Positions 1 through 64,000 of a stretch of 64,000 nucleotides of DNA are shown one piece after another (the first letter of the stretch is position 1; every line of letters begins with the position of its first letter). Origin of the DNA: Simplicispira suum (GTDB taxonomy: Bacteria; Pseudomonadota; Gammaproteobacteria; Burkholderiales; Burkholderiaceae_C); the NCBI RefSeq assembly GCF_003008595.1, contig NZ_CP027669.1:1736001-1800000 (forward strand), given 5' to 3'. The notes beneath the pieces were generated by a model. The model ran no database searches, was not told the DNA's origin, and saw nothing but the letters and a program-made list of their open reading frames with translations. A program made the translations under genes and the position numbers.

Positions 1-675
1 GTCGAGCCGTTCTCGGGGTCGGCGGGCGTGGTCATCCCGCCCAAGGGCTACCTGGAGCGCATCCGCGAGATCTGTACACAAAACAACATTTTGCTGATTT
101 TTGATGAGGTGATTACGGCATTTGGCCGCTGTGGCACCTGGACCGGCTCGGAGGCTTTTGGTGTCACGCCGGATATCCTCAACTTTGCCAAGCAGGTCAC
201 CAACGGTGCCCAGCCGCTTGGCGGCGTGGTGGCCAGCAAAGACATCTACGACACCTTCATGGCGCAGGGCGGGCCGGAATACCTGGTGGAGTTCCCCCAC
301 GGCTACACCTACTCGGCGCACCCCGTGGCCTGCGCCGCCGGACTCGCGGCGCTCGATATCCTGCACAAAGAAGACATGCCCGGCCGCGTGCAGGCCTTGC
401 TGCCGCATTTCGAGCAGGCGGTGCACAGCCTCAAAGGCGCCAGGCATGTGGCCGACATCCGCAACTACGGCCTGGCGGCGGGCTTCACCATTGCCGCCCT
501 GCCGGGTGAGCCCGCGCGCCGCCCGTATGAGATTGCCATGGCGTGCTGGAAGAAAGGCTTCTACGTGCGCTACGGCGGTGACACCATTCAGCTGGCGCCG
601 CCGTTCATCAGCGAGAAGGCGGAGATCGAGCGCCTGGTGAACGCGCTGAGCGACGCGCTGGCGGAGACGGCCTGA
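1..675 (+). CDS. omega-amino acid--pyruvate aminotransferase, 3' part
   Basis: Class III PLP-dependent aminotransferase that would move an amino group from an omega-amino acid such as beta-alanine to pyruvate. The frame is open from base 1, so the N-terminal half lies outside the window. The segment DEVITAFGR carries the Asp that contacts the PLP ring nitrogen, and NFAKQVTNGAQPLGG carries the Schiff-base Lys. Both are family hallmarks. The C-terminal small domain is complete and ends at TGA. Substrate specificity cannot be read from this part; a beta-alanine or polyamine-type transaminase is most likely. Confidence 0.88.
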   Translation, partial: VEPFSGSAGVVIPPKGYLERIREICTQNNILLIFDEVITAFGRCGTWTGSEAFGVTPDILNFAKQVTNGAQPLGGVVASKDIYDTFMAQGGPEYLVEFPHGYTYSAHPVACAAGLAALDILHKEDMPGRVQALLPHFEQAVHSLKGARHVADIRNYGLAAGFTIAALPGEPARRPYEIAMACWKKGFYVRYGGDTIQLAPPFISEKAEIERLVNALSDALAETA

Positions 676-984
676 GCACTTAAGCATAGCGTTTTTGCTA
701 TCATATAGATAGCTATTAACGATTGTCAGATAAGCGTAAGAGGCCAATTTGTATCGTAATTTCGGCTGCAGCCTGGGTGCATAGACTGCGCTAACGAAGT
801 GGCGGGCTCCGCACCAACGCGCGCTGCCCGAAATGGCGGTTGACGCAGGCCGACTCAAGGGGACGTGTAGCGGTAAGCGCACCGCAAAACTCGCGGCCTA
901 CAATGGCTTGGCGCTCATGCGAGCGGCTGCGTCAAGCCTGTGACGGAACCCGGCGCGCTGCTGCTCGCCACCGCCGGAGTCCCC
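676..984. other. intergenic region with one repeat A copy
   Basis: About 300 bases separate the aminotransferase from maeB. The stretch holds one copy of repeat A (709-750) and no convincing ORF. The remainder must include the maeB promoter, but no box close to consensus was seen. Confidence 0.6.
709..750 (+). repeat. repeat A copy (short palindromic intergenic repeat)
   Basis: Begins ATAGCTATTAACG, continues GTCAGATAAGCGTAAG and ends AGGCCAATTT. It matches the family order ATAGCTGCT, AGCGCTTAT, ATAAGCGCT, AGAGGCCAATTTT, with decay in the left arm. Confidence 0.8.
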
Positions 985-3294
985 ATGTCTGAAGCACCCA
1001 AAGTCCCTCCCGTTGACAAACGCGCCCTGCTGCGCAAAGCCGCCCTCGAATACCACGAGTTTCCCAAGCCGGGGAAGATCGCTATTGCAGCGACCAAGCA
1101 GATGGTCAACCAACTCGATCTGTCGCTTGCTTATTCGCCCGGCGTGGCCGCGCCCTGCGAAGAAATCGTCAGAGATCCGGCCACCGCCTTTCGCTATACC
1201 AGTCGCGGCAATCTGGTGGGCGTCATCACCAACGGCACAGCGGTGCTGGGCTTGGGCGACATCGGCCCGCTGGCCAGCAAACCCGTGATGGAGGGCAAAG
1301 CGGTCCTGTTCAAGAAGTTCTCGGGTATCGACGTTTTCGACATCGAGATCAACGAAAAGGACTCGGAAAAGCTGGTGGAAATCATCGCCGCGCTTGAGCC
1401 CACCTTCGGCGGCATCAACCTCGAAGACATCAAGGCGCCCGACTGCTTCTACGTCGAACGCAAGCTGCGCGAGCGCATGAACATCCCTGTGTTCCATGAC
1501 GATCAGCACGGCACGGCCATAGTGGTTGGCGCGGCTATCCTCAACGGCCTCAAGGTGGCGGGCAAGCGCGCGGAAGACGTCAAGCTTGTGGCTTCCGGAG
1601 CGGGTGCAGCGGCGCTGGCGTGCCTGGGCCTCTTGGTCAAGCTCGGCCTGCGGCGCGAGAATATCTGGGTCACCGACCTGGCCGGCGTGGTCTACGAGGG
1701 CCGCACCGAACTGATGGACGAGGACAAGCGTCAGTACGCGCAGCCCACCGACCTGCGCACGCTGGCGCAGGTCATTTCCAATGCCGACGTGTTCCTGGGT
1801 TTGTCTGCCGGCGGCGTGCTCAAGCAAGACATGGTTCGCAGCATGGCGGTGCGTCCGCTCATCTTCGCGCTGGCCAACCCCAACCCCGAGATTGCGCCCG
1901 AAGATGTCAAGGCCGTGCGCGACGACGCCATCATTGCCACCGGCCGCACCGACTATCCAAACCAGGTCAACAACGTCCTGTGCTTTCCCTACATCTTCCG
2001 TGGCGCGCTCGATTCGGGTGCGACGACCATCACGAAGGAGATGGAAATCGCTGCAGTGCATGCCATCGTGGAGCTGGCGCAAGCAGAGCAGAGCGAAGTG
2101 GTGGCCGCAGCCTATGTGGGCGAGCCCCTGGCGTTTGGACCGGAATACCTGATTCCCAAGCCCTTTGATCCGCGACTGATGATGAAGATCGCGCCGGCCG
2201 TGGCCCAGGCCGCCTTTGACTCCGGGGTGGCCCTGCGGCCCATTGCCGACATGGACGCTTACCGCGACCATCTGCAGACCTTTGTCTATGCCTCTGGCAC
2301 GACGATGAAGCCTATTTTCGCCATAGCCAAGAGTGCCAGCGCGAAACGGGTGGCCTACTCGGAGGGCGAGGAAGAGCGCGTGCTGCGCGCGGCGCAGATT
2401 GTGGTGGACGAGCACATTGCACGACCTACCCTCATAGGGCGCCCGGCCATCATTGCCCAACGCATCGAAAAGTTTGGCTTGCGCCTTTCTGAGGGGCGCG
2501 ACTACGACGTCGTCAACGTCGAGCAAGATCACCGCTACCACGACTTCTGGCAGACCTACCACCGCATGACCGAGCGCAAGGGCGTCACCGTGCCGATCGC
2601 CAAGATCGAGATGCGCCGGCGCCTGACCTTGATTGGCAGCATGATGCTGCACAAAGGCGAGGTCGATGGCCTCATCTGCGGAACCTGGGGCAACACCACG
2701 CACCACCTGACTTACATCGACCAGGTCATCGGCAAGCGTGCGGGCGTGACCACCTACGCATGCATGAATGGACTGCTGCTGCCCGATCGCCAGGTGTTTC
2801 TCGTGGACACACATGTCAATTACGACCCAACGGCTGCGCAGTTGACCGAAATTACCGTCATGGCGGCCGAGGAAATGCTGCGTTTTGGCATCAAACCCAA
2901 GGTGGCGCTGCTGTCGCACTCCAACTTTGGCAGCAGCATCCAGCCTAGCGCCGTGAAGATGCGCGAAACGCTGGAGTTGCTGCGGGTTCAGGCGCCATGG
3001 CTGGAAGTCGATGGTGAGATGCACGGCGATGTCGCGCTCAGTGGCAGCGCGCGCGCCTCACTTATGCCGCACAGCACCCTCATCGGCGACGCCAACCTGC
3101 TGGTGCTGCCCAACATCGATGCAGCCAACATCTCGTACAACCTGCTCAAGACCGCTGCCGGCGGCAACATCGCCATTGGGCCGGTGCTGCTCGGCGCGGC
3201 ACAACCGGTCTGTGTGCTCACGGCCAGCGCGACGGTGCGCCGGATCGTCAACATGACGGCCCTGACTGTCGTCGACGCCAACGTGCAGCGCTAA
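985..3294 (+). CDS. maeB: NADP-dependent malic enzyme (malic enzyme/phosphotransacetylase-like fusion)
   Basis: Oxidative decarboxylation of malate to pyruvate with NADPH production. The 769-residue product has the length and two-part structure of E. coli MaeB: an N-terminal malic enzyme with the typical [12 protein letters not shown] segment and an NAD(P)-binding domain, then a C-terminal phosphate acetyltransferase-like domain that is regulatory in this family. ATG at 985 (MSEAPKVPP) is preferred over an in-frame GTG at 940 because GGAG lies six bases upstream and homologues start here. A long antisense ORF over this gene is a GC-bias shadow. Confidence 0.93.
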
Positions 3295-3319
3295 AAAGGA
3301 AAAAGTTTCGTGAGATGAA

Positions 3320-3406
3320 GTGAGCACCTGCTCACAGAAAGCATTCCCGCAAATTTGCCCATATTTTGGGCAAATGCTTGCATTCGCATGGGGATTCCGT
3401 CACACT
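3320..3406 (+). promoter_or_regulatory. promoter region of the RNase gene with two palindromes
   Basis: Two perfect inverted repeats lie ahead of the ribonuclease gene: GTGAGCA-CC-TGCTCAC (3320-3335) and ATTTGCCC-N7-GGGCAAAT (3353-3375). A possible sigma-70 promoter follows, TTGCAT at 3378-3383 and a weak CACACT at 3401-3406, with a 17-base spacer. The second palindrome sits just upstream of the -35 box, as an operator might. The first could instead be a stem after maeB. Confidence 0.4.
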
Positions 3407-3457
3407 AGCGCCTTGAAATTTCGGGTTAACCCGTAGTTTCCGAAAGGTGTAGTCGTG

Positions 3458-3862
3458 ATGTTTGCTGACGCTGCGGCCTGGACGCGCAAAGCCGGTTTTT
3501 CCTTTGTTCTGGGCGCAACGCTTGCATTGTCGGCGCTGGGTTTGCAGGCGCGGGAATGTGCTACCGACACTGGGTTCGCTGTGATTGCGCGGGCCGAGTT
3601 GCCCCTCCAAGGGCAGCGAACCCATGCGTTGATTCTTGCCGGCGGCCCCTTTCCCTATGAGAAGGATGGCGTCGTTTTTGGCAACCGTGAGCGTTTGTTG
3701 CCGCACGCAAAGCGCGGCTACTACCGCGAATACACCGTCAGAACCCCAGGGGTGCGCCACCGCGGCCCCAAACGCATTGTCTGTGGCGGAGTGCCGCAGC
3801 AGCCCGAGGCTTGCTACTACACGGCTGACCACTACGCCAGTTTTCGCAGGATCGTTGATTGA
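3458..3862 (+). CDS. secreted guanyl-specific ribonuclease, RNase Sa/barnase (N1/T1) family
   Basis: Small endoribonuclease predicted to be exported. Residues 1-31 form a signal peptide ending in GLQA. The mature part resembles Streptomyces RNase Sa: substrate-loop FGNRERLLP, catalytic Glu91 in YYREYTV, Arg106 in KRIVCGG and His125 in DHYASF, so the full catalytic set is present. Three Cys in the mature part (33, 109, 119) may allow one disulfide. GTG at 3455 and ATG at 3458 are both possible starts after GAAAGG at 3442-3447. The barstar gene begins 48 bases downstream, as expected for a toxic nuclease kept with its inhibitor. Confidence 0.87.
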   Translation: MFADAAAWTRKAGFSFVLGATLALSALGLQARECATDTGFAVIARAELPLQGQRTHALILAGGPFPYEKDGVVFGNRERLLPHAKRGYYREYTVRTPGVRHRGPKRIVCGGVPQQPEACYYTADHYASFRRIVD

Positions 3863-3910
3863 AGCCTGCAGACAACCGATTTTTAGACTTGAATAGAAAG
3901 AGACGCGGAG

Positions 3911-4336
3911 ATGGACACGCCACTTCGTAAAGACCAGGATGTTCCCTTGCGCGGCATACGCGCCAATATCGTGCAGTCCATCCGCGCATTTCGCGTACAG
4001 GATCTGCAGGAAGCGGCCACTGCGCTGGGACATCATTTCCTTTACGCCAACCTCGCCCACGCACAGACCAAACAGGATGTGCTGGATTTGATTGCACAGC
4101 AGTTTACCTTTCCCGCGCACTTCGGGAAGAACTTCGATGCGCTGTCGGACTGCCTGACGGACCCGCTGCACAAGTCGGGTCCACAGCCTGGCTTTATCGT
4201 CGTGCTCGAACAAATTCCCGCAACGGCCAAGTTCGACAAGGAAGCGCGCGAGCAGCTGATCGACGTTTTCCGTGATGCCGCCGATTTCTGGGGAGAGCGA
4301 AAGATACCGTTCCGCTGTTTCTATTCTTTTCTGTAG
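3911..4336 (+). CDS. barstar family ribonuclease inhibitor
   Basis: Cytoplasmic inhibitor of barnase-type ribonucleases. The core FPAHFGKNFDALSDCL is the barstar signature, covering the helix and Asp residues that plug the nuclease active site. The protein is 141 residues against about 90 for classical barstar. The extra length is an N-terminal segment of about 45 residues of unknown role. CGGAG lies just before the ATG. It follows the ribonuclease gene on the same strand, so the two probably form an enzyme-immunity pair. Confidence 0.88.
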   Translation: MDTPLRKDQDVPLRGIRANIVQSIRAFRVQDLQEAATALGHHFLYANLAHAQTKQDVLDLIAQQFTFPAHFGKNFDALSDCLTDPLHKSGPQPGFIVVLEQIPATAKFDKEAREQLIDVFRDAADFWGERKIPFRCFYSFL

Positions 4337-4370
4337 CCCGTTCTGCAACCAACAGCCAGGCAGAACGGGC
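4336..4370 (+). terminator. stem-loop after the barstar gene
   Basis: Perfect 10-base inverted repeat GCCCGTTCTG (4336-4345) and CAGAACGGGC (4361-4370) starting at the last base of the barstar stop codon. No T run follows, so it may be a transcript-end stabilising stem rather than an intrinsic terminator. Confidence 0.5.
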
Positions 4371-4544
4371 AAACGGGGCTAGTGAGGCACCGCATGCGGT
4401 GCTGGGAATCGAAGTCGGCACGGAGCCGCCAGAGAAAATGCTGACAGACAAACTGGTAGATATCTCACCCTTGGCGCTGCGCATGAGCAGCCCTTTCAAT
4501 TCGGGATACTGGCTTAACGCCGCCTGAACCTTTCCAGCACGCAT

Positions 4545-4580
4545 CCGCCGGTCTGCCTTACAGCGCCGGCGGTTTTCTTT
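4545..4580 (+). terminator. rho-independent terminator just upstream of radA
   Basis: CCGCCGG (4545-4551) pairs with CCGGCGG (4566-4572) and is followed directly by TTTTCTTTT. It ends only about 20 bases before the radA start, so radA is either expressed from a promoter very close by or through readthrough. Confidence 0.6.
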
Positions 4581-4600
4581 TGGCGCTTCACGGATCTCCA

Positions 4601-5980
4601 ATGTCCAAAGAAAAAACGGTTTTCGTCTGCTCGGACTGCGGTGGAAGCAGTCCTCGCTGGCTGGGAAAATGTCCGCAATGCGGCAGCTGGAACACCCTGA
4701 ATGAGACAGTGGCCGAGTCGCCAGGTGGGCGCAACCGCTACGCGAGCGGCTCGCGTCCAGCGCTCAATGCGGCCCAGGCGGTAGCGCCGTTGTCGTCCAT
4801 CGAGGCCAGCGACTTCGAGCGCACCGCCACTGGTCTGGATGAGTTGGACCGCGTTCTGGGCGGCGGCATGGTCGAAGGCGCCGTGGTGCTGATCGGCGGC
4901 GATCCGGGTATCGGCAAATCGACGCTGTTGTTGCAGGCGCTGGATGCCTTGCAGCGAACCGGTCTGTCCACGCTGTACGTCACCGGCGAAGAAAGTGGCG
5001 CCCAGGTGGCCTTGCGTTCGCGCAGATTGGGCTTGGACCACAGCATGGTCCAGGTGCTGGCCGAGACGCAGCTGGAGAAAATCATCGCCACCATCGAGCA
5101 GACCCAACCCGCGGTCGCGGTCATTGATTCGATCCAGACCATGTATTCCGAGGCGCTCAGCTCCGCGCCCGGCTCGGTGGCGCAGGTACGCGAGTGCGCG
5201 GCGCACCTGACGCGCCTGGCCAAAGCGACCGGCGTGGCCATCATTCTGGTGGGTCACGTCACCAAGGAAGGGGCCCTGGCGGGTCCTCGCGTGCTGGAAC
5301 ACATGGTCGATACGGTGCTGTACTTTGAAGGCGATACGCATTCGAGCTTCCGTCTGGTTCGTGCCATCAAGAATCGCTTTGGCGCTGTCAATGAAATCGG
5401 TGTCTTCGCCATGACCGAGCGCGGCCTCAAAGGCGTGAGCAATCCCAGTGCGATTTTTCTGAGCCAACACAGTGAACCGGTCCCAGGCAGCTGCGTGTTG
5501 GTCACGCTGGAAGGCACCCGCCCCATGCTGGTGGAAATCCAGGCGCTGGTCGACGGTGGCGGACCCAGCCCACGGCGCCTTTCTGTCGGCCTGGACCGCG
5601 ATCGCTTGGCGATGCTGCTGGCCGTACTACACCGCCATGCAGGCGTGGCATGCGCAGACCAGGATGTCTTCGTCAATGCCGTGGGTGGGGTCCGCATCAG
5701 CGAACCGGCGGCGGATCTGGCCGTGATGCTGGCCATTACCTCCAGCCTGCGCGCTCGCGCCATGCCCAAAGGCTTCCTGGCGTTTGGTGAGGTGGGTCTG
5801 GCGGGCGAGGTGCGCCCTGCACCGCGCGGTCAGGAGCGCCTTCGCGAGGCAGCCAAGCTGGGCTTCTCGGTGGCCATCGTACCCAAGGCCAATGTGCCCA
5901 AGAAGCCCATCGAAGGGCTGACGATTCATGCGGTTGAACGCATCGAACAGGCCATGGATGTGGTGCGCGAGCTGCAGTGA
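4601..5980 (+). CDS. radA: DNA repair protein RadA
   Basis: RecA-related ATPase that processes branched recombination intermediates and drives branch migration. The 459-residue length equals E. coli RadA (460). Seen in order: N-terminal C4 zinc finger (CSDCGGSSPRWLGKCPQCGSW), Walker A GGDPGIGKS, the RadA-specific KNRFG motif and a C-terminal Lon-like P domain. ATG at 4601 (MSKEKTVFV) is preferred to a TTG seven codons upstream because the zinc finger then starts at the usual position. Confidence 0.96.
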   Translation: MSKEKTVFVCSDCGGSSPRWLGKCPQCGSWNTLNETVAESPGGRNRYASGSRPALNAAQAVAPLSSIEASDFERTATGLDELDRVLGGGMVEGAVVLIGGDPGIGKSTLLLQALDALQRTGLSTLYVTGEESGAQVALRSRRLGLDHSMVQVLAETQLEKIIATIEQTQPAVAVIDSIQTMYSEALSSAPGSVAQVRECAAHLTRLAKATGVAIILVGHVTKEGALAGPRVLEHMVDTVLYFEGDTHSSFRLVRAIKNRFGAVNEIGVFAMTERGLKGVSNPSAIFLSQHSEPVPGSCVLVTLEGTRPMLVEIQALVDGGGPSPRRLSVGLDRDRLAMLLAVLHRHAGVACADQDVFVNAVGGVRISEPAADLAVMLAITSSLRARAMPKGFLAFGEVGLAGEVRPAPRGQERLREAAKLGFSVAIVPKANVPKKPIEGLTIHAVERIEQAMDVVRELQ

Positions 5981-6106
5981 CCGAGCGGTACAGGCCCGGG
6001 CAGGCGTGAAGTTCGTCACGCTCAGTTACCCCGGCTGAAAGGAGCAGCGCAGTGGGCGCCGTAAAATCGCAGGTTCTGCGAACCTTGCAAATCCAAAGGA
6101 ACCCCC

Positions 6107-7045
6107 ATGAGCCCCGTAGTTCCCTCGATGGCCGATCGTGACGGCAAGATATGGATGGACGGCCAGATGGTCGATTGGCGCGACGCCAAGATTCATGTGC
6201 TCTCGCACACCCTGCATTACGGCTGCGGAGCATTTGAAGGTGTTCGCGCCTATAAAACAGCGGATGGCACGGCCATCTTCCGGCTGGAGGAACACACAGA
6301 GCGCCTCTTCAACAGCGCCAAAATTCTGCGCATGAAGATCCCTTTTACCAAGGAAGAGGTGAACGAGGCGCAGAAGGCGGTGGTCCGCGAAAACAAGCTT
6401 GAATCGGGCTACCTGCGTCCATTGACCTGGATCGGTTCGCAAAAGCTGGGTGTTTCGCCCAAGGGCAATCAAATTCACCTGATGGTGGCTGCCTGGGCCT
6501 GGGGTGCCTATCTGGGCGAAGAAGGCATGAAGCGCGGCATCCGTGTCAAGACCAGCAGCTATACCCGCCACCACGTCAACATCACCATGACGCAGGCCAA
6601 GGCGGTCAGCAACTACACCAATTCCATCCTCGCCAACATGGAAGCGCTGGATGATGGCTACGACGAAGCCCTGTTGCTCGACAGCAGCGGTTTTGTATCC
6701 GAGGGTGCGGGCGAGAACATCTTTGTTGTCAAGAACGGCGTCATCTATACGCCCGACCTGTCGGCGGGTGCGCTTAACGGCATCACGCGCAACACCGTGT
6801 TGCACATCGCCAAGGACCTGGGGCTGGAAGTGGTGCAAAAGCGCATCACCCGAGATGAGGTCTACATCTCCGACGAGGCGTTTTTTACCGGCACGGCCGC
6901 CGAAGTGACGCCGATCCGCGAACTGGACCGCATTGAACTGGGCGCTGGCGAGCGCGGGCCCATCACGGAAAAGGTGCAGTCTGCGTTTTTCGACATCGTC
7001 AATGGCCGAAACCCCAAATATGCCCACTGGCTCAGCAAGGTGTGA
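6107..7045 (+). CDS. ilvE: branched-chain amino acid aminotransferase
   Basis: Class IV PLP enzyme for the last step of Leu, Ile and Val synthesis and the first step of their breakdown. At 312 residues it has the usual length. The catalytic Lys lies in TQAKAVSNYTNS, and SSGFVSEGAGENIF is the class IV signature. AAGGA sits six bases before the ATG. A small zinc-finger gene follows after three bases, a common pairing in Burkholderiales, implying one transcript. Confidence 0.95.
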   Translation: MSPVVPSMADRDGKIWMDGQMVDWRDAKIHVLSHTLHYGCGAFEGVRAYKTADGTAIFRLEEHTERLFNSAKILRMKIPFTKEEVNEAQKAVVRENKLESGYLRPLTWIGSQKLGVSPKGNQIHLMVAAWAWGAYLGEEGMKRGIRVKTSSYTRHHVNITMTQAKAVSNYTNSILANMEALDDGYDEALLLDSSGFVSEGAGENIFVVKNGVIYTPDLSAGALNGITRNTVLHIAKDLGLEVVQKRITRDEVYISDEAFFTGTAAEVTPIRELDRIELGAGERGPITEKVQSAFFDIVNGRNPKYAHWLSKV

Positions 7046-7048
7046 TCC

Positions 7049-7255
7049 ATGAAACAAACTGTGATTGAACTGCTGGCGAGCGACCTCAACCCCGAGGGTG
7101 GCGTGTACTGTCCCAATCCCAAAGCGGGCATGCAGTTGTGGAACGCCCACCCCAAGGTGTACCTTGACGTGGCGCATGCAGGCATGGCCAAGTGCCCGTA
7201 TTGCGGCACCGAGTACCAACTCAAGGCCGGGGAAACTCTGAACGCTGGGCACTGA
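7049..7255 (+). CDS. zinc-finger domain protein (zf-CHCC family)
   Basis: A 68-residue protein of the zf-CHCC family, the group related to the 13-kDa NADH:ubiquinone oxidoreductase subunit. Potential zinc ligands are Cys in VYCPNP, His in the central part and the CPYCG pair. The gene starts three bases after ilvE and is probably co-transcribed. No enzymatic role can be read from the sequence; the family often sits next to ilvE and cell-envelope sugar genes in betaproteobacteria. Confidence 0.85.
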   Translation: MKQTVIELLASDLNPEGGVYCPNPKAGMQLWNAHPKVYLDVAHAGMAKCPYCGTEYQLKAGETLNAGH

Positions 7256-7318
7256 CGAAAGCAGTTGCGCGCGCGTGGCGCGTGCGGCTTCTCTCTCTGC
7301 CGGCATAGCCTGCGCGCC

Positions 7319-8677
7319 ATGCGGCAATGGCAAGGCACCTTCCAGTTTTCAGCGAGCCTGTCCCTTTTGATCTCAATCCTTGCGCCCGCGCAGCCTCTGT
7401 CCTGGCAGGAACGCCTCTCCAGCGTAGCGGCCTTTGCGGTCCCGGGTCTGGCGCTGTGGCTGCCATCGGGCTATTCGTATGGTGCCGTCCTGCTGCTGCT
7501 CGGGACGCTGCTAACGCTCAATCGCTGGCCGCGCCAGCGCCACGAAGCGTTCACCTGGTGGTTCGCAGCCAGCATGCTGGCCATGGCCGTAGTCTGGGCA
7601 GCGCAGGCCGATCCGGCAGAGCATTTCGGTCGCGCTGATCGCCCCGCCAAATTCATCCTCGGTGCGGCGTGCCTGCTTTTTGTCACCTGCTATCCGCCCC
7701 GGCCACGGGCGCTGCTTGCCGGGCTCGCGGTTGGTAGTCTGGGTGCAGGGGGGCTTGCGTTATGGCAGATGTACGGCCTGCACGCCGAGCGTGCCTGGGG
7801 CCACACCAACGCCATTCAGTACGGCAATCTCGCGCTGTGCCTGGCGACCATGCTGGCTTTGTATACGGGCGCCGTGTGGCGCCAACTGAGAATCTCCGTC
7901 CGTGTCCTTTGCATTCTTGGAGTGCTTGCAGGACTTGACGCGTCGGTGCTGTCGCAATCGCGCGGTGGTTGGCTGGCCTTGTTGCTCGCCCTGCCCCTGG
8001 GACTGGCCTGGCTTTACATGCGTCGACGCGAGACATTCCGGGCGGTGGGTCTGGGTGTGGCGGCCATTGTCGTCGTCCTGATGGTCTTCAATGGTGGCGT
8101 GTTGATGGAGCGCGTCGAGCGCATGGAGCACGAAATCCAGACCTACGATCAGCGCGGCGAAGCCGGCAATTCCGTAGGACAACGACTGGAACACTGGCGC
8201 TTCGCCTGGGACATCGCACGCGAGCGGCCGCTGCTGGGCTGGGGTTTTGCCGGTTACATGGCAGAAAAAGCAGATCGGGTGGCGGCGGGTCGCTACCATC
8301 CTTCGATCGTCGAATACAAGTTCGTTCACAACGAACTGCTCGACCAGTGGGTCAAACTCGGCATTCTGGGGCCTGCCATGCTGCTCCTGTTCTATGCCCT
8401 GCCGCTGGCCATGTTCCTGCCCAAGAGGGAGCGCATGAAAAACTACGAGCGCGACGCCGAACTGGGCGCTCACGCGCTGGCGCTGCGGCTGTGTGGCACC
8501 TGCATCCCCGTGCTCTATATCGGCTTTGGCCTGACACAGGTCTTTTTTGCGCACAACAGCGGCATCATGTTTTATCTGTTCATGCTGATGCTGTTGTGGG
8601 CTGCGTTGCGCTCTGTGGAGCGGCAACTCGATGCGCTGGCTCCGCCTGCGCTGGCCTCTGGCGCACTGGTCCAATGA
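7319..8677 (+). CDS. O-antigen ligase family membrane protein
   Basis: Integral inner-membrane protein of the Wzy_C/O-antigen ligase family, about 452 residues with roughly ten to twelve hydrophobic segments and a large periplasmic loop. These enzymes join O-antigen or oligosaccharide to lipid A-core, or ligate glycans to proteins. ATG at 7319 places the first membrane segment near the N-terminus; a TTG start 18 codons upstream is less likely. The stop overlaps the next start (ATGA), beginning a chain of five coupled genes. A protein-glycan ligase is an alternative function. Confidence 0.83.
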   Translation: MRQWQGTFQFSASLSLLISILAPAQPLSWQERLSSVAAFAVPGLALWLPSGYSYGAVLLLLGTLLTLNRWPRQRHEAFTWWFAASMLAMAVVWAAQADPAEHFGRADRPAKFILGAACLLFVTCYPPRPRALLAGLAVGSLGAGGLALWQMYGLHAERAWGHTNAIQYGNLALCLATMLALYTGAVWRQLRISVRVLCILGVLAGLDASVLSQSRGGWLALLLALPLGLAWLYMRRRETFRAVGLGVAAIVVVLMVFNGGVLMERVERMEHEIQTYDQRGEAGNSVGQRLEHWRFAWDIARERPLLGWGFAGYMAEKADRVAAGRYHPSIVEYKFVHNELLDQWVKLGILGPAMLLLFYALPLAMFLPKRERMKNYERDAELGAHALALRLCGTCIPVLYIGFGLTQVFFAHNSGIMFYLFMLMLLWAALRSVERQLDALAPPALASGALVQ

Positions 8678-9810
8678 GCACCACGCCTCCAGCGCTGCCG
8701 CGCGTGCTGCATTTCGTCACCGGTGGATTTTCCGGCGCTACGCAGGTGGCCGTGGATCTGGTGCGTGCGCACGGGGAGAGTGGCCTGTTTGAATCCCTGC
8801 TGGTGCTGCGGCGCAAGCGCCAGACCGATCCGGCGCGCGTCGCCGCCTTGCGTGCGCAGGGCCTGGCGGTGGAGGTGGTCCCGGGCTGGTCCCATGCCGC
8901 AACGATCTGGCAACTGGTGCGCTTGTGCCGCAAATTTCGGCCTGATCTGCTGGTGGCGCATGGCTTCAGCGAACACCTTTGGGGGCGCTATGCAGGGCTG
9001 ATTGCGCGCGTACCGCGCCTGGTACAGGTGGAGCACAACTCGCGCGAGCGCTACACGCGCTGGCGCCAAGCACAAATGCGTTGGCTCGCGCGCCGCACCC
9101 GGGCCATCGTGGGCGTCTCGCAAGGCGTGCGCGAAGCGCTTCTGGCGCGTGGCGTGGATCCGTCGAAGACGCTGGCCATCCCCAACGGTATCCGGCTGGA
9201 GCCCTACGCGCAGGCGCACGCGTATTCCTATGCGTCGCGTGAGCCCGGCATCGTCATGGCCGCCCGGTTTGCGCGGCAAAAAGACCACGCGAGCCTGCTG
9301 CACGCGCTGGCCTTGCTGCGCGAACGCGGGCGGACGCCTACGCTGCTGCTTGCCGGTGGCGGAAAGGCCAGCGCGCTTTGGCAGGCCAACAAGCTGTGCA
9401 GCCAACTCGGTCTGCAGTCTCAGGTTCGATTTCTCGGCCATTGCAACGATGTGCCAGGTCTGCTCATGTCGCAGCAGGTGTGCGTGCTGTCTACCCACTA
9501 CGAAGGCATGCCGCTGTCGCTGATCGAAGGCATGGCCGCCGGTTGCGCGGTGGTGGGCAGCCGGGTGCCGGGGGTACGGGAAGTGCTGCAGCACGAGCGC
9601 AACGGTCTACTGGTCGATGAGGGCGATCCCAAGGCACTGGCCGATGTGCTTGAGCGCCTGCTGGCGCGGCCACAAGAGGCGGCTGCGATGGCTGCCCAAG
9701 GGCAGCGCGATGCACGGGAACGCCATGGCCTGGCGCTGATGCTCGCGCGCTACGAAGCCCTCTTTCTTCGATTGTTGGGGCAAGGGCCTGGTGAGCAAGG
9801 ACCTGTATGA
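8674..9810 (+). CDS. glycosyltransferase family 4 (GT-B fold)
   Basis: Cytoplasmic sugar transferase that adds a sugar from a nucleotide donor to a growing surface glycan. At 378 residues it shows the N-terminal segment HFVTGGFSGATQVAVDL and a C-terminal GT-B donor domain with LIEGMAAGCAVVGSRVPG, including the EX7E-like donor region. The ATG at 8674 overlaps the preceding stop by four bases, and the gene itself ends with an ATGA overlap into the next one. Donor and acceptor are not predictable. Confidence 0.88.
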   Translation: MSTTPPALPRVLHFVTGGFSGATQVAVDLVRAHGESGLFESLLVLRRKRQTDPARVAALRAQGLAVEVVPGWSHAATIWQLVRLCRKFRPDLLVAHGFSEHLWGRYAGLIARVPRLVQVEHNSRERYTRWRQAQMRWLARRTRAIVGVSQGVREALLARGVDPSKTLAIPNGIRLEPYAQAHAYSYASREPGIVMAARFARQKDHASLLHALALLRERGRTPTLLLAGGGKASALWQANKLCSQLGLQSQVRFLGHCNDVPGLLMSQQVCVLSTHYEGMPLSLIEGMAAGCAVVGSRVPGVREVLQHERNGLLVDEGDPKALADVLERLLARPQEAAAMAAQGQRDARERHGLALMLARYEALFLRLLGQGPGEQGPV

Positions 9811-10847
9811 AAAGCGCCCAAGAACCCATTGAAGTCGCGCCCTGGCTCAGTGTGCTGGTGCCCGCGTACAACGCGGCCGCTTATCTGGGGGAGTGCGTGG
9901 AATCGGTGCTGGCTCAGGGCATGGCAGGCGTTGAACTGGTGGTGGTGGACGATTGCTCCAACGATGCCTCGGCGGCGATTCTGACCCAGCTCGCCACGCG
10001 TTGGACGAAGGGCTTTCGTGTGCAGCGCCATGCGCGCAACCGGGGCTTGAGTTCGGCGCGCAACACCTTGCTGGAAGCCGCGCGTGGCGAATACCTCTGG
10101 TTTCTCGATGCCGACGACAAACTGCTGCCGGGCGCCCTGGGCGAGCTGCGCGACATCGTTCGGACCGACGCGCCCGACCTGGTGTTGTGTGACTTCGAGG
10201 TTTTGCGCGAACGCCGCCAGATCAAGCACTGGCTGCGCGGAGAGCACCACCGCAAGTCATTCATTGGTGCGCCTGGCCTATTGCATGGCGATACGGCGCA
10301 ATTGCTGAGCGGCATGCTGCTGGCTGGGCAACTGCATGCCTGGTCCAAGGTGTCGCGGCGTGCGCTGTGGGATTCGGGCCTGCGCTTTCCCCCAGGCCAG
10401 TACTTCGAGGACATGGCCACCATGAGCCTGTTGGCGTTGGCGGCAGGTTCCAGCTACTACGTGCCCCGCCCGTGGGTGGCCTATCGGCAGCATGACCACA
10501 GCATTCTGGCCAATGCCAACTGGCAGAAGGCGCAGGACCAGTCGCGTGCCCTCGTGCCCTTGCGCGAGGCGCTGCGCTTGCATGCCAGCGAACAGTCCCC
10601 GCAGCTGCGCCTTGCCCTGGCGCACCAAAGTGCCCGCAATCTCCTGGGTGCCATGCGCTATCTGCACTCGCAATCGAGCGCACTTGCTTCGGCGGGCCCC
10701 TTGCCGGCGCTGGCCGACCAGCTGCGGCAGAATTTTCGCGAATCCTCGCCTTTGACTGCGCAGGAACTCGCAAGCGCCTATTTGCGGCGCGGCTGGCTCT
10801 TGCGGCGCCAGAAATTCCTGCGCTGGTATGGCGCCTACCGTGCATGA
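9807..10847 (+). CDS. glycosyltransferase family 2 (GT-A fold)
   Basis: 346-residue GT-A glycosyltransferase. The opening SVLVPAYNAAAYLGECVESV binds the nucleotide, and WFLDADDKLLPGAL supplies the DxD metal-binding motif. It is embedded by ATGA overlaps between a GT4 and a capsule-synthesis-like transferase, so it is very probably part of the same glycan assembly pathway. The C-terminal 100 residues are Ala/Leu/Arg rich and less conserved. Confidence 0.89.
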   Translation: MKSAQEPIEVAPWLSVLVPAYNAAAYLGECVESVLAQGMAGVELVVVDDCSNDASAAILTQLATRWTKGFRVQRHARNRGLSSARNTLLEAARGEYLWFLDADDKLLPGALGELRDIVRTDAPDLVLCDFEVLRERRQIKHWLRGEHHRKSFIGAPGLLHGDTAQLLSGMLLAGQLHAWSKVSRRALWDSGLRFPPGQYFEDMATMSLLALAAGSSYYVPRPWVAYRQHDHSILANANWQKAQDQSRALVPLREALRLHASEQSPQLRLALAHQSARNLLGAMRYLHSQSSALASAGPLPALADQLRQNFRESSPLTAQELASAYLRRGWLLRRQKFLRWYGAYRA

Positions 10848-11830
10848 AGCACGCAGCCCTGCCCTGGCGTGACCGCGCCGAGCTGTGGCTCGCAGGGGGA
10901 CTCAAGCGCTATTTCCAGTGGTTTGCGCGCACGGCAGAAGCTGGAGTCGATGCTGCCGGCCAGGAATACGTTTTTGGCTCGCACAGACCCGATGAGCGTG
11001 ATGACGCGCACAACGCGCGGGCGATCCCGCCGATTGTCTGGACCTACTGGAGCGGCGCGGCGACGCCCCCGCTCATTGCACGCTGCTTTGCCAATTGGCG
11101 CCGGTTCAACCCCCATTTCAGCATCCGGGTGCTGGACGATGACAGTGTGCGCGACTACCTGGGCGAACTGCCACAGACGCTCAAGAACGCAGGTCCCACC
11201 CTGCGCGCCGACTGGATTCGCCTCGAACTGCTGCGCCGCCATGGCGGCATCTGGCTCGATGCCAGCACCGTGTTGACGGCACCGCTCGACTGGGTGTTGT
11301 TGCAGCAGCAGCAAAGCGGCAGCGACCTCGTTGCCTACTACCTTGATCGCTACACCGCGGAGGCGCGGTTTCCGATCGTGGAAAACTGGTTTCTTGCGGC
11401 CCCGCCGCACAGTGGTTTGGTGGCGGATCTGCAGCACGAATTCACCCACACCGTGCTGCCGCTGGGCGGCGCAGGCTATGTCGCGCATCTTCAGCGGCTG
11501 GGCCACTACGAACAGCTGCGCCAGGGCATTGACCTGCCCAACTACCTCAGCATGCATCTGGCGCTGCAGCGCGTGCTGCGCAGCGGCGCCAACTACCGCC
11601 TGTCGCTGCGCCGCGCGGAAGATGGCCCATTCCTCTATCATGCGCTGGGCCAATGGGGGCGCACCGCCCTCAAGATCCGCTTGCTGTTCTTGCGTGCGGC
11701 GAGCGCGCCGCCTCCGCTGATCAAATTGCGCAAGCCCGACCGCAAACGCCTGGATTTGTACCTGGAGCGCGGTTTGTACCTGCCTGAGAGCACCTTCGGG
11801 CGCTATCTGTGTCCGCCGCCAACGCCATGA
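10844..11830 (+). CDS. capsular polysaccharide synthesis protein, DXD-type glycosyltransferase
   Basis: 328 residues, resembling the Caps_synth/GT32-like family of sugar transferases. The conserved block runs from PPIVWTYWSG through ADWIRLELLRRHGGIWLDAS, in which the GG..LDAS part corresponds to the metal-binding DXD region of OCH1-like enzymes. Start and stop both overlap their neighbours by ATGA. It likely transfers a sugar within the LPS-core or O-chain pathway encoded here; the exact linkage is unknown. Confidence 0.8.
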   Translation: MKHAALPWRDRAELWLAGGLKRYFQWFARTAEAGVDAAGQEYVFGSHRPDERDDAHNARAIPPIVWTYWSGAATPPLIARCFANWRRFNPHFSIRVLDDDSVRDYLGELPQTLKNAGPTLRADWIRLELLRRHGGIWLDASTVLTAPLDWVLLQQQQSGSDLVAYYLDRYTAEARFPIVENWFLAAPPHSGLVADLQHEFTHTVLPLGGAGYVAHLQRLGHYEQLRQGIDLPNYLSMHLALQRVLRSGANYRLSLRRAEDGPFLYHALGQWGRTALKIRLLFLRAASAPPPLIKLRKPDRKRLDLYLERGLYLPESTFGRYLCPPPTP

Positions 11831-12573
11831 GCCGACGCCGAAAAACCAAAATCGAGAAGTGGTTTTCCTTCAACCGGTATCGCCGGCGCTTTGGCGCGCA
11901 TGCGCTGGCCGCTGGTCTGCTGGGCGAGGACACCGAGGCGCTTAAAAATACCCTAATAGCGGGCCATGCGGCCGAGTACGCCTATGGCTCACTGCCGGAC
12001 TTGCAGGCGCACCTGCAGCGCCTGCGCCAGGAATTTATCGGGCAACCCGAACTGCTTTTCCACCATGCGGCGCTCATCGTATTGATACGGCGCGAGGCGG
12101 AGGTGAAGCAGAACTTCGCGCGCTTCAAGCAGCTCTGGCTTTCCGAACAGGCCTTTTTGTCGAAGCATCTGGACCTGCGCTGGCTGGTGGCTGCTTGCGA
12201 CACGTTCATCGACCACGATCCCGACGCCGGCCTTCGGGCCACCCTGATGAACGCGGTGCTGCTGGTCAATACCATCAAACTGCAGGAAACCGAGCGCTTC
12301 CTGCAGGCTGCAGCCGAGTCAGCCGACCGGCCCGAGTCCGTCGCTGCGCTGCAGGCGGGCCGCGTTGGCTTGCTGGATGGTCTGTCGGCCTTCGTCGTCG
12401 GCACCGACGATACCCTGCGCAACATGCGTTGGCGTATGGAAAAGCTTTGCGCGCTGCATCCTCTCGCGGCCATTGCCATGGTGGTCTTCGATCGCCTGCA
12501 GCAAGCGCCGAACGACAACGTTTACTCGCGCTTTCGACAGCGCCATACGCGGGACCGCACGCGCTGGTGGTAG
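11827..12573 (+). CDS. conserved hypothetical protein, last gene of the polysaccharide operon
   Basis: 248 residues with a basic N-terminus (MSRRRKTKIEKWFSFNRYRRRFG) that suits membrane or nucleic-acid contact. The rest is mostly helical, with no membrane segments or signal peptide and no catalytic motif I recognise. ATG at 11827 overlaps the preceding stop, so it belongs to the operon by position. A role in glycan assembly is inferred from context only. Confidence 0.68.
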   Translation: MSRRRKTKIEKWFSFNRYRRRFGAHALAAGLLGEDTEALKNTLIAGHAAEYAYGSLPDLQAHLQRLRQEFIGQPELLFHHAALIVLIRREAEVKQNFARFKQLWLSEQAFLSKHLDLRWLVAACDTFIDHDPDAGLRATLMNAVLLVNTIKLQETERFLQAAAESADRPESVAALQAGRVGLLDGLSAFVVGTDDTLRNMRWRMEKLCALHPLAAIAMVVFDRLQQAPNDNVYSRFRQRHTRDRTRWW

Positions 12574-12603
12574 TGCACCGCAGCCTTTGGTGCGGGTCTG
12601 GCT

Positions 12604-13602
12604 TCAGCCGCCAAGCGCCGCTTGGGCCTGCGCGTGCAGGCGTTTGACAAGTGCACCGGCTTCGGGGAGGTCGTGCACCAGGCCGATGGCTTCGCCCACG
12701 GTAGCGTGTGCCCTGGAATAGTCGCCTGCTTGTACCCCGGCGTCGTAGCTCGCCCGGGCTGCCTCGGGCGCAGCGCGCAGCGCGTCCACGCGGCCCTCCC
12801 AGCTGCGGTGCAGGTCGTTGCGCAGCGCCCGAAAATCATAGGGCGTCGGCCAATGCTTGCGCCGCAGAATGTCAAACACGGCGCTGCGTGCGGTTCCGTC
12901 GCCACCGGCGGTCAGTGCTGCCTGCTTGGCGCCGAGAGGTGCCAGGCTCTCTTGCGTGGCCCAGAAGCGTGTGCCCAGCAGCGCGCCGTCGGCGCCCAGG
13001 GTCAGGGCGGCCGCCAGGCCCCGGCCGTCGGCAATGCCGCCCGCCGCCAGCAGCAAGGTCTCGGGGGCCTTGCTTGCCAGCCAGTCGGCCAGCTCGGGCA
13101 CCAGCGTCAGGGTGGAGCGGCCATCCAGTCCATTCATGCCGTGGCCGCCGGCCTCCGCGCCCTGGGCTACCAGCACCTGGGCTCCCGCCTCCAAGGCCTG
13201 CTTCGCTTGCTCCAGGCGCTGTATCTGGCAGATCAGGGGCGCGCCACTGGCAGCAATGCGGGCGGCGTAGCGGCGGGCGTCGCCGAACGAGAGCATCACG
13301 GCGCGCGGGCGCTCTTCGGCAGGCAGGTCCAGCACCCAGTCCAGCGCCGAGGCGTCTTCGTCGAGCTTCCAGGTGATGAAACCAATGCCGATGCGCTGGC
13401 TGGCTGCTGCCTGCAAAGCCAGGCGGTATTCGCGCTGCGTCCAGTCCAGATCTCCGTAGCCACCGCCCACCAGACCCAGCGCGCCAGCGCGTGCGCACGC
13501 AGCCGCCAATGCGCCTCCCGAAGCCAGCGCCATGGGCGCCAGAGCGATCGGTGTGACCAGGGAAAACTGCTTGGAGAAACGAGAGGCTTCGAGCTGCGTC
13601 AT
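12604..13602 (-). CDS. nitronate monooxygenase family FMN enzyme
   Basis: TIM-barrel FMN protein (332 residues) of the 2-nitropropane dioxygenase family, which oxidises alkyl nitronates such as propionate-3-nitronate to nitrite and an oxo acid. Visible signatures are the N-terminal PIALAPMALASGG, the glycine-rich AQGAEAGGHGMNGLDG containing the catalytic His of class I enzymes, and LLAAGGIADGRGLAAAL for phosphate binding. The start overlaps the stop of the upstream sensor kinase (ATGA), so it probably belongs to the same transcript. An enoyl-reductase-like activity is the alternative. Confidence 0.85.
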   Translation of the reverse strand: MTQLEASRFSKQFSLVTPIALAPMALASGGALAAACARAGALGLVGGGYGDLDWTQREYRLALQAAASQRIGIGFITWKLDEDASALDWVLDLPAEERPRAVMLSFGDARRYAARIAASGAPLICQIQRLEQAKQALEAGAQVLVAQGAEAGGHGMNGLDGRSTLTLVPELADWLASKAPETLLLAAGGIADGRGLAAALTLGADGALLGTRFWATQESLAPLGAKQAALTAGGDGTARSAVFDILRRKHWPTPYDFRALRNDLHRSWEGRVDALRAAPEAARASYDAGVQAGDYSRAHATVGEAIGLVHDLPEAGALVKRLHAQAQAALGG

Positions 13603-14825
13603 GCGCCGATTTTCGCGCCACTCCCAGCGAGCGGCAGCCGCAGCACAAAGCAGGCACCGCCGCCCGCGTGGTCTTCGCAGTGCACGCTGCCTTGGTGGCG
13701 TGTGGCAATCGAGCGCACCAGAGCCAGCCCCAGGCCCACGCCACCCGCGCGCTCGCTGGCCCCAGGCAGGCGGTAGAAGGGCTCGAAGATGCGTTCACGC
13801 TGCGCCTCGGGCACCCCTGGGCCGTGGTCGCACACCCGCACCTGCGCCCAGCCGTTGCTGCGCTGCAGGATGACGGTGACCTCGCCCTTGCTGTAGCGCC
13901 GAGCGTTCTCCAGCAGATTGCGCAGCGCGCGGCGCAGCAGCTTGGCCACGCCGGTCACCTCGATATCCTCTCCGCTGGCCTCCAGGTCGGCGCCCACGCG
14001 CGCGCACTCCTCGGCGGCGAGACCCACCAGGTCCACGCTTTCGATATCGCCCACATCGGCCTCGCGGGCATCGAGCCGGCTGGCCAGAAGAATTTCTTCC
14101 ACCAACTGGTCCAGCTCGCTAATGTTGCGCTCAATTTCACGGCGAAACTGCGGCGAGGGGTGCTCACCATCCATCAGCGCCAGGCCCATGCGGATGCGGG
14201 TCAGCGGGGAGCGCAATTCGTGCGAGGCGTTGGCCAGCAGCGATTTGTGCGAAGCCACCAGCGCTTCGATGCGCGCTGCGGCCGCGTTAAACTGGCGCGA
14301 GAGGTCGGCTACCTCGTCGTGGCCTTGCTCGGGCACGCGCGCGGCCAGGTCGCCGCTGCCAAAACGCTGCACGCCGCGCTGCAGCACCTCAAGGCGCAGC
14401 AGCAGCCGGCGAATGATGGGAAACACCCCCAGGGCCACGGCGATGCCTACTAGGCCCAGCATCCAGAGAAAACCAAACGGTGGACGTGTCCAGAAAGCGG
14501 TGTCGCGATCGCGCCGACCCCTTTCGCCGCGCTGCCCGCGCTCGCGCGGAGCCACCTGAAGGACCAGGGCGTCCCCAGACTCCAAGTCCACCTTGAACTC
14601 GATGCCCTCACCAGGCACCCGCTGGACAACGCCGTTGCCCATCACATCGCCCTGGGAATTGCGCAGCACCACTTCGCGCGGCGCCTGCACGCGCTGGACT
14701 TCGTTCTGCTCGGCTGCGACGCGCCAAGCCCAGCCCACTACCAGGGTGAGCACCGCCACGCCACCGACCACGGCCAGCCAGATGCGCAGGTAGAGGCGGC
14801 GGGAAAAGGGGTTGATCAAAAACAT
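13599..14825 (-). CDS. two-component sensor histidine kinase (RstB/EnvZ type)
   Basis: Inner-membrane histidine kinase, about 408 residues. It shows an N-terminal membrane helix, a short periplasmic part, a second helix around PFGFLWMLGLVGIAVALG, a HAMP linker, the HisKA box with His in SHELRSPLTRIR, then N box NLLENARRYS, G1 box DHGPGVP and G2 box GVGLGLALV. The start at 14825 (MFLINPFSRR) is preferred over one six codons earlier. The cognate regulator lies upstream, separated by a repeat B element. The stimulus is unknown. Confidence 0.9.
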   Translation of the reverse strand: MFLINPFSRRLYLRIWLAVVGGVAVLTLVVGWAWRVAAEQNEVQRVQAPREVVLRNSQGDVMGNGVVQRVPGEGIEFKVDLESGDALVLQVAPRERGQRGERGRRDRDTAFWTRPPFGFLWMLGLVGIAVALGVFPIIRRLLLRLEVLQRGVQRFGSGDLAARVPEQGHDEVADLSRQFNAAAARIEALVASHKSLLANASHELRSPLTRIRMGLALMDGEHPSPQFRREIERNISELDQLVEEILLASRLDAREADVGDIESVDLVGLAAEECARVGADLEASGEDIEVTGVAKLLRRALRNLLENARRYSKGEVTVILQRSNGWAQVRVCDHGPGVPEAQRERIFEPFYRLPGASERAGGVGLGLALVRSIATRHQGSVHCEDHAGGGACFVLRLPLAGSGAKIGA

Positions 14826-14874
14826 CTCAGCAGTGCTCCACATGGGTGTGCAGCACCCACAAGCGTTGCGCCAG

Positions 14875-14974
14875 GCGTTGCCCCGACCCGTGGTCGCCGC
14901 GCAAGGGCCGCCCCGCCGCGCTGGCGGCGTCCCCCTTCAGGGGGGGAAGGCGCGAAGCGACTCAGGGGGGGCAT
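14875..14974 (-). repeat. repeat B copy (GC-rich palindromic intergenic element)
   Basis: Read on the minus strand it runs CCCCCTGAGTCGCTTCGCG, then CCCTGAAGGGGGACG, then CCAGCGCGGCGGGGCGGCCC and TTGCGCGGCG. The same order is found at 41994-42190 and 44697-44815. Here it separates the response regulator from its kinase. Confidence 0.75.
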
Positions 14975-15691
14975 TCAATCCTGCTGCTTGGCAAAGACGT
15001 AGCCCACCCCGCGCACCGTCAGAATCCGGCGCGGGTTCTTGGCATCTTCCTCGATGGCGGCGCGAATGCGGCCCATGTGCACGTCGATGGAGCGGTCAAA
15101 AGCTTCGAGCTCGCGCCCGCGCACGGCCTCCATGATCTGGTCGCGCGTGAGCACGCGGCCGGCGCGTTCGGCCATCGCCACCAGCAGGTCGAATTGGTAC
15201 GAAGTCAGCTCGCAGGGCTGTCCCGCCACGCTCACGATGCGCGCGTCGCGGTCAATCTCCAGCGTGCCAAAGCGCAGCACCTGGCTGGTGGGCGCGGCGC
15301 CTTCGTCGCGCCGGCGCAGCACCGCACGGATGCGGGCCAGCAGCTCGCGCGGCTCGAAGGGCTTGGGCAGGTAGTCGTCGGCGCCCAGTTCCAACCCGAT
15401 GATGCGGTCCATCGGGTCACCCTTGGCGGTGAGCATGAGCACCGGCACGCGCGCCATCGGCCCCTGCAGGGCGCGAATGCTGCGGCAGACGTCCAGCCCG
15501 TCCATGTCGGGCAGCATCAGGTCAAGAATCACCAGCTCGGGCGGGGACGAGGCGCCCGGCGATTGCAGCCGCGCCAGGCCGCTGCGGCCGTCGGCGCAAT
15601 GCGCCACCTGCATGCCCGACTGGGCAAGGTATTCCACCACCATGTCCGCCAGGCGGGTGTCGTCTTCAATCATCAGCAACTGCGTGGTCAT
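14975..15691 (-). CDS. OmpR/PhoB-family response regulator
   Basis: DNA-binding response regulator, 238 residues. The receiver domain has the acidic pair in MIEDDTRLAD, the phospho-acceptor Asp in VILDLMLPDMDG and Lys in LTAKGDP. The C-terminal winged helix ends in RGVGYVFAKQQD, typical of the RstA/OmpR group. It is the first gene of the unit with the sensor kinase and the nitronate monooxygenase. The intergenic repeat B copy may act as a stem between regulator and kinase messages. Confidence 0.92.
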   Translation of the reverse strand: MTTQLLMIEDDTRLADMVVEYLAQSGMQVAHCADGRSGLARLQSPGASSPPELVILDLMLPDMDGLDVCRSIRALQGPMARVPVLMLTAKGDPMDRIIGLELGADDYLPKPFEPRELLARIRAVLRRRDEGAAPTSQVLRFGTLEIDRDARIVSVAGQPCELTSYQFDLLVAMAERAGRVLTRDQIMEAVRGRELEAFDRSIDVHMGRIRAAIEEDAKNPRRILTVRGVGYVFAKQQD

Positions 15692-15802
15692 GGCATTTCC
15701 GGCATGGGGGAAGGACCATCTTGGCAGGATGGCGTCTCGTGGGCTTGAAGCCTGGGTAAAGCCTGGGTAAACACTTGGTCCAGCCAGAACGCTATCATTT
15801 TT

Positions 15803-15846
15803 GGAGCTGTAAACACATACTGGTCAAGCGCTAGATTCGGTTTTAA
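15803..15846 (+). repeat. repeat A copy overlapping the ampG-like stop codon
   Basis: GAGCTGTAAACACATACTGG then TCAAGCGCTAGATTCGGTTTT. The stop codon of the AmpG-like gene (15824-15826 on the minus strand) and its last few codons lie inside this copy. Confidence 0.7.
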
Positions 15847-17158
15847 GCCTTGAAACAAGCGCCACCAAGAGCAGGACGGGCAGTCCCAGCAGCGCCGTGC
15901 CGACAAAGAACTCGGTGTATCCGTTCGCATCCACGAAGCGGCCCGAGAACCCGGCGATCCATTTGGGCAGCAGCAGCATCACCGAGCTGAGCAGGGCGTA
16001 CTGCGTGGCCGAATACTGCACGTTGGTCAGGCCAGAAAGGTAGGCGATGAAGGCGGCCGACGCAATGCCGCCCGCCAGGTTGTCGGCCGAGATGACAAAG
16101 ATCAGGCCCGTGAGATCGTGCCCGCGCGTGCCCAGCCAGGCGAACAGCAGGTTGCTGGCGGCGGACAGCACAGCGCCCAGCATCAGCACGCGCATCACGC
16201 CGATGCGCAGCGCCAGCACGCCGCCCAGAAAGGCGCCGGCCAGCGTCATCAGCACGCCAAACACCTTGGTCACGGCGGCCACTTCGTCCTTGCTGTAGCC
16301 CATGTCCACATAAAACGGATTGGCCATGATGCCCATCACCACGTCGCTGATGCGGTAGACGGCGATGAGCGCCAGAATCAGCACCGCCTGCCAGCGGTAG
16401 CGGCCTAGGAAGTCGGCAAACGGTTCGATGAGCGCGCCGTGCAGCCACTGTGCCGCGTTGCGCGCGGGCGGCAGCGGCCGGGGTGCGGGCTCGCGCGAGA
16501 GCAGCACCGTGACGGTGCCCACCAGCATCGATGCCGCCATCACCAGGTAGGCGGTTTGCCAGGCGCCCTGCTGGTAGCCCGCCACGCCCGCCACCTCGGC
16601 CCGTGCGGCCACCCACAGTACGCCGGCACCGGCCCAGATCATGGCCAGGCGGTAGCCCGTCTGGTAGGTGGCGGACAGCGCCGCCTGGCGCTCTGTGTCG
16701 GCCGACTCGATGCGAAAGGCGTCCAGCGCAATGTCCTGCGTGGCCGAGCCAAAGGCCACAGCCAGCGCGCACCACACCATGGGGGTCAGGGCGATGCGTG
16801 GATCGTTGAAGGCCATGCCCGCCAAGCCCGCCATCACCATCGCCTGCGACAGCAGCAGCCAGCTGCGCCGCCGCCCGAGCGTGCGCGTCAGCAGCGGCAG
16901 CGGCAGCCGGTCCACCAGCGGCGCCCAGACCCACTTGAAAGCATAGGCCAGGCCCACCCAGCTCAGGTAGCCGATGGTGGTGCGGTCCACGCCCGCCTCG
17001 CGCAGCCAGAAGCTCAGCGTGCCCAGCACCAGCAAGAGCGGCAGCCCGGCCGAAAATCCCAGGGTGAGCATGCGCAGGCTGGCCGGCTCCAGGTAAATCA
17101 GCCAGGCTTCGCGCCAGCTGCGGCGGCCTGCGGGGGCGGGGGAAGTGGCTGGGGGCAT
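15824..17158 (-). CDS. AmpG-like muropeptide permease, MFS
   Basis: Twelve-helix MFS transporter (444 residues) of the AmpG family, which imports GlcNAc-anhydromuropeptides for cell-wall recycling and feeds AmpC beta-lactamase induction. The N-terminal segment LRMLTLGFSAGLPLLLV and the block FGSATQDIALDAFRIE match the family. The C-terminal KTESSA lies within a dispersed repeat copy, so the tail is probably not native. It is divergent from an AraC regulator across about 60 bases. Confidence 0.85.
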   Translation of the reverse strand: MPPATSPAPAGRRSWREAWLIYLEPASLRMLTLGFSAGLPLLLVLGTLSFWLREAGVDRTTIGYLSWVGLAYAFKWVWAPLVDRLPLPLLTRTLGRRRSWLLLSQAMVMAGLAGMAFNDPRIALTPMVWCALAVAFGSATQDIALDAFRIESADTERQAALSATYQTGYRLAMIWAGAGVLWVAARAEVAGVAGYQQGAWQTAYLVMAASMLVGTVTVLLSREPAPRPLPPARNAAQWLHGALIEPFADFLGRYRWQAVLILALIAVYRISDVVMGIMANPFYVDMGYSKDEVAAVTKVFGVLMTLAGAFLGGVLALRIGVMRVLMLGAVLSAASNLLFAWLGTRGHDLTGLIFVISADNLAGGIASAAFIAYLSGLTNVQYSATQYALLSSVMLLLPKWIAGFSGRFVDANGYTEFFVGTALLGLPVLLLVALVSRLKTESSA

Positions 17159-17218
17159 CGTCGGGAACCGAAAGTGTTCGGGGGATTATCCGGTTGCCTG
17201 CACCGCTACCATGCAGCC

Positions 17219-17899
17219 ATGGCCCATGCCCCGGTTCTTGTGCCCCTTCTTTCCGTGCGCCAGTACAGCGGCGAGCACGCGGCGCACGCGCACGACCACG
17301 CCCAGGTGCTCTACGCGCTGCGCGGGCGCATGGAGCTGGAGGTGAATGGCCGTGCTGCATTTGTCGACACCACCTGCGGCATGGTCGTTCCGGCTGGCAC
17401 GCGGCATGGTTTTCTGGCGTTGCCGGGCGCGCGCCTGCTGGTCATCGATGCGCCCGCGCAGGCAGGTGTGGAGCGGGTGCGGCGCTTTGCCGTGGGACCT
17501 GCGCAGCTGGGCTGGAGTGCGAGCGACGATGCGGCTGCACGGCTCCAGCAGATCTTGCAGTCCCGGCGCGTGCTGGCGCGCCGCACCATCCGGCCCGAGC
17601 AGATGGCACAGACCGTGGGTGCAGCCTTGCACGAGCCCTGGCCCACCGCCCGCATGGCGGCGCTGTGCGCCTTGAGCCCGCAGCGCTTTCATGCCCGCTG
17701 GCGGGAGCTGACGGGCCAGACGCCCCAGGTCTGGCTGCGCGCGCTGCGGCTGGACGCGGCGCAGCGCCTGCTGGCGCGCGGCCAGTCAGTGGAAGCCGCC
17801 GCGCTGCAAGTGGGCTACGCCAGTGCCAGCGCCCTCGGCTTTGCGTTGCGGCGCGAGCGAGGGTGCGGCGCCCGCGCCTTGCGCCGGGCGCTCAGATAG
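17219..17899 (+). CDS. AraC family transcriptional regulator
   Basis: 226 residues: an N-terminal cupin sensor (HAHDHAQVLYALRGRMELEV) and a C-terminal double helix-turn-helix (ALCALSPQRFHARWRELTG and the VGYASASALGFALRRERG block). ATG at 17219 is chosen because the cupin begins here; the longer open frame upstream overlaps ampG in antisense. The divergent start 60 bases away suggests it could control ampG or itself. The TAG stop falls within a repeat A copy. Confidence 0.85.
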   Translation: MAHAPVLVPLLSVRQYSGEHAAHAHDHAQVLYALRGRMELEVNGRAAFVDTTCGMVVPAGTRHGFLALPGARLLVIDAPAQAGVERVRRFAVGPAQLGWSASDDAAARLQQILQSRRVLARRTIRPEQMAQTVGAALHEPWPTARMAALCALSPQRFHARWRELTGQTPQVWLRALRLDAAQRLLARGQSVEAAALQVGYASASALGFALRRERGCGARALRRALR

Positions 17900-17952
17900 C
17901 TCCTGATTTGAGAGCGGATAACGCTTGTCAGGCAAGCGCTACAACCTTTTTT
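17896..17952 (+). repeat. repeat A copy at the end of the AraC gene
   Basis: ATAGCTCCTGATTTGAGAGC, then GGATAACGCTTGTCAGGC, AAGCGCTACAACC and TTTTTTGA. Its first bases supply the TAG stop of the AraC-type gene. Confidence 0.72.
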
Positions 17953-18027
17953 GAGCCCAATTGACGAGCCATGCACTGCGCGCGTTGCTCGACATTTGCT
18001 CGGGTCCGGCGCTGCAAGATTTCAGGC

Positions 18028-18966
18028 ATGACGACTGCTTCCCATTCCACCCGCGGCATCGCCATGGTGCTGCTCGCCGCCATGCTTTGGGGCACTACCG
18101 GCACGGCGCAAAGTCTGGCGCCTGCAGGGATCTCGCCCTACTGGGTGGGCGCGCTGCGCCTGGCGGTGGCCAGTGCCTTCTTTGCCTTGCTGGCGGCGCC
18201 GGCCCTGTGGCGGCGCGCCAGCGCGCCCAGGCTGCCGTGGCGCCCCGTGCTGCTGGCAGGCATGTGCGTGGCGGCGTACAACCTGAGTTTCTTTGCCGGC
18301 GTAAAGGCCAGCGGCGTGGCGCTGGGAACGGCGATTGCCATCGGCAGCGGGCCGATCTGGGCGGGGCTGCTGCAGACCTTCGCGCAACGCCGCTGGCCCG
18401 CGCCGGTCTGGTGGGCCGGCACGCTGCTGGGCGTCGCGGGCGGTGCGGCCATGGCGCTCAACGGGCGCTCCTCGGTCAGCGCTCCGCTGGCCGGCATCGC
18501 GCTGTGTTTGCTGGCGGGGCTGGCGTACGCGGCCTATGCGCTGCTCAACAAGCGATTGGTGGCCCAGGCCGGCGCCGCCAGCGTCAACCTGGCGGTGTTC
18601 GGCACGGCGGCTGTGCTGTCGCTGCCGGTGGCAGGCGCGTTGGGCGGACCTTTGCAAGCAACAGCGGGCACCTGGGCCATCTTGGTCTATCTGGGTCTGG
18701 TGGCTACCGGCGTGGCCTATCTTCTTTTCAGCCACGCACTGCGCCATATCAGCGGCGCCACGGCGGTGACCCTGGCACTGGCCGAGCCGGTCACGGCGTT
18801 CGCGCTGGCCATTGCCGTGGTGGGCGAGTCGCCGTCGGCGATGGCCTTCTGGGGGCTGGCCGGCGTGCTGGCGGGGCTGCTGCTGGTGATCCGGGCCGAG
18901 CTGCGCGTCCAGGCAGAGGGTCGCCGCGCCCTTGCCACCGAAAGAGGCTCTCAGCCGCCAGCTTGA
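18028..18966 (+). CDS. EamA/DMT family transporter
   Basis: Ten-helix drug/metabolite exporter of the EamA family, about 312 residues with two repeated five-helix halves. The first half begins GIAMVLLAAMLWGTTGTAQSL, and the second has the family-typical GVAYLLFSHALRHISG. Substrate is not predictable; relatives export amino acids or other small metabolites. ATG at 18028 is preferred because helix 1 then starts near the N-terminus; an ATG at 17971 adds 19 Cys/Arg-rich residues. Confidence 0.86.
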   Translation: MTTASHSTRGIAMVLLAAMLWGTTGTAQSLAPAGISPYWVGALRLAVASAFFALLAAPALWRRASAPRLPWRPVLLAGMCVAAYNLSFFAGVKASGVALGTAIAIGSGPIWAGLLQTFAQRRWPAPVWWAGTLLGVAGGAAMALNGRSSVSAPLAGIALCLLAGLAYAAYALLNKRLVAQAGAASVNLAVFGTAAVLSLPVAGALGGPLQATAGTWAILVYLGLVATGVAYLLFSHALRHISGATAVTLALAEPVTAFALAIAVVGESPSAMAFWGLAGVLAGLLLVIRAELRVQAEGRRALATERGSQPPA

Positions 18967-19019
18967 GAGGCCCGTTGGCCTACACGCGGCCCACGCACAG
19001 GCTCGATAAACTGCCGGTC

Positions 19020-19925
19020 ATGCCCTTTTCACCCAGGTTCCCACACGGCGCGCTGGCGCCAGCCAGGTTTTTTTCTTCCGACGGCTGCTGCCGCCTCTGC
19101 GCCGCGCGCGGAGAAGTTTGGAATGCGCGCCGCGGCTTTTTGCTGGCAGCGGGCCTGGCGGCAGCCGCGCCCGCGCTGGCCCAGGTGGACGTGGGCGAGG
19201 CCTCATCCCTGCGCAAGCTCGTTCCGGCCGAAATCCTTGAGGACGCAGCGCGCCAGCAGTACGCGCAATTGCTGGCGCAGGCCCGTTCGCAGCGGGCGCT
19301 GGCGCCCGGCGGCCACCCGCAGCTCGAACGCCTGCGCGCCATTGCCCGGCGCTTGATTCCTTTCACCGCCCGCTGGAACCCCCGCGCCGCCGATTGGCGT
19401 TGGGAAGTCAACCTCATTGGCAGCAAGCAGATCAATGCCTTTTGCATGCCGGGCGGCAAGATCGCCTTCTACACCGGCATCCTCGACCAGCTCAAACTGA
19501 GCGACGACGAAGTCGCCATGGTCATGGGCCACGAAATGGCGCATGCGCTGCGCGAGCATGCGCGCGAGCGCCTGGCCAAGACACAGGCCACCAACCTGGG
19601 CCTGCGCCTGGGCGCGCAGTTGCTTGGCCTGGGCGATCTGGGCCACCTGGCCGCCGGCCTGGGCGGGCAGCTGCTGACGCTGCAGTTCAGCCGCAGCGAC
19701 GAGAGCGATGCAGACCTGGTGGGCCTGGAGCTGGCGGCGCGCGCCGGTTTCGATCCTCAGGCCGGCGCCAGCCTGTGGACCAAGATGGGCAACGCCACGG
19801 GCGAGCGCCAGAGCGGTCTGGCGTTTCTATCCACCCACCCCTCGGGGCCGGCGCGCATCCGCGAGCTGCAGCGCAATGCGCCGCGCGTCCAGGGTTTGTA
19901 CGAGGCGGCGCGGAGCGGCGGTTGA
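19020..19925 (+). CDS. M48 family zinc metalloprotease
   Basis: Peptidase of the M48/BepA-like group, 301 residues. An N-terminal export signal (RGFLLAAGLAAAAPALAQ) places it in the periplasm. The zinc site is HEMAH in MVMGHEMAHALREHARERL, and the third ligand lies in SDESDADLVGLELAARAG. Relatives degrade misassembled outer-membrane proteins. A longer open frame upstream runs over the EamA gene in another frame and is not real. The start is uncertain because the N-terminus is unusually long ahead of the signal. Confidence 0.86.
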   Translation: MPFSPRFPHGALAPARFFSSDGCCRLCAARGEVWNARRGFLLAAGLAAAAPALAQVDVGEASSLRKLVPAEILEDAARQQYAQLLAQARSQRALAPGGHPQLERLRAIARRLIPFTARWNPRAADWRWEVNLIGSKQINAFCMPGGKIAFYTGILDQLKLSDDEVAMVMGHEMAHALREHARERLAKTQATNLGLRLGAQLLGLGDLGHLAAGLGGQLLTLQFSRSDESDADLVGLELAARAGFDPQAGASLWTKMGNATGERQSGLAFLSTHPSGPARIRELQRNAPRVQGLYEAARSGG

Positions 19926-19930
19926 ACAGG

Positions 19931-19992
19931 CTTTAAAAATTGCGTTTTTTTGGGCTATAGCGCTTATCTAGCAAGCCTCTATAGCTATCAAA
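19931..19992 (-). repeat. repeat A copy
   Basis: Minus-orientation copy with GGGCTATAGCGCTTATC, TAGCAAGCC and TATAGCTATCAAAT. It lies between the M48 protease and the YqhD-like gene. Confidence 0.78.
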
Positions 19993-20121
19993 TCAGTAGT
20001 TGACGGCCGCTGCAGGGCTGTCGGCTGCGGCACAGCATGCGCGCCGCGTACCGGGTACAAGACAGGGTTTGGGCGCCCGTGCAATGCGCTCTTCCATCTT
20101 TCGATCTGCAAAGCCAAATCC

Positions 20122-21282
20122 ATGCTCAATTTCAACTTCTACAACCCCACCCGCATTCTTTTTGGCGCTGGCAAGATCGCTGAAATCAGCCAATTTGTAC
20201 CGCAGGATGCCCGCGTGCTGGTGCTCTACGGCGGCGGCAGCGCGCGCAGCACCGGAACGCTGGCTGAAGTGCTGGCGGCGCTGGGTGAGCGCACCGTGTT
20301 CGAGTTTGGCGGCATCGAGCCCAACCCGAGCTACGAAACGCTGTCTCGCGCCGTAGACATGGCGCGCGCCGAGCGCATCGACTATCTGCTGGCGGTGGGC
20401 GGCGGCTCGGTGCTCGATGGCAGCAAGTTCGTTGCCGCCGCCGTGCCTTTTGAGGGCGACACCTGGAGCATCCTGGAAAAGCGCGGCAGCAACATCACCC
20501 GCGCCCTGCCCATGGGCGCCGTGCTCACCCTGCCCGCCACGGGTTCGGAGATGAACAGCGGTGGCGTGGTGACGCGCAAGGCCACGCACGCCAAGCTGGC
20601 CTTCTCCAGCCCGCTGTGCTTCCCGCAGTTCTCGGTGCTCGACCCGACCAAGACCTACACCTTGCCTCCCAGGCAGATTGCCAATGGCCTGGTGGACGCC
20701 TTTGTGCACACCATGGAGCAATACCTGACCTACCCGGTGAATGGCCTGGCGCAGGATCGGTTTGCCGAAGGCCTGCTGCAGACGCTCATTGAATTGGCGC
20801 CGCGCGCCATGCAGGAGGGTGAGCCCGACTACGACAACCGCGCCAACCTGATGTGGACGGCCACGCTGGCCCTCAACGGGTTGATTGGCGCCGGTGTACC
20901 GCAGGACTGGGCCACGCACATGATCGGCCACGAGCTGACTGCGCTGTATGGCATCGACCATGCGCGCACCCTGGCCATCGTGCTGCCGCAGGTGATGCAG
21001 GCGCGGCGTGAGGCCAAGCGCGAGAAATTGCTGCAGTACGCCGCGCGCGTCTGGCAGATCACCGAGGGCAGCGACGACGAACGCATCGACGCGGCCATTG
21101 CCCGCACGGCGCAGTTCTTTGAAAGCGTGGGCATTCCTACCCGGCTATCGGCCTACCAATTGGGCGGTGAGGCGGTGGATGCGGTAGTGAAGGCCCTGAC
21201 CGAGCACGGCATGGTGAAACTCGGCGAGCAGCGTGCCATCACGCCGGAAGTCAGCCGGGCGATTCTCGAAGCCGCTCTTTGA
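20122..21282 (+). CDS. yqhD: iron-containing alcohol dehydrogenase, YqhD-like NADPH aldehyde reductase
   Basis: Group III alcohol dehydrogenase (386 residues, matching YqhD at 387). It reduces aldehydes from lipid peroxidation and other sources with NADPH. The opening FNFYNPTRILFGAGKI, the nucleotide motif AVGGGSVLDGSKF and the metal-binding His in ATHMIGHELTALYGIDH are all characteristic. A repeat A copy lies upstream. Assignment to the YqhD subgroup rests on overall pattern; butanol dehydrogenase-like names are used for the same family. Confidence 0.9.
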   Translation: MLNFNFYNPTRILFGAGKIAEISQFVPQDARVLVLYGGGSARSTGTLAEVLAALGERTVFEFGGIEPNPSYETLSRAVDMARAERIDYLLAVGGGSVLDGSKFVAAAVPFEGDTWSILEKRGSNITRALPMGAVLTLPATGSEMNSGGVVTRKATHAKLAFSSPLCFPQFSVLDPTKTYTLPPRQIANGLVDAFVHTMEQYLTYPVNGLAQDRFAEGLLQTLIELAPRAMQEGEPDYDNRANLMWTATLALNGLIGAGVPQDWATHMIGHELTALYGIDHARTLAIVLPQVMQARREAKREKLLQYAARVWQITEGSDDERIDAAIARTAQFFESVGIPTRLSAYQLGGEAVDAVVKALTEHGMVKLGEQRAITPEVSRAILEAAL

Positions 21283-21359
21283 GTGCGCAGGTCGCTGGCG
21301 TGCGGCCTTCGGGCCCTGCCAGAATGCTCGCCAGTTCAATGCTCTGAGGAAAACGCTCC

Positions 21360-22400
21360 ATGACCCCACCGCTCTCCGGCATCCGCATCGTCGAATTCGA
21401 AGGCATTGGCCCCGGCCCGCTGGCCGCGCGCATGCTGGCCGACATGGGCGCCGAGGTCACGGTGATTGCCCGCCCGCAGCAGGGCGCTGTGGCGGCGCAA
21501 CTCGGCGGCAGTGGCGACAACCCCTTGCGGCGCGGCAAAACCGTGGTGCTGCTCGACCTCAAGCAGGAGGCGGCCCGCGCCGAGGCCTTGGCCCTGGTGG
21601 CGCAGGCTGATGCGCTGATCGAAGGCAACCGCCCCGGCGTGATGGAGCGCCTAAAGCTTGGCCCGGCCGAGTGTGCACAGGTCAACCCGCGCATCGTCTA
21701 TGGCCGCATGACCGGCTGGGGCCAGAGCGGCCCGCTGGCGCAGGCGGCCGGGCACGACCTGAACTACGTGGCGCTGACCGGCATGCTCTCGCTCTCGGCG
21801 CACCGGGGCGAGCGGCCCATCGTTCCGCCCACGGTGGTGGGTGATGCGGGGGGCGCGCTGGGCCTGGCGTTTGGCATGGTCTGCGCCATTCTGGAGGCCA
21901 AAACCAGCGGCCGGGGCCGCGTGGTGGATGCCGCCATCGTCGACATCGTGGCCATGCTGGGCGGCATTGCGCAGTGGATTCGCGGCAGCGGCATGCTGGA
22001 CGGCCCGCACCCCAGCCCGTTCCACGATTCGCCCTTCTACGACGTGTACCGCTGCGCCGACGGCGGCTGCATCACGCTGGGCGCGCTGGAGCCGCAGTTC
22101 TATGCGCTATTGATGGAAAAACTCGGCCTCGCCGACGTTCCGTTGGGGAAACAGTTCGACCCGCGCGCCTGGCCTGCCCTCAAAGACCGCCTGACGACTC
22201 TCTTTGCCAGCCAGCCGCGCGCGCACTGGGACGCCTTGCTGGAAGGCACGGACGTATGCTTTGCGCCGGTGCTCAGCGCGCAGGAGGCGGCCGAGCACCC
22301 GCACAACGTGGCGCGCGGCACTTACGTGCGCACGCCGGGAGGTGCCTTGGACGTTGCGCCCGCGCCGCGCTTTCTGCCGCTCGATGGCCATGTCGGATAG
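21360..22400 (+). CDS. CaiB/BaiF CoA transferase, alpha-methylacyl-CoA racemase-like
   Basis: Family III CoA transferase/racemase, 346 residues. It opens GIRIVEFEGIGPGPLAARML, carries the NRPGVMERLKLGP segment, and has RMTGWGQSGPLAQAAGHDLN, in which the His-Asp region matches the catalytic residues of alpha-methylacyl-CoA racemases. The likely role is epimerisation of 2-methyl-branched acyl-CoAs before beta-oxidation, although other CaiB members transfer CoA. It is followed after six bases by an alpha/beta hydrolase, suggesting an operon. Confidence 0.88.
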   Translation: MTPPLSGIRIVEFEGIGPGPLAARMLADMGAEVTVIARPQQGAVAAQLGGSGDNPLRRGKTVVLLDLKQEAARAEALALVAQADALIEGNRPGVMERLKLGPAECAQVNPRIVYGRMTGWGQSGPLAQAAGHDLNYVALTGMLSLSAHRGERPIVPPTVVGDAGGALGLAFGMVCAILEAKTSGRGRVVDAAIVDIVAMLGGIAQWIRGSGMLDGPHPSPFHDSPFYDVYRCADGGCITLGALEPQFYALLMEKLGLADVPLGKQFDPRAWPALKDRLTTLFASQPRAHWDALLEGTDVCFAPVLSAQEAAEHPHNVARGTYVRTPGGALDVAPAPRFLPLDGHVG

Positions 22401-22406
22401 ATACCG

Positions 22407-23354
22407 ATGAAAACGAGCCTGCGCATCGTTCTGGGCTTGTTGGCCCTGCTGGCACTAGCCAGCGCTGTATTGCTGGCCTGGGCCTGGGCGCCCGATATTG
22501 CCCCCGCCGACGTGGAAAAACGCTGGGCCCAGGCACCGTCGACCTTCATCGAGGTGCAAGGGCTGCGCGTGCACCTGCGCGACGAAGGCCCATCAGGCGA
22601 CCCCACGCCCATCGTGCTGATCCACGGCACTTCCGCCAGCCTGCACACCTGGGACGGCTGGACCGAGGAACTGCGGAAAAACCGCCGTGTCATCCGCTTT
22701 GACCTGCCGGGCTTTGGCCTCACCGGCCCCAATGCCGCTGACGACTATTCGATGGCGGTCTATGTGCGCCTGGTGCTGGCTCTGCTCGACCAGCTGGGGG
22801 TGCAGCGGTTCGTCATTGGCGGCAATTCGCTGGGCGGCGAAGTGGCCTGGGCCACGGCGCACGCCGCGCCGCAGCGGGTGGAAAGGCTCATTCTGGTGGA
22901 CGCTGCGGGCTACGCCTTCGAGTCCACCTCGGTGCCGCTCGCGTTTCGCGTGGCGGCCCTGCCGGGCTTGCGCGCGGTGATGGGCCACTTGCTGCCGCCC
23001 GGCATGGTGGAGAACTCGGTGCGCAACGTCTATGGCGACCCGAGCCAGGTCACGCCCGAGCTGGTGCAGCGCTACAGCGACCTGGCCCGCCGCGCCGGCA
23101 ACCGCCATGCGCTGACGGTGCGCATGGCCCAGCGCAACACGGGGCGCGAACAAGACATCCGCGACCTGAAGCTCCCCACGCTCATTTTGTGGGGCGCGCG
23201 CGACCGATTGATCCCGCCCGTGAATGGCGAACGCTTTGCGCAGGACATTGCGGGGTCCCAGCTCGTCGTGTTCGAAGGCCTGGGCCATGTGCCGCAGGAA
23301 GAAAACCCGGCAGCGACGGTCGCGGTGGTGCAGCAGTTTTTGCGCCAGCCGTAG
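22407..23354 (+). CDS. alpha/beta hydrolase
   Basis: 315-residue hydrolase with an N-terminal membrane helix (IVLGLLALLALASAVLLAW) that could anchor it in the inner membrane or act as an uncleaved signal. The oxyanion segment is VLIHGTSASLHTW. The nucleophile elbow GGNSLGGE contains the Ser, the acid is probably the Asp in LWGARDRLIPP, and the His is in GLGHVPQEE. The substrate is unknown. It begins six bases after the CoA transferase. Confidence 0.87.
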   Translation: MKTSLRIVLGLLALLALASAVLLAWAWAPDIAPADVEKRWAQAPSTFIEVQGLRVHLRDEGPSGDPTPIVLIHGTSASLHTWDGWTEELRKNRRVIRFDLPGFGLTGPNAADDYSMAVYVRLVLALLDQLGVQRFVIGGNSLGGEVAWATAHAAPQRVERLILVDAAGYAFESTSVPLAFRVAALPGLRAVMGHLLPPGMVENSVRNVYGDPSQVTPELVQRYSDLARRAGNRHALTVRMAQRNTGREQDIRDLKLPTLILWGARDRLIPPVNGERFAQDIAGSQLVVFEGLGHVPQEENPAATVAVVQQFLRQP

Positions 23355-23465
23355 TTCGAATCACCCTGCTCGGGCGTGCACGGTGGTGGCACGGCCGCCA
23401 TGGTCCTAAACTGTCCACATGATGGCTTCTACCCGCTTGCTGCAACGCACTGAAAGGCCGCTGGC

Positions 23466-24401
23466 ATGAAGATCGCCGTGATGGGCGCTGGCGCTGTGGG
23501 CTGCTACTACGGCGGCATGCTGGCCCGCGCCGGACACGAGGTGGTGTTGGTGGGGCGCCCAGCCCATGTGCAGGCGGTGCACGAGCATGGTCTGTGGCTG
23601 GATACCTTGCATTTCCAGGAGCGCGTGCGGCTGCAGGCAGACACCGAAGCGCATGCGGTGCACGGCGCACAGTGTGTGCTGTTCTGTGTCAAGTCCACCG
23701 ACACCGAAAGTGCGGGCCGGGCCATGCTGCCCTATCTGGCCGATGGCGCCACGGTGCTGAGTTTGCAAAACGGCGTGGACAACGCCGAGCGCCTCCAGGC
23801 GCTGCTCCAGCGCCCGGTGCTGCCGGCCGTGGTCTATGTGGCGGCAGCGATGGCGGGGCCCGGGCATGTGCAGCACTTTGGCCGGGGCGAGCTGGTGCTG
23901 GCCAATTCGCCAACCAGCGACCAACTGGCCCATGCGTTTGCCGCTGCGGGCATTCCGGTACAGATCTCGGACAACGTGGCCGGCGCCCTCTGGGCCAAGC
24001 TGGTGCTGAACTGTGTCTACAACCCGCTGTCCGCCATCACCGGTCAGCCGTACGGCCAGATTGTCAACAGTCCCGGCCTGGATGTGCCCCGGATGATGGA
24101 CGACATCGTGCAGGAATGCCTGGCTGTGGCGCGTGCCAACGGCATCGTTCTGCCCGAGGGTACGGCCGAGGCGGTGCTGCCGTTGGCTGCGTCCATGCCA
24201 GGCCAGATATCGTCCACCGCGCAGGACCTGGCGCGGGGCCGGCACACCGAGATCGACCACATCAACGGCTTCATCGTGCGCCGGGGCGAGGCCCTGGGCA
24301 TTGCCACGCCGGCCAATCGCCTGCTGCACACACTTGTGCGGCTGCTGGAGCAGGCAACTCGGGTTGCCGGTGGGCCGCCGGGAGAACAGGGCGCCGCTTG
24401 A
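23466..24401 (+). CDS. panE: 2-dehydropantoate 2-reductase
   Basis: NADPH-dependent ketopantoate reductase for pantothenate synthesis, 311 residues. The Rossmann motif GAGAVGCYYGGMLARAGHEV is at the N-terminus, and the catalytic Lys is in LWAKLVLNCVYNPLSAI. Burkholderiales genomes often carry several paralogues of this family and some act on other 2-keto acids, so the pantoate role is the default rather than proven. The gene ends seven bases from the convergent hypothetical gene. Confidence 0.85.
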   Translation: MKIAVMGAGAVGCYYGGMLARAGHEVVLVGRPAHVQAVHEHGLWLDTLHFQERVRLQADTEAHAVHGAQCVLFCVKSTDTESAGRAMLPYLADGATVLSLQNGVDNAERLQALLQRPVLPAVVYVAAAMAGPGHVQHFGRGELVLANSPTSDQLAHAFAAAGIPVQISDNVAGALWAKLVLNCVYNPLSAITGQPYGQIVNSPGLDVPRMMDDIVQECLAVARANGIVLPEGTAEAVLPLAASMPGQISSTAQDLARGRHTEIDHINGFIVRRGEALGIATPANRLLHTLVRLLEQATRVAGGPPGEQGAA

Positions 24402-24407
24402 TGCGGG

Positions 24408-25028
24408 TCAGTCCTGCACCTGGGCGCTCTCCACAAACACCAGTTCGCAGGAGTCCGCTCCAGAGTCCGCGCGGCTGAGCGAGCTGGTCCAGCGCCAGCC
24501 GCTCGCGTCGGTGGCTTGCACCAGCTGCCCCGTGATGCGAATGGAGGCGCCTTCGCGCGCTTTTCTCAATGTTTTCTCGACGGCGGCGTTGGCAGGAATC
24601 AGGTGCATGTTGGCCGAAGATTCGACGATTTCCTGCACCGGAATCGGCGGCGCGTCGCGCCAGCGGTAGAAATACCAGCGGCGCCCCTGGGTGATGTCCA
24701 ACTGGCGGTAGACGGCGGGCTCCGCCATGCGCTTCCAGCCCAGCGCCAGGTCCATCGGCGCAAGCTCGGCTTCCCGGCCCAGGTAATAGTCTTCGCGCGA
24801 GAGCACCTTGGCGTCGATGGCAAAGCGCGCCAGCGGTTGAATCTGAAAGCCCTTGAAGGCAAATGCTGGCTTGTCGGTGGAGCTTTGCACCGGGACTTGC
24901 AGGGCCGCCCGCGTTGCCAGCGCCGCAGGGCTGGCGTGCCGGGGCGAATAGCTGGTGCGGATGGACTCGATGGCGAAGAACGCCACTGTCATCACCACGC
25001 CCGCTTTGACGACCGTCTTGAGCTGCAT
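24408..25028 (-). CDS. conserved hypothetical protein with N-terminal signal/anchor
   Basis: 206 residues with an N-terminal hydrophobic stretch (VVKAGVVMTVAFFAIESI) suggesting export or membrane anchoring. The body contains a YYLGREAELAPMDLALGWK block, RRWYFYRW, a block around SANMHLIPANA, and a C-terminal SSLSRADSGADSCELV. These blocks look conserved among betaproteobacterial proteins of unknown function. The length and internal pattern recall small cell-envelope proteins; no enzymatic motif was found. Confidence 0.72.
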   Translation of the reverse strand: MQLKTVVKAGVVMTVAFFAIESIRTSYSPRHASPAALATRAALQVPVQSSTDKPAFAFKGFQIQPLARFAIDAKVLSREDYYLGREAELAPMDLALGWKRMAEPAVYRQLDITQGRRWYFYRWRDAPPIPVQEIVESSANMHLIPANAAVEKTLRKAREGASIRITGQLVQATDASGWRWTSSLSRADSGADSCELVFVESAQVQD

Positions 25029-25083
25029 GGCAGCGGCCAGCGTTCAGTGCAATGCCGGGGGGGCGTCCAGGCTCAGAACGCGC

Positions 25084-25554
25084 TCAATGGTGGTGGCCGT
25101 GGTCACCGTGCACGTGGCGGTGCTGGATTTCCTCGGGCTTGGCAGCGCGCACCCCCGTCACCTTGCAGCCAAACCGCAGCGCCTGGCCGGCCAGCGGGTG
25201 GTTGCCGTCCAGATGCACCTCGGGGCCCTTGATCTTGACCACGTGGAACATCTGCGGCTGACCGTTTTCGTCCGTGCCTTGCAGCTGACCGCCGACCTTC
25301 ACGCCGGGCGGAAATTCCGACTTGGGGATGGTGCGCACCAGCGACTCGTCGCGCGCGCCAAAAGCGTCTTCCACCGCCAGATCGAGCGTTGTGGAGAAGC
25401 CCACGGCCTGGCCCTCGAGCGCGGCTTCGACTTTCGGGAAGATGTTTTCGTAGCCACCGTGCAGGTACGACAGATCGCCCTTGTCGAGCGGTTTGCCCGC
25501 AGGCGTGGTGAGCTGGTAGCTGAGGTTGACAGCGGTGTCCTTGGTGATGTTCAT
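25084..25554 (-). CDS. slyD: FKBP-type peptidyl-prolyl isomerase, SlyD-like
   Basis: Cytosolic prolyl isomerase and chaperone, 156 residues. It has an FKBP domain split by the insert-in-flap chaperone domain, with YLHGGYENIFPKVEAALEG at the front and VHLDGNHPLAGQAL near the end, both SlyD signatures. The His-rich tail HRHVHGDHGHHH can bind nickel, as in E. coli SlyD, though it is shorter here. It is a single gene, downstream of a convergent hypothetical gene. Confidence 0.93.
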   Translation of the reverse strand: MNITKDTAVNLSYQLTTPAGKPLDKGDLSYLHGGYENIFPKVEAALEGQAVGFSTTLDLAVEDAFGARDESLVRTIPKSEFPPGVKVGGQLQGTDENGQPQMFHVVKIKGPEVHLDGNHPLAGQALRFGCKVTGVRAAKPEEIQHRHVHGDHGHHH

Positions 25555-25660
25555 GGCAAATGCGTTGTGGTGGGAGGAGGGCGCGCGGCGACCAAGCGGG
25601 GCATTCGGCGCCGCCCGCGCGGCCGCCTATTGTCGGGCAGCGCTGCGCGCGCCGCCGCGG

Positions 25661-26713
25661 TCAGCCTGCAGCGGGCTCGGGCACCTCGTCCTGCGCCGCG
25701 CCGGGGTAGCGCGCAAAGCGCCGGGCCTCGTCGCCGTGCACCGGGTCGCTGCTGTCCCAGGGCCAGCCGCCAAACTGGGTGCGGCGGTAGTCCTGCATCG
25801 CCTGCATGATTTCCTGCTGCGTGTTCATCACAAACGGGCCGTACTGCGCTACCGGCTCGCCAATCGGGCGGCCTTGCAGGAGCAGGCATTCGACCGTATC
25901 CGGGCCGGTGTTCTCCAGCAGCCAGTCTTGCCCGGCCACCATTCTCAACGCGGCGTGGCTGCGCTGTTCTGCATCGCCAATGCGCAGCTGCGCGCCTGCG
26001 AAGAAGTACAGCATGCGCTGCGTGCTGGCGCCGCGCGCGGCCGGCAGCGTCCAGCGCGCGCCGGGTTCGAGCTTGAGCGTCCAGATGGCGACGTCGCTGT
26101 TCGCTTGCGCGGCCCAGGATTCGGGTGGCGGCGGCAGCGGTGCGTCGGCCCCCGGCAGGCCACCGGCCACCACCGTCACCGTGGTCGTGCGGCCAGCGTC
26201 GTCCTGCTGCACCAGGCGCGGAATGCGCTCGTTCCACAGCATGGTGAAGTGCGGCGCCACCATCTTGTTTTTTGCGGGCAGGTTCAGCCAGATCTGAAAG
26301 AGTTCGAGCGGGTTGGACTGCTCGGTGTTGAGCAGCGGGAACATCTCGGAATGCTGGATGCCGCGCCCGGCCGTCACCCACTGCACGTCGCCGCCGCCAA
26401 AGCGCGCGGCCGCGCCCAGCGAATCGGCGTGGTCGATCAGGCCCTTGCGCACCAAGGTCACGGTCTCAAAGCCCCGGTGCGGATGGCCGGGAAAGCCCGG
26501 CACCACGTCGCCGTGGTACATGCTCCAGCCGTCCTTGCGGCTGAAGTCGCTGCCCATCTCGCGGCCCTCCAGAGGCACCGCCGGCCCGCGCTCGGCGTTG
26601 CCGGCCGGGTAGGCGTCGTCGTGGTGGGCGCAGAACAGAAACGGGTCCAGCGTGGGCCACTGCGGGCCGAGCGGCTGGCTTTGCAAGATGGGGTGGGTGG
26701 CAACGGGGGTCAT
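25661..26713 (-). CDS. pirin family protein
   Basis: Bicupin metal protein of the pirin family, 350 residues, somewhat longer than typical (about 290). Metal ligands are visible in GHPHRGFETVTLV and in GRGIQHSEMFP. Some bacterial pirins are quercetin dioxygenases or regulators of central metabolism. ATG at 26713 is chosen because AAAGGAG precedes it with correct spacing; the 39-codon upstream extension lacks support. The two-Cys-free cupin core makes an Fe(II) or Ni(II) site plausible. Confidence 0.86.
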   Translation of the reverse strand: MTPVATHPILQSQPLGPQWPTLDPFLFCAHHDDAYPAGNAERGPAVPLEGREMGSDFSRKDGWSMYHGDVVPGFPGHPHRGFETVTLVRKGLIDHADSLGAAARFGGGDVQWVTAGRGIQHSEMFPLLNTEQSNPLELFQIWLNLPAKNKMVAPHFTMLWNERIPRLVQQDDAGRTTTVTVVAGGLPGADAPLPPPPESWAAQANSDVAIWTLKLEPGARWTLPAARGASTQRMLYFFAGAQLRIGDAEQRSHAALRMVAGQDWLLENTGPDTVECLLLQGRPIGEPVAQYGPFVMNTQQEIMQAMQDYRRTQFGGWPWDSSDPVHGDEARRFARYPGAAQDEVPEPAAG

Positions 26714-26870
26714 ACAAGCTCCTTTCGGTGGGGCCGCCTGGGGCGCAGGGGGGCCAATGCCTTTATATGGGGGCTTGCCGGCCAGCAAAAGGCTTGTGCA
26801 TGGAACGCTGCGGTGCGCGCTGCAGGACAACAGGCGCCGCGCCCAGCGCCAAAGCGCTCGCGCCAGTCGC

Positions 26871-26932
26871 CAAAATATTAGTAAAAAGCGGCTCTAGCGC
26901 TTATGCAGAAAGCGCTAGTAGCTATATAAACG
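26871..26932 (-). repeat. repeat A copy
   Basis: AAAATATTAGTAAAAAGCGG, CTCTAGCGCTTATGCAG, AAAGCGCTAGTAGCTATA. A well-preserved minus-orientation copy between the pirin and MFS genes, with complete palindromic arms AGCGCT. Confidence 0.82.
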
Positions 26933-26968
26933 ATAGTGTGTTGCCGTACAGCGGCAGCCGCGAAAGCG

Positions 26969-28417
26969 CTAATGCGCCACGGCTGCCGGTGGCGCATTGC
27001 CCAGCGGCTTGGGGCGCAGCGCCAGCCCGCCGAGCGCCGCCGCTACCAAGGCCGCCACGGCCGCTGCAGCAAACGCCAGGCTGTAACCCGCGTGCAGCGC
27101 CGCGGGCAGGCTGGCGCCAGCGCTGTGCAACTGTTCCGTCCGCGCATCGGCCAGGCTGGCCAGGGCGGCCAGCCCCAGCGCGCCACCCATCATGAAGGCG
27201 GTGTTGACCACGCCCGAAGCCAGGCCCGAATCTTCGGCAGCCACATCGCCCATCGCGGCCAGCAGCAGCGGGTTGAGCGCTACCCCGGCGCCCACGCCCA
27301 GCAGCAGCATGCCGGGCAGCACATGCAGCGTGAACCGGCCGGCCACGGGCGCCAACGCGAACAGCGCCAGCCCGGCAGCGGCCAGCAGCAGGCCGCCGCC
27401 CAGCGTGCGGCGAATGCCGTAGCGCATCACCAGCCAGGCCGAGGCGCCGAGCGAGCAGCCGGCCATGATGAGGTTCGACGGCAGAAACGCCAGCCCGATC
27501 TGCAGCGCGCTGTAGCCCAGCACGCGCTGTAGGTACAGCGCCGACAGAAAGAACCAGGCGAACATCGACGCCGCCCACAGCACGCCGACGATGTTGGAGA
27601 TGGCCAGGTTGCGCAGCCGCAGCAGCGCGAGCGGCAACAGCGGCGCCGGCACCCGCGCCTGCAACCACAGGAACAGCGCCAGCAGCGCGGCGCTGGCGCC
27701 CAGCAAGCCGAGCGTCTGCGCCGAGCCCCAGCCTGCGTGGTTGCCGTCCACCAGCGCATACACCGCCAGCATCAGCGCGGTGGTCACCGTCACCGCGCCG
27801 GCGATGTCCAGCGGCTGGCCATCGGCCTTGCCCGGGTGGGCGGGCAACACGCGCATGCAGGCGGCGGCAATCGCCAGGCCGACCGGCACGTTCACCAGAA
27901 AGACCCAATGCCAGCTAAGCCAACTGGTCAACACGCCGCCGAGCAGCACGCCAATGCTGCCGCCACCTGCACAGACAAAGCCGAACACGCCCATGGCGCG
28001 TGCGCGCTCCCCGGGTTCGGAAAACAGGGCGAGGATGAGCGAGAGCGCCACGGCGGACACCACCGCGCCGCCCACGCCCTGCACCGCGCGCGCCACCACC
28101 AGCAGCGTTTGCGTTTGCGCCAGGCCGCACGTGAGCGACGCCAAGGTGAACAGCGCCACGCCGGCAACGAACAGCCGGCGCTGGCCATACAGGTCGCCCA
28201 GCCGCCCGCCCAGCAGCAGGCAGCCGCCGTAGGTGAGCATGTAGGCGTTGACCACCCACACCAGAGCGCTTTCGCTGAACGCCAGATCGGTGCGGATGCT
28301 GGGCAGGGCGACGTTGACGATGGTGGTGTCGAGCACGATCATCAGTTCACCCAGGCACAGCAGGATGAGCGCGCTCCAGCGCTGGCGCGCGCTGTGCGAA
28401 GCAGGCAGTGGAAACAT
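26969..28417 (-). CDS. MFS multidrug exporter, DHA2 (EmrB/QacA) family
   Basis: Drug:proton antiporter with fourteen predicted helices, 482 residues. It carries motif D1-like LDTTIVNVALPSI, motif A GGRLGDLYGQRRLF and the antiporter motif C region. The open frame begins at a TTG; ATG at 28417 is chosen three codons later. It lies in the same direction as the VOC genes upstream but 120 bases away, so co-transcription is uncertain. Substrate unknown. Confidence 0.88.
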   Translation of the reverse strand: MFPLPASHSARQRWSALILLCLGELMIVLDTTIVNVALPSIRTDLAFSESALVWVVNAYMLTYGGCLLLGGRLGDLYGQRRLFVAGVALFTLASLTCGLAQTQTLLVVARAVQGVGGAVVSAVALSLILALFSEPGERARAMGVFGFVCAGGGSIGVLLGGVLTSWLSWHWVFLVNVPVGLAIAAACMRVLPAHPGKADGQPLDIAGAVTVTTALMLAVYALVDGNHAGWGSAQTLGLLGASAALLALFLWLQARVPAPLLPLALLRLRNLAISNIVGVLWAASMFAWFFLSALYLQRVLGYSALQIGLAFLPSNLIMAGCSLGASAWLVMRYGIRRTLGGGLLLAAAGLALFALAPVAGRFTLHVLPGMLLLGVGAGVALNPLLLAAMGDVAAEDSGLASGVVNTAFMMGGALGLAALASLADARTEQLHSAGASLPAALHAGYSLAFAAAAVAALVAAALGGLALRPKPLGNAPPAAVAH

Positions 28418-28536
28418 AGGATGCAAACGGTAGTCGTGAGGCGGGAAAAGGGTTCAGGGCAAGCTGAAAACGGCGGAGCGTGTCATCGCCGCAGTGACAC
28501 GTGTCGGTCCTGGGTCGCTCGCTTTCGCGCGCTGGC

Positions 28537-29019
28537 TTAGCCTCCCCGCCGCGCCGCCTCAATCGCGGCGATATCGATCTTCTGCATCGTCATCATCGCG
28601 TTGAACGTCCGCTGGGCTGCCGCCGGGTCGGGGTCGGCAATGGCCTCGGTGAGGGCGCGTGGCGTGATCTGCCACGACAGGCCCCACTTGTCCTTGCACC
28701 AGCCGCATTCACTTTCCTGGCCACCGTTGCCGACGATGGCGTTCCACAAGCGGTCGGTCTCTTCCTGGTCGTCTGTCGCTACCTGGAACGAGAAGGCTTC
28801 GCTGTGCTGGAAGGCCGGGCCGCCGTTCAGGCCCAGGCAGGGCAGGCCCAACACCGTGAATTGCACGGTAAGCACGTCGCCCTGCTTGCCCGAGGGGAAG
28901 TCGCCCGGCGCGCGCAGCACGCTGCCCACTGCGCTGTCCGCAAACGTGTTGGCGTAAAAGGTGGCGGCTTCCAGGGCGGTGCCGTCGTACCAGAGGCATA
29001 TGGTGTTCTTGCTGATCAT
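28537..29019 (-). CDS. VOC family protein, PhnB-like
   Basis: 160-residue member of the vicinal oxygen chelate fold in the PhnB/3-demethylubiquinone-methyltransferase-like group. It opens ICLWYDGTALEAATFYANTF, contains NGGPAFQHSEAFSFQV, and ends in a segment typical of these proteins (AQRTFNAMMTMQKIDIAAIE). Members are often annotated as glyoxalase-like; the true substrate is unknown. It is one of three VOC proteins within 2.7 kb, all on the minus strand. Confidence 0.85.
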   Translation of the reverse strand: MISKNTICLWYDGTALEAATFYANTFADSAVGSVLRAPGDFPSGKQGDVLTVQFTVLGLPCLGLNGGPAFQHSEAFSFQVATDDQEETDRLWNAIVGNGGQESECGWCKDKWGLSWQITPRALTEAIADPDPAAAQRTFNAMMTMQKIDIAAIEAARRGG

Positions 29020-29127
29020 GATGTAAGGGCTCCTTTTGATGGTGATTGGCCGCGTGCGCCTGCCCGCCAGAAAAACGCGGCTTCCTGCCGTCTTGCCGCC
29101 TTTGTCGTCGTTCGCGTGGGATCTGGC

Positions 29128-29541
29128 TCACGCACCCACAGTGGCTTGCGGCTTAGCGCTCATGTGCAAACCCCCCCAGCCGTGGCCGTCCAGGTCCACA
29201 AAGCTGTGGGAATACATGAAGCCGAGATCCTGCGGCGCGTCGTAGGTCGAACCGCCTGCAGCAAGCGCTTTGCGAACCAGCTCGTCCACCTCGCTGCGGC
29301 TCTCGCAGCTGAGGCTGAACAACACCTCGACCGCGTCGCGTGTGTCGCAGACGGCTTTGGGGGTGAAGTCCTTGAACCTCGCATGCGTGAGCAGCATGAT
29401 CGAAATCGCGTCGCTCACCACGATGCAGGCACCAGCGTCGCTTGAAAACTGTGGATTTTTCGAAAAACCAAGCGCTTCAAAGAACGCGACGGACCTGACC
29501 AAATCGGATACGGGAAGGTTGACAAAGATTTGTCTGCTCAC
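29128..29541 (-). CDS. VOC family protein, glyoxalase-like
   Basis: 137-residue VOC protein opening SRQIFVNLPVSDLVRSVAFF and ending with YSHSFVDLDGHGWGGLHM. This is the arrangement of lactoylglutathione lyase relatives of unknown substrate. The start is taken as GTG at 29541 because AGGAG lies seven bases upstream, whereas the upstream ATG at 29595 would add 18 residues without a ribosome binding site. It probably shares a transcript with the neighbouring small enzymes. Confidence 0.82.
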   Translation of the reverse strand: MSRQIFVNLPVSDLVRSVAFFEALGFSKNPQFSSDAGACIVVSDAISIMLLTHARFKDFTPKAVCDTRDAVEVLFSLSCESRSEVDELVRKALAAGGSTYDAPQDLGFMYSHSFVDLDGHGWGGLHMSAKPQATVGA

Positions 29542-29812
29542 AGAGCTCTCCTGTGTGTGGATGCTTGGGGTAAATCGGCACGGGGCTGCGCGCATTGGCT
29601 GGCTTTTTCAACGTGCGGCGCCTGGTGCAAGGTGGCCGCAACGGAAGTGCAGACCCGCGATGGCAAACGCTGCTGATCCAGGGTCGCCCGTCGAAATGGG
29701 CTTGCGGTCACGCGCAGGCCGACTCCAACTTGTGATGGCCCTCGCCCGCACTCGTGCGTGTTTGAGCGGCGTCCGCTGGAATGACGTGTTCGCGACACGA
29801 CCCATCTCCGCG

Positions 29813-30370
29813 TCAAGGCGCGCGCCGGTAGTGCAAGGCGACCGCACCGCTGCGCAGGTGGTTGGCCGAGACCAGCTCAAGACGACGCGTGCTGGGCAGG
29901 CCGCCCTCGTACAGAGTCGGTCCGTGGCCGGCGATCCTGGGATGGACGAGCAGCTTGTACTCGTCGACCAGATCGAGTCGGTCCAGCTCGTTCGCGAGCT
30001 TGCCACTACCGAGAAGTACGCCTTCAGGGGTTGCGTCCTTGAGCGCCTGTACGCCCGTACGCAGGTCACCGGCGATGTGGTGGCTGTTGGTCCAAGGGAA
30101 GTCACTGCGCGTCGAAGACACCACGTACTTCGGTTTGGCCTCCAACTTGACGGCCCACTCGCGCAGCGCTGGCAGCGCCTCTGCGTCGCCGCGGGCGATC
30201 GCCGGCCAGGAGCGTTCCATCATTTCGTAGGTGACGCGGCCCCAGAGCATCGCCCCGCTCTCGTCCATCAGGCGGGTGAAGAATGTGTGCGTCTCGTCGT
30301 CGGCGATTCCTTCCTGATGATCGACGCAGCCATCCAAAGTAAGGTTGATAACAAAAGTCAAGAGCCCCAT
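29813..30370 (-). CDS. dihydrofolate reductase family protein (RibD C-terminal-like)
   Basis: 185-residue NADPH-binding reductase of the DHFR/RibD-C superfamily. It opens TFVINLTLDGCVDHQEG, contains LWGRVTYEMMERSWP, and has the nucleotide-binding GVLLGSGKLANELDRLDLVD. These proteins are usually standalone reductases of unknown substrate rather than folate enzymes. The gene lies between VOC/GFA genes on the same strand. Confidence 0.83.
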   Translation of the reverse strand: MGLLTFVINLTLDGCVDHQEGIADDETHTFFTRLMDESGAMLWGRVTYEMMERSWPAIARGDAEALPALREWAVKLEAKPKYVVSSTRSDFPWTNSHHIAGDLRTGVQALKDATPEGVLLGSGKLANELDRLDLVDEYKLLVHPRIAGHGPTLYEGGLPSTRRLELVSANHLRSGAVALHYRRAP

Positions 30371-30470
30371 AGTGCGCCTTTGTTAGAAAGGTAAGACTGG
30401 CTTCCGTGGCTCAGCGGGGCGCGGGGGCACCATGCAGGCAGTCTCCTGGAAATGGTGGGCACGACGGTGC

Positions 30471-30848
30471 TCAGGCGCTGCGGCCATCGAAGTGGCTCAC
30501 GGTCAGGGCGTCCAGATCCACGCCGTCCAGGCAGCGCACGTTCACGGCCGCCATGCGCTGGCCGTTCGGGTGCCTGCCTTCGCCGAAGGTGTGGATGCCG
30601 CAGGCCGGGCAAAACCGGTGCTCGATGACACGCTCGTGGAACTGGTAAGTGGCCAGGTTTTCTTCCGGCGTGGTCAGGCGCAGCGCCTCGCGCGGCACAA
30701 ACCACAGCAGCGAGCCGCGCCGCTGGCACATGCTGCAATTGCAGGCCGTTGCGCTGTCGGGCGTGCCCTCCACTTCAAAGGCGACCTTGCCGCAGTGGCA
30801 GCTGCCGGTGGATTTGGCGGGCGTGTGCGCAGGCGTTTCTGCGCTCAT
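30471..30848 (-). CDS. GFA family protein (glutathione-dependent formaldehyde-activating-like, zinc binding)
   Basis: 125-residue zinc protein. The three Cys clusters are SCHCGKVAFEVEG, CNCSMCQRRGSLLWF and FCPACGIHTFG, the signature of the GFA/CENP-V family. Some members bind glutathione-formaldehyde adducts, but most have no proven function. ATG at 30848 overlaps the upstream VOC stop (ATGA), so the two genes are translationally coupled. Confidence 0.86.
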   Translation of the reverse strand: MSAETPAHTPAKSTGSCHCGKVAFEVEGTPDSATACNCSMCQRRGSLLWFVPREALRLTTPEENLATYQFHERVIEHRFCPACGIHTFGEGRHPNGQRMAAVNVRCLDGVDLDALTVSHFDGRSA

Positions 30849-31261
30849 GGCGACACCATCACCATCCAGAGCACACCAAAGCGGTCCTCCACCATCCCAA
30901 ATGCGGGTGAGTAAAAGGTCTTGCCCAGAGGCATCTGAACCTTTCCCCCATCGGCCAGCGCCTGGAACATGCGTTCGGCCTCGTGGGTTGTCGCAGCGCC
31001 AAGAGTCAAACCGAAGCCCTTGAAGTTTGTTGTTCCCGAGGCCATACCGTCGGACGCCATGATCTGCGTGCCACCGACGGTGAAGTTGCAATGCATGACC
31101 TTGTCGCCGGGTGGCGTGGGGCAATCGGCTCTGGGTGGGTCGGGGTTGTCGCTGTAGCGCATCAACTGGCCGCGTTCGGCGCCAAGGGCCTTTTCGTAGA
31201 AGGCCAGTGCCTCCTCGCAGCGGCCTTCAAAAAACAGATACGGTTGCACGGGACCTGGCAT
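30845..31261 (-). CDS. VOC family protein, PhnB-like
   Basis: 138-residue PhnB-type VOC protein: VQPYLFFEGRCEEALAFYEK at the front, HCNFTVGGTQIMASDG in the middle and FGMVEDRFGVLWMVMV at the end. The start at 31261 (MPGPVQ) is preferred over a distal one 15 codons upstream because it is followed by the conserved strand. Divergent from the TetR regulator across a 108-base region with two operator-like palindromes, so it is the likely regulated target. Confidence 0.86.
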   Translation of the reverse strand: MPGPVQPYLFFEGRCEEALAFYEKALGAERGQLMRYSDNPDPPRADCPTPPGDKVMHCNFTVGGTQIMASDGMASGTTNFKGFGLTLGAATTHEAERMFQALADGGKVQMPLGKTFYSPAFGMVEDRFGVLWMVMVSP

Positions 31262-31307
31262 GAAACACTCCTTGAACGAGTGGGTACACGGCGCCCACCA
31301 CAGCATT

Positions 31308-31356
31308 TGTGGACGGCGTACACAAATAATCGCAGAGAAAATGGACGCTGTCTACA
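31308..31356. promoter_or_regulatory. two operator-like palindromes between the VOC and TetR genes
   Basis: TGTGGACGGCGTACACA (31308-31324) and, on the other strand, a near-identical site covering 31340-31356 whose half reads GTCTACA. Both fit TGTAGAC-N3-GTCTACA. Their centres are about 32 bases apart (three helical turns), placing them on the same DNA face. They sit in the divergent promoter region of the TetR gene, as expected for autoregulation. Confidence 0.6.
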
Positions 31357-31369
31357 ATGCGGTGTGCCG

Positions 31370-32008
31370 ATGAGTGAAAAAAATCGTAAACCCGCGCCGC
31401 GCAGCACCTACCGCCATGGCGACCTGCGCCGAGCACTGCTCGAAGCGGGCATTGCCCTGGCGCGGGACGGCGGCCCCACCGCAGTGGTGCTGCGTGAGGC
31501 GACTCGCCGCGCCGGCGTTGCGCCCAACGCTGCCTACCGGCACTTCGCCAGTCGGGAAGATTTGCTGGCAGCGGTGCGCGCCGAAGCGGTGGCCGCCGTG
31601 GGCCGCGCGATGGAGGCCGAATACCGCGCCGTGCCCGCAGACGGCAGCCCGGCAGAGCAGGCGCATGCGCGGGTGCGCGCCGTGGGCCGGGGATACCTGC
31701 GGTTCGCGTTCACGGAGACGGGTTTGTTTCGCACCGCGTTTGGCGGTCCATTCAGCCTGGCGCCCGATGCTGCTGCTTCGGGCGCCATCGGCCACAACCC
31801 GTTTGGGCACCTGAACGCCGCGCTTGACGCGCTGGTTGCTGCAGGTGCGCTGCCAGCAACGCGCCGACCGGCTGCGGAGTACCTGGCGTGGTCCACCGTG
31901 CACGGTCTCGCCTTGCTGGCGCTCGACGGCCCATTGCAAGGCGTCCCACCGCAGACCTTGGAGTTGCTCGGTGAGCGCTTGCTGGACATGGTGGAGCGGG
32001 GCCTGTAG
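31370..32008 (+). CDS. TetR/AcrR family transcriptional regulator
   Basis: 212-residue repressor. The N-terminal helix-turn-helix spans HGDLRRALLEAGIALARDGG through VAPNAAYRHFASREDLLAAV, with the usual AYRHF recognition helix. The C-terminal domain resembles the TetR_C_33-like ligand pocket. It is divergent from the VOC/GFA genes and flanked by two palindromes it probably binds. The ligand is unknown. Confidence 0.88.
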   Translation: MSEKNRKPAPRSTYRHGDLRRALLEAGIALARDGGPTAVVLREATRRAGVAPNAAYRHFASREDLLAAVRAEAVAAVGRAMEAEYRAVPADGSPAEQAHARVRAVGRGYLRFAFTETGLFRTAFGGPFSLAPDAAASGAIGHNPFGHLNAALDALVAAGALPATRRPAAEYLAWSTVHGLALLALDGPLQGVPPQTLELLGERLLDMVERGL

Positions 32009-32090
32009 TTACCGACTGCCAGCGCTGCCAGGCAGTGCAGCAAGCCTGTGCACCTCGGCTAAACCCCAATAGAAAAGATCCAGAAAGTAA

Positions 32091-32119
32091 TTGACACCTA
32101 AATGATATGCACATAAATT
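32091..32119 (+). promoter_or_regulatory. sigma-70 promoter of the aryl-CoA catabolic cluster
   Basis: TTGACA at 32091-32096, a 17-base spacer and TAAATT at 32114-32119 form a near-consensus promoter about 50 bases before the monooxygenase start. The spacer carries the small palindrome TATG-CA-CATA, a candidate site for the MarR protein encoded downstream. Confidence 0.68.
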
Positions 32120-32166
32120 AGATTTCATTGGCAGCCGCAATTCTGCGTTGCAAAGGGACTTGCTTG

Positions 32167-34503
32167 ATGAAAATTGTGTGCATTGGCGGTGGGCCCGCAG
32201 GCCTGTACTTCGCGCTTTTGATGAAGCGGCAGAACGCCGGGCACGACATCACGGTGGTCGAGCGCAACAAGCCCTACGACACCTTCGGCTGGGGCGTGGT
32301 GTTTTCCGATGCCACCATGGACAACATGCGCCAGTGGGACGCAGCAACGGCCAGGGAAATCGAGCAGGCGTTCAACCACTGGGACGATATCGAGCTGCGT
32401 TTCAAGGGCCGCAGCATTCGCTCCGGGGGGCACGGCTTCGTCGGCATCGGCCGCAAGAAGCTGCTCAACATCCTGCAGGCGCGCTGCGAAGAGCTCGGCG
32501 TCAAGCTGGTGTTCGAGACCGAGGCGAAGTCCGACGCGGACTACCCGGACGCCGATTTGGTCATTGCCAGCGACGGCATCAATTCGCGTATTCGCACGCT
32601 GCACCAAGACATCTTCAAACCCGACATCGTCACCCGGCCCAACCGCTTCATCTGGCTGGGCACGAAGAAGCTCTACGACGCGTTCACGTTCGATTTCCAG
32701 CGCACCGAACACGGCTGGTTCCAGGCGCACATCTACAAGTTCGACGACCAGACCACGACCTTCATCGTCGAATGCCCCGAGCATGTCTGGCTGGCGCATG
32801 GCCTGGACCAAGCCGACCAGGAAGAGTCGATAGCCTTCTGCGAAAAAATCTTTGCCGACACCTTGCAGGGCGAGCCTTTGATGACCAACGCGCGCCATCT
32901 GCGCGGCTCAGCCTGGCTGAACTTCCAGCGCGTGGTTTGCGAGCAGTGGTGGCTGCAAAACGCGCACGGCCGCCACGTGGTGCTGATGGGCGATGCGGTG
33001 CACACGGCGCATTTCGCCATTGGCTCTGGCACCAAGCTCGCGATTGAAGATGCCATCGAGCTGACGCGCCAGTTCCAGCTGCTCGGCGATGGCCCCGAGC
33101 ACATTACCGAAGTATTGACCACCTACCAGGAGGCCCGCCGCATCGAAACCTTGCGCCTGCAAAATGCCGCCTGGAACGCGATGGAGTGGTTCGAGGTGTG
33201 CGGCGAGCGCTACTGCGACCAGTTCGAGCCCGAGCAGTTCATGTATTCCATGCTCACGCGCAGCCAGCGCATCAGCCACGAAAACCTGCGCCTGCGCGAC
33301 AGCGCCTGGCTCGAAGGCTACGAGCGCTGGCTGTCCGAGCGCGCCGGGGTACGCATTGCGCCCGAGCAAAAGGCGCCGCCACCGATGTTCACGCCTTACG
33401 CCGTGCGCGGCGTCACGCTGAAAAACCGCATCGTGGTCTCGCCCATGGCGCAGTACTCGGCGGTAGAGGGCGTGCCTGGCGACTTCCACTTGGTGCACCT
33501 GGGAGCACGCGCCATGGGCGGCGCCGGTCTGGTGTTTGCCGAAATGACCTGCGTCAGCCCTGAGGGCCGCATTACCCCTGGTTGCCCTGGGCTGTACACC
33601 GACGAGCAAGGTCACGCCTTCGCCCGCATCGCCGACTGGATCCACACCCACACCGATGCAAAATTTGGCATACAGATTGGCCACGCTGGCGCCAAAGCCT
33701 CAACGCGCGTTGCCTGGGAGGGCGCGGACCAGCCCCTTGTCTCGGGCAACTGGGCCATCATGTCCGCCTCGCCGCAGCAGTACCTCGCAGGTGTGAGTCA
33801 GGTCTCCCGCGCGATGACGCATGCCGACATGGACACAGTGAAGGCCCATTTTGTGGCCGCTACGCGCCGTGCCGACGCCGCAGGCGCCGACTGGCTGGAG
33901 CTGCACTGCGCGCACGGCTATTTGCTGTCGGGCTTCATCTCGCCACTGACCAATCAGCGCCAGGACGAATACGGCGGCTCCCTGGAAAACCGTCTGCGCT
34001 ACCCATTGGAAGTGTTCGCCGCAGTGCGCGCCGCGTGGCCGCAGGACAAACCGATTTCGGTGCGCATCTCGGCGCACGACTGGGTCGAGGGCGGCATCAC
34101 GCCGAGCGACGCAGTGGACATCGCCAAAGCCTTCAAGGCAGCTGGCGCCGACATGATCGATTGTTCGTCCGGCCAGGTCAGCAAGCAGGAGCAACCGGTC
34201 TATGGCCGCATGTTCCAGACGCCGTTTGCCGACCGCATTCGCCAGGAAGCGGGCATCCCGACCATTGCTGTCGGTGCCATCAGCGAGGCCGACCACGCCA
34301 ACAGCATTTTGGCCGCAGGCCGCGCGGACCTGTGCGCCGTTGCTCGCCCCCACTTGGCCAACCCTGCCTGGACCCTGACCGAGGCCGCGAAGATTGGTTA
34401 CACCCTCGTCGCCTGGCCCAAGCAGTACCGCTCGGGCAAGGCGCAGATGGAGTCGCTCTTCGCGCGCGAAAAGGCGGCGCAGGCGCCAACCGAGAAGGCT
34501 TAG
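32167..34503 (+). CDS. 2-aminobenzoyl-CoA monooxygenase/reductase-like fusion (FAD hydroxylase + OYE domain)
   Basis: 778-residue fusion. The N-terminal half is a class A flavoprotein hydroxylase ([34 protein letters not shown]). The second half, from about residue 400, is an Old Yellow Enzyme barrel opening [19 protein letters not shown]. This order is that of 2-aminobenzoyl-CoA monooxygenase/reductase and salicylyl-CoA 5-hydroxylase. The RidA deaminase and aryl-CoA ligase downstream favour the aminobenzoyl-CoA substrate. ATG at 32167 follows AAAGGGA; a TTG 13 codons earlier is unlikely. Confidence 0.86.
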
Positions 34504-34512
34504 GGCATCGGC

Positions 34513-35304
34513 ATGACCTCCCTATTGAGCGACCTCCCGACACCGTCCGCCCTGCGCCATGCGCTGGTCACGGGCGGTGGGCAGGGCATCGGTGCAGCCA
34601 TCACCCATCTGCTGGTGCGCCGTGGCATGCGCGTCACGGTGCTCGGGCGTCGCCTGGCGGTGGGGCAGGCACTGGCCGTACACCATCCCGAAGCAATCCA
34701 CGCAGTCGCTGCCGACGTCGCAAACGCCTCCGAAGTGGCGGCGGCGTTCACCGACGCCGTGGCGCACTTTGGTCGCGTGGACGTACTCGTCAACAACGCC
34801 GGCCAGGCCGAAAGCGCGCCCTTCCTCAAGATGGACGAAGCGCTCTGGCGCCGCATGCTGGACGTAAACCTCACCGGCACCATGCTCTGCACCCAGGCCG
34901 CGCTGCCCGGCATGCTGGAGGCCGGATGGGGGCGCATCGTCAACGTGGCCAGCACGGCGGGCCAGGTCGGCTACGCCTACGTGTCCGCGTACTGTGCGGC
35001 CAAGCACGGGGTGATTGGCCTGACGCGCTCGCTTGCCCTTGAGTTGGCGGCCAAAGGCGTTACCGTGAACGCCGTCTGTCCCGGCTACACCGACACCGAA
35101 ATCGTGCGCGCCAGCATCGAGCGCGTGGTGGCCAAGACTGGCCGCAGCGAGCAGGAGGCACGCGCTGCCTTTGTCCAGTCCAACCCGCAAGGCCGGCTGG
35201 TGGCGCCGCAGGAGGTGGCCGACGCCGTGGCCTGGCTCTGCTCAGAGGGTGCCAGCGCCATCACTGGCCAATCGCTGTCCGTGTCCGGTGGCGAAGTGAT
35301 GTGA
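34513..35304 (+). CDS. SDR family NAD(P)-dependent oxidoreductase
   Basis: 263-residue classical short-chain dehydrogenase. The cofactor motif GGGQGIGAAI follows ALVTG, NNAGQAE is the NNAG motif, and the catalytic Ser, Tyr and Lys are in VASTAGQVGYAYVSAYCAAK. It likely oxidises the 3-hydroxyacyl-CoA or a ring-derived alcohol formed after 2-aminobenzoyl-CoA oxygenation. It starts nine bases after the monooxygenase stop, so they share a transcript. Confidence 0.9.
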   Translation: MTSLLSDLPTPSALRHALVTGGGQGIGAAITHLLVRRGMRVTVLGRRLAVGQALAVHHPEAIHAVAADVANASEVAAAFTDAVAHFGRVDVLVNNAGQAESAPFLKMDEALWRRMLDVNLTGTMLCTQAALPGMLEAGWGRIVNVASTAGQVGYAYVSAYCAAKHGVIGLTRSLALELAAKGVTVNAVCPGYTDTEIVRASIERVVAKTGRSEQEARAAFVQSNPQGRLVAPQEVADAVAWLCSEGASAITGQSLSVSGGEVM

Positions 35305-35314
35305 GCGCCATGTC

Positions 35315-35890
35315 ATGAAAAACCACACCAAACACTTCAAGCTGGTGGATGCGCTCGGCGACGAGCACATCGGCCTCGAAGCCCGCGCCCAGATCGAAGA
35401 CCATCTGGACATGAAAATCTGGCTGCGCCTGCTGGCTTGCAGCACGCAGATCGAGCAGCAGATCCGGCGCCAGCTGCGGGCCCGCTTTGGCACGACTTTG
35501 CCGCGCTTCGACTACCTGGCCCAGCTTGCACGCCACCCGCAAGGCCTGCGCATGAACCTGCTTTCGCGCTACCTCATGGTGACCGGCGGCAATGTCACGG
35601 GTCTCACCGACCAGCTGGTGAAAGAAGCCCTGGTGGAGCGCACGCCAGACGCAGACGACCGCCGTTCCTACCTCGTCGTGCTCACCGAGAAAGGCCGCAG
35701 CGAGTTCGCCGCCATGGCCGCCGAGCATGAGGCGTGGCTGACCGACATGTTCGGCGGTCTGCCACAGGCGAGCAAAGACGCGCTGTACGAACACCTGGGT
35801 CACCTGCGCGTCCACCTGGCCCATGGCCAGAGCGCCGCCGAGCCGCTCACCCAGCCACCCAACCCATCTTCAAGAGAGACCGCGTCATGA
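35315..35890 (+). CDS. MarR family transcriptional regulator
   Basis: 191-residue winged-helix regulator. The core from [20 protein letters not shown] through [22 protein letters not shown] contains the MarR wing DDRR. It is encoded inside the operon it probably controls, with a short overlap (ATGA) to the enoyl-CoA hydratase gene. The likely ligand is an aryl-CoA intermediate such as 2-aminobenzoyl-CoA, as for other MarR proteins of CoA-based aromatic pathways; this is inference. Confidence 0.87.
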
Positions 35891-36741
35891 CCGAATCCCG
35901 CGTAGACCCTGCGCTGCTGGCCGGCAACCGAAAACGACTGGCAGGCTACCAGGCACAGCATTTCGTCTGGCAGGTGGAATCGGGTGTCGCCACGCTCACC
36001 CTCAACCGGCCGGAGCGCAAGAATCCGCTGACCTTCGACAGTTATGCCGAACTGCGTGATTTGTTTCATCAGCTCAAGTGGGCCGAAGACGTGCACGCCG
36101 TGGTGCTCGTGGGCGCGGGCGGCAACTTTTGTTCCGGTGGGGATGTGCACGAAATCATCGGCCCGCTGATTCAACTGAAGGCCCCTGAACTGCTGATGTT
36201 CACCCGCATGACGGGCGAGCTGGTCAAGGCCATGCGCGCCTGTCCGCAGCCCATCGTCGCCGCCGTCGATGGCGTGTGTGCGGGCGCCGGCGCCATCATG
36301 GCCATGGCCAGCGACTTGCGGCTCGGGACCGCGCGCAGCAAGACCGCCTTTCTCTTCAACCGCGTCGGCCTGGCCGGCTGCGACATGGGCGCATGCGCCA
36401 TGCTGCCGCGCATCGTCGGCCAGGGCCGCGCCAGCGACTTGCTCTACACCGGCCGCAGCCTGGGCGGGGAGGAAGGCGAGCGCTGGGGTTGGTTCAACCG
36501 CTTGTGCGAGCCTGCGGCCCTGCTGGCCGAAGCCCAGGCGCTCGCCAAGCAGATTGCCGACGGGCCCACGTTTGCCAACGGCATCACCAAGACCATGCTG
36601 CACCAGGAATGGGCAATGACCATCGAGCAAGCCATCGAAGCCGAAGCCCAGGCGCAGGCGCTGTGCATGCTGACGGAAGATTTTGGCCGTGCGTACCGGG
36701 CCTTTGTCGCCAAGCAAAAGCCGACGTTTGAGGGCAACTGA
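35887..36741 (+). CDS. enoyl-CoA hydratase family protein
   Basis: 284-residue crotonase-fold enzyme. [12 protein letters not shown] forms the oxyanion and substrate loop, and the oxyanion-hole Gly lies in [20 protein letters not shown]. It probably hydrates an unsaturated ring-cleavage or cyclohexene-carbonyl-CoA intermediate after aromatic attack. ATG at 35887 overlaps the MarR stop, so it is translationally coupled. The long upstream extension of the frame is a shadow of marR. Confidence 0.89.
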
Positions 36742-36742
36742 C

Positions 36743-37918
36743 ATGGCCGATACGCGCTACCTGGACTGGCCCTTTTTCGAGCCGCGCCATGCCGAGCTGG
36801 CGCGCACGCTCGACGACTGGGCGGGCCGCCATATTGCAGACATGCACGGTCCCGATGTGGACGCCGAGTGCCGCAACCTCGTCAAGACCTTGGGCCCTGG
36901 TGGCTGGCTGCGCCACGCGGTGGCCGGCAAGGCACATGGTGGTGCGCAGGAGGCCATCGACACCCGCGCCATTTGCCTGATCCGTGAAACGCTGGCGCGC
37001 CATTCGGGCCTGGCCGATTTCGCGTTTGCCATGCAAGGTCTTGGCTCGGGCGCCATTTCATTGGCGGGTAGCGAGATGCAGCGCCAGAAATACCTGCCGC
37101 GCGTAGCCGCTGGTGAAGCCATCAGCGCCTTTGCCCTGTCGGAGGCCGAAGCCGGGTCCGACGTGGCTGCCATGGCCTGCACCGCCCGAGCCGATGGCGC
37201 GCACTATGTGCTGGACGGTGAAAAGACCTGGATCTCCAACGGTGGCATTGCCGACTTCTACGTGGTCTTTGCGCGAACCGGCGAGGCGCCAGGCGCCAGA
37301 GGCATCAGCGCCTTCATCGTGGAGGCGCATACCCCCGGCTTCGAGGTGGCCGAGCGAATCGAGCTGATCGCCCCGCACCCGCTCGCGCGCTTGCGCTTCA
37401 CCCACTGCCGCGTTCCCGCCAGCCAGCGTGTCGGCGCGGCGGGCGAGGGTTTCAAGGTGGCGATGCGCACGCTCGATGTGTTCCGCACCTCGGTTGCCGC
37501 CGCTTCCCTGGGCTTTGCGCGCAGGGCCTTTGACGAAGCCTTGCAGCGCGCCACCACACGCAAGATGTTTGGCGGCGTGCTGGCCGACTTTCAGTTGACG
37601 CAGGCCAAGCTGGCGCAGATGGCCACCGCCATCGACAGCGCCGCGCTGCTCACCTACCGCGCAGCCTGGATGCGCGACCAGGGGCACAACGTGACGCGCG
37701 AAGCCGCCATGGCGAAGATGACCGCAACCGAGAACGCCCAGCAGGTGATTGACGCGGCCGTGCAGATGTTGGGCGGACTGGGCGTGGTCAGCGGCCAGCC
37801 GGTGGAGCGCCTGTACCGCGAGATTCGCGCGCTGCGCATCTACGAAGGCGCCACCGAAGTGCAGCAGCTCATCATTGCGCGCGACCTGCTGCGCAGCGCC
37901 GAGCCGGCCCAAGCCTGA
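36743..37918 (+). CDS. acyl-CoA dehydrogenase
   Basis: 391-residue FAD enzyme. [16 protein letters not shown] and the [20 protein letters not shown] block are the FAD/substrate signatures; the C-terminal [20 protein letters not shown] and [17 protein letters not shown] carry the helical domain and catalytic Glu region (EGATEVQ). It would introduce an alpha,beta double bond into the CoA thioester of the ring-derived product. It starts one base after the hydratase stop. Confidence 0.91.
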
Positions 37919-37953
37919 CCGCCCCGCCGGAACCAGACAGAGGAGCCCAGACC

Positions 37954-39581
37954 ATGTCCGCAAGCGCCCACGTCGACACCTTCGCTGCCGACCACCTGCC
38001 CCTGCCGACCAGCAGCCAGAATTCCTTTTCGACCTGCCCGCTCTGCAGTTCCCTGAGCGGCTCAACTGCGCCACCGAACTGCTCGACCGCCACATCGCCG
38101 AAGGCCGCGGCGACCGCCTGTGCCTGCGCGCGCCGGGCGTCCGCTGGACCTATGCCGAGCTGCAAGACAGGGCCAACCGCATAGCGAACGTGCTGGTGAA
38201 TGAGCTGGGCGTGGTGCCCGGCAACCGGGTGCTGCTGCGCGCGCCCAACAACCCGATGCTGGTGGCCTGCTGGTTCGCGGTAATGAAGGCCGGCGCCATT
38301 GCCGTCACCACCATGCCGCTGCTGCGCGCCAAGGAACTCAAGGCCATTGTCGAAATCGGCCGCGTCACGCATGCGCTGTGCGATGCCGCGCTGACCGAAG
38401 AGCTGACCCTGACGGCCGAAGCCCGCCCCCAGCTAGCCCACATCCGCTGTTTCGGCGCGGGCGGGGAGGACTGCCTGGAGGCAGGAATGGCGCGCCAGCC
38501 TCCCCGGTTCAACAATGTGGATACGGCGGCGACGGACACCTGCATGTTCGCCTTCACCTCGGGAACGACCGGAATCCCCAAGGCCACCATGCACTTCCAC
38601 CGCGACGTGATGGCCATTTGCGCCTGCTGGCCTCCGCATGTGCTCAAGGCGACGCCGGACGATGTTTTCATGGGCAGCCCGCCGCTGGCCTTCACCTTTG
38701 GTCTGGGTGGCCTGGTGCTGTTTCCCATGGCGATAGGCGCATCCACCGTGCTGCTGGAGAAGGCCGGCCCGCCCCAGTTGCTGCAAGCCATTGCGGAGTA
38801 TGGCGCCACGGTGTTGTTCACCGCGCCCACTTCGTACCGCGCGCTGGCGGCCCATGGCGAGGCGCTGCGGCGCACATCGCTGCGCAAATGCGTCTCCGCA
38901 GGCGAAGCCCTGCCGGCGGCCACGCGCGCGCTGTGGAAGGAAGCCACGGGCATCGAGCTGATCGACGGCATTGGTGCCACCGAGCTGCTGCACATTTTCA
39001 TCTCGCACGACGAAGCCCATGCGCGGCCCGGCGCCACCGGCACGCCGGTGCCCGGCTACCGCGCCCGCGTAGTGGACGACCTGGGCAACGAAGTGGCGCC
39101 CGGCACCGTCGGCAAGCTCGCCGTCCAAGGTCCGACGGGCTGCCGCTATCTCAACGACGAGCGCCAGCACAACTACGTGCAAAACGGCTGGAATCTCACC
39201 GGCGACGCCTACCTGATGGATGCCGACGGCTATTTTTTCTACCAGGCGCGCACCGACGACATGATCATCTCGGCGGGCTACAACATCGCCGCACCGGAAG
39301 TCGAAGAATCGCTGATGCAGCACCCTTGGGTGGCCGAGTGCGCCGTGGTGGGCGTGCCGGACGCCGAACGTGGGCAAATCGTCAAGGCCTTTGTGGTGCT
39401 GCGTGCCGATGCGTCGGGCGCCGGTGCGTCGGGCGACGAAGACATGGCGCGTGCGCTGCAGGATTTCGTCAAGCAGCACGCAGCGCCCTACAAGTACCCA
39501 CGCGTTGTTGCTTTCATCGATAAGCTACCGCGCACGCAGACCGGCAAGCTCCAGCGCTTCAAGCTGCACGAACCCCTGTAA
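37954..39581 (+). CDS. 2-aminobenzoate/benzoate--CoA ligase family protein, apparent frameshift
   Basis: ATP-dependent aryl-CoA ligase that would activate the aromatic acid and start the pathway. AGGAG precedes ATG 37954, but the start frame (MSASAHVDTFAADHLP) breaks within a CCCC run at 37999-38002. Inserting one C restores a continuous 542-residue product (..HLPPADQQPEFLFDLP..) matching family length. Downstream all ligase motifs are present: TSGTTGIPKATMHFH, EKAGPPQL, GIGATELLH and the catalytic Lys in RTQTGKLQRFKLHE. No usable start exists in the downstream frame near the N-terminus. The cause could be sequencing error, phase variation or a recent null mutation. Confidence 0.78.
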
Positions 39582-39631
39582 CCCAACGGCGCAGACCGTC
39601 CACACCGCAACCCTTCGAAGGAGACAACACC

Positions 39632-40816
39632 ATGACCGCATCTTCGCGCCTCGGCGCCCTCAGCCTGGTGGCCGCCGCCGCCCTTTTGTCCGCATCGGCC
39701 CATGCAGCAGACCACGTCAAAGTGGGGCTGATGAGCACGCTCTCGGGCCCCGGCGCCGGCCTGGGCATCGATATCCGTGACGGCTTCCAGCTTGCCATGA
39801 AGCACAACGGCGGCAAGCTCGGCACCTTGCCCGCCGAAGTCATCGTGGTGGACGATCAGATGAGCCCAGACGCTGCCAAGCAGACGGCCGAGCGCCTGAT
39901 CAAACGCGACAACGTCGACTTCATGACCGGCGTCGTGTTCTCCAACATCATGCTGGCCGTGGCGCCCGCGGTGTTCCAGTCGAAGACCTTTTATCTGAGC
40001 GCCAATGCCGGTCCCTCGCAGCTCGCTGGCGCCCAGTGCAATCCCTACTTCTTCAGCGTTTCGTACCAGAACGACAACATGCACGAAGCCGTCGGCAAGG
40101 TGGTGAACGACAAGGGCTTCAAGAAGGTGGCGCTGCTCGCCCCCAACTACCCTGCAGGCAAGGACGCGCTCGCCGGCTTCAAGCGCTACTACAAAGGCGA
40201 AATCGTGCAAGAGGTCTACACGCCGCTCAGCCAGCTTGACTACGGCGCCGAGCTGTCCAACCTGCGCGCCTCGGGCGCCGACGCGGTCTACATCTTCCTG
40301 CCCGGCGGCCTGGGCATCAACTTCATCAAGCAGTTCGTCGGTGCCGGCCTTTCCAAGGACATGACGCTGTTCGGCCCCGGTTTCTCGGCCGATGAGGACG
40401 TGATCCGCGCCGTGGGCGAGCCCATGCTCGGCATGTTCAACAGCTCGCAATGGGGCCACGACATGGACAACGCGGCCAACAAGCGTTTCGTCGCCGACTT
40501 CCAGAAAGAGTACGGCCGACTGCCGACGCTGTACGCGGCGCAAGGCTACGACGCTGCGCAGCTCATGAACGCCGCCGTGCGCGACGTCAAGGGAAAGATC
40601 GAGGACAAGCAGGCGGTGCGCAAAGCCCTCAAGGCCGCCAAGTTCGACTCGGTGCGCGGCAACTTCAAGTTCAACACCAACCAGTTCCCGATTCAGGACT
40701 ACTACCTGCGCGTGATCGGCAAGGACAGCCAGGGCCGCATCACCAACAAGACGCTGTCGACCATCTTCAAGGACCATGGCGATGCGTACGCCGCCCAATG
40801 CAAGATGCCTTCCTGA
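39632..40816 (+). CDS. branched-chain-type ABC transporter substrate-binding protein
   Basis: Periplasmic binding protein (394 residues) of the Leu/Ile/Val-type family, here probably for an aromatic acid such as anthranilate or benzoate. The signal peptide ends in SASAHA, followed by DHVKVGLMSTLSGPGAGLG, the usual start of the mature protein. Good RBS (AAGGAG) before ATG. It heads the transporter half of the cluster; an unusual 250-base gap with a long imperfect hairpin follows before the permease genes. Confidence 0.92.
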   Translation: MTASSRLGALSLVAAAALLSASAHAADHVKVGLMSTLSGPGAGLGIDIRDGFQLAMKHNGGKLGTLPAEVIVVDDQMSPDAAKQTAERLIKRDNVDFMTGVVFSNIMLAVAPAVFQSKTFYLSANAGPSQLAGAQCNPYFFSVSYQNDNMHEAVGKVVNDKGFKKVALLAPNYPAGKDALAGFKRYYKGEIVQEVYTPLSQLDYGAELSNLRASGADAVYIFLPGGLGINFIKQFVGAGLSKDMTLFGPGFSADEDVIRAVGEPMLGMFNSSQWGHDMDNAANKRFVADFQKEYGRLPTLYAAQGYDAAQLMNAAVRDVKGKIEDKQAVRKALKAAKFDSVRGNFKFNTNQFPIQDYYLRVIGKDSQGRITNKTLSTIFKDHGDAYAAQCKMPS

Positions 40817-40917
40817 TTTCGCATCCAAATCACCCGTGCCGTCGTTGCGTTGCCTTGTCGTGCGAATCGCACTGCCTGCGGCGCCGCGCCTAGGCACAGG
40901 CGATTTGGAAGCGAAAT
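40816..40917 (+). promoter_or_regulatory. imperfect stem-loop between binding protein and permease genes
   Basis: ATTTCGCATCCAAATC (40816-40831) pairs with GATTTGGAAGCGAAAT (40902-40917) with one mismatch over 16 bases, around a 70-base loop. It begins at the last base of the binding-protein stop codon. A 3' stem here could stabilise the binding-protein message so that it is made in excess over the permease, as in other ABC operons. This role is inferred. Confidence 0.55.
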
Positions 40918-41062
40918 GCGCGCTCTGTAGCTACCGAGGGTTGGATGCGCAGTCCCCCTGCTCCTTCTGCGCCGACTGGGTGCGTTGCTCGCCAGGCCTG
41001 CGTTTTCGCGCGAGTCACGGCGGCTCTGCAAGCGAAATGCGTACTCCCCCTTTGACCACCCC

Positions 41063-41983
41063 ATGACCGGAATCTTGATTCTCGAGCAAATGCTCAACGG
41101 CCTGCAGTTCGGCCTGATGCTGTTCCTGCTGGCCGCCGGGCTCACGCTGGTGTTCGGCATCATGGACATGATCAACCTGGCGCATGGCTCGCTCTACATG
41201 GTGGGCGCCTACCTGATCGCCACCATCGCAGCGGCGTCGGGTTCGTTCTGGCTGGGGCTGGCCGGCGGCATTGTCGCCACCGCAGCGATCGGTGTGCTGC
41301 TCGAAGTCACGGTGCTGCGCCGGCTCTACCAGCGCGACCACCTGGCGCAGGTGCTGGGTACGTTTGCCATCCTGCTCATGGCCAACGAGGGGGTGCGCAT
41401 GGTCTGGGGTTCGCAGCCCCTGCAGCTCAACCCGCCGGCGGTGCTTGCCGGGCCGGTCGAGTTGCTGCCGGGCTTTGTGTATCCGGCGTTTCGCCTGTTC
41501 ATTATCGGTGTCGGGCTTGCGGTTGCGCTGCTGCTGTATTTGCTGGTGACGCACACCCGCGTGGGCATGCAGGTGCGGGCCGGAGCCTCCAACCGCGAAA
41601 TGGCGCTGGCCATGGGTACCAACGTGCGCCGGCTGTTCACGGCGCTGTTCGCCCTGGGCGCTGCGCTGTGCGCGGTAGCCGGCGGCATGCTGGGGCCGCT
41701 GCTTGCGGTGCAGGTGGGCATGGGCGAGAGCATCTTGATTCTGGCCTTTGTGGTCATCGTGATCGGTGGCATCGGCTCGATCCGTGGCGCGCTGCTGGGC
41801 GCCTTGCTTGTCGGCGTGGTGGACACCGCAGGCCGCACGCTCATTCCGCTGCTGTTCGGCCAGTTGATGGGGCCGGCTGCGGCCTCCAATGCCGGGCCGG
41901 CCGTGGCGTCGATCCTGATCTACGTGCTCATGGCCGCAGTGCTCTTCTGGAAACCGCAGGGCCTGTTCCCCGCCCACGGCTGA
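41063..41983 (+). CDS. ABC transporter permease, LivH type
   Basis: Inner-membrane permease with about eight helices, 306 residues. It begins MTGILILEQMLNGLQFGLM, and MDMINLAHGSLYMVGAYL is the LivH signature. The cytoplasmic EAA-like loop is in RAGASNREMALAMGTNVRRL. ATG at 41063 is chosen because helix 1 then starts directly; 26 codons upstream are not supported. Pairs with the LivM-type permease to form the channel of the aromatic acid importer. Confidence 0.9.
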   Translation: MTGILILEQMLNGLQFGLMLFLLAAGLTLVFGIMDMINLAHGSLYMVGAYLIATIAAASGSFWLGLAGGIVATAAIGVLLEVTVLRRLYQRDHLAQVLGTFAILLMANEGVRMVWGSQPLQLNPPAVLAGPVELLPGFVYPAFRLFIIGVGLAVALLLYLLVTHTRVGMQVRAGASNREMALAMGTNVRRLFTALFALGAALCAVAGGMLGPLLAVQVGMGESILILAFVVIVIGGIGSIRGALLGALLVGVVDTAGRTLIPLLFGQLMGPAAASNAGPAVASILIYVLMAAVLFWKPQGLFPAHG

Positions 41984-41993
41984 AGATGGAGTA

Positions 41994-42190
41994 CATCCCC
42001 CTGAGCGGCTTTGCCGCTTCGAACAAGCGCCAGAGGCGCAAGCTCTTCGGAGCCGTCCAGGCCTGCGCAGGCAGGCTTGGAGCCGAGGTCTTCAGCCCCT
42101 TCTCTCGCTTCGCTGCGCTGCGCGGGAAGGAGGACGGCGCCAGCGCGGCGGGGCGGCCCTTGCGCGGCGTCCGCTGGCATGAGTCATGCC
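41994..42190 (+). repeat. repeat B copy with an internal insertion
   Basis: CCCCCTGAGCGGCTTTGCCG, then an unrelated 85-base stretch, then TTCTCTCGCTTCGCTGCGC and CCAGCGCGGCGGGGCGGCCC and TTGCGCGGCGTCCGCTGGC. The outer parts match 44697-44815; this copy is longer in the middle. Confidence 0.75.
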
Positions 42191-42235
42191 CATTCAAAGC
42201 GCCTGCACCGCGCAGACGCCGTGCGTAAAACCGAC

Positions 42236-43216
42236 ATGAACCCATCCAAATCTGCGCCGGAAAGCAGCATCCTCGACCACGGCCTGCACCTGCGCTGGAG
42301 CGTTCCGTTGCTCGTTCTGCTCGCCCTGCTGCCCGCCATTGCGCATGGCCTGGGCGAAGACTTCTACATTGGCGTGGCCAGCCGCGTGCTGATATTTGCC
42401 CTGGCCGCCACCAGCCTGAATCTGATTCTGGGCTTTGGCGGCATGGTGAGTTTTGGCCATGCGGCGTTTGTCGGCATTGGCGCCTACACCGTGGGCATCC
42501 TGATGCAAAGCGGCATCGCCTCGGCGTGGATTGCCTGGCCAGCGGCGTTCGTGCTCGGCGGACTGTTCGCCTGCGTCATCGGCCTCATCAGCCTGCGCAC
42601 CCAGGGCGTGTACTTCATCATGATCACCCTGGCGTTTGCGCAGATGCTGTACTACCTGATGGTGTCGCTGAAGAACTATGGCGGCGAGGATGGCATGTCG
42701 CTGTTCACGCGTTCCGACCTGGGCATGGGCCTGGATCTGTCGAGCGACACGCAGTTCTATTTCGTTGTGCTGGTGCTTTTCGTACTGGCGTTCCTGGCCA
42801 TACAGCGGCTGCTGAATGCGCGTTTTGGCCATGTGCTGCAAGGCATTCGCGAGAACGAGGTGCGCATGGCGGCGCTGGGTTTTCCGGTGTTTCGCTACAA
42901 GCTGGTGGCGTTCACGCTGGCTGGCGCGGTGGCCGGCCTGGCCGGCGCGCTGCTGGCCAACCAAGGCAGTTATGTCAGTCCCTCAACCATGCAATGGAGC
43001 CAGTCGGGCATGCTGCTGGTGATGGTCATTCTGGGTGGCGTGGGGCACTTGTTCGGCGGCCTGGCCGGCGCGGCGGCCTTTTTGCTGATCGAAGAGGGGC
43101 TGGTCAGCTACACCATTTACTGGCAAATGGGCCTGGGCGCCGTGCTGCTGGCCGTGGTGCTGCTGGCCCCCAACGGGCTGATGAGCCTGCGCGCCGGCAA
43201 GAAGGAGCGAGCATGA
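42236..43216 (+). CDS. ABC transporter permease, LivM type
   Basis: 326-residue permease with about ten helices, homologous to LivM. Signatures are LNLILGFGGMVSFGHAAFVG near the N-terminus, RTQGVYFIMITLAFAQMLYY in the middle and the EAA-like loop in GIRENEVRMAALGFPVF. ATG at 42236 lies after a repeat B copy. It forms the channel together with the LivH-type protein and overlaps the ATPase gene by ATGA. Confidence 0.9.
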   Translation: MNPSKSAPESSILDHGLHLRWSVPLLVLLALLPAIAHGLGEDFYIGVASRVLIFALAATSLNLILGFGGMVSFGHAAFVGIGAYTVGILMQSGIASAWIAWPAAFVLGGLFACVIGLISLRTQGVYFIMITLAFAQMLYYLMVSLKNYGGEDGMSLFTRSDLGMGLDLSSDTQFYFVVLVLFVLAFLAIQRLLNARFGHVLQGIRENEVRMAALGFPVFRYKLVAFTLAGAVAGLAGALLANQGSYVSPSTMQWSQSGMLLVMVILGGVGHLFGGLAGAAAFLLIEEGLVSYTIYWQMGLGAVLLAVVLLAPNGLMSLRAGKKERA

Positions 43217-43977
43217 GCACGGTGCCGCTGCTGCGCGTTCTGCACCTCGTCAAGCGCTTTGGGGGCCTGGCGGCCACGGACGACGCGAGCCTGGACGTGC
43301 AAGACGGCGAAATCCACGCGCTCATCGGCCCCAACGGCGCCGGCAAAACCACGCTGATCCATCAGCTCTCGGGCGCGCTGGAGCCCACCAGCGGAACGAT
43401 CTGGTTTGGCAAGCAAAACATCACTGATCTGCCGATGCACGCGCGCGTGCACCTGGGGCTGGTGCGCTCGTACCAGATTACCAGCGTCTTTAAACGTCTT
43501 TCCGTACTCGACAACCTGGCGCTGGCCGTGCAGGCCAAAAGCGGCAGCAGCCTGCGTTTTTGGCAGCCCGCGCGCAGCGAGCGCGCGCGCTACGACGCCG
43601 CAACGGCCGTGGCCGAGCGCGTCGGGCTGGGCGCTCAACTGCACCGTTTGGCAGGCGCGCTGTCGCACGGCGAGCAGCGCCAGCTGGAAGTCGGCCTGGC
43701 GCTGGCCTTGCGGCCCCGACTGTTGCTGCTCGACGAGCCCATGGCCGGCATGGGGCCGGACGAATCCGAGCGCATGGTGGCGCTGCTGCACAGCCTGCGC
43801 GGCGAGGCGACGATGCTGCTGGTAGAGCACGATATGGACGCGGTATTTCGCCTGGCAGACCGGATTTCCACCCTGGTGTTTGGCCGCGTCATCGCCACCG
43901 GCACGCCGGCCGAGATTCGCGAGAACGCCGACGTGCGGCGTGCTTATCTGGGCGACGAAGCGGAGATCGGCGCATGA
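43213..43977 (+). CDS. ABC transporter ATP-binding protein, LivG type
   Basis: 254-residue ATPase. Walker A GPNGAGKT, signature LSHGEQRQLEVGLAL, Walker B LLLLDEPMAG and the H-loop in LVEHDMD are all present. Start overlaps the permease stop and its stop overlaps the next ATPase start, both by ATGA. With the LivF-type ATPase it forms the motor pair of the importer. Confidence 0.92.
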   Translation: MSTVPLLRVLHLVKRFGGLAATDDASLDVQDGEIHALIGPNGAGKTTLIHQLSGALEPTSGTIWFGKQNITDLPMHARVHLGLVRSYQITSVFKRLSVLDNLALAVQAKSGSSLRFWQPARSERARYDAATAVAERVGLGAQLHRLAGALSHGEQRQLEVGLALALRPRLLLLDEPMAGMGPDESERMVALLHSLRGEATMLLVEHDMDAVFRLADRISTLVFGRVIATGTPAEIRENADVRRAYLGDEAEIGA

Positions 43978-44684
43978 CGGCCTTGCTGGAAGTGGATTCG
44001 ATGGAGACGGCGTACGGCAGCAGCCAGGTGCTGTTCGGCGTCTCGTTTGCTATTGCAGAGGGCGAAGTCGCCACACTGCTGGGCCGCAACGGCATGGGTA
44101 AGACCACCACGGTGCGCTCGCTGCTGGGCCTGACGCGTGCGCGCGGCGGTACGGTGCGTTTCCAGGGGGAGCGCATTGAAGCGCTGGCGCCGGACCGCAT
44201 TGCCCGCATGGGCCTCGCTGTGGTGCCTGAAGGGCGGCAGATCTTTCCCAACCTGTCGGTCAGCGAGAACCTGCGCGCCTTTGGCGCCAACCGCAACGCG
44301 AGTAGCGAGCCCTGGACGCTCGATCGCGTCTATGCGCTGTTCCCCCGCCTGGCCGAGCGTTCGCGCAACATGGGCAACCAGCTCTCTGGCGGCGAGCAGC
44401 AGATGCTGGCAATTGGCCGCGCCCTCATGACCAACCCGCACCTGCTGGTGCTGGACGAAGCCACCGAGGGGCTGGCGCCGCTGATTCGCGAGGAAATCTG
44501 GCGCTGTCTCGCCACGCTGCGGGCGCAGGGGCAAACCATTCTGGTGATCGACAAATACGTGCAGCGCCTGGTGCGCCTGGCCGACCGCCACACCATCATC
44601 GAGCGCGGGCAGGTGGTCTGGCAGGGCGATTCGGAGCAGTTGGGCGCTGACCCGTCGCTGTGGCAGCGCTACATCGGAGTATGA
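43974..44684 (+). CDS. ABC transporter ATP-binding protein, LivF type
   Basis: 236-residue ATPase. Walker A GRNGMGKTTT, signature LSGGEQQMLAIGRAL and Walker B LLVLDEATEG are complete. The H-loop position has a Lys-Tyr sequence (VIDKYVQRL) instead of the usual EQN/EH residues, a known feature of some LivF-type subunits. It is the last transporter gene; the thioesterase follows after 160 bases including a repeat B copy. Confidence 0.91.
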   Translation: MTALLEVDSMETAYGSSQVLFGVSFAIAEGEVATLLGRNGMGKTTTVRSLLGLTRARGGTVRFQGERIEALAPDRIARMGLAVVPEGRQIFPNLSVSENLRAFGANRNASSEPWTLDRVYALFPRLAERSRNMGNQLSGGEQQMLAIGRALMTNPHLLVLDEATEGLAPLIREEIWRCLATLRAQGQTILVIDKYVQRLVRLADRHTIIERGQVVWQGDSEQLGADPSLWQRYIGV

Positions 44685-44696
44685 ATGGCGACCAAC

Positions 44697-44815
44697 CCCC
44701 TGAGCGGCTTCGCCGCATCCCCCTTCTCTTGCATCGCTGCGCGATACGGAAGGGGGACGACACCGGCGCGGCGGGGCGGCCCTTGCGCGGTGTCCGGCAT
44801 GGGTCATGCCTGTTC
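44697..44815 (+). repeat. repeat B copy
   Basis: CCCCCTGAGCGGCTTCGCCG, CATCCCCCTTCTCTTGCATC, GCTGCGCGATACGG, AAGGGGGACGAC, then CCGGCGCGGCGGGGCGGCCC and TTGCGCGGTGTCC. It has the same order of parts as 14875-14974 and 41994-42190, between the LivF-type ATPase and the thioesterase. Confidence 0.8.
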
Positions 44816-44845
44816 CATGCGAGTGGCCGGTAGTGGGGCGCTGAT

Positions 44846-45286
44846 GTGAATGCCGCTTCTCCATCTACCGCTCCCCGTTTCGAGCGTGCGCTGCGCATTC
44901 GTTTCGCGCATTGCGACCCGGCGGGCATTGTCTTCTTCCCGCAGTACCTGGTGATGTTCAACGGTCTGGTGGAAGACTGGTTCACCGACGGCCTGGGCGT
45001 GCCGTATGCCGAGCTGCTCGGCCCGCGCCGTGTCGGCCTGCCCATCGTGCGGCTGGAATGCGACTTTTCTGCCATCAGCCGCATGGGCGACGACGTGGTG
45101 CTGGGCCTGTCGATTGCGCGCCTGGGCCGCAGTTCGCTCGCGCTCGATCTTTGCTGCCGGGCTGGCGAGCAACTGCGCGTGGCGTCGCGCCAGGTGCTGG
45201 TGGCCACCAGCCTGGAGACGCACCGTCCCATCGCCTTTCCGCCCGACGTGCGCGATGCGCTCGCAGCGTTTGTCCCCCTTCAGTGA
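44846..45286 (+). CDS. acyl-CoA thioesterase (4-hydroxybenzoyl-CoA thioesterase family)
   Basis: 146-residue hot-dog-fold thioesterase. The catalytic Asp is in AHCDPAGIVFFPQYL, which matches the 4-hydroxybenzoyl-CoA thioesterase active site. The likely role is hydrolysis of dead-end or product CoA thioesters from the aromatic pathway, freeing CoA. The start is GTG at 44846; the nearby ATG codons are out of frame. It is the last but one gene of the cluster, with RidA following 16 bases on. Confidence 0.86.
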   Translation: MNAASPSTAPRFERALRIRFAHCDPAGIVFFPQYLVMFNGLVEDWFTDGLGVPYAELLGPRRVGLPIVRLECDFSAISRMGDDVVLGLSIARLGRSSLALDLCCRAGEQLRVASRQVLVATSLETHRPIAFPPDVRDALAAFVPLQ

Positions 45287-45302
45287 ACCGAGGAGTCTCG
45301 AC

Positions 45303-45695
45303 ATGCAAATTCTTCTTCCCCCCGGCTGGCCGCGTCCCAAGGGCTATTCCAACGGTATCTCGGTCCGTGGCCGCATGGTCTTCGTTGCGGGAATGATCGG
45401 CTGGGACGCGCAGGGCAAGTTCCATACGGATGATCTGGCCGGCCAGGTGCGCCAGGCGCTGACCAACGTGGTGGCAGTGCTCAAGGAAGCCGATGCCCTG
45501 CCCGAGCACATCGTGCGCATGAACTGGTACGTCACCGACAAGCGCGAGTACGTGGCCGCCTACCCCGAGATCGGCAAGGCGTTTCGCGAACTCATCGGCA
45601 GTTTCAACGCCACGATGATGGCGGTGGAAGTGGCCGCCCTGATTGAAGACCGCGCCAAGGTCGAGATCGAGGTCACAGCGGTGGTGCCGGACTGA
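45303..45695 (+). CDS. RidA family enamine/imine deaminase
   Basis: 130-residue RidA/YjgF-type protein that hydrolyses reactive enamines and imines to ketones plus ammonia. It has the standard fold, with SVRGRMVFVAGMIGWDAQG at the front and MAVEVAALIEDRAKVEIEVT at the back. In this cluster the expected substrate is the enamine left after 2-amino-5-oxocyclohexene-carbonyl-CoA formation, so its presence supports anthranilate over salicylate. AGGAG precedes the ATG. Confidence 0.88.
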   Translation: MQILLPPGWPRPKGYSNGISVRGRMVFVAGMIGWDAQGKFHTDDLAGQVRQALTNVVAVLKEADALPEHIVRMNWYVTDKREYVAAYPEIGKAFRELIGSFNATMMAVEVAALIEDRAKVEIEVTAVVPD

Positions 45696-45723
45696 CGCGC
45701 CAGGCCGGGGACAAAATACCAGG

Positions 45724-45772
45724 AAAAATGGCCTCCAGCGCTTATCCATAAAGCGCTGGCAGCTATCAATAT
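45724..45772 (-). repeat. repeat A copy overlapping the DUF1439 stop codon
   Basis: AAAAATGGCCTCCAGCGC, TTATCCATAAAGCGCTGG, CAGCTATCAATATT. A complete minus-orientation copy. The TGA of the DUF1439 gene (45766-45768 on the minus strand) lies within TTGATAGCT of this copy. Confidence 0.85.
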
Positions 45773-46380
45773 TGCGTATTCAGGCTGCGCCGGACAAAGG
45801 CAATAGACAGTCCCTGCTCGGTCACCGCAATGGCGCCCGGCTGCAGGCCCAGGCCGTCCAGCAAAGCGAGGTCCTTTTCTTCCAGCCGGTGCAGCACCAC
45901 CTCCCCCAGTGCGCGCCGCGCCAGCCGCGGGGCCCAGGCGTGCAGCAGGGCGGCCGCAGCAGGCTCCAATCCGTCGATTTCCAGGCTGTGTACAGCGATG
46001 TCGTGGGCGCGCAGCGTGCGGTCGTTCGCTTCGTAGCGCAGGCCGAACTCGCTTTCCAGCACACCTTCGCGGGGCGCGCCGATGGCGGGGCCGCTGAGCA
46101 CGGCGGGGATCCGGGCGCGCAGACGGTTGACTTCGGGTCGCAGGGCCAGGCCGGGAGGCAGCAGTTCCAGCGTCGCGAGGCCGGCAAGCGGAAAGCGGCG
46201 CGGAAAGCGCTGGCTCAGCATGGCCAGCAATTGCGCCAGCGACACCGTGTAGCCCGAAATCCCCAGACCGGCCGACGCGGGGCGCAGGCCAGCGGTCAGC
46301 GCAAGCGCAGCGGCGGCTCCGGCGCGCAGCAGCCAGTGCCGCCGGGACGGGCCTGCGGGGCCGCGAAGCGCAGGGCGCAT
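45766..46380 (-). CDS. DUF1439 family protein, secreted
   Basis: 204 residues, predicted to be exported by an N-terminal signal (RRHWLLRAGAAAALALTAG, ending near RPASA). The mature part begins GLGISGYTVSLAQLLAMLSQ and looks like the DUF1439 family, small envelope proteins of unknown function. Start chosen at 46380 because the longer frame upstream covers the neighbouring gene in another frame. The C-terminal codons lie in repeat A. Confidence 0.76.
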   Translation of the reverse strand: MRPALRGPAGPSRRHWLLRAGAAAALALTAGLRPASAGLGISGYTVSLAQLLAMLSQRFPRRFPLAGLATLELLPPGLALRPEVNRLRARIPAVLSGPAIGAPREGVLESEFGLRYEANDRTLRAHDIAVHSLEIDGLEPAAAALLHAWAPRLARRALGEVVLHRLEEKDLALLDGLGLQPGAIAVTEQGLSIAFVRRSLNTQY

Positions 46381-46388
46381 GGCGGCCT

Positions 46389-46646
46389 TCAGCGTCCCAC
46401 CACGGCCCAGCCGGCGCGCTGGTCGCGTTTGTCGTTGGTGTATTCCCAGGCGGTGCCGCAGCGCTCGCAGATGTGGCGCGTGATGGTCACTACATGCCCG
46501 GCATGTTCCTCGCGCCGGTGGCCGCCCTGAACCAGTTCGGCGTGGCCAGGCGCGCGGCGCCAGTTGCGCTGGATGCCGGCGCAGGCTTCGCACAGCTCCA
46601 TCTTCTTCAGCTCGCTCGCGCGGGCGGGGTCTTTGCCGGGGGTCAT
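46389..46646 (-). CDS. small zinc-ribbon-like hypothetical protein
   Basis: 85 residues with paired cysteines in LCEACAGIQRNWRR and HICERCGTAWEYTND, the arrangement of a zinc ribbon. The region between is basic and His-rich. It sits eight bases upstream of the DUF1439 gene on the same strand, so the two may be co-expressed. No function is known to me for this family. Confidence 0.7.
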   Translation of the reverse strand: MTPGKDPARASELKKMELCEACAGIQRNWRRAPGHAELVQGGHRREEHAGHVVTITRHICERCGTAWEYTNDKRDQRAGWAVVGR

Positions 46647-46730
46647 GGGAGTCTTTCTCTGGAGATGGGCGGGAGCGGGGTGGCGGGATGGCACTGTACG
46701 CCAGAGCGCAGTATGGATTAGAAATATGAA

Positions 46731-46780
46731 TAAAAATGGTGGCTAGCGCTTATCTGATAAGCGCAGACAGCTATCGTTTA
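46731..46780 (-). repeat. repeat A copy directly upstream of the DNA glycosylase gene
   Basis: AAAAATGGTGGCTAGCGC, TTATCTGATAAGCGCAGACA, GCTATCGTTTA. A well-preserved copy. The ribosome binding site AAGGAG of the glycosylase gene abuts its end, so the repeat forms the 5' untranslated region. Confidence 0.82.
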
Positions 46781-46789
46781 AGGAGCAAC

Positions 46790-47377
46790 ATGCCAACCCC
46801 AGACCATTTGCGGGCCGTCGACATCGACTTCAGCATGGATTCGTGCGACGTGGCACGGCGCCTGATCGGTGTGACGCTGCTGGTCAACGGCATCGGCGGC
46901 CGCATTGTAGAAACCGAGGCCTACGACCAGCAAGACCCGGCCTCGCACACCTATACCGGGCCTTCGGTGCGCAACGCCGCCATGTTCGGCCCGCCCGCGC
47001 ATGTCTATGTCTACCGCTCCTACGGCCTGCACTGGTGCATGAACCTGGTCTGCCGCGAAGCCGGCCACGGCGCGGGCGTGCTGCTGCGTGCCTTGGAGCC
47101 CACGCACGGGCTGGAGGCAATGTGCGAACGCCGTGGCCTGCAAGACCCGCGCCTGCTCTGCGCCGGCCCCGGCCGCCTGGCGCAGGCACTCGGCGTGGAC
47201 CACAGTTGGAACCATCGGCCGGTGCAGCCGCCCACCTTCGCTTTGCTGTGGAATGGACAGGCGGCGGACGTGCTGGCCGGTTCGCGCATCGGCATCAGCA
47301 AGGCGGTGGAGACACCCTGGCGTTTTGGCGAGCGCGGCTCGCGTTACTTGAGCCGGGGCTTTGGGCGCGGTGCGTAG
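46790..47377 (+). CDS. DNA-3-methyladenine glycosylase (Mpg/AAG family)
   Basis: Base-excision repair glycosylase that removes 3-methyladenine, hypoxanthine and related lesions. 195 residues of the AAG fold: RIVETEAYDQQDPASHTYTG contains the catalytic Glu, and RSYGLHWCMNLVCREAGHG the DNA-contacting loop. AAGGAG lies six bases before the ATG; the longer frame upstream enters a repeat A copy. Mammalian-type AAG proteins are common in bacteria as Mpg. Confidence 0.9.
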   Translation: MPTPDHLRAVDIDFSMDSCDVARRLIGVTLLVNGIGGRIVETEAYDQQDPASHTYTGPSVRNAAMFGPPAHVYVYRSYGLHWCMNLVCREAGHGAGVLLRALEPTHGLEAMCERRGLQDPRLLCAGPGRLAQALGVDHSWNHRPVQPPTFALLWNGQAADVLAGSRIGISKAVETPWRFGERGSRYLSRGFGRGA

Positions 47378-47440
47378 GAAGCGCGTTGCGACGCCTATCT
47401 CGACGGAACACGGTCGGCTGCGTGCAGCGCTTGTTACTCC

Positions 47441-47535
47441 ATTTCTAAATCAAACGGTTACTTTGTCGGCTTCGCTTTGTCAGTACGCCTGTACTGCCTG
47501 CGCTTCGCCTTCGCGTACTCGATTGATTGAGAAAC
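47441..47535. mobile_element. MITE-like long imperfect hairpin
   Basis: Left arm ATTTCTAAATCAAACG ... TTTGTCAGTAC (47441-47486), loop GCCT, right arm GTACTGCCTGCGCTTCG ... CGATTGATTGAGAAAC (47491-47535). The arms pair over most of about 45 bases, with a perfect CAGTAC/GTACTG stem at the tip. No transposase. It lies in the 3' end of the DTW gene and supplies its stop codon and last 29 codons. Confidence 0.6.
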
Positions 47536-48314
47536 TGAATTAGCTCAGCGCCGTCTTGCACAGCGCCTGCAAGTGCAAGCTGCCCCCAGCCGTGCCCATC
47601 CACCGGCAACTGGTGCTTGGCCTGCAGGTAGTGGTGGGTAAACACATCCAGCCAGGCCTCCAGTACCGCGCTGGCCTGGTCGTCGCCCGCCAGCGCAAGG
47701 CACAGCGCAGCGACTTCGGCGGTGCAGAAATGGTCGGTGCGCGCGCTGCGGCGCAAGCGGTAGCGCGAGAGCTGCTCGGGTTGCAGGCTGAGCACCGGCA
47801 AGGCGTCGAGATACGGGCTTTTGCGAAACATCTTGCGCGCCTCGGGCCAGGTGGCGTCCAGCAGGATGAACAGTGGGCGACGCGGCAGCGCTTTGGCTCC
47901 GCCAGCAGAAACTTCAACCGCGTGCACCACCCGCTCGGGCGCCACAAACTCACCTGGGAACACCACAAAAGGCTGCCACTGCGGGTCGGCCAGCAGCGCC
48001 AACAAGGCCGGGTCCACTGCGGTGCGCGCCCAGCCGAATGCAAAGGTGTCAGCCACCACGTCGGCCACCAGCCAGCCGGTGTTGCTGGGTTTGAGGGGTT
48101 CGATGTCGGCCATCAACAGGCAGACGCCGGCGCGCGCTGGTGTTTGTGGATGCAGCGCGCACAGGCAGTGGCTGGGCACCAGCCGGCAGCCGGGGCAGCG
48201 ATCGCCCTTGGGGCCGCCGCGCGCCAGAAAGGGCTTGGTGCTGCGCGCCAGGCGGGCGGCCTTCAGTTTCGAAACGGCGTGGGGCGGGGCAGGCACGCCC
48301 GCGCCCTCAGGCAT
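47445..48314 (-). CDS. DTW domain tRNA-uridine aminocarboxypropyltransferase (TapT/YfiP-like)
   Basis: SPOUT-related enzyme that adds an aminocarboxypropyl group to U47 of tRNAs. It has the N-terminal Cys cluster RCPGCRLVPSHCLC and the family motif LLDATWPEARKM (DATW here, DTW in most members). Length 289. The last 29 residues, starting at about FLNQSSTRRRSAGS, are encoded by a MITE-like hairpin and are unlike any conserved domain, so the native stop was probably near 47535. The start overlaps the methyltransferase stop. Confidence 0.82.
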   Translation of the reverse strand: MPEGAGVPAPPHAVSKLKAARLARSTKPFLARGGPKGDRCPGCRLVPSHCLCALHPQTPARAGVCLLMADIEPLKPSNTGWLVADVVADTFAFGWARTAVDPALLALLADPQWQPFVVFPGEFVAPERVVHAVEVSAGGAKALPRRPLFILLDATWPEARKMFRKSPYLDALPVLSLQPEQLSRYRLRRSARTDHFCTAEVAALCLALAGDDQASAVLEAWLDVFTHHYLQAKHQLPVDGHGWGQLALAGAVQDGAELIQFLNQSSTRRRSAGSTGVLTKRSRQSNRLI

Positions 48315-48915
48315 TGCTCAGGCTCTCCAGCGCAAACAAGGGAACCTCGGCCTGGCGGCTCAGCCACAGCCCGCCGCCCAATGCGGTGTAGTTGGGTTCG
48401 AGCCCGCGCCGGTAGAGCGCGGCGCGGTGGCGGAACATGCGCGGGTCGGTCAGGTTCTCGTCCAGGATGTCCTGCTCCCAGTCCTCGCGCGAGACCGCCT
48501 CCAGGTACAAGGCTCCACTGCAGAGCAGGCCCAGAGAGTGCATGGCGCGTTTCAAGTCGGCGGCGTCCAGATACGGCAGCACGCCCTGGCAGATCACCAG
48601 GTCGTAGGGCGCACTGGCGCGGTAGTCCACCACCGAGCCTTGCTCCCAGCCAAAGCGTTCGCACAGGTAGGGGCTCAATTCCACGCCGTGGTACGTGGCA
48701 TGCGGAAAATGCCGCGCCACTACGTCCCGCCACAGCCCGATGCCGCAGCCCATGTCCAGCACGCGCTGCACCGGCACGCGCAGGTACTGCAAATAGCTGC
48801 ACACAAAAGCGCCCAGGCGCTCGACGTGGCCGGGGTCCACGACGCTGGTTTTCTTGTCGAAATAAAAGCGCTGGTAATACGCTTCGTCAAACACCTCGGC
48901 TTGGGCAGATTTCAC
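48307..48915 (-). CDS. class I SAM-dependent methyltransferase
   Basis: 202 residues. The SAM-binding motif I is RVLDMGCGIGLWRDVV, followed by an acidic post-motif (YHGVELSPYLCERF). The N-terminal part FDEAYYQRFYFDKKTSVVDP is typical of small Burkholderiales methyltransferases whose substrate is unknown. The start is GTG at 48915, overlapping the stop of the upstream VOC gene (GTGA), so the two are coupled; the next gene downstream overlaps by eight bases. Confidence 0.83.
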   Translation of the reverse strand: MKSAQAEVFDEAYYQRFYFDKKTSVVDPGHVERLGAFVCSYLQYLRVPVQRVLDMGCGIGLWRDVVARHFPHATYHGVELSPYLCERFGWEQGSVVDYRASAPYDLVICQGVLPYLDAADLKRAMHSLGLLCSGALYLEAVSREDWEQDILDENLTDPRMFRHRAALYRRGLEPNYTALGGGLWLSRQAEVPLFALESLSNA

Positions 48916-49316
48916 GCGCGCGCAGCGCCCGCTTCGGGCTTGGGCGGGCGGTGCACCACGCAAATCTTGTTGCCATCGGGGTCGCGCAGGTAAGCCAGGT
49001 ACAGCCGTCCCATTTCGCCCTCGCGAAAACCGGGCGGGTCTTCGCAGGTGCTGCCGCCGTTGGCCAGGCCGGCGGCATGGAACGCCGCGCCTTGCTCTGG
49101 CGAATCGACGGTGAAGCCGATGGTGCTGCCGTTGCCGTGGCAGGCCGCTTCGCCGTTGATGGGTGTGGTGATGCCGAAGCTGCCGGAGCGGCTGCGGTAG
49201 AAATAACGATTCCGGTTGGCCACGCCGGGGCCGTGGCCCAGGGTGCCCAGCACCGCGTCGTAGAACTGCCTGGACGCTTCGAGATCGTTCACACCCACCA
49301 TCACATGACTGAACAT
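48912..49316 (-). CDS. VOC family protein, glyoxalase-like
   Basis: 134-residue VOC protein. It starts MFSHVMVGVNDLEASRQFYD and ends YLRDPDGNKICVVHRPP, the usual ends of these proteins. ATG at 49316 is preferred because the VOC strand begins here; the 48-codon upstream extension has no support. Fourth VOC protein in the window, transcribed with a methyltransferase and a DTW tRNA-modification protein. Confidence 0.84.
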   Translation of the reverse strand: MFSHVMVGVNDLEASRQFYDAVLGTLGHGPGVANRNRYFYRSRSGSFGITTPINGEAACHGNGSTIGFTVDSPEQGAAFHAAGLANGGSTCEDPPGFREGEMGRLYLAYLRDPDGNKICVVHRPPKPEAGAARA

Positions 49317-49754
49317 CGTTGTCTCCGATTGGCCCCGGCGAAGGGGATTTGATTGAAAAATCCGGTTGCCGACACAGCCACTCCTGGCGTGCGGCGCGCT
49401 GGTGTCGTGCGTTGGACGTGGGTTGAAAAAGGCAAAGGCGTCGAAATCGTCGCCAGGCAAAGCACACCCCAGCGATGGCCGGAGCTATCGCGCGGATGTG
49501 CAACGCGGCATGGCGGCGATTCCAGGCAGCTTTCTGAAACGAACTTCCAACTCACGGCACCAGGGGATCGTAAACAGGTTCGCAACTGCCTGCAGGCGCC
49601 CGCGCGTGGGCCGCCTGGGCGCTGTCCAGCATGCGCCTTCTGAACGCAGGCGCTGTTCCTGGGAAAAATGCCGTTTCTGCCTTTGCTTCCGCCACCCGCC
49701 CGAGGCAAAAAAACGCCCGGGATGACCGGGCGCCTTGCTGTCAGACGGAAGGGG
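49317..49754. other. intergenic region, no gene seen
   Basis: About 440 bases between the VOC gene and the baeRF gene. A terminator for the baeRF gene is present at 49707-49732. A 135-codon antisense frame spans the rest but has proline/arginine-rich content without a domain or ribosome binding site, so it was not called. Confidence 0.6.
49707..49732 (-). terminator. rho-independent terminator of the baeRF gene
   Basis: On the minus strand CGCCCGG and CCGGGCG form a perfect seven-base stem with a five-base loop, followed directly by seven T. It lies 22 bases after the baeRF stop codon. Confidence 0.88.
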
Positions 49755-50897
49755 TCAGAAGCGGAAAACCGCTGCTGCGCCCGTGCGCGTGGGCATGCGT
49801 TCGGCCGGCACCATCACGACCTCGCCACCCTTGCTGAGCACCGACTCGCCCAGGTCGTCCAGCAGGTCGTCCACTTTCGGATCGCTCAGCTTTCCAGCAG
49901 TCACTTTGCCGGTGCTGGCGTTGATCCGGCCCGGCACCAGGCGGTCGGCCTCGAGCAGCAGCGTGGCCACGCGCCCTTCCACGGCCGCTTTGGCAATGTC
50001 GGCCAGCACGTCCGAGCCCAGCGCCTTGGCAGCGCCAGCGCCGTAGCTGTCCAGCAGGCCCGAGAGGCGATCCAGGTAGTACGGCTGAATGAGTTCCCAG
50101 GCGCGCTCGCGCAGCGCATCGACCGACATGGCGTCGGGGTGCACGTCGATGGCTTCTTTCAGCAGCAGCGGGTTTTTGCTGACCGAACGGAACAGGTTGT
50201 GGTGCTCAGGGAGCGCCGCAAGAATCAGCCCCATTCCGCCTGACGGACCGCCACGCTGCATCACGGCCTGGTCGACGGCACGGAAAAACTGTTCCATGTC
50301 GCGGTCGGCGGCGTCTTGTTTGACGTCGGTGCCGTGCCAGGCCGAGTCCCCGGTGGGGCCGTAAGAGCGGTGCGCGCCTTCGCGGCTGTCGGTTTCCTTG
50401 TTCAGCATCTCGCCCGCAGTCTGTGCTGCGCTGTCCGGGGCCTGCACTTCCAGCAGGCTGTCGCGGTTGCCTTCAAACAGCTTGAAGCTGTCGCGGCTCA
50501 GGCCCAGAACCTGGAAGCGGTCTGCCGATTGCGTGATGCGCAGCAGCGGCTTGGTGTGAAAACTGTCTGCCACCACGACCAGATCCGTGACCGGACGCTC
50601 AAGTCGGTACACGCGGAACAGGCCCGGAGCGCTCAGAACCGCCAGCCCATCGCTGGTGTGGTTCCAGAAATCGGCATTGGCTGCCAGCGCCTCAAACGGC
50701 TCCAGCAGCGGCGCCACTTCGCGCTTGGGGTACTTCTGGCGCAGCGACTCTTCCATTTCCTTCACCAGATTGCGAAACCGGATCGGGTCCTGCACGTTGT
50801 CGGGGTGCTGGCGGTGGGTCGACTGGTACAGCGACAGGCAAGGCGTCTCCTCATTGCGCAGCAGAACCTCTGGGTAGTCATGGTTTAAAGAATTCAT
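49755..50897 (-). CDS. baeRF family protein (bacterial eRF1-like)
   Basis: 380 residues, resembling the bacterial archaeo-eukaryotic release-factor family 3. The N-terminal block VLLRNEETPCLSLYQSTHRQ and the following DPIRFRNLVKEMEESL are family marks; the C-terminal half carries the GGPSGGMGLILAALPEHHN segment near the site corresponding to the GGQ region of eRF1. The family is thought to act on stalled or damaged ribosomes but has no proven substrate. ATG at 50897 follows AAAGG. Preceded by an unusually long AT-rich 5' region. Confidence 0.75.
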   Translation of the reverse strand: MNSLNHDYPEVLLRNEETPCLSLYQSTHRQHPDNVQDPIRFRNLVKEMEESLRQKYPKREVAPLLEPFEALAANADFWNHTSDGLAVLSAPGLFRVYRLERPVTDLVVVADSFHTKPLLRITQSADRFQVLGLSRDSFKLFEGNRDSLLEVQAPDSAAQTAGEMLNKETDSREGAHRSYGPTGDSAWHGTDVKQDAADRDMEQFFRAVDQAVMQRGGPSGGMGLILAALPEHHNLFRSVSKNPLLLKEAIDVHPDAMSVDALRERAWELIQPYYLDRLSGLLDSYGAGAAKALGSDVLADIAKAAVEGRVATLLLEADRLVPGRINASTGKVTAGKLSDPKVDDLLDDLGESVLSKGGEVVMVPAERMPTRTGAAAVFRF

Positions 50898-51614
50898 AAA
50901 TAAACCTTTCAAAAGTCGAATTGAAAAACAGCGTTTGAAAAGCTGTGGCGTAAATTAATGCGGCTATCTATTGAGATAGGTCTGAAGTAATCGCTTCCAT
51001 TGCGAAAAGTTATCCCATATCAAAATTACCGGATATCAACGAATTTTCGCAAAGATCGAATAAAGCATATGCGGGCGGTATTGAGTATTTCAAGGCTTGC
51101 GACGGTTTCTAGCGTCCTGAAAAATATTTTCGTCAATTCATGGTAGTTCTTGCTAGAAAATATCTGTTGATATTTATCAATATGGATTTTTGCAGGCGTC
51201 AGGCTCAGTGCGAAGCAGCCCACCCCCCGGCTTGAGGTACTGAGATGCGCAGCCCAGGAGTCGACCTGTCCACGCTGCGGGGCACCAATGCACAGGACTT
51301 GCCCCGTTTCCGCGCGCAGTTCGATGTTTGATTTCCCAGCGGGAATCGGGGGCCGCCCATTGGCTTGGCTAGGTTTTGGCAAAATGGCCTGGCGATGCGG
51401 CTGCCTTGGAAATGCCGACAGACAACAGTGAGAGCGCGGCTTTAATGGGATGCAGGCAAAGGGCGGACGCCTGGATGTGTGCCCGGCGGCGCAGTCAATT
51501 TTTCATGGCGAGATTTTGTCTGAGGCCGCCACCTAGTCAGACCAAATTGGCTTCTGGCGCCCGTGAAGCGTTCGCAACAAGCTATTAATAGAATAGCAAG
51601 CCGTCCAAACTGCT
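50898..51614. other. long AT-rich intergenic region upstream of baeRF
   Basis: About 720 bases without a supported gene. Its first 300 bases are visibly AT-rich for this genome and hold a hairpin CTATCT-ATTG-AGATAG near 50965. A 118-codon antisense frame (51026-51382) has no recognisable domain. A decayed repeat A copy lies at 51543-51591. It probably contains the baeRF promoter and control sites. Confidence 0.55.
51543..51591 (-). repeat. decayed repeat A copy
   Basis: CAAATTGGCTTCTGGCGC, then CGTGAAGCGTTCGCAA, CAAGCTATTAATAG. The order of the family is kept, but both palindrome arms have several substitutions. Confidence 0.55.
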
Positions 51615-52493
51615 CTACCCTGCCGTCGCCATGCGCAGCCGGCGCGCCGCTTCTTCGTCCCGCGCGTCATCAATCTCGCGCAGCACCGCCTGCATGTCCA
51701 CATCGGCGTGGCTGCGTTCGTAGCGGCCGGTCAAGGGGGTTTCGTTGCCGAGCATGCCGCTTTGGTACAGGCTCCAGATTTCGGCGCCGTACTCGGTCTT
51801 GAGCAGTGCCGGCGCAAACTGGCCAAAGAAGTTGCGCAGATTGGCCACATCGCGCAGCAGCATGCGCTGGGCGTGGTGGTTGCCGGCCGCGTCCACGGCT
51901 TGGGGCAGGTCGATGATGACGGGGAAATCCGTGCTCTCGGGTTCGCCTTGCACGTCTCCATGGGCCAGCAGGATGTTGAATTCCGACAAGTCTCCATGCA
52001 CCACGCCCGCGCACAGCATGCGCACCACCTCGGCAATCAGAGTTGCGTGGTGTTGCAAGGCCTGTTCGGGGGTGAACGACACATCGTTCAAACGCGGGGC
52101 GGCGTCGCCGTGGGCGTCGGTCACCAGTTCCATCAGCAGCACGCCGTCGTGAAAATTGAAAGGCTGGGGCACGCGCACGCCGGCGGCGGCCAGGCGGTAG
52201 AGCGCGTCCACCTCGGCGTTTTGCCAGGCGGCTTCTTGCTCCTGCCGGCCAAACTTGCTGCCCTTGGCCATGGCGCGGCCGGTGCGCGAGTTCTTGGTCT
52301 TGCGGTTTTCGGTGTAGTCCACCGCCTGGCGGAAGCTCCGGTTCGTGGCCTCTTTGTAGATTTTGGCGCAGAGGGTTTGCTCGCCGTGGCGCACCACAAA
52401 CACCATGGCCTCCTTGTCACTCATGAGCTGGCGCACCACGGTGTCGATCAGGCCTTCGTCGATGAGGGATTGGAGTCGGGGGGGTGCTTTCAT
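51615..52493 (-). CDS. RIO-type serine/threonine kinase-like protein
   Basis: 292-residue protein of the bacterial RIO1/PA4780-like group. Seen: VRHGEQTLCAKIYKEATN with the ATP-binding Lys, catalytic loop GVVHGDLSEFNILL with Asp and Asn, and metal-binding VIIDLPQAVDA. Bacterial members are proposed to phosphorylate proteins, but targets are unknown. Start at 52493 (MKAPPRLQSL); the longer frame upstream runs into repeat A. It lies downstream of hom in the same direction, about 190 bases away. Confidence 0.86.
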   Translation of the reverse strand: MKAPPRLQSLIDEGLIDTVVRQLMSDKEAMVFVVRHGEQTLCAKIYKEATNRSFRQAVDYTENRKTKNSRTGRAMAKGSKFGRQEQEAAWQNAEVDALYRLAAAGVRVPQPFNFHDGVLLMELVTDAHGDAAPRLNDVSFTPEQALQHHATLIAEVVRMLCAGVVHGDLSEFNILLAHGDVQGEPESTDFPVIIDLPQAVDAAGNHHAQRMLLRDVANLRNFFGQFAPALLKTEYGAEIWSLYQSGMLGNETPLTGRYERSHADVDMQAVLREIDDARDEEAARRLRMATAG

Positions 52494-52611
52494 TCGGGGA
52501 ATTGTGCGCGATGCAAGCGAACGCGGATTTTGCCGGCGGGAAGGCACAGCGTCCGATGGCACGGGCGCCGAGGGGGTGGAAGTTGCTGCCAGGGCGGAGA
52601 AGAAAACTACA

Positions 52612-52660
52612 AAAATCATAGCTGCTAGCGCATGATGAATAAGCGCTAGAGCCTGTTTTG
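52612..52660 (+). repeat. repeat A copy
   Basis: AAAATCATAGCTGCTAGCGC, ATGATGAATAAGCGCTAGAG, CCTGTTTTGACC. Plus-orientation copy between hom and the RIO kinase gene, with one substitution in the left arm. Confidence 0.82.
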
Positions 52661-52682
52661 ACCACAATTTTCCCTGTGCGAC

Positions 52683-54071
52683 TCAGCCCTCCAGCATCTC
52701 CACCCGCAGCGTCGCCACCGGGCCTGCCACGGCGGGGTGGGCCGCCAGCGCGTGCATGGCGAGGTCCACCGTGGCCTGGGCCACCGCCCCGGTCAGCACC
52801 AGCACCTGGGGGCCCGTGCCGGGGGGCAAGGCTTGGTCGCAGGCCAACTGCACCTGCGCCACCGGCACCTGCTGCGTGGCCAGCCAGGCGCCTACGGCGC
52901 CGGTCTGCTCGCCGCTGTGCACGGGCACGCGCAGGTAGTGGCGCGTGTGCACGGCAGCGCGTGGCAGCACGGCCAGGGCGTTGTCCACCGCGTGGGCATG
53001 AAAGCCCAAATGCGGCACGCGCTGGGCCGCGTGGGTGCCGCCCAGCCGCGCCACGTCCACCAGGTCGGCAATCACGGCCGATGCGGTGGGCTCGGAGCCG
53101 GCACCTGCGCCGTAGTACATCGTCACGCCTGCCGCGTCGCCCTTGACCATGATGCCGTTCATCGAACCGTTGACCTGCGCCATCAGGTGCGTGGCGGGCA
53201 CCAGCGCGGGCTGCACGCGCAGCTCGATACCCGGCACGCCGTGGTCCTCGCGGCGCCTGGCCACGCCCAGCAGCTTGATGCGAAAGCCAAGCTGCTCGGC
53301 GCAGGCCACATCCAGCCCCTGCAGGCGGGTGATGCCCTCGACCTGCGCATCGGCAAAACGCACCGGCATGCCAAACGCGTTGGCCGCCAGCAGCGCCATC
53401 TTGTGCGCGGCGTCCACGCCGTCGATGTCGAAGCTGGGGTCGGCTTCGGCGTAGCCAAGCGCCTGCGCCTGCTGCAGCGCCGCTGCAAAGTCCAGCCCCT
53501 CATCGCGCATCTTGCTGAGAATGAAATTGGTGGTGCCGTTGACGATGCCCGCCACCCACTCAATGCGGTTGGCCGTGAGTCCCTCGCGCAGCGCCTTGAC
53601 GATGGGGATGCTCACCGCCACCGCGCCCTCGTACGCTACCGCCACGCCGTGTTCGAGCGCGGCGGCAAAGATCTCGCTGCCGTGCACTGCCAGCAGTGCC
53701 TTGTTGGCCGTGACCACATGTTTGCCTGCGGCAATGGCCGCCAGCACCCATTCGCGCGCAGCGCCTGTGCCACCGGCCACTTCCACTACCACATCCACGC
53801 CGGGGTGCGTGGCCACCTGCATCGGGTCATTCGTAAGCGCCACATCGGTGCCCACCACCCCCACGGCGCGCGCCAGATTGCGCGCGGCCACCACCACCAC
53901 CTCAATGCCGCGCCCGGCGCGCCCGGCAATCAGCGCCTGGTTGCGCGCCAGCACCCGGAAGGTGCCTGCGCCCACGGTGCCCATGCCAATCATGCCCACG
54001 CGCAGAGGGCGGATGGCACCGACGGAAGGGCTGGGCTGGGTCTCTAGGGACTGGACGGGATCGCGGAACAT
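52683..54071 (-). CDS. hom: homoserine dehydrogenase
   Basis: Converts aspartate semialdehyde to homoserine, the branch point to threonine, methionine and isoleucine. 462 residues: Rossmann motif GMIGMGTVGAGTFRVL, the catalytic Lys region VVTANKALLA, substrate motif YAEADPSFDIDGVDAAHK and a C-terminal ACT domain for allosteric control. ATG at 54071 follows AGGAG (MFRDPVQ); the frame extends 19 codons upstream over the attenuator terminator. The gene has an attenuator-like leader and no adjacent thrC. Confidence 0.94.
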   Translation of the reverse strand: MFRDPVQSLETQPSPSVGAIRPLRVGMIGMGTVGAGTFRVLARNQALIAGRAGRGIEVVVVAARNLARAVGVVGTDVALTNDPMQVATHPGVDVVVEVAGGTGAAREWVLAAIAAGKHVVTANKALLAVHGSEIFAAALEHGVAVAYEGAVAVSIPIVKALREGLTANRIEWVAGIVNGTTNFILSKMRDEGLDFAAALQQAQALGYAEADPSFDIDGVDAAHKMALLAANAFGMPVRFADAQVEGITRLQGLDVACAEQLGFRIKLLGVARRREDHGVPGIELRVQPALVPATHLMAQVNGSMNGIMVKGDAAGVTMYYGAGAGSEPTASAVIADLVDVARLGGTHAAQRVPHLGFHAHAVDNALAVLPRAAVHTRHYLRVPVHSGEQTGAVGAWLATQQVPVAQVQLACDQALPPGTGPQVLVLTGAVAQATVDLAMHALAAHPAVAGPVATLRVEMLEG

Positions 54072-54096
54072 GGATATCTCCTGGCAACGAACAAAC

Positions 54097-54125
54097 AAAA
54101 AAACCCAGCTGCCAGAGCTGGGTTT
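54097..54125 (-). terminator. attenuator terminator just upstream of hom
   Basis: On the minus strand AAACCCAGCT, a five-base loop and AGCTGGGTTT form a perfect ten-base stem followed by TTTTTTT. The stem ends about 30 bases before the hom start, so transcription into hom must pass it. Confidence 0.88.
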
Positions 54126-54159
54126 CATGCATTCGTCTTGGGGAGAAGAGAGCGATCAC

Positions 54160-54202
54160 CAGGTGGCTGCCGAAACGGCCACCTGCGCGTGCTCAGGTGG
54201 CC
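54160..54202 (-). promoter_or_regulatory. mutually exclusive hairpins in the hom leader
   Basis: CAGGTGGC (54160-54167) can pair with GCCACCTG (54178-54185); the same middle arm GGCCACCTG (54177-54185) can instead pair with CAGGTGGCC (54194-54202). Only one can form at a time. The second covers the stop codon of the leader peptide. This is a stem-swap layout as in amino-acid attenuators, though how it contacts the terminator is not clear. Confidence 0.65.
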
Positions 54203-54321
54203 GCGGGGGTAATGGTGATCATCATTCGTGCACCCATCGCCCGCGTGAATGCGGGCAGCATCATGCACATGCCATGGCTGGCAGCGGCAGGTGCGGTGAC
54301 GTGGTGGCAGGTGTACGGCAT
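54193..54321 (-). CDS. putative hom leader peptide
   Basis: 42-residue open frame ahead of hom that ends ..ARMMITITPAAT and is rich in Met (7), Thr (6) and Ile (2). The C-terminal MMITITP run recalls the ITIT block of E. coli ThrL. Stalling there for lack of Thr, Ile or Met charging would fit control of hom. The start is uncertain: no clear ribosome binding site was found, and a shorter version beginning at one of the internal Met codons is possible. Confidence 0.5.
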   Translation of the reverse strand: MPYTCHHVTAPAAASHGMCMMLPAFTRAMGARMMITITPAAT

Positions 54322-54442
54322 GAGGAGGGGCAGTGTACCTGCGGCCCCTGGGGCGCCGTCAAGCCTTTGCCTGGCTGGGCGTTGCGTGCGCGCCATGGAT
54401 GGTGCGTGGCGGCATGGTTTGGCTACCAAATGCTATCGAATC

Positions 54443-54486
54443 AGAAGCTGCAAGTGCATGCTGAATCAGCGCAAGAGGCGAATTTC
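54443..54486 (+). repeat. decayed repeat A copy
   Basis: CAGAAGCTGCAAGTGCATG, CTGAATCAGCGCAAGAGGC, GAATTT. Family order kept; arms changed at several positions. Lies between the hom leader and the DUF72 gene. Confidence 0.6.
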
Positions 54487-54514
54487 ATCCACATTCGCCG
54501 CGCCTGCGCCTGGG

Positions 54515-55300
54515 CTATGCCTGCAGGCCCAACTGCTTCATCAACTCCATCGCGCCTGCCGGCGCGCGCTCTTTGGCGCCGTTGATGAAGTACACGAACA
54601 CGTCGCGCGGCCGCTGTCCGCTCGTCCAGGCGCGCACGCCCTGGGCCCAGGCGGCGATGGCCTCGGGCGTGTAGCCGGTCGGCACATGGGCCTGGCTGCG
54701 CATCAGCCGCAGGTAGGCAAAATCGGCGTCAGGCGCGGCAATGGCGGGAAATTTCTCTGCATCGGTGTGCACTGGCACGCAGCCGTATTGGCGCGCCAGC
54801 GCCAGGAAGGCCGGCGTGGCGAAACTCTCGTGCCGCACGTCCAGCGCATGGCGCAGGCGGCGGCCGTCCACCTGTTGGGGCAGCAGGGCGAGGAAGGCTT
54901 CGAAGTCCTCGGGCTCGAATTGTTTCGTCGGCATGAACTGCCAGACGATGGGCCCGAGCTTCTCGGCCAATTCGGAGATGCCGCTGTCGACAAAGCGGGC
55001 AATCGAATCACCCGCCTCGGCCAGGACCCGCCGATTCGTCGCGAAGCGGTTGGCCTTGAGCGAGAACAGGAAGCCGTCCGGCGTCTCGCTGTGCCACTTG
55101 GCGAAGGTCGGCGGCTTGAAGGTGCTGTAGTAGGTACCGTTCACCTCGATGGCACTGAGCTGGCGGCTGGCGTAGTGCAGCTCCTTGCTCTGCGCCAGCC
55201 CGGCGGGGTAGAAGTTGTCGCGCCAGGGCTCGAAGGTCCAGCCGCCAATGCCGATGCGGATTTGGGGGCGGCTGCGGTGAGGGTGTGCGGCGCTTGCCAT
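54515..55300 (-). CDS. DUF72 family protein (YecE-like)
   Basis: 261-residue TIM-barrel protein of the DUF72/YecE family. It opens IRIGIGGWTFEPWRDNFYP, continues with SAIEVNGTYYSTFKPPTFAK and has HALDVRHESFATPAF, all family marks. No enzymatic role has been established for the family. It is transcribed on its own, with DUF1993 further upstream in the same direction. Confidence 0.86.
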   Translation of the reverse strand: MASAAHPHRSRPQIRIGIGGWTFEPWRDNFYPAGLAQSKELHYASRQLSAIEVNGTYYSTFKPPTFAKWHSETPDGFLFSLKANRFATNRRVLAEAGDSIARFVDSGISELAEKLGPIVWQFMPTKQFEPEDFEAFLALLPQQVDGRRLRHALDVRHESFATPAFLALARQYGCVPVHTDAEKFPAIAAPDADFAYLRLMRSQAHVPTGYTPEAIAAWAQGVRAWTSGQRPRDVFVYFINGAKERAPAGAMELMKQLGLQA

Positions 55301-55364
55301 GGCGGGCCTTTCCTGAACTCACAAGAATTTCACTGTACCCGCCACGGGCTGTGCCTGGCGTGCG

Positions 55365-55874
55365 TCAGTACGCGCCCATGAAGTCGCGCTTGCCAATCGG
55401 CAAACCGTTGTGGCGCAGGATGTCGTAGGCGGTGGTCACGTGAAAGAAGAACTGCGGCAGGCCGTAGTTGGCCAGGTACACCTGCCCAGTGAGCTTTTTC
55501 TCCTTGGGCGTGCCGGGGCGCAAGACGATCTCAACGCTTTCCTTGCCTTCAAACTGGGCTGCGTCCACGCTGTCCAGAAAGGCCAGGGTCTGCGCCAGGA
55601 GCGCATCCAGGTCGGCAAAGCTTTTCTCCTGGCTTGCAAGGCTCGGCACCTCCACCCCCGCCAGCCGCGCCGCAATGCCACGCGAAAAATCGGCGGCAAT
55701 CTGCACCTGTTTGAGCAGCGCAAACATGTCGGGCGCCAGCCGCGCCTGCAACAGGGCATCGGGCTCGATGGACTTGGCGGCGGCGTATTCGCTGGCCTGC
55801 GCAAGGATGGTTTTCAAAGCCGTCAGCATCTGCTTGAAGACGGGAACCGAGTGGGTGTACATGGGGCTGGTCAT
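55365..55874 (-). CDS. DUF1993 domain protein
   Basis: 169-residue helical protein of the DUF1993 family. It opens PVFKQMLTALKTILAQASEY and ends with LPQFFFHVTTAYDILRHNG, which resembles DinB-like four-helix bundles without the metal site. Function unknown. The start at 55874 (MTSPMYTHS) is preferred; the frame extends far upstream without support. Confidence 0.83.
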   Translation of the reverse strand: MTSPMYTHSVPVFKQMLTALKTILAQASEYAAAKSIEPDALLQARLAPDMFALLKQVQIAADFSRGIAARLAGVEVPSLASQEKSFADLDALLAQTLAFLDSVDAAQFEGKESVEIVLRPGTPKEKKLTGQVYLANYGLPQFFFHVTTAYDILRHNGLPIGKRDFMGAY

Positions 55875-56102
55875 GGGGTGGGTCTGGTAGTTATGGGTGG
55901 AAAAAGGGAGGCCAACGGGAGGGATTGGCGTGACAGTTGCAGTGAATCTGGCGCTGGGCCAAACGCCTGCTCCCGCCGCCATCGCCCTGGCGCGGCACTG
56001 TAACCCGCGCCCTGTGCAGGTGGCGTGGCGCAGCGCAATACCCCCTCGGCATGCGGCTGGCTCCGCGCAGCGCCCTGCCACTGTGCACGGCCCCGCGCCG
56101 CG

Positions 56103-57509
56103 TCATTCACCGTCCGAAATCCCCGCCTGCTTGAGCTCGGCAAATTTGGCCGCCATCGTCGGGTTGCCGCGTGTCAGCTTCTTGATGGTCAGGTCTTCGG
56201 CCTTGTCGTTGGCCAGGCGCAAGTTGTTGGCCGACTTGTGCAGCGCCTCCTTGGTCTTCTCCAGGTCCTTGATGGCCTCGTCGATGCGCCGAACCGCCTC
56301 CTCGAACCCGTCCGACGCCAGGCGCCAGTTGCGCCCGAAGGCGCCCTTGAACTCGTCGAGCTGCGTCTCGAACCGGGTGATGTCCAGGTTTTGCGCCTTC
56401 ACCAGCGCCAGCTCCGACTTGTACTGCAGCGACTTCATCGCCGCGTTGCGCAGCAGCGTGATGATGGGGATGAAGAACTGCGGCCGCACCACGTACATCT
56501 TGGGGTGGCGGTGCGACATGTCCACGATGCCCGTGTACAGCTCGCTCTCGGGCTCCAGCAGCGACACCAGCACCGCATATTCGCAGCCTTTTTCGGTGCG
56601 GTCCTTGTCCAGCTCTTTCAAGAAGTCTTCGTTGCGCTTCTTGGTGGCGGTCTGGTCGCTCTCGTTCTTCATCTCGAACATGATGGAGACGATTTCGTTG
56701 CCCGACTCGTCCAGGTCGCGAAAGATGTAGTCGCCCTTGCTGCCGCTGCGTGCGTCGTTGTCTTTCTCGAAATACGCGTGCGCAAAAGCCGTGGCGCGGA
56801 TGCGGTTGAACTCCGTCTCGCAGTGCTGCTCCAGCGTCTCGCCCACCATCTTGGTCGACAGGCGCGCCTTCATGTCCCTGAGGCGCGCAATCTCGCCGTC
56901 GCGGTCACGCAGCTGCAAGGCGTGCTGCTCCTTGATGGCGGCCTCCTCCAGCTGCTTCTTCACCACCGCCAGGTTCAGGTCGTTCTTGAGCTCATCGCGC
57001 TCCCGCACCACCACCGCGACCGCCTCGGACACCGCCAGCCTGCGCGCCACCTCGCCCGCCTCCAGCTGCGACCTCAGCCGCTCGATCTCGGCGTCCTTTT
57101 GCGCGGCCACACCTTGCAGCTCCTGCGCCAGCCGCGCTTGTGCCAACTGGTCCGCCGCCTGCTGCGCCGCCCGCGCACGTTCCAGTTCATGGGCCAGCGC
57201 ATCGCGCTGCTTTTCCACCGCGCTCAGGGCCTGCGCCACCGCCAGATCGCGCTCCACCGCGCCCGCATCCAACCGGGCCTTCAGGGCCTGAATCTCGGTG
57301 TCCTTGGCGGCCGCCGCCTTCTGCAGCGCATGGGCCACCTGGGCCTCGGCCAGCGCCACCGCATTGCGCTTGTCCTGCTCGGCCAGCTCCAGCCGCTCGT
57401 GCAACTGCGCGTGGAAATCCGCGTCGCGCACCTGCTTGAGGATGTCGGCATAGCCGGTTTCGTCCACCTTGAACGCCTTGTTGCAGTGGGGGCAGATGAT
57501 GTCGTGCAT
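56103..57509 (-). CDS. DUF2130 family protein: zinc-ribbon, long coiled coil and nuclease-like domain
   Basis: 468 residues. It begins with a short CPHCN zinc-ribbon half ([16 protein letters not shown]). Then comes a long Ala/Glu/Lys/Gln-rich coiled coil (about residues 30-200). A C-terminal domain contains [10 protein letters not shown] and [10 protein letters not shown], fitting the D...E-X-K pattern of PD-(D/E)XK nucleases. Function unproven; the layout recalls DNA repair or anti-mobile-element nucleases with a coiled-coil spacer. It lies just upstream of the Fic/SIR2-HerA accessory region. Confidence 0.83.
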
Positions 57510-57600
57510 GGCGGTCACCGTGGGTCGTGTTTCGTTGGTGGGGGAGCATAGCGGGCAGGGATGCGCCATGGGCGGTGGGCCGCCGCCAGCGTGGGGCGAG

Positions 57601-57628
57601 GTTCAAGCGCTAGTGGCTATCAAAAAGA
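57601..57628 (-). repeat. partial repeat A copy
   Basis: CAAGCGCTAGTGGCTATCAA: the right half of repeat A only, between the DUF2130 gene and the end of the first Fic gene. Confidence 0.55.
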
Positions 57629-57647
57629 ACGACCGCCCAGTCCATGA

Positions 57648-59084
57648 TCAGCCCTGCACCCGCACTTTCCACGCAGCGAACTCTGATGGACGCAGGCCGT
57701 AGCGTGCCAATACGCCCTCATGCAGGCGGCGCAGTTCATCCACGATGACGGCCTGCACGGCCGCGCGGTCCGGCTCGGGCACGCGGGCGGCCACGGCGTG
57801 GGCAATCACGGTCAGCGCCTCATCCTGCGGGTGCGTCACCACCGCGTGGATTGTCTGCTTGACTACGTCGCGGTAGGCGAGGCGAATCGGGTCGGGCTCG
57901 GCCAAGTCTTGCTTGATGGCCAGGTATTCCTGCGTGGAGCGCTCGTAGGCCCACACGAACACATCGCGCAGCAGCTCCACCCGCGTCAACTCATACACGC
58001 CCAAAATTGCGCGGCTGTAGGCCGCCTCGGGTACGTCCAAAAAGGTCAGCGGGCACAGGTTGGCGCGAAACAGCGGCACATTGGCCGCCAGGCGCGACGT
58101 GCGCTTGTTGATATCTGCAAAAGGCTGCAGGTACGGCACATGCACCAGCATGAAAAACGCCTGCTCGAATGGGTCGGCAATCTGGCGCGCCTTGGTGAGC
58201 AGCATGTCCAGCGCATCGTCAATCTGCTGCGGCACCGCCAACGGGCGGAACACGCTGTGGCCAATCTCTACGATGTGCTGGCGCACTCGCCCCTCATCCG
58301 CCGGGTTGGGCAACAGGTTTTCAGACAGCGCCGCGTGCAGGTTCATCAGCGTGTAGCGGTCAAACTCGGCCATTGCTGCACCGCCTTGCCCAGCCAAATT
58401 TCCGGCGCTTTGCACGTTCTCCACCAACAACTCAATGGCAGTCTTGTGGTTCAGGATCATCTGCGTCTCTGACGCTGCCTTGCCCTGCGCCGCCTGCCCA
58501 TGCTCGATGAGCGCCCGCGTGTCGAGCCGCGAATAGGTATTGCCCTCCAACTGGCTGGACGCCCACGACAGATCAATCAGCAGGCGATTCAAAATCGCCC
58601 GGCTGTAAGTGCCAGCCGGCGCGCCCGCCTGGGCGGTGTGGCCCATGTTGTGCAACTGGCGGCGCAGCGGTGCGGGCAAATACCAGCTCACATTGGGTTG
58701 GTACGACGCCAAAAAATCGTGCTGGTAGCCCACTGGCTTGCGCGCCGCCAGCGGCTGATCGACATAAGCCTGTACATCGCGGCTGTCGGCAGACAAAGGG
58801 ATGGCGGCGGGAAAGCCATCGCCCTTTTCAGCATGCCCGCTGGTTGGCGCCACCAGCGGCAGGGCAGCACCGGGCAGATACCGCCGCGCCCGCGCTGCGC
58901 CCAGCGCCACGATGCGCCCGTCTGCCACCGCCTGCCCCAGCCAGCGCTGGGCCGTGCGGCGTGCCACCGCCGGGTGCAGCGCCAGTAGCTCGGCCAAGGT
59001 CAAACCGGTTGGCGTGTTCTGAATGCTTTGCAGCAAATCGGTGGCGCGCAATGGCGCTGCGAGTGGCGCGATTTTTGAGATCAT
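57648..59084 (-). CDS. Fic family protein lacking the catalytic His, with N-terminal winged helix
   Basis: 478 residues. An N-terminal winged helix (LTLAELLALHPAVARRTAQRWL) is followed by a Fic domain. The active-site loop reads LQPFADINKRTSR (about 320-331): the family HPFxDGNxR motif with Gln in place of the catalytic His. The inhibitory [ST]xxxE[GN] motif is present as SSQLEGN (176-182). This Gln form recurs in a known Fic subgroup, so it need not be a recent loss, but AMP transfer by the normal mechanism is unlikely. Direct repeats TGGCGCGATT cover its start, suggesting self-regulation. Confidence 0.85.
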   Translation of the reverse strand: MISKIAPLAAPLRATDLLQSIQNTPTGLTLAELLALHPAVARRTAQRWLGQAVADGRIVALGAARARRYLPGAALPLVAPTSGHAEKGDGFPAAIPLSADSRDVQAYVDQPLAARKPVGYQHDFLASYQPNVSWYLPAPLRRQLHNMGHTAQAGAPAGTYSRAILNRLLIDLSWASSQLEGNTYSRLDTRALIEHGQAAQGKAASETQMILNHKTAIELLVENVQSAGNLAGQGGAAMAEFDRYTLMNLHAALSENLLPNPADEGRVRQHIVEIGHSVFRPLAVPQQIDDALDMLLTKARQIADPFEQAFFMLVHVPYLQPFADINKRTSRLAANVPLFRANLCPLTFLDVPEAAYSRAILGVYELTRVELLRDVFVWAYERSTQEYLAIKQDLAEPDPIRLAYRDVVKQTIHAVVTHPQDEALTVIAHAVAARVPEPDRAAVQAVIVDELRRLHEGVLARYGLRPSEFAAWKVRVQG

Positions 59085-59135
59085 GGCGCGATTTTGGCGC
59101 GATTGACTGAATTGCGCCAGTGTGTTGGCGCGATC
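59042..59135. promoter_or_regulatory. TGGCGCGATT iterons at the start of the first Fic gene
   Basis: Direct copies TGGCGCGATT at 59064, 59084 and 59095, TGGCGCGATC at 59126, and an inverted copy AATTGCGCCA at 59110-59119. Shorter matches lie at 59042 and 59052. They surround the ATG (59082-59084 on the minus strand). The protein's own winged helix is the obvious binding candidate. Confidence 0.72.
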
Positions 59136-59424
59136 AGCCGTTGGAAAGCAAATTGGGCCAAATCGGCGGCAAGCCACCTGCAGCGCGAGCGCAAACAGTA
59201 TTCGGCGCCAGGTGTCGACACAGCCCTGCGACTTCAAGTCCCTGCCCGGCATGAGCGACCGGAGCGCCACCAATGCACTGGGCCAACGGGTCAAGCGCGG
59301 CCCGCTCCAATCCGACGCGACACAAGGCAAGATGCGCTTCGGCTTGCCGCAGCATGCGCGGCGCTTTATGTTTCCGCAGCTGTGGCCCCGAGGCGGAGGT
59401 GGATTCGGCCAATATTTGATAGCC

Positions 59425-59472
59425 AAATCGTCCTCCAGCGCTTACTGAATAGGCGCTAGTAGCTATCAAAAA
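59425..59472 (-). repeat. repeat A copy
   Basis: CAAATCGTCCTCCAGCGC, TTACTGAATAGGCGCTAGTA, GCTATCAAAA. Well-preserved minus-orientation copy about 90 bases before the second Fic gene. Confidence 0.82.
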
Positions 59473-59537
59473 TAAAGCAAAATTAGCTTGTACATCTGCA
59501 TTTGGGCCTACTTGCGGCGGTATTCACCGCACATCAA

Positions 59538-59564
59538 GCGGCGAATAATCCGCATAATCGCCGC
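59538..59564 (+). promoter_or_regulatory. palindrome abutting the second Fic start codon
   Basis: GCGGCGA (59538-59544), 13 bases including ATAATCCGC, then TCGCCGC (59558-59564). The right half ends at the base before the ATG. A protein bound here would block ribosome entry or promoter clearance; the gene's own C-terminal helix-turn-helix is the likely binder. Confidence 0.6.
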
Positions 59565-60779
59565 ATGCGCCACCACCGCCCCACCCGCACACCCCGCTAC
59601 ATCTGGCAGTTGTCCGATTGGCCGCACCTTGCTTTTGACGCCGCTGCACTCGCCGCGCCACTGGCCCAGGTGCACCGCGCGCAGGGCATGCTGGCCGGGC
59701 GCATGGCCGAGCTGGGCCTGCCGCAGCGCGACCAGGCCACCCTGCAAGTGCTGACGCAAGAGGTCATCACCACCAGCGCCATTGAGGGCGAGCGGCTGGA
59801 CCTGGACGCCGTGCGCTCCTCTGTGGCCCGCAAACTGGGCCTCGACATTGGGGCCCTGGCCCCCAGCGACCGCCATGTGGACGGCGTGGTGGACGTGGTG
59901 CTGGACGCCACCCGCAACTTTGACCAGCCCCTGACCCCTGAGCGCCTGTTTGGCTGGCATGCGGCGCTGTTCCCCACCGGCTACAGCGGGCGCACGCGCA
60001 TCACCGTGGCCGCGTGGCGCACCGATGCCAGCGGCCCCATGCAAGTGGTGTCCGGCCCCGTGGGGCGGGAGAAGGTGCACTTTGAAGCCCCGCCCGCCGC
60101 CACCCTGCCCGCGCATACCCAGGCCTTCTTTGACTGGTTTGAAACCGCCCCGGCGGGCGACGCCATCATCAAAGCCGGGCTGGCCCACCTGTGGCTGGTT
60201 ACCCTGCACCCGTTTGACGACGGCAACGGCCGCCTGAGCCGCGCCGTGGGCGACATGGCCTTGGCCCGCGCAGAAGGAATGAGTGCCGCCGGGCCGCCCC
60301 AAGGCACGAGCGCCCCCCTGGGGGGCAGCGACCCGCGCAGCGGCGGAGCGTGGGGGCAACATGCACACCAACGCTTCTACAGCTTCAGCGCCCAGATACA
60401 GCGCGAGCGCAAAGACTATTACGACCAGCTAGAGGCCACCCAAAAAGGCCCGCTGGACGTGACCCCGTGGCTGCACTGGTTTCTGGGCTGCCTGCTGCGC
60501 GCCGTGCAGGGCGCAGACGCCACGCTGGCAGGCGTGCTGGACAAGGCCCAGTTCTGGCAGCGCTGGGCAGGCACGCCCATGAACGCGCGGCAAACCCTGG
60601 TGCTGAACCGCGTGCTGGACGGTATGGAGGGCAAGCTGACCAACGCCAAGTGGGCGGCGATGGGCAAATGCTCAGCAGACACGGCGCTGCGGGATATCAA
60701 TGACCTGCTGGAGCGCGGCGTGCTGCGCAGGCTGGAGGGTGGCGGGCGAAGTGTTGGGTACGACTTGTGTGCCAAATAG
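59565..60779 (+). CDS. Fic family protein with intact active site and an in-frame repeat insertion
   Basis: 404 residues. It has the DUF4172-like N-terminus (RYIWQLSDWPHLAFD), the inhibitory motif TTSAIEGE (residues 69-76) and a complete active loop HPFDDGNGRLSR (215-226), so AMPylation of a partner protein is expected. A C-terminal helix-turn-helix is likely. Between RAEG and QRFYSFSAQIQRERKDYYD lies an insertion of about 28 residues (SAAGPPQGTSAPLGGSDPRS..) encoded by a GC-rich palindromic repeat; relatives join these blocks directly. The frame is kept. Whether the insert is tolerated is unknown. Confidence 0.88.
   Translation: MRHHRPTRTPRYIWQLSDWPHLAFDAAALAAPLAQVHRAQGMLAGRMAELGLPQRDQATLQVLTQEVITTSAIEGERLDLDAVRSSVARKLGLDIGALAPSDRHVDGVVDVVLDATRNFDQPLTPERLFGWHAALFPTGYSGRTRITVAAWRTDASGPMQVVSGPVGREKVHFEAPPAATLPAHTQAFFDWFETAPAGDAIIKAGLAHLWLVTLHPFDDGNGRLSRAVGDMALARAEGMSAAGPPQGTSAPLGGSDPRSGGAWGQHAHQRFYSFSAQIQRERKDYYDQLEATQKGPLDVTPWLHWFLGCLLRAVQGADATLAGVLDKAQFWQRWAGTPMNARQTLVLNRVLDGMEGKLTNAKWAAMGKCSADTALRDINDLLERGVLRRLEGGGRSVGYDLCAK
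60279..60365 (+). repeat. palindromic repeat inserted within the Fic coding sequence
   Basis: GCCGGGCCGCCCCAAGGC, ACGAGCGCCCCCCTGGGG, GGCAGCGACCCGCGCAGC, GGCGGAGCGTGGGGGC. The CCCCCCTGGGGGG core is palindromic. This element type is otherwise intergenic in related genomes. Its length is a multiple of three, so translation continues. Confidence 0.72.
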
Positions 60780-60821
60780 GCCGGTAACGCATGTGAGATA
60801 AGCGCAAGAAGCTATCAATAC
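60779..60821 (-). repeat. repeat A copy forming the 5' UTR of the YdeI-like gene
   Basis: GGCCGGTAACGCATGTGAGA, TAAGCGCAAGAAGCTATC, AATAC. It runs from the Fic stop codon to the next ATG, so the YdeI-like gene has no other leader. Confidence 0.68.
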
Positions 60822-61388
60822 ATGAGCAATACCGCGCATCACGCCTTTGAAACGCCAGAACAGCTCAACGCATGGCTGCAGGCAAACCACGCCAGCGAGA
60901 CTGAGCTGTGGGTGCGCATCTTCAAAAAGGCCACCGGCCAGCCCAGCGTGACATGGGACGACTGCGTGGTGGCCGCCATCGCCTGGGGCTGGATCGACGG
61001 GATACGCAAGTCCTTGGACGACACCTCGTTTCTGCAACGCCTCACGCCGCGCCGTGCGCGCTCCAATTGGTCGCAGAAAAACGTGCAGCATGCCGAGCGA
61101 CTGATAGAGCAAGGGCGCATGCAAGCCGCCGGCCTAGTGCATATAGAAGCCGCACGCATCGATGGGCGCTGGGCCACCGCCTACGCCGGCAGCGCCACCA
61201 TGAAGATGCCCGAAGACTTTTTGACGGCGCTGCAACTAGACCCGGCTGCCCACGCTTTCTACGCCACGCTCAAACGCCAGAGCCTATTCACCATCTACCA
61301 CCGGCTGCAGAGTGCCCAGCGGCCGGAAACCCGGGAGAAGCGCATGGCGGAAGTGTTGGCGAAGTTGGGGCGCGGCGAAAGTCCTTGA
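60822..61388 (+). CDS. YdeI/OmpD-associated family protein
   Basis: 188-residue protein of the YdeI/OmdA family, thought to confer some protection against antimicrobial peptides or bacteriocins in enterobacteria. It opens AFETPEQLNAWLQANHASETE, contains the conserved WGWIDGIRKSLDDTSFLQRL and ends TIYHRLQSAQRPETREKRM. It lies 42 bases after the Fic gene with only a repeat A copy between, so it may depend on Fic transcription or on a promoter within the repeat. Confidence 0.84.
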   Translation: MSNTAHHAFETPEQLNAWLQANHASETELWVRIFKKATGQPSVTWDDCVVAAIAWGWIDGIRKSLDDTSFLQRLTPRRARSNWSQKNVQHAERLIEQGRMQAAGLVHIEAARIDGRWATAYAGSATMKMPEDFLTALQLDPAAHAFYATLKRQSLFTIYHRLQSAQRPETREKRMAEVLAKLGRGESP

Positions 61389-61433
61389 AATGTGTCGCCA
61401 GCGTGAGGAACATGCAGACGCTAGATTTGTGAG

Positions 61434-61482
61434 AAAAATTGGTTCATAGCCCTCGTGGAATATGCGTAAGCAGCTATTGAAT
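61434..61482 (-). repeat. decayed repeat A copy
   Basis: AAATTGGTTCATAGCCCTC, TGGAATATGCGTAAGCAGC, TATTGAAT. Family order kept. Lies between the convergent YdeI-like and HerA genes. Confidence 0.6.
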
Positions 61483-61504
61483 ATGCACGGTCAGTACGTC
61501 ACTA

Positions 61505-63262
61505 TCAAATTTGCATCGACTGCTTGCGCCACCCGCTGACTGAATTTTTAACAGCATCGGCTGCATCATCAGCTGCCCAGTGATCCCAGAACTCGACAGT
61601 TCCGCTGTTGGGTTTTTGTTTCGGCTCCGCGATTCGAATTCGCGTAGGAAGGAGACTTGCGTCACCGACGACAAGTGCCTCGCCCGTATCGAGGACCGGC
61701 AGCAAATCACCGAAACTGCCTAAGCTATCCGGTAGCAATCGCTTGACGACTGCCTGATCATCACCATTGGTGAGCCGCATCGCTACCAAGTTATTGCATT
61801 GACTCAGAACGGTTCGATTTACTTCGGATGGACGTTGGCTAATGACAGCTAATCCCACTCCGTATTTACGACCCTCTTTGGCGATTCTCTCGAATATTTC
61901 TATAGATATATCTCCAGCGCCACCAACATCTCGACGTTCAGGAATGTAGAGATGTGCTTCATCACAAAAAATAGCGACTGGGTGTCTTTGGTCGGTGGGA
62001 GTCCACTGTTGTATTGAGAATGCTATTCCAGCGACCAAGCTGACAATAAGTGGGAGGATGTCAGAAGGAACTTCTGAGAAGTCGATGATCTTTACCCCAC
62101 CTTGACTATCTGGTTGATTTTTTGTGCCTGTCAATAAAGTCTTTACGAGAACATCTAACCACTCGAATTTCTGCACCTCCTCTTCCCCGCCAAATAGAAA
62201 TCCAAGACGCCGATCAGTGCGCTTGTTCTCCAGACGTTGAATTAAACGACTGAGTTTTCCATTGAAATCTCCGGCTTTTTCAGTACCAGCTTTTGCGCCT
62301 GGCACCATCTCCACGTTAATCTCACCGAGTCTCTTCAAGACTCCGTCTACACTAAATGGGATTGGGCTATCTATCGTGAAATTTTCAAGAACGTCTTTGT
62401 GACCGCCCTTGGTCAAGTAATCACGTTTTGCCTCAACAATGGTGCGTGACATGATCATTGCTTGATTGGGTGCATTTTGATCACTGCGATCAACAAACAT
62501 CGAGAGCATTGCCTCGTAACCAAGCAGCCAAAACGGCAAATATAAAACGCCATCCGCCAGCGTTTTTTTCTGATCAAGATCACTTGGCCCGGCTATTTTT
62601 AGGTGGCGGATTCCGTTCCCTTTTAACGGACCGTATTCACCGTGAATGTCAAAGACGAGGGCGTTAGCGTTAGGTAGCTCCGCGACTTGCTCCAAAATCC
62701 TTGCAGTTGCCCAAGATTTTCCAGACCCAGTACTGCCAACAATAATTGCGTGGCGTTGAAAGAACTTGTTGCCATTCAAGTAAGCATCAGCCTTTTCATC
62801 CAGGGTGTAGGCCCCAAGAGAAAGCCGTTGTCCATCAGCACTAATGTTACCCACAACGCGCATGAAGTTGGTCAACTGTTCGCCTTCAACCGCAAAGCAA
62901 TTGGCTTCGATTTCTGGGACAGTTTCTAGCGTGCGTGTAAAAACGTTCTCCTTTTTGCCTTGCTTGTCAAAGACGGTGCCAATTAGAGAGATTCTTACCA
63001 AATTTATCTCTGAAGAGATCTCGTCATCTTCATTCTCCCGTGCCAGTAAGTCGGCCTTCTTCTCTTCGATCGCTGTTCGCGTTATTTTTTGAATTAGGCC
63101 TATTAGGTGCTGCCCCGGACGACTGCTTTCCAAAACTGCGAGTCGGTTCACTTGAAGCTTTCTTAGTTTTTCTACATCCTCTACTTGAACTATCACTGTG
63201 GACGTGTCAACTGAGCGAACTTTTCCCAGGCTATCTTTGTCAGCGTAGTCAAAAATTTTCAT
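61505..63262 (-). CDS. HerA-like ATPase of a SIR2-HerA defence pair
   Basis: 585-residue FtsK/HerA-type hexameric DNA translocase. An N-terminal HAS-like barrel (about 1-150) is followed by Walker A GSTGSGKS (176-183), a motor core, Walker B IFCDEAH (431-437) and the VISQRPSEVNRTVLSQCNN block of HerA proteins. In SIR2-HerA systems the ATPase assembles with the SIR2 NADase and senses phage DNA. The start overlaps the SIR2 stop (ATGA). The region is clearly more AT-rich than the chromosome around it, a sign of transfer. Confidence 0.86.
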   Translation of the reverse strand: MKIFDYADKDSLGKVRSVDTSTVIVQVEDVEKLRKLQVNRLAVLESSRPGQHLIGLIQKITRTAIEEKKADLLARENEDDEISSEINLVRISLIGTVFDKQGKKENVFTRTLETVPEIEANCFAVEGEQLTNFMRVVGNISADGQRLSLGAYTLDEKADAYLNGNKFFQRHAIIVGSTGSGKSWATARILEQVAELPNANALVFDIHGEYGPLKGNGIRHLKIAGPSDLDQKKTLADGVLYLPFWLLGYEAMLSMFVDRSDQNAPNQAMIMSRTIVEAKRDYLTKGGHKDVLENFTIDSPIPFSVDGVLKRLGEINVEMVPGAKAGTEKAGDFNGKLSRLIQRLENKRTDRRLGFLFGGEEEVQKFEWLDVLVKTLLTGTKNQPDSQGGVKIIDFSEVPSDILPLIVSLVAGIAFSIQQWTPTDQRHPVAIFCDEAHLYIPERRDVGGAGDISIEIFERIAKEGRKYGVGLAVISQRPSEVNRTVLSQCNNLVAMRLTNGDDQAVVKRLLPDSLGSFGDLLPVLDTGEALVVGDASLLPTRIRIAEPKQKPNSGTVEFWDHWAADDAADAVKNSVSGWRKQSMQI

Positions 63263-64000
63263 GTAATCACCATCGTTAGAAATTTATCAAGGGACCAAAG
63301 GCTCTGACCGGGAATGTCGACGCCATCTGGAAATGTCGTTGAGTACAGGCGACAGCCGGTGCCACTCTCTTCTAAGGCCATGTAATGCTTACATTGACCA
63401 CTCTTTAAGAATGCTTTAGCTGTTGGAGTAATTTCCTTTGTGATTAGCACGAGCGGTACAGGCTCGGCCCTACACCTTTCAACAAGTTTGGTCTGCATAT
63501 GAGGATCGTTGAACCCATAGCCCACACAAAAATATGCCCGAGCAGATTGCAATGCCAGATCTGCCCCTTGCTTGATAGACAGGAATGGCTCATCGTGGGT
63601 TAGACGATATTTTTCAATACCCGGCGTCACTATCACGGGCTCAAGATCTGCGGGACGTCTTCCTGTACCTGGCAAAGCCATGACCACACCCGCTTTGTCC
63701 CTAAACCAATCGAAAGAGCCGTGGACCTTCCAAACGTTCACCGTGCGCGCCACTGTCTTTCCAAGGTAGATCTTTGGCAACGACTCCTTGGTACGCAATC
63801 GGAGATGACCGTATCCAAAACCCGTGTAATGGCAGATTTCCCCAGCATCGGCGGCGTACTCTGCGAGGAGGTCGTAGTTTGGGGTTACGACGTCAATGGA
63901 GTTGTGAATACTGGCAAATAAGTGTCTGAAGAGTCGTGTCAAGGGAAAAAGAGTTCTGTCTTCCAACAATTTTTCAAAAACAGAAGCATCTGATGGCGCA
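63259..64000 (-). CDS. SIR2-like NADase of a SIR2-HerA defence pair, partial
   Basis: C-terminal part of a SIR2-type protein; the frame is open to the window edge, so the N-terminus and NAD-binding Gly motif lie outside. The catalytic-type Asn-Tyr-Asp is in DVVTPNYDLLAEYAADAG and the catalytic His in VWKVHGSFDWFRD. YFCVGYGFNDPHMQTKLVERC is the conserved late block of the family. Such proteins deplete NAD+ on infection. It is translationally coupled to herA. AT-rich like its partner. Confidence 0.82.
   Translation of the reverse strand, partial: APSDASVFEKLLEDRTLFPLTRLFRHLFASIHNSIDVVTPNYDLLAEYAADAGEICHYTGFGYGHLRLRTKESLPKIYLGKTVARTVNVWKVHGSFDWFRDKAGVVMALPGTGRRPADLEPVIVTPGIEKYRLTHDEPFLSIKQGADLALQSARAYFCVGYGFNDPHMQTKLVERCRAEPVPLVLITKEITPTAKAFLKSGQCKHYMALEESGTGCRLYSTTFPDGVDIPGQSLWSLDKFLTMVIT

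Follow-up and report, generated by a model that had tools for sequence, protein, structure and literature searches.

SIR2-HerA is already known as an antiphage pair. Gabija, a second system with parallels at the present locus, consists of GajA, an OLD-type nuclease, and GajB, a UvrD helicase. Mokosh type I and Nhi-like systems are listed as containing NERD domains (PMC10952713). The core defence hotspots cDHS1 and cDHS2 of Pseudomonas aeruginosa are described as fixed flanks (PMC10250203) with exchangeable defence systems between them. The window analyzed here, a stretch of 64,000 nucleotides from Simplicispira suum, contains a SIR2-HerA pair at its right end (Table 1). The less expected feature is the slot that the pair occupies, directly behind a NERD-UvrD nuclease-helicase gene.

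Table 1. Features of the Simplicispira suum locus, in window numbering
Feature	Position	Strand	Evidence or remark
DUF2130 gene	56103..57569	-	PF09903 4.2e-85; GDYIF...FEMKN motif
FicA, Fic fold, resident neighbour	57648-59084	-	motif QPFADINKR; same place in G004
FicB (DUF4172+Fic), resident neighbour	59502/59565-60779	+	intact HPFDDGNGR; same place in G004, G007, G012, G013
Dispersed repeat, 84-bp in-frame insertion in FicB	60280..60363	+	in G004, not in G007, G012, G013
YdeI/OmdA, resident neighbour	60822-61388	+	PF13376
Left border of low-GC module	61389..61504	.	YdeI stop to HerA stop; per-gene GC and 250-bp profile
HerA/DUF87 ATPase gene	61505..63262	-	PADLOC HerA PDLC04105 2e-244
SIR2 (SIR2_2), NADase-type gene	63259-64296 (63259..64000 within window)	-	PADLOC SIR2 PDLC04087 3.2e-124, whole gene
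NERD-UvrD nuclease-helicase gene	64319-66136 (just outside window)	-	

An earlier note on this window named two Fic genes, a YdeI/OmdA gene and a HerA/SIR2 pair, and every one of them is found where the note placed it. Its reading of the pair as an antiphage system is backed by family membership, as both genes match the corresponding PADLOC models. The genes lie on the same strand and are directly coupled by a 4-bp overlap, and SIR2 starts just beyond the window end at a TTG codon preceded by AGGAG. The catalytic residues of SIR2 are present (TPNYD at 138, HG at 192), with the N and H invariant across all 41 aligned relatives from 43 loci, and HerA carries a Walker A motif, GSTGSGKS, at 176 and a Walker B motif, IFCDE, at 431. 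Among PDB structures, HerA matches the group 8j4u/8uaf (5.6e-30). Neither protein reaches the NCBIfam antiphage equivalog cut-off (HerA, 285.6 of 850 bits; SIR2, 24.1 of 500 bits); because the PADLOC models match, the NCBIfam models are taken as describing other subtypes. Identity to relatives is mostly ∼40% for SIR2 and 61–67% for HerA, except for one locus, L002, at 97%. The pair thus shares adjoining, overlapping genes, PADLOC family and intact catalytic and Walker motifs with the described system and displays no basic difference from it, being a diverged subtype at the present genomic position. Judged by family, the module most likely acts as published for the system, in which case SIR2 and HerA would assemble into a large complex and break down NAD+ upon infection.

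The pair is also distinct in composition. HerA and SIR2 have a GC content of 0.470 and 0.495 and a GC3 of 0.449 and 0.486, respectively; the values for FicA, FicB, YdeI, DUF2130 and NERD-UvrD are 0.63–0.69 and 0.77–0.90. The GC drop is real but limited to HerA and SIR2 (∼2.8 kb) and does not extend over the whole of 57.6–64 kb, and the island end expected beyond 64 kb lies at ∼64.3 kb, where the low-GC block stops at NERD-UvrD. On the left, homology to same-genus relatives stops inside YdeI for G007 and G013, in which only its first part is matched (residues 1–89 and 1–110), and before YdeI for G004 and G012. On the right, 22 bp, ribosome site included, separate the NERD-UvrD stop from the SIR2 start. 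SIR2-HerA is probably a recent arrival directly behind a resident NERD-UvrD gene; the Fic, YdeI and DUF2130 genes look native and lie outside the low-GC block.

The NERD-UvrD gene retains both its NERD and its helicase motifs. It is flanked in the source genome by SIR2 on one side and by a 579-aa frame without a Pfam match on the other. Some NERD-UvrD loci resemble Gabija in that a UvrD-type helicase gene is paired with OLD/ATPase cargo, and GajB models are matched at 1.5e-22; however, the PADLOC NERD+UvrD family C3a187 fits far better (2.5e-158), the cargo varies, and no GajA gene was found beside NERD-UvrD in the source genome. The distribution of the gene is patchy, with 6 of 26 genus genomes and 73 of 399 genomes in the family sample harboring it. 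Behind NERD-UvrD in the same genus stand a 1266-aa protein of unknown function in G007, PDC-S06 in G012, an AAA_15/AriA-like gene in G013 and PDC-S05 in G006, while G004 has neither NERD-UvrD nor SIR2-HerA but carries other genes at the site. No clean empty junction between NERD-UvrD and YdeI was seen among the same-genus relatives compared. One flanking gene with differing defence content among relatives is the pattern of a defence hotspot. The hotspots cDHS1 and cDHS2 share with this slot the fixed flanking genes and exchangeable content, whereas the slot here is mostly small, lies 3′ of a nuclease-helicase gene, spans genera of one family and has DUF2130 recurrent downstream.

The survey of the family covers 63 NERD loci. 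It leaves aside 16 of the 73 carriers, namely three with a contig end directly downstream (G728, G675, G578), three with partial matches (G470, G533, G605) and ten diverged ones (44–49% identity). In the 59 loci with enough flank, GC is lower by more than 5 points in the downstream than in the upstream 3 kb in 32, and the reverse holds in 5 (Wilcoxon p=6e-7); no such downstream drop is present in 27. Nearest genes were compared at 61 loci, excluding G012 and G797, where the neighbor is missing. The nearest gene is more than 7 GC points below NERD-UvrD at 26 loci downstream and 4 upstream (Fisher p=5e-6), and 19 of these 26 GC-poor downstream genes are co-directional with NERD-UvrD within 160 bp. 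Across the same loci, co-directional genes within 160 bp number 32 downstream and 14 upstream (p=0.001); orientation by itself is hardly biased, the nearest gene being co-directional in 43 downstream and 38 upstream. At 1e-15, the nearest downstream genes match 178 PADLOC models and the upstream genes 29, counts that refer to models rather than to matching genes and are inflated by redundant models.

The contents of the slot are diverse and include three SIR2-HerA subtypes, OLD, Lamassu, ApeA, PD-T4-1, type I RM, MTase_II, PDC-S05/S06 and proteins of unknown family. Cargo was scanned one by one at loci picked for low GC or same strand, and 15 of 24 such family loci have a PADLOC match at 1e-15. 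No PADLOC family was found for the 1266-aa cargo of G007 (at 1e-3), the 667-aa cargo of G530 and the 865-aa cargo of G622 (both at 1e-15), and others; three cargo proteins of unknown family pass no NCBIfam cut-off. Outside the family, only three of 26 NERD loci viewed (G404, G293, G388) have a clearly GC-poor gene on the same strand immediately behind NERD-UvrD, with a PADLOC match in G404 alone (Hachiman). NERD relatives on plasmids (<60% identity) show no cassette in the 4 viewed of 18 records. In the plasmid record H30, a methylase gene lies nearby on the other strand. NERD-UvrD was also considered as a general partner of SIR2-HerA and rejected; it is not an obligatory partner because the 43 SIR2-HerA loci hold no clear case of it (one short UvrD match, in L027).

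DUF2130 recurs on the downstream side. In 8 of 62 NERD genomes it lies within 10 kb downstream of NERD-UvrD on the same strand, at 6.75 kb in the window genome. These are 8 of the 15 NERD genomes with DUF2130, 10 of which have it within 18 kb in either direction. In G319, DUF2130 stands 2 bp behind OLD, and on plasmids it forms part of operon-like gene runs that also contain an ATP-dependent endonuclease or DUF4297-HerA. Six of 53 plasmid records were viewed, with defence-like neighbors in H1, H4, H6 and H9 and none evident in H7 and H22. Twenty loci outside the family, 17 with a called gene, yielded 56 neighbors matching 128 PADLOC models, a count that stands without a matched random control; part of these neighbors appear ordinary. 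The nuclease-like motif noticed earlier in the protein, GDYIF...FEMKN, is indeed present, and we take it to fit the PD-(D/E)XK nuclease motif, but the fold model is too poor to confirm this (mean pLDDT 61.7, <50 across most of residues 270–398). A profile search of the PDB returned coiled-coil noise and no relative, and the putative nuclease has no PADLOC match.

The earlier note read the locus as one defence or conflict island, with the Fic genes as possible partners of SIR2-HerA. As it stated, FicA lacks the catalytic His, with Gln in its place, and the second, divergent Fic gene is intact. The Gln motif of FicA is a subfamily trait, present in 9 of 12 genus FicA loci scanned (own included); two of the others (L101, L103) gave no motif output, and the one motif output for L104 is of FicB type and lies on the opposite strand. 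FicB matches the PADLOC SoFic model (8.2e-33) but, at 18.7 of 550 bits, falls below the NCBIfam equivalog cut-off, and a defence role at the window locus is without support. The repeat inserted in FicB occurs at nine genomic places, this copy included. The recurrence check suggested by the note does come out above chance elsewhere: Fic genes are near SIR2-HerA in 5 of 41 loci, or 6 with a looser motif, vs 0.33 expected (two of the 43 loci, L020 and L033, are on short contigs and were excluded), and in L005, L008 and L009 a Fic gene lies ∼0.1–0.5 kb upstream of SIR2 on the same strand. Within this count, L008 and L009 are one common arrangement and L002 is closely related to the window; defence genes also cluster generally. 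At the window locus, however, FicB is kept at the same place in four same-genus genomes and FicA in one, G004, and SIR2-HerA is absent at the FicB place in all four; FicB stands beside DUF1993 in G004, G007 and G012, with hom also there in G007, and adjoins YdeI and NERD-UvrD in G013. Moreover, the Fic genes have native GC3 (0.79–0.84 vs 0.45–0.49), FicB is on the opposite strand, and FicB and YdeI separate FicA from the pair. The note itself had named Fic genes at this place in relatives lacking SIR2-HerA as the finding that would count against its reading. Partnership at this locus is therefore rejected: the Fic genes are ordinary neighbors and no components, and the single island is highly improbable.

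The best explanation, which we consider likely, is that the SIR2-HerA pair was acquired as defence cargo of a lineage-specific hotspot, which has the resident NERD-UvrD gene as its anchor and the Fic genes as neighbors. Differing defence modules would be exchanged behind the NERD-UvrD stop codon, with DUF2130 further on in part of the family, and YdeI, FicB, DUF1993 and hom would form the chromosomal side. We infer that cargo may be swapped via homologous recombination in the common flanks. Because the cargo of many loci is on the same strand within 160 bp, it may be co-transcribed with NERD-UvrD. Such operon-like spacing, together with the intact motifs and the positions of DUF2130 near NERD-UvrD, behind OLD and in the plasmid runs, would also suit one modular system, with NERD-UvrD and DUF2130 as shared accessory nucleases serving whichever defence core sits between them. 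This is unlikely, as SIR2-HerA occurs elsewhere without NERD-UvrD, the Fic and YdeI genes stand between DUF2130 and the cargo in the window, and many NERD-UvrD genes are without such cargo. Slightly less unlikely is that NERD-UvrD is one stand-alone defence gene in ordinary islands, its defence neighbors arising through island clustering. The C3a187 match, the NERD domains in Mokosh type I and Nhi-like systems and the PADLOC matches of some upstream neighbors (DpdF 3, PDC-S02 2 and SoFic 2 of 61) argue for it; the one-sided effect, with GC-poor and defence-like genes mainly downstream, argues against it.

For the window locus, these results replace the view of the Fic genes as SIR2-HerA partners with that of ordinary neighbors, and position behind NERD-UvrD marks cargo without a PADLOC family as candidate defence systems. 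DUF2130 becomes a candidate accessory of defence operons that can be tested. More tentatively, and at low probability, NERD-UvrD, as a fixed nuclease-helicase, and DUF2130, as a second, putative nuclease, may be unrecognized shared defence components that frame a bay in which unrelated cores, among them SIR2-HerA, OLD, Lamassu, restriction-modification and ApeA, are swapped, and that support the core present.

Base composition separates HerA and SIR2 from their surroundings: GC is 0.470 in HerA (GC3, 0.449) and 0.495 in SIR2 (GC3, 0.486), compared with 0.60-0.70 in the ten neighbor genes measured. The foreign module is therefore HerA and SIR2 alone, ∼2.8 kb, with the YdeI stop codon 116 bp away on one side and the NERD–UvrD stop codon 22 bp away on the other. 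An earlier note had noticed the lower GC of the SIR2–HerA pair, inferred one defense or conflict island that also takes in the Fic and YdeI genes, and proposed to look for its ends beyond 64 kb. Low GC is real in HerA and SIR2, but GC3 is 0.77-0.90 in the Fic, YdeI, DUF2130, and NERD genes, and the low-GC block stops at ∼64.3 kb, at the NERD gene. In the NERD–UvrD product, a nuclease domain of the NERD type and a UvrD-type helicase are joined in one protein (PADLOC C3a187, 2.5e-158), and the 22-bp gap behind its gene leads to a probable TTG start of SIR2 preceded by AGGAG. On inspection, SIR2 and HerA retain their catalytic motifs, and the NERD and helicase motifs are intact as well.

Genes at the window end, cargo behind NERD–UvrD in other genomes (G numbers), and further features in fetched loci (L numbers)
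Feature	Position	Strand	Remark
DUF2130	56103-57569	minus	
FicA	57648-59084	minus	
FicB	59565-60779	plus	
84-bp repeat	60280-60363		within FicB
YdeI/OmdA	60822-61388	plus	
HerA	61505-63262	minus	
SIR2	63259-64296	minus	start just beyond window end
NERD–UvrD	64319-66136 (G000:C1:1800319-1802136)		next gene after SIR2
1266-aa cargo protein, G007	L085:11089-14889		behind NERD, GC 0.53
865-aa protein, G622	L221:4462-7059		second gene behind NERD
DUF6731 and 160-aa genes, G004	L084:9024-10775		low GC (DUF6731)
Second SIR2–HerA pair	L025:17076-21514	single	diverged
PDC-S06 cargo			G012 (ATPase, 1.4e-303, then DUF2130), G516
AAA_15/AriA-like ATPase cargo			G013, GC 0.415
SIR2–HerA cargo			G000 (own genome), G196 (SIR2 PDLC04094), G514 (SIR2 PDLC04080, HerA PDLC04097)
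OLD cargo			G791, G319 (second gene)
PD-T4-1 cargo			G626
Lamassu LmuA + LmuB cargo			G551
ApeA cargo			G756
Type I restriction-modification subunits			G651
MTase_II cargo			G758
PDC-S05 cargo			G006
PDC-S37 cargo		opposite to NERD	G435

The Fic genes had been proposed as possible partners of SIR2–HerA, a role that their distribution in relatives contradicts for this locus. FicB is 88-93% identical in four genomes of the genus (G004, G007, G012, and G013), and G004 carries FicA and FicB divergently arranged as in the window. Flanking DUF1993 (G004, G007, and G012) and hom (G007) identify this as the same chromosomal place. Neither SIR2 nor HerA was found in the fetched stretches of the FicB-bearing relatives, and a HerA search of 40 genomes, own genome included, found none of the window's kind in these four; of six matches at 1e-3, the five from other genomes are weak or diverged, the best (38% identity) lying on a different contig of G013. 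The missing catalytic His of FicA is a trait of its subfamily. FicB contains an in-frame insert ∼15 residues after the Fic motif, a GC-rich dispersed repeat shared with G004 and absent from G007, G012, and G013; the genome holds nine matching places, FicB copy counted, and similar peptides occur within other open frames of the genus.

Elsewhere, Fic genes do recur near SIR2–HerA above chance. They flank five of 43 loci in the public genome set (L002, L005, L008, L009, and L038), and a sixth, L039, under a looser motif. The expectation is 0.33 among 41 loci, given 90 Fic genes in 40 genomes (Poisson 3e-5 for five), with cases partly related: L002 is a close relative of the window's locus (HerA 97%), and one arrangement is shared by L008 and L009. 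This excess agrees with a general clustering of defense genes; a Fic partner may still exist at certain SIR2–HerA loci elsewhere, though not at the window's locus. In L005, L008, and L009 Fic lies close upstream on the same strand, so that these lineages may have a three-gene arrangement; the SIR2 match of L005 comes in two pieces.

NERD–UvrD matches were found in 73 of 399 sampled family genomes (1e-150), 33 of 399 in the order (1e-60), and six of 26 in the genus (1e-40), and the slot behind the gene was analyzed at 63 loci from 62 family genomes. Among 59 loci with >2 kb on each side, GC is >5 points lower downstream in 32 and upstream in five. The nearest gene, called with a simple custom ORF script that may err in GC-rich DNA, lies >7 GC points under NERD downstream in 26 and upstream in four of the 61 loci where a gene was called on each side; 21 of these 26 are co-directional with NERD and 19 within 160 bp. 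Orientation by itself is hardly informative, since 43/61 downstream and 38/61 upstream nearest genes are co-directional. On the downstream side the 61 nearest genes hit 178 PADLOC models, compared with 29 on the upstream side, counts of models inflated by redundancy; upstream matches include DpdF (3 members), PDC-S02 (2), PD_DExK (2), and SoFic (2).

Within the genus, NERD–UvrD occupies the same place in G007, G012, and G013, but other genes follow it. PADLOC matches of 1e-15 or better were obtained in 15 of 24 family loci scanned singly, picked for low GC or same strand, and not in G007, G118 (weak AriA match, 1.9e-8), G492a, G530, G537, G622, G684, G755, and G803. The 1266-aa protein of G007 matches nothing in Pfam, PADLOC, or NCBIfam and is a candidate new defense protein. 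The G196 pair is matched in G682 at 50-51%. Outside the family (26 loci viewed, three scanned), Hachiman HamAB follows NERD in G404, G293 has a recombinase at the slot, and the G388 slot gene had no match when scanned. In G622, the 865-aa protein ahead of DUF2130 weakly resembles HSP90/sacsin-type ATPases. G004, which lacks NERD and SIR2–HerA, has at the same place two genes that are perhaps further cargo, one encoding a DUF6731 protein (289 aa) and the other a protein of 160 aa.

DUF2130 occurs in 15 of the 62 genomes with analyzed NERD loci. In eight (G000, G012, G196, G319, G435, G544, G622, and G758) it follows NERD on the same strand at a distance of ≤10 kb, and in two more it lies within 18 kb (G651, ∼10 kb upstream; G601, ∼17 kb downstream, other strand); at about one gene per 4-5 Mb, simple arithmetic predicts well under one NERD-near case. 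On plasmids, one copy is directly upstream of a DUF4297–DUF87 (HerA-type) pair and another has an ATP-dependent endonuclease on one side and a methyltransferase on the other. Across the class, the genes next to DUF2130 at 17 loci gave matches to 128 PADLOC models, a count without random control, including PDC-S06, IetAS, type I restriction, and OLD/GajA, beside ordinary-looking genes. The second SIR2–HerA pair of L025 also has DUF2130 close upstream, with the three genes on a single strand. The nuclease-like motif reported earlier is present as GDYIF and FEMKN, compatible with a putative PD-(D/E)XK nuclease. Phage defense is absent as a topic from the titles of the three papers found that name DUF2130.

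Among the literature matches listed for NERD proteins and family hotspots, mostly without subscription papers, no prior account of the slot appears. Relatives carry different cargo, and unrelated cargo across genera points to repeated and independent exchange. Exchange may proceed through shared flanks, and SIR2–HerA may be co-transcribed with NERD. Defense by NAD+ loss is described for SIR2–HerA (PMC11263360, PMC10952713), and the pair behind NERD–UvrD in S. suum would probably act in the same way.
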